Assembly (NCBI GenBank): GCA_027603945.1
Contig: JADIIU010000106.1
Span: forward strand, 1 to 44,517
Reading direction: 5' to 3'
Length of the DNA: 44,517 nucleotides
Origin: Terramyces sp. JEL0728
Lineage: Eukaryota > Chytridiomycota > Chytridiomycetes > Rhizophydiales > Terramycetaceae
In this document: positions 1 through 44,517 of the stretch, one piece after another
Numbering within the stretch: position 1 is the stretch's first letter
Layout: each line of letters opens with the position of its first letter
Program-made: the position numbers and the translations under genes
The notes under the pieces: model-generated
What the model saw: only the letters and a program-made list of their open reading frames with translations
What the model was told of the DNA's origin: nothing
Databases searched by the model: none

Positions 1-3000
1 TCCTTCTTTTTCCATGGTGGGTCATTGCTTGCTGGCTCGTCCTTCTTTTTCCAAGAAGTCAAGTCTGATATTGAACCATTAGTTTCTGCTATTAATAACC
101 CGCACCTTGAGTTTCTTGCCGTTTCTTTAATCTATTCTTCAGTTGATCTTGGAAATTGTTTTCAGACGGAGCAGGGACTGGTTTCTTTTCAAATGCGAAT
201 GCTGGTTGAGCAGCATCGCCACCAGTGGTTTCTCTTTTCTTTAATTTTGCTTTCAGTTGATCTTGGAAGCTTGATTCGGCAGGTGCAGAAGGTGTCGAAG
301 GAGTAGCCGCATCAGGCGATTTCACCAAGCTTTCAACATCCACAGCTGGTTTCATACTCTTCTCAAGAGCTTTTTGTTTAAGTTGGTCTTGTAGAGTCAT
401 TTCTGGCTTCTTGGTGGAGATCTTTGGAGGGCCACTAAGTTAGTACGCATCTACCTTGATGCAGGGGAAGTCATTCTATCATTAGTATAAAAGTACCCAG
501 GTCTAGATTAAAAAAAGGTACGGTGGTGGAGGAGGAGGTCCGCCAATACTACTGTTAGCAGTTATATACCCAGGTCTACGTTAACAATAATATTACGGCG
601 GAGGTGGTGGAGGAGGGCCAGATCTTGGGTTAGAATGCAAGTACCCGGTGTGGACAGGCATTGGGGGCATTCTAGCGTTAATATTGATCTACGCTGGACT
701 ATTGTTAGACAAGTATATACGGTGGTGGGGGTCCGCCGATTCCTGGAGGAGGTCTGGATTAGTCAATAGTTACGGTCTAGGTTAAAATGCTTATACGGTG
801 GGGGAGGGCCGGCACTAAGATTAATATTTGAATACCCATTGCTAAATTAACGAGGAAAAACCTTTGTCTATTGTTAATACTTTGTACGGAGGAGGGCCAG
901 GGGCTGGAGGTCTAGAATAAGTATTAAAATACGGTCTATGGTCAACTCTAAATATACGGTGGAGGGCCGCCTGCATTTCTAGGGTTAGCAGTTTTTACAA
1001 TGAGCTAAATTAGAATAATCGTGTACGAAGCCCTATTGTTTGCGCTTGGTGCACTAAATAAATCAAACAACTCACGGTGGGCTATTGTTAGTAATCGGTG
1101 TACGGGAGCGAAACCTTTTTGGTTGGTTTTGGTGGTGGGGCAGTTTCTTCTTCGGTTCCTCGCACTAAATTAGTAATTAGTACTGGTCTGTCTCTTGTTT
1201 AATCGATTCTTCAATTGATCTTGGAAACTCGTTCCTTCGTCTTCTTTTTGTTTCACAGGGGATGGTGGAGCAGTGGTTTCTTGACCTTCATCTTCCGCTT
1301 TTTGCTTTTGAGCAAGACGGAATTTCAGCTGGTCTTGGAAGCTCATTCCAGCCGGTACAGCTGCTTTTGGGGCTGGCTTTGCTGCCTGTTCATCTACGTT
1401 AATATCTAGCAGTAAATAATCAAATACCTTTTTCAGCTCTGGCTTGAATTCTATTCTTCAATTGATCTTGGAAACTCATTGCTGCTTTTGGGGCTGCCTT
1501 TGGAGCTGACGCTGATCTATGTTATTTGGTAAATACGGCGGTGGAGGTGCTGCCATTCTAGGTTTAGATTAGCATTACCCAGGTCTATGTTAACAGCATA
1601 ACTTACGGCGGGCTAAGTTAGAAATTTCAAACGGTCTACTATTAACTGATTGATACGGTCTAGGTTAATCGCAATATACGGTGGACCGCCTCCCATAGAT
1701 GGTCTAAGATTAGATATAAACTACGGTCTAGGGTAAATACATGAAAATACGGCCTATGGTTAAAGTTTTGTACGGTCTAATATTAGATTGAAAATACGGT
1801 CTGGGTTAAACATAATATACGGTGGTGCATTTCCGGCGGGAGGTCTACAATCAGTGCAATGCTTACGGTCTAGTGTCAGACTGAAACAATACGGTCTAGA
1901 TTAATGGCAAAATACGGTCTATGGTTAGTTCAAGCTGGTACGGAGGCGGAGCAGCTCCTGACGATCTAGGGTTAAATGCTCTTACGGTGGTGGAGGAGGG
2001 ATGCTTTTCCCAGCTGGTGCTCTTTTGTTAAAGTCTATTACCTTGGAGGAGGCGGTACGCTGTTTCTGGTTTAATAGTAAAATACTTGCCCGATGGTGGT
2101 GGTGGGATACTACTAACTTTGGCTCTTTCATATTCAGCAATGTATCAGTATATTTTTACCAGATTTTGCTTCTGGAACTGCAGAACTTCTGTCCAATCTC
2201 GCGGCCATTCCTGAAATTCGCTTTGCTGCTTGAGCCATCCCAAGTGCAGCTGATGCTCTAATTGAAGTTGCGAATGCTTTCATTTCTTATTTAATCTAAA
2301 TATACTGCTGTCTAAACTTAGCAATTTGGCAACCCTTTTCTAGAATCAAAGTCAATTACCTTTGGCGATTTCAGCAGGCTGCGGTGACGATAATTTATCT
2401 TCAGATCCCACTCTTGTATACTCGCCAAGAGTGTTAAGTTTTGGCTTTACTCCACTGATGCCAGTCTTTGGCTGGATTCCAATTCCTGAAGTAGCGTCTA
2501 AATCAATCCTAAAATCTGCTTTCTTTTCGTAAATCGTTGGAGGAGCTGTTTTAGTTTGTTCTACCTCCAGTCCTAACCAATTTACGAACTCGCTTGTATT
2601 CAATGGATTTATCGACAGGGAATCCCAGTTGCTGAACACCAAGATTCTTGTCAATGAAATTCAATTTCTGGTTAAATCAGGAATACTTGGCCAAGAGCTT
2701 CGATTTGGTTAGCTTGTTTGTTGACGGAAGCAGCTTGGGAATCCCAGATTTCTTCCATCAAAGTTGAGACTTTAAGCAGATTTCCGGTGAGATTGTTGAT
2801 AGATTCCAAACACTTTTTTTGATAATTCATCAAATTTTCATTTGGTTTCTTTTCATACAACATTTTTTTGATATCTTGTTGACTTTGATAAATTGTTTCG
2901 CTGTTTGTTGCTTGAGACTGGAATTGAGAAGCAATTTGTGCCAGCTTTTCCAGTTCATCCTTGAGACTTGAAACTGGGTCAGTGACTAACTCTGTCATTT
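1..3000 (-). CDS. ABI-like (WAVE-complex type) proline-rich protein, spliced through microexons; C-terminus runs off the window
   Basis: Start ATG is at 3000. The first ~110 residues are a helical/coiled-coil region resembling Abl-interactor proteins, followed by a short APP..IDLD-like stretch; this homology is a judgement by eye. Two long polyproline regions follow (about 2120-1530 and 1150-430). Each of the two leads into three copies of a motif like SFQDQLKNRLKKR (six copies in all), and after the last copy the chain continues with SWKKK and PWKKK to the window edge. The proline regions read through only if ~20-nt introns are removed: about 37 introns there and ~45 in the gene, nearly all phase 2. 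Eleven exons are 3 nt and nine are 6 nt. Two N-terminal junctions are less certain (about 25 nt near 2540 and about 37 nt near 2125). The FQDQLK motif might be WH2-like and bind actin, which is an inference. WASP/SCAR relatives are the alternative. Confidence 0.6.
434..1182 (-). other. Microexon array 2 of the ABI-like gene
   Basis: About 20 introns of 19-22 nt are packed into 750 bp. On the minus strand they begin mostly GTA and end CTAAC/TTAAC plus about five bases to TAG or CAG. Exons between them are 3 nt (ACC at 774-776 and 933-935), 6 nt (for example ACCTGG twice, CAATGG, ACAAAG, TCCAGC) or 18-33 nt. Every intron is phase 2, so each exon adds whole residues. The joined frame is open throughout and encodes PPPPGIGGPPPP-type blocks that run directly into the downstream TLQDQLK exon. 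Confidence 0.85.
1408..2098 (-). other. Microexon array 1 of the ABI-like gene
   Basis: About 19 introns of 20-23 nt separate tiny proline exons. Nine exons are 3 nt long: plus-strand GGT at 1633-1635, 1657-1659, 1725-1727, 1774-1776, 1798-1800, 1867-1869, 1893-1895 and 1916-1918, and GGC at 1751-1753; they read ACC or GCC in the gene. The others are 6 nt (CCCGCC, ACCTGG) or 21-36 nt. The reconstructed frame is uninterrupted, all phase 2, and gives runs such as APPPPPPPAG and GGPPPPPPPGMA before the first FQDQLK motif. Confidence 0.87.
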
Positions 3001-3065
3001 TCAGCAAAGATATTTACGCGTTGTTGTCAAAGTTGGAATGGAGACAACATATTATTGCAATTAAA

Positions 3066-3071
3066 TTTATT
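3066..3071 (-). terminator. Poly(A) signal AATAAA overlapping the stop codon
   Basis: Minus-strand TAATAAA: the TAA stop (3070-3072) is partly shared with the hexamer. The same arrangement recurs in other genes of the window. Confidence 0.6.
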
Positions 3072-4167
3072 ATAATAATGATAGGTATCTGCGGAATAGC
3101 GACTCTCGTTCAACTGGAGCCTTTACAGCTAGAAACCAAGGCTCATTTTCAATCTTAATTCGTGTCTAGGTAAAGTTAAAATATACCTCTGTCCACGTCG
3201 TAGATTTGCTTATAAAGTTTAGTTTTCGTAAATGATCAATGAATATTTCTCCGCTTCCTAAAGTTAACAACAGTGTACTTTGATTTTCTGCTGCACGTAA
3301 TTTCTGAATGTGGTCTTGGAACAGTTGCTGTCGTTCCAATGGATTGGTAAATTTGATAAACTTTGTATCCCTCTTAAACTTTCTTGAAAAGTCTTCGTAT
3401 CTTGTCCGTGCGCTGTTTACGTTGTTATCCAGCAATTCTTGGAAACCAGATCGAGAATCATGAACTTTTGTTTGTTTTTCCAGTTGGATTTCTTTTGCCC
3501 TTGTAGCGCAATATTGCTCGTATAGAGATTTCCTTTCCTTGTTTGATTTTAGAGCAATGAATCTTGGATCCCTAGACAGCTTTTCTGACTCCATATTCCA
3601 AGTTGAAAAAGGGGATGCATTGAGATCGCTAAGCATTTGATTGAAATCCTCTCTTAGTTCTTCATCAGACTTTTCAGGTTCTGCTGGTATTTCAGGCACA
3701 ATTTCAGCTGGAGTCCTTTCTTCTTGAAGTGCAGCCGTTTCTTCCTGCATCGTATAATCCATGTGAGATATCTGCGGCTCGGAATAACTGTTGCTCTGTT
3801 CCTGATAATCCGGCTCTTCCTCGTCTTCACTCATTTCTTCATCCATGCTGGCATTGAGTAGTTCCCCAATCAGATTTACGATATCCTCCGGTATGTCCCA
3901 AGATACTTGATGGCTGGCTTTATTGTAAAAATATTCATGGTTCTTGTTGGTTAACAAGATGCTCCACTCCGTATTTGGTATTTTCCTCATTTTAATAGGT
4001 TTCTCTTTCATTGGAGGTGGTTTTGGAGGCATGTACTCTGCTGGTCTTTCCCAAGTACTTTCATTAGTCAGCGAATTGAAAAAATATTGTTTTCCTTCTG
4101 GTGTGAATTGAACGCTCCAGGCGAGATTTACTTTTTCCATTTTAAAGTTGTGATCTGCGAATTCCAT
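3070..4167 (-). CDS. WW/FF-domain splicing-transcription factor (TCERG1/Prp40/Urn1-like)
   Basis: Two WW domains open the protein (WSVQFTPEGKQYFFN..TWERP, then a second ending VSWDIPED), with a proline-rich linker between them. An acidic stretch follows, then FF-type repeats beginning FNQMLSDLNASPFSTW..DPRF, closest by eye to TCERG1/CA150. Such proteins couple RNA polymerase II with the U1/branch-site machinery. One 21-nt intron (about 3167-3187) joins TTWTE to TRIKIENEPW; without it the last FF repeat is cut short. ATG 4167 is chosen; the in-frame ATG at 4140 is possible. AATAAA overlaps the TAA stop. At ~360 residues it is shorter than human TCERG1, with fewer FF repeats. A WW/FF bridging protein is interesting in a genome with 20-nt introns. 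Confidence 0.85.
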
Positions 4168-4498
4168 ATATATTGGCAATTCCGAACAGCTTTAATATAT
4201 TGAATGACCCTCATGAAGACTAAGGCGATCGAGTTTTGCTTTGGACAGATACGGGGGCGACAAACATTCTCCTGCACGAAAGAATCCGCTCTCAAATTAC
4301 TAGGTCTACAACGGGATGGAAAATTGCACTTTAGATTCAAAAACGTATATTTAATGGTATAAACAATTCTTTCGGTTACATTTTTTGATCCTAAAGTCAA
4401 ATAGTACTTACGTCACTAGAAAATTTACGAACTATTGCCTTTAGGATAACACTAATCAGTGCAAATATGGCTGCAGCGCTGGCGCAGACAATCTAATT
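4168..4498. other. Intergenic stretch without a supported gene
   Basis: About 330 bp between the start of the WW/FF gene and the stop of the next minus-strand gene. A 90-codon minus-strand open frame here shows no family resemblance and overlaps the WW/FF start in another frame. It probably holds the WW/FF promoter. Confidence 0.5.
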
Positions 4499-5804
4499 TT
4501 AACAGTCGAATACCATTGTGAACGCGGCTTTTGACATGCCAAAGTAAGTGGAAGGAGTAGAGTCTGTCAATGTTAATCCCTGTGGAGCTGTAATTGGTCC
4601 GCTAACAAAAGTTTTGCTGTACGCGACAGCCAGTTCAAGGGCATTGATCTGTGTGTGCACAGTAGAATTTTGATCGTTTCCTGATGCCCAGTTATTCCCG
4701 CAATTGTATTTTGAATCGCAAGTAGTGAGCATAGCACTGAAGGAGTTCTGGAGAGCTGTTTTAATCGAGCCTTTCACTGAATCGTCAGTGGTGTATTCAT
4801 ACAAGTACCCAAGCATTCTGGTATATACACCTTTAGGAGTGACTTGGGAGGTAGGGCAATTGGGTTCGCAGTAACTGTCGTAAATCACAGATCCATTAGT
4901 CAAAAAAGTTTGGAAAGAAGCTTTGGCAACATTGTTAGCAGCAGTCATATAAGCTTGGTCTTGCGTGAAGGCATAAGTAAAAGTCAACGCACCAATCAGC
5001 ATACCAGCCTGGTAAGACAGTTCTTTTGAGTTGATTGAACAATTCTTGTCGCAGTGAATACCATCGAACACACCATAACCACTAGTCAATAAGCCGGTTT
5101 GGTTCATCCAAGAGTAAATTTGGTTGATGTTATCGACATATGTTGATTGGCCAGTGGCGATTGCTAATTTAGCGCCAACCAGCATTTCTTCGGTGTTTGT
5201 GATGGATGATTTGTATCCGGCAAACTTTACATTTGAACGATCTCTGGACCACCAAATACCACCACTACATGTTGGGTCCCATTGGCTCCATACTTGGTTA
5301 TAAGTGGTTTGAGTCAGAGATTGAAAAGACACACCATCGGGAATAGCATTTCCACCGTATATTTCGCTTCCTGTTGCACAAGCAATCGCCCACCATAGAA
5401 TACTACCATTAGTTTGAGTTACTCGTCATTCCATCGCCCGCCGATTGTTTCGGAAACTGTAGACGAGATCCCCAAGAAAGATCCGGTAGTTCCTGACCCA
5501 GATAGTTGGATTGCGTTTGAAATTTTTCCAATAAAACTATTGTCTCCACTTACTTTGATATACTCCAACATTGCTCCCCCTATGATTTAAATCTAGCTTA
5601 CACATGATCCCGCCCTAGAATTAGAGTATAATTACCTCGTACCACATCAAATTTTTCGCTGTTTGCCCTCCAATGTAATAGCTCATCAGTTGCTTGGCAA
5701 CATTCTGCGTGTACTGCTGCACACTGTCTATGTTAATGAAACTTACTTTGATTTGACAGATCAATCGAACCAGCTGCTGCAAGCGAAAACAAAAATAGTT
5801 GCAT
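4499..5804 (-). CDS. GH76 family protein A (Dfg5/Dcw1-like alpha-1,6-mannanase), secreted
   Basis: Members of GH76 act on alpha-1,6-mannan, and the fungal Dfg5/Dcw1 branch helps cross-link GPI mannoproteins into the wall. Removing four introns (19, 21, 22 and 20 nt) gives ~407 residues. It starts MQLFLFSLAAAGS (signal peptide), then WYEGGIMWGAMLEY, the acidic pair WNDDILWW (D106/D107, the usual catalytic aspartates), CSGGIWW, KELSYQAG and CGNNW. The exon joins restore conserved motifs exactly, for example WYE to GGIMW and WND to DILWW. The C-terminus has no clear GPI-anchor signal. It lies head-to-tail with a second GH76 gene, which looks like a tandem duplication. Confidence 0.92.
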
Positions 5805-5916
5805 GTAAAGTTAGAAATTAATTTTTGGCATTTATGACTTTGCAGTATATTAAAATGTGAAATCCTTAATATCCGTGCGCGATTTAATTCAGGAAATGAA
5901 AATTATAAAAAGGATT

Positions 5917-7053
5917 TTAGTGGAACGTTTTAATGTAAGCTACCATCAGCTCGACCGCGTTGATTTGTAGCACTACGCTCGGCGGCTCTGCCTTTCCAAG
6001 GTACCAGTTGTTTCCGCATTGGTTCAAGTTGGTGCAAACCTTGAGCATTGCGGATACAGAGTTCTTTAAAGCGGTGCGAATGAGTGATTTGACTTTAGAA
6101 TTGCTTGTTTGTTGGTAGAGCACGCCAAGCATGTGGACATAGATTCCTTTAGGGCTGGTGTACCCTCTGTTACAACTTGGTTCGCAGTCGTCGTATACAA
6201 TCAGCGTTTCTGGCTGCATAAAAATAGTGCTGGATTTGAGAAACAGGTTTTCAGCAAGTGTCAAAAAGCTGACATCATTGGAGTACATGTAGGAAAAAGA
6301 CAAAGCCCCGATTAACTCGCCTACTTGATAGGACAATTCTTTTTGGTAGTATACCGCACAGTCTTGCGCAGTTAGGACACCGTCGTAGACATGAAAATCA
6401 GGAGTAACGAGATCAATGTTTCGCATCCACTTCAAGATCGAGTAGTTGTTGTTCAAGTACGCCACGGATTTTGTGATTTTGTATAGTTTTGCGCCAAGGT
6501 AGATCTGTTGCGAATTTGCGATTGCGGACTTGTAGCAGAGTTAGTTAATAACTTACTTGGACTGATTATTGTTTCCTTGCTCCCTATACCACCAAATCCC
6601 CCCTTTACATGTGGTGTTCCAGTCTCGCCATACTAATTGGTAGTACAGCTGAGCAGTTTTTTTAAGGCTGGCAGCTAATTTTGAATTGTTTGGAGCTATC
6701 ATCGCTGCTTCTACAGTTGCAATACCAACCCAAAGGGTATCGTCATTGTATTTCCTAACAATCTGTCCTGGAACAACATCAACTCCCTGCCAGATAGTAT
6801 TCATGGTAGATGAAATATACAGCGCGTTCAATGTAATGTTATCGTACTGATGATCCCCTGTGGCCTTTCCGTATTCTAAAACTGCATTCCACATTATTCC
6901 ACCTTGAAACCATTTCAAACCATTAGCGATTTGTCCGCCAGTGTAAAAGGACATTAAGTTTGCAGTGACACTCTTTGTGAATGCGAGAACGCTGCTGTAA
7001 CTGTTTACATCAACGACCGGAATTGCCAATGCTAACGAATAGAGGAGTATCAT
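5917..7053 (-). CDS. GH76 family protein B, paralogue of the neighbour
   Basis: ATG 7053 begins a signal peptide (MILLYSLALAIPVVD). GH76 landmarks are FQGGIMWNAVLEYG, YNDDTLW (D104/D105), CKGGIWWYREQ, KELSYQVGELIGAL and CGNNW. About 385 residues, ending shortly after VAYIKTF, so it lacks the tail of paralogue A. The only intron needed is at 6536-6556: alignment with A puts the downstream exon at YKSAIANSQQ, which demands a 21-nt intron ending CTAACTCTG, i.e. TG rather than AG at the 3' end. This is a real non-canonical site, a lost A, or an assembly error; in the last two cases the allele could be damaged. Residues and spacing otherwise look functional. Confidence 0.85.
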
Positions 7054-7295
7054 TAGTTTGTTTAGAGTCAGGAACACGTCTTGTTTATATCTACAAACTC
7101 CGCCGCTGAACATTGCTGGGGAACGCGTTGTTATCAATCGGACCATAGATTCAATCAAGATTCAGACTACACTCGATACCAATTCGCCGTCAGAAGCCAG
7201 TGCAACATAGATTCACTCCTAATTAAATGAGGTGCAAAATGGTGGTTAAAGACACCTCTGATTGTAGGTATTAGAGATTTATTAAATATACATCC

Positions 7296-8030
7296 TTACT
7301 TTGGAATTGCTCCAAGAACTACTGGCTTTTTCTTTTTCTTTTTCGCTACTACCTTTTCCTTTTCCTTTTTCTTTTCATAATTTTTCCAACTTCCAATTCT
7401 ATTATCTCTCGTCTCTTCCCAAGTCTTTTCCCACTCTTCATTTGCTTTTTGCTTTTTCGCCAATTCATCCTGATACAGCATTTCACGTTCCTGTTCATTT
7501 TTCAAACGAGTCTATATTAGTACGGTGTTACCCTATCTCTGTAAGCCAGTTCCATTGCCATTCTGAGGAATTCCAGCTGTATTAGCCGCCCGATATTTGG
7601 TACTTCTTGCTGTAAAGCTTTATAATCAAATGGTTTTCCTTTTGGAGGTATTTTAACGCCTGAATTAGAAAATGTTACCTTTAATATGCAGTATGTTGGC
7701 TCTTGCTTCATCTATATAATTTAATACGATCTGCTTCTTTTCCGGTTCGTTTAATAACAAATTTTGTGCTTTTTGTAATTCTTCAAACGCTGCTCTGGCA
7801 TTTGGATGTTTACATTTATCAGGGTGGACCAAAAGAGATTTCTTTCTGAATATTTTCGTAACCAATTTCTCTGGTATGTCCAGTGTAAGGTAAACTTCTG
7901 TTGGAAGGTCAAGGATCAAGCAAGGGTCCTGATTCCCAATCAATTTCATAATACGTTCAACCTCCTCTTCTTGTTTATATTCGTTTGTCTCTAATCGAAG
8001 GTATTTGTCAACATCAAAATCATCACCCAT
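7296..8030 (-). CDS. DNAJC8: J-domain protein of the DNAJC8 type (spliceosome-associated)
   Basis: Three exons joined by introns of 19 nt (after ILHIKG) and 20 nt (after AYRDR). The J domain is central, with HPDKCKHPNARAAFEELQKAQ. The C-terminal half is highly charged and helical (EEWEKTWEETRDNRIGSW, then lysine-rich), as in DNAJC8, a small J protein tied to SR-protein kinases and the spliceosome. Total about 230 residues, close to the family. ATG 8030 (MGDDFDVDKYL) is chosen; the longer open frame begins with a non-ATG codon. Both introns are essential for a family-length product. Confidence 0.88.
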
Positions 8031-8103
8031 TTTTTGTTGGAAAAAATTAGAGATCAATTCTGAAGGAATGTCAGTGTATAAATTTTATTTTAAAAATGTA
8101 GGT

Positions 8104-10280
8104 TTAAACAGTAAAAGTGGTTGACCATCTGATATCTCTAGAAGAAGCGCCGACGTACAATGTGTATTCTCCAGATGGAGTAGCCCATTTTTGCCCAACA
8201 ACATCCCAGATTCTCATTTCGTGGGTAGACATTGACAATACGGCCGGCTTGGTTTGTCCTTTTTGAACCAATACTTTTTCAAAGGCTTTCAATTGCTTTG
8301 GTGGTTCATTTGCAGACTGAGGGAATCCAAGGTAGAGTTGAACAACTTCGTTACCAGTATGAGCGCCGTTGTTCGCGACAGAGAGCGATACCCTGACGTT
8401 GTTTTCGTCTCTGCTGACTGCAAAGTTGGAGTAAGTAAAGTTGGTATAAGAAAGACCAAACCCGAATGGGAAGAGTGGTTCAATACCTTTGGCATCGTTC
8501 CATTTGTAATCAATGAAAAGACCTTCCGCATAGTTAACTTGAGGGTATTGGTGTCCTGGTGGCGGTGTAGTATCGAAAAGGATGGAGGCAGAGTAAGTGC
8601 TGTCATCTTTGTTGATTGAGAATGGCAATCTTCCAGATGGATTGATATCGCCAAACAATACATCGGCAATTGCGTTACCGCTTTCTTGGCCTGGGAATAA
8701 AGCTAAAACGACAGCAGCAACATTTGGGTTGTTGATCCACGGCATATCAACGGCGCCAGGAGAATGGATGACTACAACAACCTATAATTAACATAAATTA
8801 CCTTCTTGTTGTTTGCAGCTGCAGCATTGATCAAATTATCTCCGTTGTGCCATAAAGTCAAGTTGTTGCGATCCCCTGCATTTCCATCAACAGTGATATA
8901 GTTTTCACCAGAATCAGAGGATACGAAAGCTAATACTACATCGCTTTTTGCAGCCAAACTGCCAGCAGCTTCCAAATCCCAATCGTTCAACATAGCAGTG
9001 GCTTTGGAGTTGGATTTGGCAGCTCTTGCGCTAACACCATCGAATGGAGTTACAATATATGGAAAGTTGGTAGTGCCAGACCCCCAACCTTGTGCAATTG
9101 TGCCATCAGAACAGCCGTGATCTGAACAATCTGCTGCATTTGAAGTAGTTTTCCCTGGCCCTGCGTCTGATCCCAAGACTGCAATGTTCAAGCTCTTTCC
9201 AAGTGGCAAAATACCATTATTCTTCAACAAGATTGAAGAAGCAGCACCAACCTGACGAATATGCTTTTTGTGGTCTGCTTGCACATTAACATCCTGCGAT
9301 TGCTGAGGTCTGAAAGAGTCAAAGTTAACAGCAGGGAATCCTTTATCCTGACCGACTTTGTACCATGAAGACAAAACTCGTGTCGCCATGTCGTCTAATC
9401 TACTTTCAGGAATCTGTTTTTGGCTTACGGCATTGACCAAATTTTTGTCCCAAGCCAAATCAGTAGATCCCCAAGCAACGGTTCCAGGCATCATCATATC
9501 TGTACCAGCAGAAATAGGTTCTTGCAGCTTTGCAGTTGCCCACCAATCAGTCATAACGAAGCCTTTAAATCCCAATTCTCCTTTCAAGACCGTGTTGATG
9601 ATGTAGTCGTTTTCACAGGCATAGGTGTTGTTGACCAAGTTGTAGGAACACATGACAGCACCTACCCCTTCTTCTACACATGCACGGAATGGCTTCAGAT
9701 AAACTTCGTGGAACGTTCTGCTATCGATGTTTGAAGACGAGCTTTGTCTGGATACTTCTTGTTCGTTGCCAACATAGTGTTTGGCGGTTGCAATAACTCC
9801 TTGTTCTTGGATACCTTTGACTTGTAATTTTGCAGATGTAGCAGTCAAAAATGCATCAGCGCCTTGTCCTTCCCAGTTTCTACCTCCTGCTGGAGCTCTG
9901 CCAATATTCATCATAGGGGCAAGAGCAACATTGGCGCCTTTGCCACGGAATTCTTGACCCATCAATCTACCATTTTGCAACATGAGATTCTTGTCAAAAG
10001 TAGCTGCAACGTTAATAGACGCAGCAAAGGCAGAAACGTTGTATGCATATCGGACGCCAGTAGGAGAATCTTGCAAACATAATCCATTGAATCCATCAAT
10101 ACCGCCTGGATTTGCGATATTTCCCACACAAGGGCCTGTAGCCCATCCCATACCGGATACTAGCGCTACCTTTTGTTCTACTGATAGTTTAGACACAGCT
10201 GATTTCGCAAGGTTCTGTGCATCTGCCCAAGTTCTAATTTGCTGCCCAGAAGCAACTGCGCTTAATAATACAAAATGCAT
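8104..10280 (-). CDS. GH3 beta-glucosidase, secreted
   Basis: Family GH3 enzymes release glucose from beta-glucosides with a retaining mechanism. The protein has a short signal peptide (MHFVLLSAVASG), the N-terminal barrel with KHYVGNEQE and the nucleophile motif GFVMTDWW (D245), the alpha/beta sandwich domain, and a C-terminal fibronectin III-like domain (FGFGLSYTNF..., GNEVVQLYLGFP). A single 20-nt intron at 8782-8801 (GTAATTTATGTTAATTATAG) joins NNKK to VVVVIHSPGAVDMPW, restoring a conserved strand. Length is about 719 residues, typical of fungal GH3 enzymes. It probably degrades cellulosic or wall beta-glucans outside the cell. This intron is one of the clearest proofs of the 20-nt intron class. 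Confidence 0.95.
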
Positions 10281-10303
10281 TGATTACAATCATCGCAATC
10301 TGA

Positions 10304-10313
10304 TATTTATATA
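10304..10313 (-). promoter_or_regulatory. TATA-like box of the GH3 gene
   Basis: Minus-strand TATATAAATA lies 24-33 bp upstream of the ATG at 10280, so the 5' UTR must be very short if this is the TATA box. Confidence 0.5.
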
Positions 10314-10380
10314 GATTACTTGGTCGCATGTGACCTCGATTGAAATAATTTTTTCCATATATGCTTAGTTTAGCCTGTTT

Positions 10381-10713
10381 TTATGCATCAAGTGACTTTA
10401 AGAATTCTCGGACTTGTTTGCATTGCTTGTGGTGCAAAGAACGAAAATGGGAAACAGATCCTCGATTGAGCGGGATTGGCTCTGATCGCGAATGATCCGA
10501 GTCGTATAAAGAACTGAAGGCATCCACTGGATACTTTTGGAGGGTGCAAATGAAAGATGTAACATCCAACCAGGTGCTAACTACCGCAGTAATGTCAAAG
10601 CGCACGGAGGACAGCGCTCGGAATTCCTTGTTCGAATTGGATTTAGGCACAATTCAGTCTCATGACTTTGGAGCAGTCGGCGAATTACAGTGCATCTTAA
10701 AGACATCACTTGG
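10381..10713 (-). CDS. Uncharacterised small ORF region
   Basis: About 340 bp between GH3 and the Cdc50 gene. A minus-strand frame ending at 10381 (tail KQCKQVREFLKSLDA) has no ATG of its own. A second minus frame starts with ATG 10713 (MSLRCTVIRRLLQ) and could be its first exon, but no clean 20-nt intron joins them. Plus-strand frames also exist. No family is recognised. It may be a small gene whose splicing cannot be resolved, or noncoding DNA. Confidence 0.25.
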
Positions 10714-10728
10714 CTACAAACACTTTAT

Positions 10729-11981
10729 TTAGTTTCTATTCCAAGACAGCATAGACAAATCACCGGTCGCTCTCGGTCTCAACAATACCAGAAAGATGGC
10801 AGCAAGGAGAGACCCACCGCCAACAGCAAAGAATAGATGAGACAAAAAGTCATTACGAGGACCCAGGATTCCAGTCTCCGCAAATACGAGGGATTTCCTT
10901 CCTGAAAATCGGACGCAGTCCCAAACTGTAATTAGCCAATGATTACCGTCAATAACGCTGACTTGCCATGTTCCAGCGTCCATCACTTCTGTGGTATTCC
11001 TACCCCATAATTTTCTGGCAGTTGGAAGGCCAGCCTTTCTCATCCATACTTGAAACCTCTCCCATTTAGCCAAATCTGGTAAATTGCCAGCAGTATATCC
11101 ATTTCCATATATATCCGGCCAGCCTACATTAACAAGACTTGCCTGTACGCCATTGTGGTGGTGGGATCAAGAATTTGTTGACAGTTGCATTCAATGGCTG
11201 TCCATTTGAAACAGCTGTAGCCCACTGTGTTTTGGCATACAACCCGTTGTCTTCTGGCCATGCTATCCCTGTTTGTGTGAATTGGTATACTGGAACTCTA
11301 CAATCACCAATACAGCTCAGGTCTGAGATTGTGTCTGGTTAATACAAGATTACCAGAAAACATGGCATTGGCTATTAATCCACAGGGGTAGTATTGCGCT
11401 TGTGCATCCGCATTTGCATTTAAAGTCGGTACGGGATTCTGCTGGCAATCCGGATTGTTTTCAAAATGAGAGCGTCCGTTCAACCAAGTATACCCTTTTG
11501 CCGTATTGCAATTTGCGTACTGCAAGAATCCACAGTCAGTAGTTCCGACTCCGGCCATTGGAATATCCGATGCTTGCAGATATACTTTTCCCAGTAGCTG
11601 ATCAGAATCCAGTGATTTCACAAACATGCGGTGATTTGTATACATATTTGAAGTCCTTACGTACATGTGAACAGTCTCTTCAAGTTTCTTTTCCAATACA
11701 AATTGCAGAGTACATGTTTTCGTCGCATTATCATATTTCCACTGCGAAATAGTCGTAATATTCGATGGCGGTGTGGAAAATTGCGAGCTCGCCAAGAATC
11801 TGCAGTCTGTATAGTCTATGATGATTTGGTTCAGCAGGTAGTTGTTTAAATATAAGCCTATTCCAATAGGCACTAGAAGCACAAAGAAAAAGCTGCACAC
11901 TATCAGAAGCACCTTCTTATCGAATATCAGTGTCGCTTTCGCCATATTCTCTGGCAATCTCTTGTTTTTTGAAGCGTCCAT
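10729..11981 (-). CDS. CDC50: Cdc50/Lem3-family P4-ATPase (flippase) beta subunit
   Basis: Cdc50 proteins are two-pass glycoproteins that escort phospholipid flippases. Here a first membrane span (VLLIVCSFFFVLLVPIGIGLYL) follows a short cytosolic N-terminus. A cysteine-containing ectodomain follows with CGLIANAMFS, PPPQW and PDLAKWERFQVWMRKAGLPT. A second span sits near the C-terminus (LFFAVGGGSLLAAIFLVLL). Two introns are needed: 19 nt at 11335-11353 and 25 nt at 11124-11148. The second restores PPPQWRWPDIYGNGYT, a family landmark, and is slightly longer than usual. About 395 residues, normal for the family. It probably works at the Golgi or plasma membrane. Confidence 0.92.
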
Positions 11982-12026
11982 CTTTTTGTGTTTGGCGTAA
12001 AAAAATGAACTAAATGAAGCGCTGAT

Positions 12027-12851
12027 TTATTGGTTTAAAAAATGTGGTATATCCAACTCATGGCCCATACGCTGGACTTTGGTCATCAAATACCCGTCTC
12101 TATCCTGCGCTTTCCACGAAGAAGGTTCTTTCCAACTGCTGGGGATCATGGCAAGTCGTTCCACGACAATGATCCCTTCTTCTTTAAGACTATTTATTTT
12201 GTGCGGATTATTTGTCAACAAGCGCACTTGGTGGATATTAAAGTCTTTCAGGATTGCAGTTGCGATATTGTAGGTTCTAGCATCAGCAGGGTGACCAAGG
12301 GCCAAGTTTGCAGACAGTGTATCATGCCCCATGTCAATCAAGTTGTATGCTAGTAGTTTATCAGCTAGGCCAATCCCTCTACCTTCTTGTTTCATATAAA
12401 TAATTATCCCCCCTTGTACTGACATAATTTTCATTGCTTCCTGTAATTGTTCTGCACAGTCGCATCTCGTTGAACCAAGCGTTTCACCCGTAAAGCAACA
12501 TGAATGTATTCGCACTAGTGGCGGTGTCGAGTCTGATGCTGGGAGATCTTCCATTGCTCCCCTCATCCTTCTTTTCATTTCGTCGTCGCCGTCCCATTGT
12601 ACATTAAGCGATGTTGAATAATAGTTGCCAAACACTAGTGCCATATGCTCTTCTTTATCAATATTATTTTTATAAATATGTAGCCGGTGGGTTCCGCCGT
12701 ATGTTGATGGGATACGACATTGAGCAAGGCATTTTACAATTGCTTCTTCATCTGCATGCTGAAGCGTTGAATCAATAGAGTCAATTCCTGAATCTGAGCT
12801 TTCTATTTCGACCAAATCCATGCTCTTATTGTTTACTGTTGAAGGGGACAT
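12027..12851 (-). CDS. RIB1: GTP cyclohydrolase II, riboflavin biosynthesis
   Basis: Catalyses the first step of riboflavin synthesis, opening GTP to a diaminopyrimidinone with loss of formate and pyrophosphate. The zinc motif is CCFTGETLGSTRCDC, and the GTP-site segment QEGRGIGLADKLLAYNL and RLLTNNPHKI are intact. There is no DHBP synthase fusion, as in fungi. ATG 12851 (MSPSTVNNKS) is chosen because the upstream open frame starts with a non-ATG codon. No intron is needed. The N-terminal ~45 residues are acidic and poorly conserved. AATAAA lies a few bases after the stop. Confidence 0.95.
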   Translation of the reverse strand: MSPSTVNNKSMDLVEIESSDSGIDSIDSTLQHADEEAIVKCLAQCRIPSTYGGTHRLHIYKNNIDKEEHMALVFGNYYSTSLNVQWDGDDEMKRRMRGAMEDLPASDSTPPLVRIHSCCFTGETLGSTRCDCAEQLQEAMKIMSVQGGIIIYMKQEGRGIGLADKLLAYNLIDMGHDTLSANLALGHPADARTYNIATAILKDFNIHQVRLLTNNPHKINSLKEEGIIVVERLAMIPSSWKEPSSWKAQDRDGYLMTKVQRMGHELDIPHFLNQ

Positions 12852-12959
12852 TCCAGCGGAAAAAATTTTGGAAAGTGAAATCAGGTGTTTTTGAATCGAT
12901 CGGCCATTCCGCAACTTGTAACCAGAATACCCGTATTGAAACAATGTGATATTTATTTG

Positions 12960-15471
12960 CTAAAACCCAAACCAATTCTTTTTCTTTTCTTCTTTTTTTG
13001 GTTCTGGCTCCCTGTCACCACCAGAATCTTGTCTTTTCAGCCATCCACGATCATCCCTCCTATCTGATCTGTCACTTCTATCGGATCCAGAGTTGCCCCT
13101 GGTTGGTCTGTCGCCCATATTCACCCTGCCCATGGTTTGATATAGTGGCTCTTGCTTTTCTCTTCTTGCAGGCGGAGATTTGGCTCTTTCAGCTCTACCC
13201 ATCGTTGTAGCCCTATCTCTATCCTGGGGCGGAGAGCCATGCGAAGATACCGGCGGTCTCCTTGGCGGCGGTGCTCTTCTATCCCCACGAGAATCTTGAC
13301 GTCTGTACCTATCATCCTGTTCATCTTCATAGTACTCGTCTCTGCCCCTGGAAGATTTTCGTCTCGGCTCAATAACTTTTGGAGCAGGTCTCTTATACAA
13401 CAAAAACTTTTGCCCACTCATTCCCCGTCGATCCAAATCTTTCAGTCCTTCAACAAAGCCGTCAGGACTCCATACAAATGTTGATCCTACCGTTACCAAT
13501 AATTACCAAGCAGCACTTCTCTTTTCGACTGTTTCTGAATATCAACAAGCGCTTTAATTTCAGAATACGTTGCCCCACCAAGCATAAATACAATTATTCT
13601 TGGCCCGTTTTGGCGTAAATCTTCCGGTGGTGGAGGCGGCCCATCTTGAGCTGAAGGGGTATTTACTTTTCTTGTAGCCCAGGATTTGTTTATTCTTGGT
13701 GCTGGAGCAGCAGCGCTTCCTGGCTGGGCTGAATTTACAGATGAAAATTCTGGCGCTGCTTCCTTGACCCACGGAAACCAATTGGTGTCCAAATTGCCTT
13801 TGATTTGATCCTGAATAATATACGATATCGTGGGAGTATATTTCGCGTTGTCAAAATCAACCTTTTTACCCTCGCAACGGCGAGCATTGTTTGAAGGCCC
13901 AAAAGGATTATTAGGTTCATTCTTGCGTTTGTCAAAATTTGGGGATAGCTTCACTCCCAACATATTGAGGTTTGTGAGGGCTTGTGATTCACTTGTGTGG
14001 AATCGAGCCATTTCAAGGAATCTGTTTCTGTCTGAATCACTAATTCCCTCATGCGCAATAACAGTCAACAATGCCAAACGGACTTTGTCTAAATGGCTAT
14101 CATTAGATTCATTTACTCTACAGATTGGTTTTGTAGCGCTTTTTCAACCTCACCCAGCAGTTTAGAAAATTTAGAGTCCTTTGGGTCTGTAGTAGACAGC
14201 TTGTGTTCCAAGTCCGCCACATCTGCCAAATTTCTATCAGCATAGGTTTTAGATAGAGTGAGACAAATGTTCAAGTGACGTGCGACAAATTCTTTTGTTT
14301 TCTGATAATCACCAAATGAATTCATTACATCTTTTAGCTGTTGGATATTTCCACTTGCGTCATTTCTAATTAAATTTGAAAATACCCCCGAGCTCCAATT
14401 TCCCATTGCGCAGCTTTGTTTTCCTCCTTGAATTTGTTGAATTTCTCTTGGACAAACTCCATAACTTCAGATATATGCCAAGTCCTAACTTGTGCCCAGA
14501 ATATATCAGTTTCGTCCAAAATATGGTCCTTGTCATCTTTATCATCACTAAATTAACGTTAATTACTGGTATTTCCCATTGAACAATCCTCCTAAATCTC
14601 CCAACATTGCTTGGTAAGATACTTCATGGATTAGTGGTGCAATGCAATCTATTCTACGATCCAGAACCAACAAGATAGCCTTTGGATATTTGGACGGCGG
14701 CGGAAAGGATTGATCTTCTCTACATAGTTCATCCAGCTCTGCTTGCACTAAATGTGCCAATTCGCCGGATAACGATTTTTGTGGAGAGGTTTGGAATGCT
14801 TGCGGTTTTGAGTGATAGCGGATGTAAGGATATTCCCCAAGGTTTGCCAACACCGAGACAATCTAAATGAGAGCTAGAGTACTTTCTTTGCCATTTTTGT
14901 CAATTCAAACGACAAGAGAGAAGGTGCATCTGGATTGTATATATTATACCAAGCATCAGTTGTGTCCAGTGAAAAATAATTTGGCTCCGGAGCTACGATT
15001 ACTAATTAAAAACCAGTAAAATCAATATTCAACTCCCTTAAAGTCCTGATATATTGTTTTGCGCCAGATGATTTGATGCGATTGAACAGTAAATCAGACA
15101 AAGGCGACAGACAAAATACATGCGCTGCTTGATACATCTGTATTAACTTTAATTACTGGTCGTTTTGAAAAATCATCTAAAATTGCTTGAATGCTGTTTA
15201 ACGATGGAGAAACGAAATATATGGCTTCCTTGTCTGGATAACTCTGTCTTTTCTTGAATAATCCTTCCACGGCTACGTTATTGTGGATTACCTGTAACAT
15301 TTTCATTTAATACCTCCGACATTTTGCAGCTGGAATCTAAAATCAATAATGATTCTGGATCCACCACGAGGATCTTCCATCTTCCTGGCGGGTTGATTTG
15401 TCTGAGTACTCCGTCAATTATTTCTGGGTTAGCCGCTAGTTACTTTCTTTCAAAATATCTTTGAGTGCCAT
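12960..15471 (-). CDS. SEC1: Sec1/Munc18 protein with a long charged C-terminal tail
   Basis: SM proteins clasp syntaxin and SNARE bundles to drive exocytosis. The start MALKDILKEIIDGVLRQ and KWKILVVDPESL match Sec1/STXBP closely. Later landmarks are AIYFVSPSLNSIQAILDDF, PYIRYH, ILLVLDRRIDCIAPLIHE, the helical region around DYQKTKEF, and a last Rossmann strand IIVFMLGGATYSEI. Nine introns of 19-22 nt give a continuous protein. After the SM fold (about residue 590) comes a tail of ~140 residues rich in Arg, Asp, Ser and Lys (SGSDRSDRSDRRDDRG), ending EEKKKNWFGF. Most Sec1 proteins lack this tail. An uninterrupted polyproline run (DGPPPPPEDL) near 13630 has no microexons. Confidence 0.92.
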
Positions 15472-15555
15472 TTCAGATTGAGCCTTGAAAATTAAAAAGT
15501 TTAAGGCAGTACGCTGATTGATGCAATTCGCTTTGACTATCAATATTTCCAAGAA

Positions 15556-15561
15556 TTTATT
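15556..15561 (-). terminator. Poly(A) signal AATAAA overlapping the stop codon
   Basis: Minus-strand TTGTAATAAATTC: the stop TAA at 15560-15562 runs into AATAAA. Confidence 0.6.
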
Positions 15562-16336
15562 ACAAGAGTAAAAATAATACCAAAAACATTAATTCTATGG
15601 ATGGTGCGAAACCAGAGTTTTTGCTAGATGGACCAGTGCCAGACAACATGAAGGGATTCGCACCAACGTCTTTTCTTCCGAGTGACCCTAGTCCCCATTC
15701 AGCTTCAAGTAGCGCCAATTGTGAGTAATGGTTGTAAAATGTGCCATCCGTGGTTCCATTCTGCACGCCAGCACCAAACACCACAGTATATATCAAATTA
15801 TCGGTGGTATCCTTCTCTGCAGTTACATCATTTTCATCGAAGGTGATCATAAACAGAGTGTCTGAAAAGTAAGGATTTGACATTAGAGGAGGAACAAATG
15901 TGGAGAGCCACTTGTCGCCGACAGCTATCCTAGCTCTTGAATATTCTAGGGTTTTTGTATCAACTAGAACAGAATAGTTGGCGCCGTGTCCATCATTTAT
16001 TTGGTTTGGCGTGTAAATTACATAATTTGGAACAGATTGGCTGGCAATGTCTTTATCCAGTTGTGTTTCGTCCACAATATTCGCACATCTAGTGGTATTT
16101 TGTGAAATCGAGAGGAAGGACATGAACGGGTTGTGTTTGCGCTCATACAAATGTAATCCACCTTGCACAAGCTCGGTACCTTTGTAGCAGTTGCCTGGGT
16201 AGTTTTGCTGATACGTTTTCCAAGTCTTTCCCGCCTTTTCCAAGAGATCCGCAAGGTTAGATTCGTCAATATCAATGTTATTGTCATCCGTACACCGAAA
16301 AGTCAAATTTTTGTGTGGCTGGATATTTTTTTCCAT
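15560..16336 (-). pseudogene. 5'-truncated phosphoesterase-family acid phosphatase
   Basis: The frame matches the middle and C-terminal part of secreted fungal acid phosphatases (Phosphoesterase, PF04185): LADLLEKAGKTWKTYQQNYPG, RKHNPFMSF, TPNQINDGHG, TLFMITFDEND, FYNHYSQLALLEAEWGLG. It ends in a hydrophobic tail (LMFLVLFLLL) like a GPI signal. The family's first ~80-90 residues, with signal peptide and part of the active site, are absent: the frame opens at ATG 16336, five bases from the divergent uL2m start. No matching sequence is visible on this strand inside uL2m. It may be a remnant, or a gene whose 5' end was displaced. AATAAA overlaps the stop, so the 3' end is intact. Confidence 0.65.
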
Positions 16337-16341
16337 CTCCA

Positions 16342-17438
16342 ATGTTGAAGAATATCCAGCTCATACTGAAAGGAACGTTCAATCAGCAAATTAGAACAAA
16401 GACTTTCCGAAAGACGCCTACAAAAGCCTACCAAAAAGTCATGGCGATGAAAAAACTCAGACAGGCTCTTGGACTGGAAATTAAACCCCACGAGCCAGTT
16501 ATGGAAAATAAATTCTGGAAAGTGGAAGGGGATATGAAATACTATAAGAGCGTATCTCCAGGTTCAACAAACAGAGTGCACCCAACTAAATTCCACTTGC
16601 ACAAAGGATCCGCAGTAAAAAGATTATCAGTTGGAAAAAGATCAACTGGTGGGAGAAATTGCCATGGTAGAATCACTGTCAGACACAGAGGAGGTGGCCA
16701 CAAGAAAAGGGTTCGTATTATCGATTTTCACAGAAGGATGGGGTCTTTCCAAGTCATAAGATTCGAATACGATCCAAACAGAAGCGCAGAATTGATGCTG
16801 TTACGTTGCCTTTCTACGAACGAATTCTCTTATGTTATTAGACCAAAGAACGTTGCAATTGGCCAAATAGTTCACTCTTTTCCAAACGGAATCCCACCTG
16901 AAATTCCAGGAGAACGACAATTGACTAAATCTGAATTAATTCAAGCTGGAAATGCGTTTGCAATCAAAGATATTCCTGTAGGTACAATGATTCACTGTAT
17001 TGGATTAAAAAAAGGAGGTAGGGCACAGTTGTGTCGTTCTGCCGGTACCAGTGCACAATTGATGTCCACAACTCCTAATGGCTATGCTCAAATTAGACTG
17101 GGCTCTCAAGAAGTTAGAATGGTAGATGGTAATGCGATTGCAACAATTGGAGAGATTGCAAACGAACAGCATAAATTAAGAAATTGGGGCAAGGCTGGTG
17201 CCAGAAGAAGAAAAGGTTGGAGACCTGCAGTAAGAGGTAATTATTGTTAAGACTAGGTATTGCTATGAATCCAAATGATCACCCTCACGGCGGTGGCCGT
17301 AAATCCAAGGGAGGCAAGAGTGCAAGATCCATTTGGGGCTGGTTGACCAAAGGGCCAAAGACTGTAAAGAGAAAGCGATGGTTCATTGTTACCCCAAGAT
17401 ATAAGGTACATTTTTCTTGACCGTAGGCTAAAAAGTAA
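16342..17438 (+). CDS. Mitochondrial large-subunit ribosomal protein uL2m
   Basis: Binds the peptidyl-transferase region of mitochondrial rRNA. ATG 16342 opens a basic presequence ([20 protein letters not shown]). The uL2 core follows: [36 protein letters not shown], and [14 protein letters not shown] 20-nt intron at 17237-17256 joins AVRG to [13 protein letters not shown], the most conserved loop of uL2. The end is ambiguous: reading through gives YKVHFS and a stop at 17420, while a likely 21-nt intron (17406-17426) gives YKAKK and a stop at 17438. Its start abuts the truncated phosphatase on the other strand. Confidence 0.93.
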
Positions 17439-17487
17439 ATCATTCACCATCTAAATAAACATTTGTTATAGTTGCTTTATTGTATAA

Positions 17488-19573
17488 TTAGGCCCAGTTG
17501 AGCAGCGTGATCAAAGTGTTTGTAAACCTTTTAAGTGACTGTGCGGTGCCTGATAGCTTCTTTATCTTTAGAGCATGTATGTTCAATAGCCATACTTTGC
17601 AGATTTCAATTTCCAACCTCATAGAGTCTTCAGGAGTATTCCCAATTATCGATACCATAAACATGTAAAAGTCCGGCACTCTTTTGAACTCCAACTTTAC
17701 GTCCGGATTATTTTTCAGTTTTACCAGAGCCTTATGTAGGTCTTGGAACATCAATACAGGCCCTAATGTAGAATGCAAACCTCTTTTCAGACTAAAACGC
17801 ATTGTACGTACGTTCTTTGCTGGCAAATGGATCATGTGCCATTGTTCGATTTCTTTGAACTCTATTGGATCGTCGGCCAACAACTGTACATTAGCTTGTG
17901 ACTTTGTTGCATCTGATGGGCCGACAATAGTTAATCGCTCCAAAATAGATTCTTCACGGCTTATATCGCAATGAATAGAGTTTTCCATGCTAGATCTGCT
18001 TCTTGGAGAAACATTTGCGCTTTTGGCTTTTTTTGTAAATATATCTCGGTTAGTTGAGTTTTGGCTACCACTTAATTCGTTTTGGGTGCCGGATATTTCT
18101 ATAGTAACAGGTGCCAGCTTTAGCGGGTCTTCAACGGAAATTGCTTGAGTATTTGAAAGAGGTGACTTTTTTTGATTCCTGCCGCCAGAAAAGTAGGAAA
18201 TAGTCTTTGATCTAGCCAAGCTTTGGTTTTGATTTAGCGACAATAAACTGCTTGGCTTTGCTCCTTCTTCTTTTCCTACTTTTAGTGGATCTGATGAAAT
18301 TGCACTGGTTGAAGAATCAAGGGATTTATCTTTAGAGTTTAGTCGCCTTTGCGAATCAGAGGGGGTGATGCTTTTTCTTGATCGCATTGATGCGGAAGAT
18401 GCTGATAAATTATTCTTTTTCTGAAGCTGCCCAAAGGTTTCTACTGCTTTCTCGAATTTGCCACTTTCAAACTTGTTAATGTTGTAAATTGTGAATTCGC
18501 CCTCATTATTCACACTGGTTATCGCACTGCCGATATCGAGATTTGTAAATTGCTTGAGAGCATACTTCTTTGGTGGACTGGAATAGTCCAAATTCACCCA
18601 ATGGTGATTTCGTATCCCCTCAATGCTAATTCGTTTGTTTGGATTTGCAACAAAGATCAGCGACAATAGCTCTTTTAAATCTATATAAAATACAGAGTAC
18701 CGGAAGATAAGTAGTAAGGAGTTGCATAATTCGCCTTTGAAATATTTGTAAATAGTTCTTTGATACTACTTCCCTGGAACGGCAAAATTCCAGTGACCAT
18801 AACGTACAATATAACCCCCATTGCCCAGATATCAATCTTTGCCCCGTTATATTTTTGTCCTGTTACCATTTCTGGTGCAGCGTGAGTTGGTGTCCCGCAA
18901 AAGGTTTTTAACCTCTCTCCAGGGTTAAATGTTCTTCCCAGTCCAAAATCAGAAACAAGAACGCTCCCTGCTTCATTTAAAAGTATATTTTCCAATTTAA
19001 GGTCCCGATGCACTACTTTGGATTCATGGCAATAGTCAACTGCGGAAACCAGCTGTCTAAATAGCTTTCTGGCTTCTACTTCTTCCAAATGTTTTTTACT
19101 AACCACATAATCCATCAACTCTCCTCCAGATGCATATTCCCTGAGTAAAAACTGTCTTACATGATAATATATGCTTCCTCCTCCGAATCAATTATTTTGT
19201 AAGTTTTGATGATATTCGGATGATCAAACCGCATTAATAGCAATACTTCTTCCTGGAATTTTGCGTTATAATCGTCTTGTGTGTGCTTGTCAGGGATAGG
19301 TTTCGCGTCATCTCGTACCTGGATATTTTCTTTTGCGATATCCCCCCCTTTCCCCTGAAGCACCCGTTCATTATCAATTTCCTTCTTTAGTTGCTCTCTG
19401 TCCATTTCCATTTCCCTCATTTTCTCCTTGTCTACGATTTTTATCGCCACCTGCAAATTAGCAACGCTTACAGATTGCTTTGTCGGTAAATACTGTCCAA
19501 TCCGAACTTTGCTAAACGAGCCTTCTCCTATTACCTTTCCAAAACTATAGTCCTTTAATTTTATCTGCTTCAT
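17488..19573 (-). CDS. CAMKL-type Ser/Thr kinase (MARK/KIN1-like) with C-terminal KA1 domain
   Basis: Kinase landmarks: GEGSFSKV glycine loop, VAIK lysine (K45), HRDLKLEN catalytic loop, DFGLGR, and THAAPEM activation-segment end. Two 20-nt introns join YIIM to EYASGGEL and YYLSS to DLKELL. About 400 residues of Ser/Lys-rich linker lead to a KA1 domain: LEIEICKVWLLNIHAL and KIKKLSGTAQSLKRF match MARK/KIN1 KA1. KA1 domains bind anionic lipids and autoinhibit the kinase, which in fungi serves polarity and exocytosis. Odd: about 55 extra residues (roughly 50-105, charged) lie between the VAIK lysine and the helix-C segment FQEEVLLLMRFDHPN. ATG 19573 fits the domain start. AATAAA follows the stop closely. 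Confidence 0.9.
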
Positions 19574-19786
19574 CGGTAATCTGAAAACAATAGAGTTTTT
19601 TCAGGTGGAAGATTTGCATAATAGATGGAAAAATGCCCGATTCAATTAGAAATAACATCTTTCGAAGTGAATCTCTGACAGACAATCGGATCTCTAGAGC
19701 ATTTCATTGGTGCAATCAACAAACACCGAGATTCATATGATCCCAAAACCAGAAGCAGTCCGCTTAAGTTACAAATTTCACAGTGT

Positions 19787-19792
19787 TTTATT
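19787..19792 (-). terminator. Poly(A) signal AATAAA overlapping the stop codon
   Basis: Minus-strand CCTAATAAAAC, with the stop TAA at 19791-19793. Confidence 0.55.
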
Positions 19793-21283
19793 AGGATGAT
19801 GCTTGGATTGATGTGTCAACCTTTTCCTTTTCCACTTTTTCCTTGAGGATATTTAAATATACTTTGAGCTTCACTTTGTTATTTTCCATAATTGGCCGAT
19901 CATCCTTTCGCTGTTTCTGTTGCAGATCGACTTCCTTATCCAAACCTACCATTAGGTTTAGTTACCATTATATCCCCAATTCTTTTGCTTTGTGGTAAAT
20001 TTATGGTTCAAATCCTTGTACTTTTTGAACACGTATTCGTTCTCGTAGTTGCAACTCACAAAAGTGTATTTTGTCGGAATACTGCTGATTTCCAATTCAT
20101 TGTTGTACGCTTCGACGCTTTCTAGATACAGGGAAAAGTAGTTTGGCTTATTATTCCCGGTAGGATACAGAAGCATTTTCCTACAATTAATTTAGCAGTA
20201 CCAAGTCAGTCCATTGCATTTAAATTCGGGACTGCAGATGAATGAGTGTGTTTTGATGGCTTGCCAGTCTTCAATTGCCCATGTAAATACAGCTTGATCA
20301 ACCAGTACGTCTCCAGCCGCTATGGGCAAGATTTTGCCAATTGACAAGGAATTCATGATATTATCAGGTTTGAACCCAAAGAATAGCAATTCGGATTCTT
20401 TCATGCATAATCCTGTAAACACTTTGGACTCTAACAACGAAATTTCCCGTCGCTTTTTCAGCTGGATCGATGGTATACCGCAATCTTCACTCCAATCTAA
20501 TTCTGGGGTAATTTTCACTTTAATTGAATCCAAGAACTCCATATTCTTGTCTTTGAAATCTTCCAGCAAATAAACTACATCTGGAGTGGACAAGAATGAA
20601 TCGAAATCCTTCTGTTTTGACGCTATAGTTTCAATCTCATCTTGCAGTTCCTTTACTTTGAGATTATATAGATTTACAGTCTTTTCGTATTCTTGTCTAA
20701 GCTTCTCTTGGAATTCTGATAATTCTCCATCCATCTGAGCCTTTAACCGTTCGAATTCGTCCTTAATTAGACACTGGTGATTAAGGTGGTCTGTTTTCAA
20801 ATAATCTCGGTAATCTTTGATTTTTACAATGCCTTCTTTGATGGATTTGCGCTGGTCATCTGCAGTTTGAATATTGTTCTCTGCTGGTACAACCAGAGCT
20901 TCCCAGCAATCGTAGATTCGTTTGAAGGGATGGTTATAGTGAGTGCGGGAATTCTGGCATTCAAAACAAACAATAGAATTGCAAGTAACGCAAAACAGCT
21001 CTGCCGAGGATTTTGGATGGTAATCGCAACTACTTATTTTTGAATTGAAGGCCTTTCTTTTCAATGCTAGTTCCAATTCCTCGTTCATTTCAACTGTAGG
21101 AATCAATTGGTGGTTGTGGGTCGCTTTGGAATCCTGGTGCATTTCTGCATGTTTTTGGCACAGAAATGAGATACACTCCCTACAAACAGCAGTTGCACTG
21201 GGGTCCGACAGATCTATACATTCCTCGCATTTATGAACTGGGTGGGGTGAATCAATTTCCATCTTTGGCTGCTCTGATTCCAT
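19791..21283 (-). CDS. B-box / coiled-coil / MATH protein 1 (TRIM37-like layout without RING)
   Basis: ATG 21283. Two zinc B-boxes (CEECIDLSDPSATAVCRECI..., then CDYHPKSSAELFCVTCNSIVCFECQ) are followed by a long coiled coil (~residues 125-260) and a MATH (TRAF-C) domain. MATH landmarks: FTWAIEDW, CNGLTWKMLLYPTGNNKPN, FSLYLESVEA, FVSCNYENE, KNWGYNG. Two introns (21 nt and 20 nt) split the MATH domain and are needed for it. RBCC-MATH order with no RING suggests an adaptor, perhaps for ubiquitin ligases; this is inferred. A close paralogue lies immediately upstream. AATAAA overlaps the TAA stop. Confidence 0.85.
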
Positions 21284-21438
21284 TTCAAAGACTTTTGGGC
21301 AGGAAACTTTGACTTGGTGGCGCAAGTTTAGGTGTGATTCACCATTTCGGAGAAATAAAGTGTTTCAAACAAGGAGAGCAGTCAGAGGCGATTAAAGGGC
21401 TCGAACAATCAGGTAATGATAGAAATATTCAGATTTAT

Positions 21439-22964
21439 TTAGTCAGTATCGTGGTTCCACAAATCTCCCTTTTCAGAGCTATCCTTGATCACATTGATGT
21501 ACAACTTGAATTTCACTCTGTTATTTTCCAAGATTGGGCGAGAGTTTTTACGGCTGATTTGCTTCATGTCGACCTCCTTGTCCAACTCCCCATACCCCCA
21601 GTCTTGCTGCTTTGACGTAAAAGCGTGGTTGCAAACTTGTATTAGTTACGATTACCTTTGTATTTCTTGAAAATATTTTCGTTTTCATAGTTGCATGATA
21701 CAAAAGCAAAGTGGCCACAGACAGATGTGTCCAATTCATCGTTGAGAGCCTCCATGCACTCCAAATACAAGGAAACCGTGTTTGGTTTTTTGTTTCCTTT
21801 TGGATAGAGCAAAAGCTTCCTGATATTAATAAAAAGTACCAAGTGAACCCATTACACTTAAACTCGGGACTATAGACCGTGGTGGTTTGCTTTAGTGTTT
21901 CCCAATCATCAATGGCCCAAGTGAAGAGTGCACGATCAAGGCATTCTTCTCCCTCTTCAACAGCCAAGATTTTATCAATTGAAAGTTGGTTCTTGATGTT
22001 GTCTGGTTTAAATCCATAAGAATTAAGCTCAGATTCTTTCATGCAGATACCCGTGCTAATTGAAGATTCCAGTAACGGCATCTCTCTTCTTTTTTTGATA
22101 TACATTGATGGATAGCCGCAATTGTCATTCCATTCAATCTCAGGGGTGGGAATTGCAGAGCAAACTTTTGCAAAATCGCCATTGATCGCAGGCAACCCCG
22201 TCAATAAGTGGACTGTGTCTTTTGAATCCAGCAACTCCTGGATCCTACCTTTGATTTCATCAACACTATCCGACGAAGCTTGCAGCTCCCTGATCCTCAA
22301 GTCGTACAGATCGTTAGTCTTTTTGAATTCTTCCTGCAACTTGACTTGGTATTCCTTTAGTTCGGTTTCAAGTTTTTCTTTGAGTGTGTTGTATTCGTTG
22401 AGAATATCAGTTTGCATAACCTGGTGTTGCTCATCCAGGTACAGCCGATAGTTCTTTACCTTTTCAACCCCTTCCGTCAAGAATTCCACTTTCTCCTTAG
22501 CTGCTTGCAGACTAGACAGTCCAGCTTCAACTACAGTCTCCCAGCAATCGAAAAGTCTACATTAGCTCATTTTACCTTTGGAATGAATGCCCAAAGTGAG
22601 ACTTTGCGGAATGGCACTCCTGACATACAATGGATTTACAATTGGTGCAGTATAAATCGGTAATTTGTGCTGGATGGAAATTGCACTCTTTCGCATTCTT
22701 CTTGACATATCTGGTTCGTTTAAACATCAAATTTGAATTATCGTCCAACTGAAGATCTAACGCTGAAGTGAGTTGGTGTAAATGGGTCGCCTTTGATTCC
22801 TTGTGGTAGGCAACATGTTTGTCGCAGAGATAAACCGAGCACTCATTGCAAACCATTGACGCCGGCTGTTCCTTCCCAGCGATGCATTCGTCACAGTTGA
22901 ATTGCTTTTCTGATTTTTGAGGAGGATCGGATGTTGCTTGGGTTTCAACTATCTCTTGCTCCAT
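21439..22964 (-). CDS. B-box / coiled-coil / MATH protein 2
   Basis: Paralogue of the downstream gene, head-to-tail. First exon (22572-22964): two B-boxes (CDECIAGKEQPASMVCNECS and CNFHPAQITDLYCTNCKS). A 19-nt intron then leads into the coiled coil. The MATH domain (FTWAIDDW, CNGFTWKLLLYPKGNKKPN, CNYENENIFKKYK, DWGYG) is split by two 20-nt introns at the same places as in paralogue 1. The shared intron positions show that duplication came after intron gain. Protein identity between the two is moderate, so the duplication is not recent. The stop TAA (21439-21441) runs into AATAAA. Confidence 0.85.
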
Positions 22965-23247
22965 TTTTCGGAAAGTAGGATTGCGCCTCCAAAATTGAAA
23001 CTTTGCCCAAATACAAAGTGACTCAGAGGCAAGCTTAAATCTCTTGAAAGAGAATTGTTTGGTGCAGTATTAATAAATCCAAATTGGTTTTGTACTCGAT
23101 GATCAACCATATTCTACGGTTCACGATTATCTGATATACGAATATAATTTAAACTTTTCTTGGAAGCTAGGATAAACGGTGGATATATGGTGGATAGTGA
23201 GAGCTCTAATTTTTTGAAACGCGAAAAGAATCAGAAACCAAATTGAA

Positions 23248-26200
23248 ATGATTAATACGCTGGAAAGGGATCAAGCAGCTGAGCCAAATCACACTCGCAG
23301 TCCTACGGAAAACTCTGCAAGTTCGAATGTACCGAAAGAAATGCCAAGAGGAATGGTTCAAGATTCTGCGTTTCTATTTGGCTACACCATTAAGCCATCG
23401 GAAACAGAGCTGGAAATAATGCTGGAATTGATGATGGAGGACGTTAATTTGACTGAAGAAAAGAAAGTTGTGATTCGTAAACTGTCGGACGAACGCAAGT
23501 GGATGATGCTCGTTCAGAATTTATCGGAAAGATTCAGAAATGGACCACAAGAAGTGCTGCAAGAAATTCAAGAGATTCAAAAGTTAAAAAATGGAGCCAA
23601 TCGTGATTTATTGAATGCACTTGAAGTTTCGCTGCGATCCAGACCTATTCGATGGATTAGTGAATTCATTGACCACGGTGGATTAGGCGTTATGCTTGAT
23701 AATCTCAACGAACTGGAAGAAACTCAAAATCATAATGAATTTGAGGAGTTGTATATAAAATGTTTGAAATCTTTCATGAACAATAAAATTGGATTATCTG
23801 CAGTGCTGGATACAGACGGAGCCCTAAATGTAATAGCTTTATCCCTAAGATCCCCTTCTCAAAGAACTAGAGCGCTTGTGCTGGAGATTTTTGGTGCTGT
23901 GTGCTTACTTCCTGGAGGACACAGTTCAGTATTGGATGCAATGGACACGCTTTGCGAAGTTGCAGGGACAAGATTCAGATTTGAAATTGTTATATATGCT
24001 CTTTGGCAAAGTTGCAGAGGCCTATCCCCGACCGAAAAGGAATTGCAAGTGGCTAGCATGTCGTTTATTAATGCTGTGATTTGTGGTGGGCCTGGAGCAG
24101 AATTCGAGTTTAGAATGCATGTTCGATGGGAGTTTATCAGTTTGGGGCTAATTCAGCTAATCGATGTTGGTATTTGCTAATAGTAGAAAATTGGTCATAT
24201 CGAAAATGAACTTTTACAGACCCAAATTGACGTATGGATCGCAGGGATGGAAGCCGATGAAGCGGAGCTATTCAAGCGGTTGGACACAAACAAAATCAAC
24301 ATGGATGACAGCAGCGAGCTTGCTGTAATGTTGAACCAAGTGATGAAAAAGTCCTCTTGTGAAGCTCCGTATATTTCACTTTTAAAACACTTGACGATGC
24401 TTCCAGCTAATTCATTTGACAGGTGACCGTACTTAATTCAGAATGAAGTTTATTCTGGTTATTGACAAGCTAGTGCAGCAAATTATTATTCAGAGAAACG
24501 GCGAAGACCCAGATCCTACTTCGGTATTGGCTAACATAGATATGAGACACTTTATGGGCGAACTGGATAATGTGGAGAGTCTTAAAGAGCAAGAAAACAG
24601 ATATCAAAAACAACTTGAAAAATCAAAGAGATTGGAAAAGGAAATTGAAACCCTTAAAGAAACATCAGTTAACGACAAACTGGCGCAAGCAAATAAGAGA
24701 ATATCGGAATTAGAAAAATTGGTGGCGGTAAGTAATAGCTTAAATAGAATTCTGGACCGGCAGTTAGTTCCGCCCCAGCTCCGCCAACAAGGTACTTTTT
24801 GGTTAAAATAGTATGAATGCACCGCCGCCGCCGCCGAATCCAATGGGGTTGGTATCTAGATTAATTGTAGCGCAAGGTAAGAATTGAGTTAACGCTAGTG
24901 CTGGAGGACCACCTCCACCGCCGTAATTTTTGTTAATTCTAGACCGTAAATTGATTTTGACGTTAGCCCGTAATACTTTTTTTTAATTGTAGACCTTTTA
25001 CCGGAGGACCACCACCGTACTTTTTGCTAATTGTAGACCGTATTTGATTGCCTAACTCTAGACCGTACATTACTCTAACTCTAGACCGTACATTATCCTA
25101 ACTCTAGACCGTAAGAAATTATTGATTATAGTCCTGGAATGGGAATGGGAGGACCACCACCGTACTTTTTGCTAATTGCAGACCGTATTTGATTGCCTAA
25201 CGATAGACCGTAAGTAAACGAATAATCATAGACCGTAAATCCCGTTAACATATAGACCACCTGGAATGTCTGGGCCACCGCCGTATTCATTACTAATTTT
25301 AGACCGTATCCCAACTATTTAACATTAGACCGTATCCCAACTATTTAACTGTAGACCGTACTCGATTTTAATGCTAGACCGTAAGTTCGACCTAATATCA
25401 GTCCTGGAATGGGTGGACCGCCTCCGTATGCTTGTCCATTAACTCTAGACCGCCGTAATAGCATATTAACAGTAGACCGTAATATTGCACTGAAATTAGA
25501 CCGCCAGGGATGGGAGGACCTCCTCCGTATACACTATTATTAATCCTAGACCGTATTTTTACATTAATTTAGACCGTACTATTGCTCTAACTATAGACCG
25601 TAAAACTATGTCCTAAATATAGACCTGGAATGCCCGGAATGCCTCCACCGTATCCGTCTACTAACATAGACCGTAAATGACGACTTAAACTTAGACCGTA
25701 ATAATCACTAACTGTAGACCGTAATTACCAACTAAACCTAGTCCTGGAATGGGTGGACCTCCGTACAATTCTACTAACCTAGACCGTATTTTCTTTTAAT
25801 TGTAGACCGTAAGCGCAAATTGATTTTAGACCTGGAATGGGACCTCCTCCACCGTACCTTGCAATTAACTCTAGTCCTGGAATGGGATTCGCACCAGCAG
25901 CACCAGCAGCCCCTACAAAACCTCTGAATTTGTCTTCTAAACCTCTGAAATCCTTCAACTGGGCAAAACTTGCACCTTTAAAAGTTAAGGATACGGTTTG
26001 GCAAGATATTGACGATGCTGAAATCCATCAAAAATTGAAAAAAGGCGTTTATTCCGATTTTGAAGAAATGTTTGCTGCTAAAGAAACAAAAGTTGCAGAG
26101 ACACCAACTGAAAAAGTTGATTTGGGTTTTTACTATTTAACAATAGCCCCAAAAGAGATTACATTTTTGGATGGAAAGAGATCTCAAAATGTTAGTAAGG

Positions 26201-27781
26201 ATATTGGTTTACACGAGACATTATGTTGAAAGCGATCAAGTTGGATCCGTCATCCATCAAAAAAGCTATATTAACAGTAGATTTGAAAACATTGCCAAAC
26301 TTTGTGCTTACTGAATTGCTGAAATTGATTCCTACAGAAGATGAGCTTTCTGCTGTTAAACAATACGCAAATGAAATTCAGAATTTGGCATCGGCTGAAA
26401 GGTTCATGTACGAGATATCTGAAATCACCAAATACGAATTGAAATTGAAAGCAATGTATTTCAAAGGGTCGTTTGCTGAATACCAAGAAGATGCTGAAAG
26501 CATGATCACAAACTTGGGTGCGGCTTGCTCAGATGTCAAAAACAGCAAGAAATTTAAAGAGCTGCTCAAAGTATTATATTGCTCAAACAGATTATCCTGG
26601 CGCTTGGTAACTACTTGAATGCTGGGCAGAGAGGCGGTGCGTTTGGATTTAAACTAAACAGTTTGTTGAAGGTCGGATTCAGTTAACACAGATGATCGAT
26701 ACCAAGTCCAGCATCCAAAACCGCAAACACACTCTATTGCATTATCTTACTGAATTGCTTGAAAAAGAATTCCCAGACGTTGTAGGATTTCAAGATGAGC
26801 TGAGTCATGTCGAAGAAGGATCAAAGGGTAAATCTTTGTTTACAATATAGTTGGTATTCCTGCAATTAGAACGGCGTTGGTTACCATCAGAGACAACCTG
26901 AAAGCACTGAAAGGGTTACTTGAAAGTATGGAAGAAGAAGCAAAAGCAAAAGGTGTTGACAAGAAACCATCTTCTGGCTCAACGTTTTCCAATGCCTCGT
27001 CAAACTCTACAGTGCTTACAAACAAGTTTAGAGACGTGATGCAAAAGTTTTACGATGATTCAGAAAAGATATATGAAAGTTTGGATACCAAATTCAAAAC
27101 ATCCGAAAAAGAATTTGATAGCGTCGTCCTGCTTTATGGTGAAGAACCAAAGAATATGACGCCCGAAGAATTCTTTGGAATATTTGCCAAATTTACCCAG
27201 GCATTTATCGCTGCAAAGATTGATAACGAAACTGCGGTTGCCAAAGAACTGCAAGAAAAGAAAAGAGAAGAAGCAAAACGAGTATTTATTATTGACATTA
27301 GGATCAAGAAGAAAAGATGCGAAAGAAAAAGGAAGATGCGCAGTCCCCTGGCAAAGGTGGTGCTCCAGAGAAAGAAGGCGGATTGGACGACTTGATCTCT
27401 TCAATTCGAACTGGTAGAGCGTTTGGAAATAGTGATGCAGGAGCTGGTAGACAGCGACGAATGAAAGAATCGTTTTCAAACAGAAAACCTGAAGAAGGAA
27501 GAGAAAGCACTGCAATCAAAGAAAAATCATTCCAGATCCAGGACCAAGGCGCGATTGGTCGTTTAAGAAGGCAAGATCCTGTCGACAAGACAAACAAGTT
27601 TGAATTGAAGCCAAAGAATCCCGAGCTGAACAAGAAGTTGGCCATGGACGGGCTGAAACATGTGCCAAACCATCCGTCAGATAAAACCGAAAGTCCTCTT
27701 GTTAAACTCAAAGCAACAGGGAAAAATCGTGAAACCCCGACTGATATCAAGAACCGATTTGAAAATGCTAGCAAATCTTGA
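23248..27781 (+). CDS. Diaphanous-type formin (GBD/FH3-FH1-FH2-DAD) with a microexon FH1
   Basis: Formins nucleate and elongate unbranched actin, with FH1 feeding profilin-actin to FH2. Order: GBD/FH3 (residues ~50-430, RWISEFIDHGGLGVMLDNL, RTRALVLEIFGAVCLLPGG), a coiled coil (KRLEKEIETLKE), FH1 (24810-25880), FH2 (SFNWAKLAP, LDGKRSQNVNIMLKAI, ALGNYLNAGQRGGAFGFKL, LLHYL) and a C-terminal DAD (GLDDLISSIRTGRAF plus basic RQRR), so it should be Rho-autoinhibited. About 44 introns of 19-23 nt are needed; 35 lie in FH1, where 22 exons are only 3 nt. Introns in FH3 and FH2 are ordinary for this genome and verify the frame. The first intron (24166-24186) starts GTT. AATAAA follows the TGA. Confidence 0.93.
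24811..25874 (+). repeat. FH1 microexon array: 35 introns, 22 three-nucleotide exons
   Basis: From 24943 to 25808 the pattern TAG-ACC-GTA repeats. Each ACC is a complete exon between two 20-23-nt introns with GTA starts and CTAAC/TTAAC-like branch sites. Three-nt exons include 24943-24945, 24967-24969 (CCC), 25037-25039, 25062-25064, 25085-25087, 25108-25110 and on to 25806-25808. Longer exons of 21-30 nt encode PGMGGPPP-type blocks, and two exons are 6 nt. All introns are phase 2 (CC then A), so the spliced frame is continuous polyproline. Read as plain DNA, the region is closed by stops in every frame. Confidence 0.92.
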
Positions 27782-27805
27782 TTCAATAAAGGATAAAGTA
27801 ACTTA

Positions 27806-28978
27806 TTAAACATAAGAAATATTGTGGAGCTGAACATGCATATATCTTGATAGCAAACCAACCACTTCAACGTGTCCTCCTAATCGAGCGAAACGAAGCG
27901 CTTCATTTAGCTTTGCAGATGGATCAACCCGCCCATCTTGTAGCAGCATTAGGACTATATCAGCAAACCCCATCGTTGCAGCCTTTCTTATGGATTCGTT
28001 ATTCTGAATTGCTGGATTAGATCTTTTATCCAACAGTAAAAATTCCACAATCCTTGGACATCCTTTTGTGCAAGCAGTTCGCAATGCAAAGCACTTGTCT
28101 AGTGTTGGATCTACTTTTTTGTTGAATCTGACAATCATTTCGATAATCTCTGCTTGCCCCTTTGCAGCGGCTGCTAGAAACTGCTCTTCCAAAAATCTAA
28201 TGTGGGGCGGATGATTTCGATCAAGGAAAGGTAAAAACAACTGCACCTGTACAATATTGTTCTTGATCACTGCAATCTTCAGCAGATTAAAGATTTCGGC
28301 TTCTGTTTCTTCAGGATAGGGTTTCAAGTTCTGGAAAAACTTTTTTGATTCATACTGTTCGATTTCGCTCTCTAATTTGCAAGAGCTTTTGTTGTGGGGT
28401 GAGGATCTGCTTTTGAATAGCCCAATTCTTTGACATTTAGCCAGGATCCTTTCAAATTGATCGAATTCTAGATTCAATGAATTCAGAATTGTTTCAATGT
28501 TTTCGTGGTTCTTGGAGCTCTTGATATAGTCTGCAAAAAACAAAAAGTAATTGATAAGGCCTTGACGTTCGCCCGACATACTGCCCGACCACATTTCGGC
28601 CTCTGCCTCAAGTTCATTCACCACTTCCATCCTGTTCAGCACGCTGGACACTATCCAGTTTCTTTTTCCGCTGATAAGTAGTTTTGTTTTAACTATTTCG
28701 GTAGCGATTTGGTAAATAGTGATCAAATCGACAGTCTCTGGATTTTTCAGCTTTCTAGACAGGTTGTAGTAAACGGAAAGTTCTGTAGCGTTTGAAAAAT
28801 TGTGTCTGGTCATCCTTGCAGCTTCATACAACTTTTTGAAAATAAACAGCTTCCGTAGACATTCCAGATCATGTAGAAAATATCTGCTGCAAGAAATAAA
28901 ATTGAAATAATCCTCGAAATTCAGGTGGATTGCTGTGTGATCAAATATCAGCTGCGGGAGGAAACCCAGGTTGTTCAT
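27806..28978 (-). CDS. Ankyrin-repeat protein with an F-box-like N-terminus
   Basis: ATG 28978 (MNNLGFLPQLIFDHTAIHL). The first 40 residues resemble an F-box by hydrophobic pattern only (LPQLIFDH..LNFEDYFNFISCSRYF). The middle is helical with no recognised domain. The last ~150 residues hold degenerate ankyrin repeats (AAAKGQAEIIEMIV, RTACTKGCPRIVEFLLL, RKAATMGFADIVLMLL, RFARLGGHVEVVGLLSRY). F-box plus ankyrin proteins can be SCF substrate receptors, an inference here. No introns. It converges with the formin, with 24 bp between stops. Confidence 0.75.
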   Translation of the reverse strand: MNNLGFLPQLIFDHTAIHLNFEDYFNFISCSRYFLHDLECLRKLFIFKKLYEAARMTRHNFSNATELSVYYNLSRKLKNPETVDLITIYQIATEIVKTKLLISGKRNWIVSSVLNRMEVVNELEAEAEMWSGSMSGERQGLINYFLFFADYIKSSKNHENIETILNSLNLEFDQFERILAKCQRIGLFKSRSSPHNKSSCKLESEIEQYESKKFFQNLKPYPEETEAEIFNLLKIAVIKNNIVQVQLFLPFLDRNHPPHIRFLEEQFLAAAAKGQAEIIEMIVRFNKKVDPTLDKCFALRTACTKGCPRIVEFLLLDKRSNPAIQNNESIRKAATMGFADIVLMLLQDGRVDPSAKLNEALRFARLGGHVEVVGLLSRYMHVQLHNISYV

Positions 28979-29044
28979 TTTTGCGGCAGGCGCGAAAAAG
29001 GTTAAACAATTATTGACAAAAATAAGCACAAGGTTATATTGAAA

Positions 29045-31306
29045 TTATTCATCGCCCAAAATATCATTGTATGCGGCACCGATACCGTAAACGCTCTTTC
29101 TGTTATCTGGTTTCATCTTGGTTCTTGGCGGGGTAGCCTTTCCGACAATATCATCATATGCAACACCAAGACCATAGACACTTTTGCGGTTATCCAACCC
29201 GCTAGCAAGCCAGGGCTGTTTGTAGTAATCATTGTAGATTTCATTGTTGTCGTGAGTTTCACCAGAATAAACGGAATCGGGAGGAGAGATTACTTCAGTC
29301 ACAGGGTAGATATAGTTTCTGTGCTGCAAGTCAGTCTGCACAGATTTGAGAGGGATGCAGTCATCGTCGTCATCAATTTGGGCTGGCTTTCTGTTCGACA
29401 TCAACTTGGACATTCTCTTTCCTGCAGAGGACACTCTCTTTCCGGCATTTTCCATAAGCTTTGACGCACGAACTGAGGCCTTATCATACAGCCCTTTTGC
29501 TTCAGCAGCAGGATTAGACCACATACCATTGCCCATGTAGACATTTTCCATATTCGAGTATTCGGGACTGACAAATCTGACTTGAGGTTGCTGAGGTTCA
29601 AAAGCCCTTTCTTCCTGATAGAAACTATTTGCATATTCTTCATAAGGAATCTTCACGACCACAGCATTCTTTGGGGGCTCAGGAACTTGAACGTAGACTT
29701 CATCTCTTCTCCCCCAAGCTTTGTAAATATAAAAGCCAGTCCACCAGTAGATCTGGGCAAAGATAATCATGCTGCAAAGGGTTACCAGCTTTACAGAAGA
29801 TATTTCTTGGGTCCAGAAATTTATAAATTGTCTAATGACACCAACCACAATCATCAGAATCCAAGCAACTGGCAAGATGCGATCACTCCACGATCCAAAG
29901 GAAACAATGTTACGACTTGAAGTACCCCATCCGTTGTTGTATATAAATAGCAGTGCCTGAATCTTTGCCAACATCATTCCAAACAAAAAGTAGTAGCCGT
30001 ACTGTGGGAACAGCAAGAAACGCACCTCGCCAGAGATACACATTGCAATTATTGCTTTATAGAACCCAGAAAAGAAGATTACCGTTAACCAGGTTAGAGT
30101 TTCAGAGAGCGTATACACATACAGGACCAAAAACACAATCGCAATGATAATGAATGGATAGACCAGCTGGAAAGACAATTCATAGGCAAGCCAAAGCGAA
30201 TGTAAATGCAAGTGCCCAATATTAATCAGCGCTTCTCTGAAAAACGATTTCGACCATCTAGTTTGCTGAGTAATCCATCTGAAATAGTTTGTTGGAGTTT
30301 CAGTATCACAGAAAGCCAGGTGGGTGTATGTGATTCTCTTTCCAATTCCCAAAGTGCAATTTGTCAAGTTTCGGTCATCGCCATAGGTACATTCTTTGCC
30401 CAGGAAGGTTTGGTTTCGCCATTTGTCGATTACTTGGTGAATAACATCCATACGATAGATGCCAAGCGGCCCGGAAACACAAGTAACACATTTAAAGTAT
30501 GATTGACATCCGCGTTCGAGGTTGAATGCCATCCAGTAACGCAAACTAGACAAGAATGAAATAACAGACTCTTTTGGGTTCAAAATGCGCACATTGCCAG
30601 TAGCAGCGCCAACTTTTTCATCAAAACGGAGTTCGTTTGCCAAGTGGGTGATACAGTCTGGATCAAGGATAGTGTCACTGTCGGTTACAACAACAGCATC
30701 AACATTCAGAGGAAATAGCTCTTTAAAGCCATATTCCATAGCAGATCTTTTACCGCCGTGAGGAGCCATCAAGCACATTGGTTGCATAACTTCAAACCCA
30801 GGAGGTCTTGGAGGAGGTACCCAGTTTGGATAGTTTTGGTTCCGCTTGACATAAGTGCGGCCAGGGTTGGTAACAATACCATCAGGATAAGCTTGCAAGA
30901 AGAGATCACCCATATAAGCGTCGCCTTCATCATCACCGTCAATAACAACAATTACTCCTCGGTGATATTCGTAAGAGATATGATGCGTACTCTCCAAACA
31001 CATTTGAAACAGTGTGGGGTCTTCACGATACCCAACGGCTAATAGCGCAGTAGTGATCTTTGGTGCATCGGCTGGAATGTTTCTGTTCTTTTCCACATCA
31101 ATCCTATTCAACACTGCGAATATACTCTGAAGTGTGTAATGAAATATAATAAGCACTCCGTAAAATGAGATTGTAAAGGCGTGCGAAGGAAATATAACGA
31201 TTTTTGCGACATAACAGTATAATAGCGGTCCAGCTAAAATAGACGCTGCTATTATTGTGTATAGCACGTTAAAGATCCTGGCTAGCCAGACCCTTCCGGA
31301 AGACAT
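29045..31306 (-). CDS. Hyaluronan-synthase-like family 2 glycosyltransferase (HAS/Cps1/chitin synthase group)
   Basis: Processive membrane GT2 enzymes polymerise UDP-sugars and export the chain. Landmarks: two N-terminal spans (residues ~12-37 and 45-66), VVVIDGDDEGD, VTDSDTILDPD (DSD 209-211), LRYWMAFNLERGCQSYFKC, CVSGPLGIYR, GDDRNLTN (309-312) and QQTRWSK (347-353), then about five more spans. The SGPLGIYR and TETP..QQTRWSKSYFRE-like segments are strikingly close to animal hyaluronan synthases and the fungal Cps1 type. The C-terminal ~190-residue cytosolic tail ends with a repeated motif, DNRKSVYGLGVAYDDIVG and DNRKSVYGIGAAYNDILG. 753 residues, no introns. The product (hyaluronan, chitin or another glycan) cannot be told from sequence. 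Confidence 0.9.
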   Translation of the reverse strand: MSSGRVWLARIFNVLYTIIAASILAGPLLYCYVAKIVIFPSHAFTISFYGVLIIFHYTLQSIFAVLNRIDVEKNRNIPADAPKITTALLAVGYREDPTLFQMCLESTHHISYEYHRGVIVVIDGDDEGDAYMGDLFLQAYPDGIVTNPGRTYVKRNQNYPNWVPPPRPPGFEVMQPMCLMAPHGGKRSAMEYGFKELFPLNVDAVVVTDSDTILDPDCITHLANELRFDEKVGAATGNVRILNPKESVISFLSSLRYWMAFNLERGCQSYFKCVTCVSGPLGIYRMDVIHQVIDKWRNQTFLGKECTYGDDRNLTNCTLGIGKRITYTHLAFCDTETPTNYFRWITQQTRWSKSFFREALINIGHLHLHSLWLAYELSFQLVYPFIIIAIVFLVLYVYTLSETLTWLTVIFFSGFYKAIIAMCISGEVRFLLFPQYGYYFLFGMMLAKIQALLFIYNNGWGTSSRNIVSFGSWSDRILPVAWILMIVVGVIRQFINFWTQEISSVKLVTLCSMIIFAQIYWWTGFYIYKAWGRRDEVYVQVPEPPKNAVVVKIPYEEYANSFYQEERAFEPQQPQVRFVSPEYSNMENVYMGNGMWSNPAAEAKGLYDKASVRASKLMENAGKRVSSAGKRMSKLMSNRKPAQIDDDDDCIPLKSVQTDLQHRNYIYPVTEVISPPDSVYSGETHDNNEIYNDYYKQPWLASGLDNRKSVYGLGVAYDDIVGKATPPRTKMKPDNRKSVYGIGAAYNDILGDE

Positions 31307-31330
31307 TCTGGCTATTTGGATGTCTTTGAT

Positions 31331-31338
31331 CTTTTATA
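31331..31338 (-). promoter_or_regulatory. TATA-like box of the HAS-like gene
   Basis: Minus-strand TATAAAAG, 25-32 bp before the ATG at 31306. Confidence 0.5.
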
Positions 31339-31497
31339 GCTTTTTAATTTTAATTTTTTAATTTGGAGCGTGTCATTGATTAAAAACTGTGCCACCATGC
31401 TTTAATTTCATAAATTAATTGGATTATAATCATCGATAATACAAAGCGGAGTTTGGTAGAGCACGTTATTTGCAAATAGTTTTGGGGATCAAATTTA

Positions 31498-32046
31498 TTA
31501 GAGATACAGGTCCAGATCGCAAGTGGCTTCCCATAAAGGTGCCAATAATTCCCTTGCTATTTTGTCGAATCCAAGCGCATCCATACAATCAAAGTTACAA
31601 AGGTCTTTGGAAGCAAGTTCCCACAATGCAACAACTTCCCCTTTGATCACAACAGGAACCAACAGGCAAGATTCGGTTTTTGGGACACTTTCTTGAAATA
31701 TATCGTAATCCTTTGCGGTTTCAAACAGCTGCGTTTTCTTTGTTCTTATGGCTATTCCGTGCAAGCCGACTCCCCATTCTTGCGACTCCTTTCCGCAAGG
31801 TCCTTGGAAAGGGCCGATGATATATTTTTTCTTGTTTTCTTTCCTCTGGATATAAAATGCAGTGTAGCTGAGCTGCCAGTCAGAGTACTCGTATAAATCA
31901 AACACTTGTGCAGCTATTTTTGATAAATTCAACCACAATGGCAAGCTGACATCAATTATTCTTTTCACACTATCGTACATTTCCTTGCTGTGGGCTTCCT
32001 TGTTGTAAGAAGACTGTTTTCGCTTTCTATCGTGGTTAATTGGCAT
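31498..32046 (-). CDS. GAF-domain protein, fRMsr-like paralogue lacking the catalytic cysteines
   Basis: The 182-residue protein aligns along its length with free-methionine-(R)-sulfoxide reductases, including YIIGPFQG and a GAF core (CLLVPVVIKGEVVALWEL). Where active fRMsr carries three cysteines (as in the gene at 33000-33530), this copy has Gly, His and Phe-type residues: GVGLHGIAI replaces GKGVCGTAA, and the HITCD motif is missing. It therefore probably does not reduce methionine sulfoxide and may bind a ligand or partner instead. It sits two genes away from the intact copy, on the same strand, with peroxiredoxin between them. No intron. Confidence 0.8.
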   Translation of the reverse strand: MPINHDRKRKQSSYNKEAHSKEMYDSVKRIIDVSLPLWLNLSKIAAQVFDLYEYSDWQLSYTAFYIQRKENKKKYIIGPFQGPCGKESQEWGVGLHGIAIRTKKTQLFETAKDYDIFQESVPKTESCLLVPVVIKGEVVALWELASKDLCNFDCMDALGFDKIARELLAPLWEATCDLDLYL

Positions 32047-32113
32047 ATTGCAGTTTATTTTTCAAGTTTTCTTGTGCTTTAAAATTCCTTTTTGAGCGTC
32101 GTGAAACTTTGAA

Positions 32114-32260
32114 ATGGCTGCTATTGAATTACAAAGCGGACCGTCAACCACTGTTGATTTATTATAAAGGGGATGGTAAAACCGAGCTTAAATTTGAATC
32201 TCATTCGCCAGAGAACACCAACGTGAGAAGCACTCTCAGATACACTTTCATTGTGGCGTG
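32114..32260 (+). CDS. Uncertain short ORFs between the GAF protein and Prx6
   Basis: ATG 32114 gives MAAIELQSGPSTTVDLL then a stop. Another frame ends RSTLRYTFIVA with a TGA at 32261. No canonical 20-nt intron joins the two frames, although a 34-nt one would. No family is recognised. It may be a tiny gene or the Prx6 5' region. Confidence 0.2.
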
Positions 32261-32304
32261 AAGATTGCTTCATTTCTGTGCAGAAAGGTTTGAAAAACAA
32301 AAAA

Positions 32305-32997
32305 ATGGAAATTCCACAGGAGATGCGTAATCCACTAAGACTTGGGTCTACAGCACCGAATTTTGAAGCAGAAACTACCTACGGAGTGATTGACTTTCAT
32401 GATTGGAAAAAAAACACATGGGCTATTCTGTTTTCACACCCTGAGGACTTTACTCCAGTTTGTACCACTGAATTGGGTGAATTTGCCAAACTGCATTCGG
32501 AATTTACAAAGAGGAGAGTCAAAATCATTGGATTATCCTGCGATACTGTTGAAAGACACCACAAGTGGATTTTAGATATCAACGAGACTCAAAACTGCAC
32601 AGTTAAATTTCCAATTATTGCAGACCCGGAGAGAAAAGTAGCAGTGCTATACGATATGCTCGACCATCAAGATGCGACTAATGTTGACAAGAAAGGAATG
32701 CCGCTCACTGTTCGGTCAGTTTTCTTTTTGGATCCTTTGCACAAAATTCGCGCTCAAATCACTTACCCGGCATCAACAGGAAGGAACTTTAATGAAATCC
32801 TCCGAGTGACGGACTCGCTTCAGCTATGCAACAGTAAAAAAGTTGCTACACCAGCCAACTGGAAGCCTGGATATGATGTAATTGTGCACAATTCACTCAA
32901 TGATCAACAAGCTAGAGAGGTGATTAAATGTTAACTCTAGCTATTCCCAAATATGAAGGTGGTTAAACCATATCTCCGCTACACAGAACTTCAATAA
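32305..32997 (+). CDS. 1-Cys peroxiredoxin (Prx6 type)
   Basis: Reduces hydroperoxides through a single peroxidatic cysteine. The signature HPEDFTPVCTTELG carries C53; the Prx6-type LSCDTVERHHKWILDI and TGRNFNEILRVTDSLQ are present. A 21-nt intron at 32920-32940 replaces a premature EVIKC end with ELFPNMKVVKPYLRYTELQ, the expected C-terminal PYLRYT of the family. ATG 32305 (MEIPQEMRNPL) fits the family start. About 223 residues. AATAAA fully contains the TAA stop, and the stop of the opposing fRMsr gene lies only 2 bp further on. Confidence 0.94.
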
Positions 32998-32998
32998 A
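32993..32998 (+). terminator. AATAAA containing the Prx6 stop codon
   Basis: CTTCAATAAATT: the stop TAA at 32995-32997 is internal to the hexamer. Confidence 0.6.
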
Positions 32999-32999
32999 T

Positions 33000-33530
33000 T
33001 TAAAAGTCAACTTTTCTATTTTCCAGATAAACTTGCTTCAAAAACTCTCCAAATTGCTTGAGGTATTTTTCATCCACTGCACTGAATGTTCGGAATTCGT
33101 AAGAATCAATGTCCAACAACATTACGCACGCATCGTCCACCATGACTGGAATAACGATTTCACTGAGTGATGCGTAGTCACAAGTGATGTGCCCTGGATA
33201 TTCGTGAGTGTCTTGAACTACTTCTGGCAAACCATTCTTTGCTGCAGTTCCGCAAACACCTTTTCCTATTGGGATTACTGAACAGGCAACTTTCCCTTGG
33301 AATGGCCCCAAAATAAACCGGGATGGCATTGTCTTGTCTCGCAAGTAAAACCCACTCCAGTTTACTGGGATTTCATTGTCCTTGAATGCATAAAACAGGA
33401 GGGACGAGAAGTTGGACAAGTTGGAAATAAACGGAAGCTTGGCATCGTATAATGATTTGGCAGTGTCTATTAAATCCTGATAAAATTCTTCTCTCGCTTC
33501 CTTCTTTTCGAACGTTTTGACTGGTGCCAT
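33000..33530 (-). CDS. Free methionine-(R)-sulfoxide reductase (fRMsr, GAF fold)
   Basis: Reduces free Met-R-sulfoxide with electrons from thioredoxin. The three family cysteines are present: C83 (GKVACSV), C93 (GKGVCGTAA) and C117 (YPGHITCDYAS), with NWSGFYL and FILGPFQG in the GAF core. 176 residues, the usual length, no intron. It is convergent with Prx6, and OAH sulfhydrylase follows on the other strand. The group suggests a local sulfur-redox theme, though fungal clustering can be accidental. The degenerate paralogue at 31498-32046 is its probable duplicate. Confidence 0.94.
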   Translation of the reverse strand: MAPVKTFEKKEAREEFYQDLIDTAKSLYDAKLPFISNLSNFSSLLFYAFKDNEIPVNWSGFYLRDKTMPSRFILGPFQGKVACSVIPIGKGVCGTAAKNGLPEVVQDTHEYPGHITCDYASLSEIVIPVMVDDACVMLLDIDSYEFRTFSAVDEKYLKQFGEFLKQVYLENRKVDF

Positions 33531-33759
33531 ATGTTGTAATGCAAGGAAAAATGAGAGCTTTGTCCGCCTGTCCTAAAAAGGACATGAAATTCAACTCTAA
33601 CGAATTCCTAGAAGCTGCGCTGCTTCTGCTCGCTAATTCCAAGAATGCATGCAGGGAATGCGAAATTCAGAGCCAGGGAATTCTATTCTAGAAAGTGTTT
33701 TGGTGGAATGTGAAAGTGCACGACAAATTCGGCGCATATGGCGTGCTCCATCTCCAGCC

Positions 33760-33767
33760 TATAAAAA
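33760..33767 (+). promoter_or_regulatory. TATA-like box of the OAH sulfhydrylase gene
   Basis: TATAAAAA, 29-36 bp before ATG 33796. Confidence 0.5.
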
Positions 33768-33780
33768 GTTGATGGATTAG

Positions 33781-35125
<1,345 letters not shown>

Positions 35126-35127
<2 letters not shown>

Positions 35128-35131
35128 TAAA
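35126..35131 (+). terminator. AATAAA overlapping the MET17-type stop
   Basis: CATTAATAAATT, with the stop TAA at 35125-35127. Confidence 0.55.
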
Positions 35132-35157
35132 TTTTGTGTATTATTGATTTTATTTGA

Positions 35158-36175
35158 CTACAATATTGAACCAAAGCCAAAAGTGCGCTTGAGGGAATTC
35201 CAGTAATAGTTTGTCCAGTTTTGTTCGGTAGAGTTCTTTTCACCGACTGGAACATCTTTTTGGACGAGTTTCAATTCTGTTGAATCAGACCCTTGCTTGA
35301 ATTCGATACAGACATGAGAGTGGTGATTTGCTGGCCATTGCTTGAGTCTCCACTTCATTACAATCTTTTCATTTGGCACCTAATATAAAACACTGCTTAC
35401 CAAATCAAGAATGGTGCCGCTTACATTTCCTCCAAACAAGGAATAGTTTGTACCAGCCTTTTCTTGAATATCAGCGCTTGCTCTTGTCCAGATTTGAACT
35501 CTTGATTGATTCAAGAGTGAAACGTATAAATCAGCAGCAGTGCATTGGAATTCTACGGTTTGCTGGATAGTTACCAATCCTCCAATAACTTTGGTTTCGT
35601 CAGATTTTTCCACAGCTAATGCAGCGACTGGCGGTTTTGGATTGTATGTTTGCGAAACGGGATGAGCCTTCAATTCATGATCTGGAATGTATACATCTTT
35701 GTGATGAGATTTCATCAAATCCTCTGAAAAAGTGGTGAATTTGGCTCTGATGATTGGAGTCAAATGGGTGCGAACAACTGCTTTGATATCCTCCTTTTCC
35801 CTGTTTCCAGACTCCAATTCAATATCAAACACCAAATCATTTACGTGAGTGTCATGCATGAACTCGGGCATGATTATTTTACCTGTTGCTTCTGTACCAT
35901 TGGCATTCTTTCCTTTCCACTTTAACTTCAATTGTAAATCGTAAATATTGATGACTTGGCCTTTTCTTTGGTTCAAATCGCAGTCACCAGTCACTTCTGC
36001 TACTTCGGATATGGAGACTAAAGTACCATTGTGATCAACAGAGATATTGGTTAATCTTTCAACAAAATAATCTTTGGCCCATGGCAAGCAATTCTTGTCC
36101 ACCCAGTGCCTACACTTAGCTTTGTTAATACCAGTTGTTGACGTTCTTCCAGTTAGCTCCAGTGTTGACTGACAT
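35158..36175 (-). CDS. AHA1: AHA1, activator of Hsp90 ATPase
   Basis: Co-chaperone that stimulates Hsp90 ATP hydrolysis. A 22-nt intron at 36110-36131 joins MSVNTGANWKNVNNW to HWVDKNCLPWAKDYF, the hallmark N-terminal NNWHWVDKN. The N-domain contains GDCDLNQRKGQVINIYDL. The C-terminal AHSA1/START-like domain has SRVQIWTRASADI and FGGNVSGTI. A 21-nt intron restores LDLVPNEKIVMKWRLKQWP. About 325 residues, normal for AHA1. Convergent with OAH sulfhydrylase, 30 bp between stops. Confidence 0.95.
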
Positions 36176-36388
36176 TCCCTCCTCGAAAAATTTAAAGTTC
36201 TTTTTAAACCATCTAGTCACGTGATAGAACAGTTTGGAAAATTGACAAAGGATCGTGAAATGAAATCGGAAAGATAATAGCAATATTGAGATATTGTTGT
36301 GGATCTGGCCATTGTGTGGATAGAATATGATGAGGGTTAGGGCTCGTTTTCTTTTCGCGTAATTGATAATAATAGAATTTATGAATAA

Positions 36389-39300
36389 ATGAGGTTCTTT
36401 GGAAAGCAGAAACTATTGCCATATTTCGAAACCTCACTAATACAACAGATAGAATTTGACAAGCAACGCGAATTAAAATCGCCAACGACACCAGATGGGA
36501 CTAACGTGCCCAAAATATTACAGGCATTCATAGAGTTTTTCAATCATCCAACCAGTTAAGTATAACATTAATCTATAGTACTGGAGACAGAAGGGCTTTT
36601 CAGGACGACAGGCTCGTTGAAAGCTGTCAGATTATTGAAAGAAGAAATCGAAAAAAGTAGCGTTAGATTAACAAAAGCGGGAGCAATTTCATTCAATTCA
36701 CCGGATATCGAGATTATCACAGTCTCTTCATTAATGAAGCTATGGCTAAGGGAATTAGCTGACGGTGTAATCCCAAAGGACTTGTTTAAAACTTTTGAAG
36801 CTGCAAGTGGTAGAAATCCCTTACATAGGTTCAACAGAAGAGACCGCCATCGCATTACAAAGATTAGCCAACACAAATTACGAAACTTTGAAATATATAG
36901 TGAAATTCTTGGCTGTTCTGATATCAAATTCAGAAAAAAACAAAATGGTGATTAAAAATGTATGTATTGTATTTGGGCCTACCTTATTCAAATGTCCCTC
37001 AGATTGTGCTGAAGATGCGTCGCCTTCTTCAAACTTTATGAATGAAAGTTTGAAGACATCGAATATGCTGAAATTCATTATTGAGAACCAGGAGAAATTG
37101 TTTATCAATGACGAGTACAGGACAGTGAAGGAAAAGATTGTTGACGTGGACGAAACCAATATCAAAAAATCAAATTCAATGGAAAGTTTATCATCAGAGT
37201 AATCTGGAATTAAAAGTAGACCCTGCGATAAAGATGTCAAATTTACACCAACGCAGCACCAAGAAATTAACAAACTAGTAAAATCCACAGTCGCATCATT
37301 CATTTCGGGCAAATTGGACAGAAAAAGTAGATCTTCGTCGTTCACTTTAAAGAAAGAGGATAGCGTCAAAGAAGACGATATCAAGACAGAAGGAGAGAAG
37401 CCTAGCGCAGAAAAAGAAGTAATATTTACTTAAATGAGAAAATGACCAAAAAGAAATCATTCTCTTTCAGTTTGAAAAGATCGAAATCTCAAATTAAAGA
37501 TAAAGGAGAGTCAAAGGATACCCAGCAAATACTCTCTCCACTATCAAACGTGTAATTTTCTTTAAAGTTAGGATAGCAGATGTGTTGTACGACGATACCC
37601 CAAGAGATGCTGCTGTACCCCAAATAAAAGACAGACATTCAAGAGAGAATTTGCTAAAATCATGCGAGGATATTGCACCTCAAGCTAGAGACAAATCTTC
37701 AAAGGAAGACCTTCAAAAGAGTGCCGATATGTTATCGCCGTCTGTTGTAATCAGTCCTGCAGTCACCAGCTCGCCAAACTTGATTGGATTGCCAAACTAT
37801 TCCAAGCCGCCAGAACACCCAGTTTCGACCCCTAAATTCAAAAGAGTTGGAAAATCAATCCCAAAGCTGAATACTTCGACAGTAAGTCTTTTAACTCCAA
37901 TAGAAAAGAAGTTTGAAGTAGTTACACCGATTTCACCTTCAAGCATGGCAATTTCTGATTCAAATACACCAACAGCATCTGGAATATTGAATTTTGATTT
38001 GAAACCCCCAAAACGTCCTCCACCAGCAACACCAGTTGCTCCTGTTTCGCCAAAATACCTTCCAGGGACAAAGGTTCGATCCTCTATTCTCACAAAAAAC
38101 ATCCAATCAGTGTCCAATGCAGACGTGTCCAAACCTTTGGAAATTACACCCGCTTCTCCAAAAGGAGCAACGAAATTGCAAAATGGACGTGCAAAGTTTG
38201 GAAGTGCAGAACAATTAACTACCCCTGTAAAGCAATCTCCAGTTACGCCAGCAAGTGCATTTGTTACAGATTTTTCAACAGGAATTAACCCTACAGAAAA
38301 CAAAAGTCTTTGTTTGTCAACCCATTTGCCTGGAATGCCAGGAAGACCTGCTCCCCCGCCTCCACTAGAGCATTTACATGCTCCTTCCTCACCAAAAAGA
38401 GAACAGCATTTGTCTTTCCTACCTGCTTCGCCAATCTCCAAAAAAAAGTCACCACTAAGTCCTAGTGTAACGAATTTCACAGAGCCAAGAGTGTTGTCAT
38501 TTATGTCTCCTCATTCCAGTTCTTCTGACAGCATAGATCAAAAGAAACACAAGGATACCAAAAACGATGAGAGTATACTCTTTCTAATGCAGATTCTCCG
38601 CCATTGCTTCAAACAGCGGTTCGGAATAGATCAAAAAAGTTGAAAAAGGTAGATTCAATCGAAAGGAAAGGCACTAGTAATGAGGATTCTAAATCCCCCA
38701 ATAACTTGTCGCCTACCAAAAGTATTGAAGTTGCAGATAAAAATGAAGAAAATGATAATTTTGTGCCCCTGGAAGCCAGAGTAACTTCAACAAATGTTTT
38801 GGGAGACAAATCTCCAACTCTATTATCGCAAGAACTATTCAAAAAATCAAAATCACAGCTGTCAAAAGATGACATTAAAGAAGTCAAGGAAACTTTTAAA
38901 TCTTTGCAAGCACTAGTTAAAGAGAGTAAGTGCTCAGAAAGTGATTTGGCTCAGTACAAATCTCTTAAAAAGGTCATCAAAAGTAATTATTTATTAATGA
39001 AAGCATGGCAGCAATCAGAAACAAAAATCCCTCAACTTTCACCCACACAGTCATTCGCTGACCCACCAGACAATTTACAAAGACTTAAAGACGACAAAAA
39101 CAAGATAAAGAAAGAGCTGGCAGATCTAAAAGAAGGCTATGCACAAAGAACCAAGGACGGAATAACAGTAAATATTAATTAAATAGATTCCAAAGGAACA
39201 CAAACAGCTTTTGAAAACCCTGTATGAGAAATATTGCGATTTGAAAGCACAAATAGAGAGTTTGGAACCGTCGCAAGACGACAAATTTAATCAACTGAAA

Positions 39301-39489
39301 GCAAGAAAACGAGAATTGCAAGAGAAAATACACCAATACCAAGAAGAATTTCAAACCATTAATGGCCATCCTATACAAACACCAAAAGACATTGAGCCCT
39401 TAAAAGAAGAATATGCAGAGTATAAAGTAAAATGAAATTGACGGTAGATGATAAAGAAAGAGCTTGAAAGTTACCAAAAAACTAATTAG
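36389..39489 (+). CDS. RhoGAP protein with C-terminal FAM13-like helical modules (apparent frameshift in the GAP domain)
   Basis: RhoGAP domain (residues ~1-190): VPKILQAFIEFFNHP, ETEGLFRTTGS with the arginine finger, SLMKLWLRELADGVIP, IALQRLANTNYETLKYIVKFLA, KNVCIVFGPTLF. Seven introns of 19-24 nt are needed. A long Ser/Pro/Lys linker contains an uninterrupted GRPAPPPPLEH run. The C-terminus has two FAM13-type modules (KKELADLKEGYAQRTKDG..LYEKYCDLKAQIE and RELQEKIHQYQEEFQTINGH..EYAEYKMIKKELE). FAM13 proteins in animals pair RhoGAP with such modules. Odd: near 36803-36815 the frame shifts +1 between KTFEAAS and VEIPYIGSTEE, with no credible intron (only 4-7 nt would fit). This is a sequence error, a programmed shift, or damage. 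Confidence 0.85.
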
Positions 39490-39523
39490 AATATGTATTT
39501 AATTTGTACTGTAATAAAATTTA

Positions 39524-39670
39524 TTAATTTTTACGAGCTACAGCGGAACAAGTGTTTAATAGACATCGTTTCGAGCAGCATAAACTTGAATCGATACAAT
39601 ATGAACCTGGAAGGCCACAAGAGCCGTTGTCGCCAAGCACTAGAGTAATCAGCAACAGTAGTGCTTTCAT
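39524..39670 (-). CDS. Small secreted cysteine-rich peptide, knottin-like
   Basis: Starting at ATG 39670, the 48-residue precursor has a signal peptide (MKALLLLITLVLG) and a mature part of ~30 residues with six cysteines spaced C-x6-C-x5-CC-x3-C-x4-C, the inhibitor-cystine-knot pattern. Such peptides serve as protease inhibitors, antimicrobials, effectors or toxins; nothing here tells which. It has its own TATA-like box and AATAAA, which supports a real gene despite its size. Tail-to-tail with the RhoGAP gene. Confidence 0.65.
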   Translation of the reverse strand: MKALLLLITLVLGDNGSCGLPGSYCIDSSLCCSKRCLLNTCSAVARKN

Positions 39671-39692
39671 TAAAGGGGAAATTCCATAGCAA

Positions 39693-39700
39693 TATTTATA
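39693..39700 (-). promoter_or_regulatory. TATA-like box of the knottin-like gene
   Basis: Minus-strand TATAAATA, 23-30 bp before ATG 39670. Confidence 0.45.
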
Positions 39701-39891
39701 TCTTGAACTCTCCATTGTTGGCTTTTGGGTTTCCCGTGGATGTGGGCGATAATGAGGAACAATGCACATAGACGATAAGAAACAATGGGGACATTATCAA
39801 TATATTATTCTATTCCGTGGTTCATTGTTAGCACAGTTAGAACTCGTGTTTACTTGCCAGTATGCTGCAGACAGTTGGTAAGGCAATGCCG

Positions 39892-40077
39892 TTAAATACA
39901 ATCAAATTTATTACTAATATACGCCGCATGTGGAGGATATTCCTCTATAGCCAATTTCAGAGTAACATCTGGCATTGGAGGTATAGATCCAGCTGCAACG
40001 TACGGAGAAGTCATCACCATGTAAACAAACAAGAGTATACCGCAAGTTAATACCGTCTCGATATGAAAATTTGGCAT
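39892..40077 (-). CDS. Small predicted membrane protein, unknown
   Basis: A 61-residue ORF from ATG 40077 with one hydrophobic span near the N-terminus (VLTCGILLFVYMVMTSPYVAA) and a short polar tail (IEEYPPHAAYISN). No family recognised; size and shape recall small mitochondrial or ER membrane subunits. An AATAAA lies inside the last codons, so the true end may differ through unseen splicing. Confidence 0.4.
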   Translation of the reverse strand: MPNFHIETVLTCGILLFVYMVMTSPYVAAGSIPPMPDVTLKLAIEEYPPHAAYISNKFDCI

Positions 40078-40208
40078 TTTGTTTCTTTAAGGTTGAGACT
40101 ATTTAAAGAATTCTGGACCAACAAATTCAATCGTGGACGCACGTTCACTGCAACGTTTCTGAAAAACAAAAAGACGAGCATATCGCAGAGTTGCCATTAA
40201 GGTACTAA

Positions 40209-40929
40209 ATGAATCGCATCCAGGTTGCATCTGATACATTGTTGTATCACCTGGCTCCTGTTTCGCTGCTCAAAAAATTAAATTTCCGTCACATGCTAAA
40301 GGAGAATTCTCAACAAACAAGTGTAATAAACAACACCGCATTTATCGGCAAGAGATTTTTCCAAGTAGAACTTTACCGAGCTCATTGCGCTCCATTTACG
40401 TATATTGTTATCAATTTTATCGCCGATAAAAGTTGAAACGAAAAAAAGACCCCAACTTCGACCTTATGACAACTTTTCCAAAAAAGATGGATGAAAGGAT
40501 TTCCCAAGTAGAGCAGGCAGAACATGTAGATTACTTTCATCATGATTTCAATAATTTTGATCTCCATGAAACCTGGAAAAACGCAACAAAAGTCAAGGAC
40601 AATATCGATAACGGAAGGAGGTACAAATTACTAATACAAGGTTTGAAAATGCTTGCTGGAGAATGTTTTTCCAACAAAAGTTTAATTTGAAAAAGATTAA
40701 CCCTTCTGACTTGAATTGGCACAAGGATGCTGATTCTTGTTGGCTGTATGGACCATATTTACCAGCAAACAAGCAGACACCAGTAGTAGAGCTTACAAGA
40801 GTAGTCAATAACAAGAGGATTTTAAAGAGAAAGTCTGATCCTGCTGGTTTAGCTGCTTTCAAGAATCTGCCAGAGCAAAGGGAAGAAAAAATGGATCAAG
40901 TGATAGGAACTGGAGGAATTTCATTCTAA
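40209..40929 (+). CDS. DUF1752 / GATA-like fungal domain protein
   Basis: The central motif DLHETWKNATKVKDNIDNGRR followed by FENACWRMF matches the fungal DUF1752 (PF08550) pattern ending RLENASWR, seen in Reg1-type and AreA-like regulators. A 20-nt intron (about 40631-40650) creates that motif, since reading through gives a stop. Further on, LNWHKDADSCWLYGPYLP, RILKRKSDPAG and a short C-terminus. A 26-nt intron with a weak branch site could connect an upstream exon beginning at ATG 40209 (MNRIQVASDTLLYHL); otherwise the start is ATG 40466. Possibly a phosphatase-1 or nutrient-signalling regulator, by analogy only. Confidence 0.7.
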
Positions 40930-41029
40930 TTTGCAAATATAAATTATTTTTTAATTTACTTTTTGTTTTAGTGAAATTCATTAACCGCACTTGAAGGTCT
41001 GTAGCTGAATTGGATACGCGCTGACTGAT

Positions 41030-41435
41030 ATGGTATTGATTCTCTTGCGCAAGATTTTTCTTTATGGTCCAATTACTACCACAAAAAGGTCTGAAAACTT
41101 ATTCAACCAATCCATGAATAGGATTGAATCTCCTTTAGAACAACAAATCTCTGCAAGAGTAAATAGAGCAAGTAATGAGCCCAATTCACTTGACATACCA
41201 GCAAAGGAGAACCAGCAAAGTCTGTGCCTGAAATGAAACACTGTAATTCATAAATACAGATACTATTAACCATGAAATCAAATGTTTAGCCATTGTTCTC
41301 GTTGTAGTCTTGTTTACTGCTAGACTGTCCTCAGATATCTGGTATTTCTACACCAGGTTCAATCCTTGTCCAGGAATACAGATTCGCTTGCCCACAAGAA
41401 CTACTCTCAAATCCAAAATACATGAAAAACTATAA
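41030..41435 (+). CDS. Uncertain ORFs, possible small membrane protein
   Basis: A 68-codon ORF from ATG 41030 (contains NLFNQSMNRIESPLEQQ) and a second open stretch ending at 41435 with a hydrophobic segment (CLAIVLVVVLFTARL) are in compatible frames if a ~40-nt intron is removed. That is long for this genome. No family is recognised. Confidence 0.25.
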
Positions 41436-41446
41436 ACATAAATGTA

Positions 41447-41617
41447 TTAAGTATAAACCATATATCTCTGCCTTCCATGCCACATGAAATCCGTATTAAA
41501 ATCAATATAACACCGCTGTCCAGTCAGCTCATTCCCGTAAATACTGCAAGAGCTTGAAAACAAAATCACAAGAATTCCTGTACAATATACACACGGCTTC
41601 AACTCCAGAAACACCAT
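41447..41617 (-). CDS. Uncertain small ORF with a signal-like segment
   Basis: From ATG 41617, 56 codons with a hydrophobic stretch (GILVILFSSSCSIYG) and a few cysteines. No recognisable family, no clear AATAAA, and close to the divergent ALKBH7 start. Could be a short secreted peptide or chance. Confidence 0.2.
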   Translation of the reverse strand: MVFLELKPCVYCTGILVILFSSSCSIYGNELTGQRCYIDFNTDFMWHGRQRYMVYT

Positions 41618-41658
41618 CAACAGGAATAATAATAAGATGAATGTAGAGTACTGTGGGA

Positions 41659-42261
41659 ATGGTATCAGGAAAAAGAAGAGGAATGGTGAAATGCAAATCA
41701 TTTTTAGATTTGGAAAAAAAGGAAATGTCAAAATATATGCAACACATAAAGATTATAAAGAATTTCATTACCAATAGTGAAGCTAACGAATTGGTAAAGA
41801 TATGCGACCGGAAATTAAACAGGATAAGCAAACAGTACCAAACAAACCATTTCGATTCGGTAATATCAAACTACAGAGAATGCACATTTTCAGATTTCCC
41901 AAAACTAGACTTACTAGACAGGATGAAAACAGAGGCTAATTTATTCTGTGGGGAGAAAGAGTACCAGCATCCGCATATCCTCGACCTGCACAAAGAAGGG
42001 TACATTGATGCGCATATAGATAACACCAATGCATTCGGATCAGTCGTATGTGGAGTCTGTTTATTATCCGACTGCGTAATGGTATTCAAAAAACAAGACA
42101 AGGAGGTATTCAGAGTATTGCTGGAAAAGAATTGCTTTTATATTCAAAAAGATTCAACTAGGTATGAGCTGTCGCATGAAATACCAAAAGAGGCAGAGAT
42201 GGAAGGAAAGCTGATCAGAAAAGATCGTAGAATATCTATAATGCTGCGAGATGTAATTTAA
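41659..42261 (+). CDS. ALKBH7: AlkB homologue 7-like 2-oxoglutarate/Fe(II) dioxygenase
   Basis: Matches ALKBH7, a mitochondrial AlkB member: HILDLHKEGYIDAHIDN carries the HxD iron ligands, YELSHEI the distal histidine, and RRISIMLRD the arginine that binds 2-oxoglutarate. The middle VCGVCLLSDCVMVF and CFYIQKDSTRYELSHEI follow the family order. Starts are possible at 41659 (basic N-terminus that could be a presequence) or 41725 (MSKYMQHIKIIKNF). About 200 residues, normal. No intron. In animals ALKBH7 links to mitochondrial metabolism and programmed necrosis. Confidence 0.88.
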   Translation: MVSGKRRGMVKCKSFLDLEKKEMSKYMQHIKIIKNFITNSEANELVKICDRKLNRISKQYQTNHFDSVISNYRECTFSDFPKLDLLDRMKTEANLFCGEKEYQHPHILDLHKEGYIDAHIDNTNAFGSVVCGVCLLSDCVMVFKKQDKEVFRVLLEKNCFYIQKDSTRYELSHEIPKEAEMEGKLIRKDRRISIMLRDVI

Positions 42262-42265
42262 TAAA
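42260..42265 (+). terminator. AATAAA overlapping the ALKBH7 stop
   Basis: ATTTAATAAACC, with the stop TAA at 42259-42261. Confidence 0.55.
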
Positions 42266-42294
42266 CCCTTTTAATTTTCGCTTTTTGATCTTGA

Positions 42295-42513
42295 ATGGAA
42301 CAGCAGTTGGACAATAATATTTTTGTAGAGCTAATGGAAGCACTAGGGGATCAAGACAGTTTCGCCAAATTAAGCAAGATTAAAAGGGATATGATTAACC
42401 TGCAAGAACAAATAGGAAACTTGGAGAATATTGAAAAGTCAGTTAATCATTTGCAAAAAGTAGAATTATTGTACAAAAAAGTGTTGGAGAGCAGGAATAA
42501 AATACAGTTTTAA
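42295..42513 (+). CDS. Small coiled-coil protein, unknown
   Basis: 72 residues, almost entirely helical with heptad spacing (LSKIKRDMINLQEQIGNLENIEKSVNHLQ). Starts at ATG 42295, only 33 bp after ALKBH7, and ends 4 bp from the opposing URI stop. Size and pattern recall BLOC/BORC or prefoldin-type subunits, but no family can be named. Confidence 0.5.
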   Translation: MEQQLDNNIFVELMEALGDQDSFAKLSKIKRDMINLQEQIGNLENIEKSVNHLQKVELLYKKVLESRNKIQF

Positions 42514-42517
42514 TGGT

Positions 42518-43369
42518 TTATTCATCTTCTTTCGACAAGAGATTTCTGTTCAACAAATTCTGTTTCTTTCTATTGTATTCAACAGAAACTTCTCTTCCAA
42601 GTTGAGCTAAATCATAGTCTTCATCTTCATCATCAAATACTCGTTCAACTACCATCTGTTTCATTACTGTATTCCTTTTTACTGGAGGATTAGGTTTGGC
42701 ATCCTCATTGAACTGGACTTTTTTATCTGATTTGGAGTTTGATCGTCTGAGGATGGATTTAACTGCTTTGACTGCGGTATCGGTCTCATTGATTGTTGAA
42801 TTACTGCTATCTGAATTTCTTGGATTTTCTTCTTTTAATTCAACTGTAAGAGAATGTTCTTTGGCAGGTCCGTCAACTGCCGACTCCTTGGCTTTAGCAG
42901 CTTCAATTTCAATTCGCGGAATAGGTACGGAAACTTCATTAATTGTAAGATCTTTGAATCGTTTATCAAGCTTGACATGATTAAAACTGAAATCCTCATC
43001 ATCGCTCGTCAATATTTCAATTTGACTATCCATCTCTTCCCTTTCTTCCAACTCCATCATTCTTTTCAACATATTCCTTTCAAATTCTTGCAGCTCTACT
43101 TTTTTAGTTGTCGGTTCTTCTTTTTGGTAGTGAATTACTTTGGAAGGATACTGATCTACTGGCTCTTTTATTTCCACAACTGGATTAAGGAAATGTAATT
43201 GGGAAAGTATGAATGTTTTGCGTCTGTTTAAGAACTGAATTATCTCTGGCTGAGAGAGGTTGTCTGCGAAATACCCTTCGCCGAGGTATATTGTTGAATG
43301 AGAACTCTTTTCCATCATGTAGTCGATTTCAATTAGCTCTCGTTCATATTTGGAAATCAAATCTTGCAT
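42518..43369 (-). CDS. URI1: URI-like unconventional prefoldin (RPB5 interactor)
   Basis: The N-terminal prefoldin-type region includes STIYLGEGYFADNLSQPEIIQFLNRRKTF, the beta-hairpin signature of URI/Bud27. The acidic middle is followed by KSILRRSNSKSDKKVQF, which resembles a phosphatase-1 RVxF-type motif, and a conserved C-terminal end (DEDYDLAQLGREVSVEY). 283 residues, shorter than human URI (~535), with a short first helix. An upstream exon (ATG near 43450, 29-nt intron) is possible but gives no clean frame, so ATG 43369 is used. URI helps assemble RNA polymerases in the cytoplasm. Confidence 0.75.
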   Translation of the reverse strand: MQDLISKYERELIEIDYMMEKSSHSTIYLGEGYFADNLSQPEIIQFLNRRKTFILSQLHFLNPVVEIKEPVDQYPSKVIHYQKEEPTTKKVELQEFERNMLKRMMELEEREEMDSQIEILTSDDEDFSFNHVKLDKRFKDLTINEVSVPIPRIEIEAAKAKESAVDGPAKEHSLTVELKEENPRNSDSSNSTINETDTAVKAVKSILRRSNSKSDKKVQFNEDAKPNPPVKRNTVMKQMVVERVFDDEDEDYDLAQLGREVSVEYNRKKQNLLNRNLLSKEDE

Positions 43370-43809
43370 TTTCTGGAAAAAAAATTAACTTTTCAAATTA
43401 CCATAGAGTTGCCTGGATATTTCCGCAGGATAGTAATAAACAATGGGGTAATTTGAAATCATGATGACGTAGAACTACATGGAATGAAGAATCGAATCTA
43501 CTATCTCGTGCCACTCGAGATTTATCGAATCACTGGAAGTGATGGCAAATAAACAGATCCTTTGTCAAGAAATCGTTTATGGAATACGATCCTTTATTTT
43601 AGTTTATTGACATTTTTTGCAAGATTTTGCTAATTAAGGGTTTCAAATGGAACAGCTAATCTGAGAGAAACCTGGCAGAAAATGTCAACAGCATCGCCTG
43701 ACCAGTACTTTTGCTCTCTAAACGGTAAAATGTTGCAGGGACTGCTTGATTCAAACGAGGGTTTGTGGTATAAATATCCAGGCGTATCTGAATCTATACT
43801 TACAATAAA
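43370..43809. other. Divergent intergenic region
   Basis: 440 bp between the URI start and the CAP-protein start. No supported gene; a long minus-strand frame from 43630 onward is the antisense shadow of the CAP gene. Contains a TATA-like box for the CAP gene. Confidence 0.5.
43769..43776 (+). promoter_or_regulatory. TATA-like box of the CAP-protein gene
   Basis: TATAAATA, 34-41 bp before ATG 43810. Confidence 0.5.
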
Positions 43810-44475
43810 ATGATCTTCTCTACTGCTCTCATTGCTACCATCATCTCTTCCGTTGCTGCCATCGACTGGAACCGCGATCAAAACGGAGACTGGGCTTCCA
43901 ACTGTGATTTCCCTGGAAACGACATTTCTTGGCAACAAACCGAAGGTCCGCAATGTTCCGCTTACTGCAGATCCGTTCCAGGCTGCACTCAATACTCCTA
44001 CTACCAGGGATGGTGTTATGCCAAGTCTGGCGGTTTGGGCAGAAATAATGCCATCGACAAGCAAGATGTAACTTGTGGTATCAACAACCCACCAAGCACT
44101 CCGCCTCCTCCATCTGGAAATGGATACTGCCAAGCTGAACTCTCTGCCAAGCGTCAGCAATACAGAGGAATCAACTCTCCATTGAGCTGGAACCAAGACT
44201 TTGCAAACAGAGCTGCTTCTGTTGCAAATCCATGGGTTGGACACCACGATCTTGGAAATGGAGCTGGCGGGTTTGTCGGAGGACAAATCATGGCAGGAAC
44301 TGAAGACTGTAACTACGCAATCCAACTGTGGGTTGAAAATGAAATGACAGCTTGGGGAAATGGTGTGTGCAAAGACGGCGAAGCTGGTGGACACTGCAGA
44401 ATCATTTTGAATCCAGGCTACCACAACGTTGGATGCGCTCACACTGGCGGCAATGCCGTTTGTGATTTCAATTAA
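43810..44475 (+). CDS. Secreted CAP-superfamily (SCP/PR-1) protein with N-terminal cysteine-rich module
   Basis: Signal peptide MIFSTALIATIISSVAA. Residues ~20-85 form a PAN/Apple-like cysteine module (CDFPGNDISWQQTEGPQC, CRSVPGCTQYSYYQGWC). A proline linker (PPSTPPPPSGNG) leads to a CAP domain: LSWNQDFANRAASVAN, AIQLWVENEM and the signature GHCRIILNPGYHNVGCA. 221 residues, no intron, strongly biased codons as in the OAH sulfhydrylase gene, suggesting high expression. CAP proteins bind sterols or act at surfaces during infection and defence; the role here is unknown. AATAAA follows the TAA closely. Confidence 0.92.
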   Translation: MIFSTALIATIISSVAAIDWNRDQNGDWASNCDFPGNDISWQQTEGPQCSAYCRSVPGCTQYSYYQGWCYAKSGGLGRNNAIDKQDVTCGINNPPSTPPPPSGNGYCQAELSAKRQQYRGINSPLSWNQDFANRAASVANPWVGHHDLGNGAGGFVGGQIMAGTEDCNYAIQLWVENEMTAWGNGVCKDGEAGGHCRIILNPGYHNVGCAHTGGNAVCDFN

Positions 44476-44517
44476 ATAAATAGACTTTTCACAATGATTT
44501 TCGTTTCTATTATGCTA

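Follow-up and report, generated by a model that had tools for sequence, protein, structure and literature searches.

An FH1 region that appears to be encoded mostly one codon per exon in a formin gene of the chytrid Terramyces sp. JEL0728

How might a spliceosome remove adjacent introns of about 20 nt when a single codon lies between them? We have studied a locus of the chytrid fungus Terramyces sp. JEL0728 (Rhizophydiales) that raises this question. The window analyzed is the whole of contig C106 (JADIIU010000106.1), which is 44,517 bases long and belongs to an assembly of 231 contigs totaling 15.0 Mb. It contains a formin gene in which the FH1 region, as read from the DNA, appears to be encoded for the most part one codon per exon. 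Should cDNA agree, some 35 introns would be removed from 1.1 kb, mostly one codon apart, an extreme test of splicing. The locus would then be a test bed for the minimal spacing of two spliceosomal introns, for splice-site pairing by intron definition alone without an exon signal, and for the multiplication of introns, here one for each codon added. With proline-tract length coupled to intron number at this locus, formin function and the accuracy of splicing would also evolve together.

Anatomy and reading frame of the formin array

The gene is that of a Diaphanous-related formin. The first-pass annotation had called a formin with FH3 and FH2 domains flanking the array, and Pfam bears this out. 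Searching a 1208-amino-acid version of the protein, with the intron at 26126-26146 still in, gave GBD (PF06371, residues 49-220, E = 3.9e-34), FH3 (PF06367, 225-409, E = 2.7e-34) and FH2 (PF02181, 629-1024, E = 1.6e-93) in that order, all above cut-off. A stretch GLDDLISSIRTG is a candidate for the C-terminal autoregulatory DAD motif, which it resembles. Between coiled coil and FH2, a proline-rich FH1 is present only when the introns are removed. The public model of the locus, HDV01_000523 (P0129), starts within the array and translates introns, and thus leaves out most of a functional domain of this regulator of actin. The parts of the gene are as follows.

23248..27781, + strand: whole formin gene model; 44 introns, 1201 amino acids, GBD-FH3-coiled coil-FH1-FH2-tail
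24792..24898, + strand: array entry, P5 block; introns 24792-24811, 24848-24870 (weak GTTGG donor) and 24877-24898; 6-nt exon CGCAAG 24871-24876
24899..25016, + strand: block 1 (P8); introns 24923-24942, 24946-24966, 24970-24992; 3-nt exons 24943-24945 ACC and 24967-24969 CCC; flanking exons 24899-24922 and 24993-25016
25017..25161, + strand: block 2 (P8); introns 25017-25036, 25040-25061, 25065-25084, 25088-25107, 25111-25131; 3-nt exons ACC at 25037, 25062, 25085, 25108
25162..25282, + strand: block 3 (P8); introns 25162-25181, 25185-25206, 25210-25231, 25235-25255; ACC at 25182, 25207, 25232
25283..25425, + strand: block 4 (P8); introns 25283-25302, 25306-25328, 25332-25354, 25358-25377, 25381-25401; 3-nt exons ACC at 25303, 25329, 25355, 25378
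25426..25526, + strand: block 5 (P8); introns 25426-25448, 25455-25475, 25479-25499; 6-nt exon ACCGCC 25449-25454; ACC at 25476
25527..25649, + strand: block 6 (P7); introns 25527-25549, 25553-25572, 25576-25596, 25600-25622; ACC at 25550, 25573, 25597
25650..25762, + strand: block 7 (P7); introns 25650-25669, 25673-25694, 25698-25717, 25721-25741; ACC at 25670, 25695, 25718
25763..25874, + strand: blocks 8 and 9 (P5, P5); introns 25763-25782, 25786-25805, 25809-25829, 25854-25874; ACC at 25783, 25806
26126..26146, + strand: ordinary FH2 intron of 21 nt, GTTTTTACTATTTAACAATAG; removal restores the relative-like sequence EKVDLAPKEITFLD

The anatomy described in the first-pass annotation is confirmed, with one correction to its position. 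There are indeed 35 GT..AG segments of 20-23 nt (20 nt, n = 13; 21 nt, n = 10; 22 nt, n = 5; 23 nt, n = 7), enclosing 22 three-nucleotide exons (21 ACC and one CCC), and the frame through them is continuous, with all 35 junctions in phase 2. The array had been placed as starting at 24811; it begins at 24792, extends to 25874, and its first ACC exon lies at 24943. Introns make up 741 nt of this region and exons 342 nt, roughly two to one. The genomic frames had been reported as closed, and each of the three forward frames, which were those counted, contains 30-32 stops. Intron lengths fall into all three residue classes modulo 3 (20, 10 and 5 introns), and the exons enclosed between consecutive introns are multiples of three in 34 of 34 cases. 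Retention of a single intron leads to truncation or a frameshift for 33 of the 35; the other two, both 21 nt long, can be read through.

The introns were first listed by a regular expression demanding YAG. Counting from 17 nt downstream, the first YAG to be met is the acceptor in 34 of the 35 introns; the exception has a CAG three bases upstream of the acceptor used. One junction, 24848-24870, has a weak GTTGG donor that was picked since it keeps the frame; its score of −1.61 falls below the 5th percentile of background introns (−1.49). A better-looking GTATCT donor at 24852 was dropped, as it breaks the frame. Whichever donor is taken, 33 of the 34 enclosed exons remain multiples of three.

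Chance alone comes nowhere near producing such an array. When GTA..YAG segments of 18-24 nt are chained across gaps of 3-30 nt divisible by three, the longest chain has 34 segments in the array, compared with a maximum of 3 in 300 dinucleotide shuffles of the same sequence and of 2 in 432 windows (≤1083 nt) taken from both strands of 18 other 10-kb stretches. YAG-NNN-GTA occurs 22 times, and at most three times in shuffles. The pattern ACCGTA..TAGACCGTA has 25 matches genome-wide, all in three genes (21 matches in the window and two each on contigs C11 and C17), and its reversed control has none. Contig C11 overlaps the window.

The intron background of the genome and the FH1 proline blocks

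Are such introns exceptional in this genome? We predicted 170 introns in 18 unselected 10-kb stretches using our own gene finder, which favors short introns and misses microexons. Of these, 163 have lengths of 17-23 nt with a mode of 20, and the remaining seven lie between 36 and 102 nt; phases 0, 1 and 2 are represented by 81, 47 and 42 introns. The finder had been trained on 20 stretches of 10 kb, 18 of them array-blind plus C11 and C17, with 198 introns and 110 predicted genes. That larger set held eight array introns; restricting the comparison to the 18 array-blind stretches with their 170 introns left the outcome unchanged. Outside its array the C17 gene has introns of 19-23 nt that are likewise absent from its public protein, and removal of two 20-nt introns within FH2 restores sequence common to relatives. 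Taken with the background lengths, this indicates that tiny introns are normal in Terramyces.

Introns of the genome have a GTA donor, a TTAAT or CTAAY branch point mostly 4-5 nt before the end, and mostly TAG or CAG as acceptor. The formin array introns conform to the same spliceosomal grammar (GTA, YTRAY 4-5 nt before the end, YAG, 19-23 nt), with the GTA donor in 34 of 35, and score a median of 3.14 compared with 2.61 for the clean background. Some differences were found. The exonic base at −1 of the donor is C in 32 of 35 array introns but in only 6% of the 170 background introns, where A-A-G is favored. Pooling the 84 array introns of the three genes against 163 clean background introns, YTAAC branch points are found in 37 vs 27 and TAG acceptors in 78 vs 106, and the mean length is 21.0 vs 20.1 nt (Mann-Whitney p = 1e-9); such p values overstate the difference, since the units share descent by duplication and the YAG search supplied the formin list. 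For the formin alone the counts are YTAAC 15/35, TAG 33/35, an excess partly built in by the requirement for YAG, and no 19-nt introns among 35 vs 40/163.

Trained on the genome-wide intron prior, the finder misses the array and predicts three separate pieces for the formin. A cruder model recovers all but two of the 35 introns (one with the donor at 24852); runs with a low prior pick up the arrays in the other two genes. The shortest internal exon reported by the trained finder was 49 nt (109 exons, 18 stretches), which is no proof that microexons are absent there, given that it misses them; the chain scan is the fairer comparison. A search of the genome with a U1 model gave no matches, and its control likewise matched nothing. 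The genome encodes the exon-junction protein Mago and has a U2 gene with a GTAGTA stretch, presumably the branch-pairing element.

We then turn to the protein. With the three-nucleotide exons included, the formin has proline runs of 5, 8, 8, 8, 8, 8, 7, 7, 5 and 5, with linkers GMGG, GMSG and GMG between blocks. With these exons skipped the runs are 5, 6, 4, 5, 4, 7, 4, 4, 3 and 5. Inclusion lengthens eight of the ten tracts: seven, of 3-6 prolines when the exons are skipped, come to 5-8, and another goes from 7 to 8. Eight blocks hold one to four such exons each, seven of them reaching 7 or 8 prolines and the eighth 5.

For comparison 32 relatives were examined and 14 dropped, ten having no anchor motif and four fewer than three runs of at least five prolines; those dropped include public models with a short or absent FH1. 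In the 18 retained, 99 of 195 runs of at least three prolines are exactly 8 long. Among the best 120 of 227 matches, the closest relative over FH2 is a JGI protein (72% identity), followed by chytrid proteins. It has blocks P8, P8, P8, P8, P5, P5, shares the GMGG, GMSG and GMG linkers with the Terramyces formin, and ends identically, in P5-GMG-P5-GM. It has six proline blocks rather than ten, and an unrelated stretch replaces two of the Terramyces blocks. The Diaphanous-type formins of Globomyces, Batrachochytrium and Spizellomyces, compared as deposited proteins alone, likewise run GBD-FH3-FH1-FH2 with proline blocks mostly of 7-9. The joined exons thus give the block pattern of relatives, which supports the earlier interpretation of an FH1 that would be assembled by splicing from these exons. 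RNA aside, that interpretation is well supported.

The formin gene of Boothiomyces macroporosus may be built in the same way. Its public model lacks most of FH1. The first residues of the protein (P0130), MMINRRPPGMGG, can be read as the translation of an intron end, ATTAAYCGNAG, running into a proline exon. This suggests an array structure like that of Terramyces.

Alternative readings and a proposed course of splicing

Tandem Repeats Finder reports three short arrays here, with periods of 23-26, and recent duplicates of the unit are present. Both would be expected of a non-coding minisatellite with a unit of ~23-26 nt, lying in a dead or rearranged formin gene. The pattern of divergence largely refutes this. 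Within the array, pairwise identity is 97% for the three-nucleotide exons, 98% for the GTA donors and 96% for the last three bases of the acceptors, and 22 of 22 three-nucleotide exons still code for proline. The intron interiors have in contrast been randomized: identity at positions +4 to +9 is 31%, compared with 35% among 163 other introns of the genome, and the median identity between array introns, 0.65, equals that of randomly paired genome introns. Conservation of exons, donors and acceptors set against divergence of the introns favors coding and splicing over a decaying repeat, and from it we infer that the array is spliced as read. The good Pfam matches to GBD, FH3 and FH2 and the occurrence of the same structure in independent genes also argue against a dead gene, a reading we consider most improbable.

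The reading frame is no guide to whether the small exons are included or skipped. Every combination of donor and acceptor within the array stays in frame, all junctions being in phase 2, and so does removal of the entire array. The three-nucleotide exons might therefore be mostly skipped, by pairing of more distant sites or in a single intron of 1.08 kb, the ACC units being noise and the product a formin with short proline runs or no FH1. The public models of the Terramyces and B. macroporosus genes, lacking most of FH1, would agree with this. However, the proline runs left after skipping, of 3-7, fall short of the 8 most often found in relatives, and skipping does not fit the retention of proline by every three-nucleotide exon beside randomized introns. 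Moreover, use of the next YAG would require introns of at least 29 nt with a median of 46, while only 7 of 170 background introns exceed 23 nt. We regard predominant skipping as improbable; one long intron across the array was rejected on the FH1 of relatives and on frame logic. A milder form of the idea has splicing proceed as described with inclusion varying, deliberately or by noise, to give a family of formins with differing proline tracts. All combinations keep the frame, and the changes in tract length with inclusion (3-6 vs 5-8 for seven tracts) fall around the length needed by profilin. Against this, the splicing signals are as strong as those of background introns or stronger in median score, and the first YAG at 17 nt or more is almost always the right one, so that constitutive inclusion is favored; we think substantial variation unlikely. 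Slightly more doubtful is an extension in which FH1 would act as a dial set by splicing, the efficiency of which would fix the number and length of profilin-binding tracts (~4 vs 8 prolines). Any pattern of inclusion stays in frame, given the common phase 2 of all 35 junctions and the single-codon length of most array exons. The device would serve several proline-rich or disordered linkers of Terramyces, and would be made possible by a hard spliceosomal length ruler of ~20 nt.

The reading that we prefer, and consider very likely, is that the array is the FH1 coding region and loses ~35 introns of 20-23 nt one by one, so that its 22 single-codon exons are joined. The array would be transcribed throughout, and each A|CC would end one proline codon and begin the next, giving tracts of 5-8 prolines. 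Since nearly all introns of the genome are 19-23 nt long, the donor, branch point and acceptor of each would probably be recognized jointly, by intron definition. A length of ~20 nt would be nearly the only usable size, the acceptor being taken as the first YAG at least 17 nt downstream, as though by a ruler. The exon would never be recognized as a unit, making its length immaterial, and during removal of one intron its unspliced neighbors would act as exonic RNA. Each ligation would re-create the ACC|GTA context for the next event.

Bound factors would be expected to clash across 3 nt; U1 on one intron and U2 on the previous one are not expected to be present simultaneously at that distance. 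Adjacent introns would then take turns, and splicing be sequential. The weak donors, with exonic CC in place of AAG, may be offset by stronger branch points and slightly greater intron length. The weak exon consensus, compensation within the intron and the need for at least 29 nt in order to skip an exon all fit intron definition. The mechanical problem posed by the first-pass annotation is thus a real one, although the paradox is smaller than it seemed, since intron definition acting on one intron at a time would need no room in the exon.

This has some precedent. In C. elegans, intron definition through PRP-40 is proposed for microexons too small for exon definition, and a microexon no longer needs PRP-40 once a flanking intron is made unusually short (PMC8378409). 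That system uses a factor to bridge long introns, whereas the Terramyces introns are all near the minimum. Recursive splicing uses a donor reconstituted at ligation; the donors of the Terramyces array exist before ligation.

The first-pass annotation knew of no comparable dense array. This was too broad in one respect, since the micro-exon genes of Schistosoma contain arrays of short exons, but those have long introns. As described in PMC10526429, they encode secreted proteins and have 10-20 short exons per gene, separated by introns of ~100 to 5000 bp; the exons measure 6-81 bp according to the main text and 3-81 bp according to the abstract, most being 15 bp. Like the Terramyces array they comprise serial, very short exons, mostly multiples of three, that are hard for automatic annotation. 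The Terramyces array has the short symmetric exons (34/34) but not the long introns (~100 nt-5 kb): its exons are mostly one codon, its introns 20-23 nt, and its protein is a formin. The smallest single exons described are of 1 nt in Arabidopsis APC11, 3 bp in Drosophila homothorax and an adjacent pair of 5 and 12 nt in rice (PMC4674806, PMC8831610, PMC7392893). Exons of 1-12 nt can therefore be spliced in, but those in these accounts are isolated or paired, not 22 in series with ~20-nt introns. Tiny introns are likewise found in the ciliate Stentor (15-16 nt, mostly GT-AG, with one intron in most intron-bearing genes; PMC9505925) and in the nucleomorph of the alga Bigelowiella (18 nt; PMC12316389); Terramyces is a chytrid fungus, and stacks single-codon exons. 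Among the matches listed in an open-licence library, none concerned serial single-codon exons, microexons in a formin FH1 or ultrashort introns in chytrids. The Terramyces array is an extreme variant of microexon arrays, one to which ultrashort introns give mechanistic sense.

Origin of the array and related arrays in the genome

How might such an array arise? Tandem duplication of an [ACC + intron] unit, or of a block of units, would add one proline codon with each intron, and with uniform phase 2 every gain or loss stays in frame; duplication of exon plus intron would equally account for that uniformity. Traces of recent duplication are present. The units 25303-25328 and 25329-25354 form one such pair and 25062-25084 and 25085-25107 another, 25148-25212 is a 95% copy of 25003-25067 (65 nt, 145 nt apart), and four intron pairs have identities of 0.90-0.95.

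The introns might instead have been inserted singly into an existing CCA-CCA tract, by an introner-like or other gain. Total run lengths are near those of relatives whatever the number of interruptions, and the resemblance among most array introns is no greater than among unrelated ones. Yet insertion would not lead one to expect uniform phase 2, found also at non-proline codons of a second array (below) and for just 42 of 170 background introns, nor the visible duplicates of exon plus intron and the 65-nt copy. There is also no common intron family sequence; an introner family was rejected because the array introns share no sequence beyond splice signals above the level of random pairs. Insertion one by one seems to us possible, but the less likely course. 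With duplication as the main source, proline runs no longer than those of relatives imply that selection trims the runs, or that some introns were inserted into existing codons.

The second array lies in the same window.

435..1985, − strand: second array, with 37 introns of 19-23 nt, in a gene for a proline-rich protein that ends in an SH3 domain

Eleven of its exons are 3 nt (10 ACC, one GCC) and nine are 6 nt, and 34 of 36 enclosed exons are multiples of three. The SH3 domain (Pfam E = 2.3e-5) was read on the overlapping contig C11. The frame is set by the array and C-terminus only, with a candidate N-terminal part at 2296-2998. Pfam found no families at E 0.001 in the N-terminal and middle parts of the protein, and comparison of its N-terminus with the PDB gave one match, an acyl carrier protein (E = 0.075). 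The protein may resemble Abi. The overlap with C11 covers 960 bases of the window at 98% identity, and the two contigs are apparently two alleles. Exons and introns of the second array each show six substitutions between the two; the exons also differ by two 3-nt indels and the introns by a single indel of 1 nt, the pattern of indels expected if the frame is kept by the exons only.

Small exons were sought throughout the genome. The general pattern for a 3-nt exon gave 85 matches vs 200 when reversed, and a strict one 15 vs 16; there is no excess of 3-nt exons outside the genes listed here. The corresponding counts are 3 vs 13 for 4-nt, 6 vs 11 for 5-nt and 13 vs 7 for 6-nt exons. A NUP50-like gene (C80) and a gamma-tubulin-complex gene (C15) can also be read with single 3-nt exons; isolated candidates outside the genes listed are leads only. 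In a Rad21/Rec8 gene on C38 (Pfam E = 8.9e-37 and 1.6e-14), exons of 6, 36, 3, 6 and 3 nt lie between phase-2 introns. This small array is not proline-rich, and the device is therefore not tied to proline.

The third array gene, on C17 at 67.4-67.9 kb, has 12 such introns. Its public protein was identical (100%) over the 402 residues searched, and Pfam found no families in the C17 protein at E 0.001. In the public model 15 amino acids, YSFTNADRILTINNS, appear to be the translation of one pair of introns and their intervening ACC. At the same place a protein of Boothiomyces sp. JEL0866 that is 92% identical has a shorter insert, YEYINTS. As judged from the protein, this is consistent with a single intron in Boothiomyces sp. 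JEL0866 where the C17 gene has two.

Predicted microexon arrays in two further genes

Serial, very short exons between introns of about 20 nt are predicted in two genes besides that of the formin.

Window 435-1985, minus strand: second array, in a proline-rich gene with an SH3 domain at its end; it runs on into contig C11
Contig C17, about 67.4-67.9 kb, within stretch L010 (C17:62001-72000): third array, in the public gene HDV01_002232

The protein encoded by the second-array gene may be similar to Abi; searches of Pfam and the PDB gave no confirmation of this likeness. The first 960 nt of the window (1-960) overlap the end of C11, the terminus of which falls within the second array. The overlapping sequences are 98% alike, and are apparently two alleles. 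The third-array gene has no Pfam match at E 0.001, and its public model translates two predicted introns and one 3-nt exon into protein.

Short exons and introns elsewhere

Candidate microexons are also found outside these arrays.

Contig C38, about 50.9-51.2 kb, minus strand, within stretch L032 (C38:48001-54000): Rad21/Rec8 gene with mid-gene exons of 6, 36, 3, 6 and 3 nt, a cluster without proline
Contigs C80, 15.7 kb (stretch L034) and C15, 8.1 kb (stretch L033): a NUP50-like and a gamma-tubulin-complex gene, respectively, with candidate single 3-nt exons (GGA, CAA)

In 20 stretches sampled from the whole genome, the predicted introns are mostly 19-22 nt in length. No report of a chytrid genome with introns mostly of this size throughout was found among the literature matches listed. 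In Globomyces, the FH1 region of the deposited formin protein P0002 contains GKDCLLTIG inserted inside a proline block. Because this peptide back-translates to a possible 24-nt intron, GTA...CTAACTATAG, there is a hint that the Globomyces FH1 may also contain short introns.

Neighboring genes in the window

Window 3166-4167, minus strand: WW-FF protein whose top hit among solved structures is Transcription elongation regulator 1
Window 4499-7158, minus strand: gene for a GH76 glycosyl hydrolase, of which 4499-5804 matches Pfam at E 9e-57
Window 19791-22964, minus strand: a pair of adjacent TRIM-like genes, with Pfam B-box and MATH domains in the first

PRP40 lies lower among the solved-structure matches of the WW-FF protein. 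This splicing-related gene is close to the second-array gene, a proximity that is probably due to chance. Apparent further copies lie next to the GH76 gene, and the second TRIM-like gene looks like a tandem duplicate.
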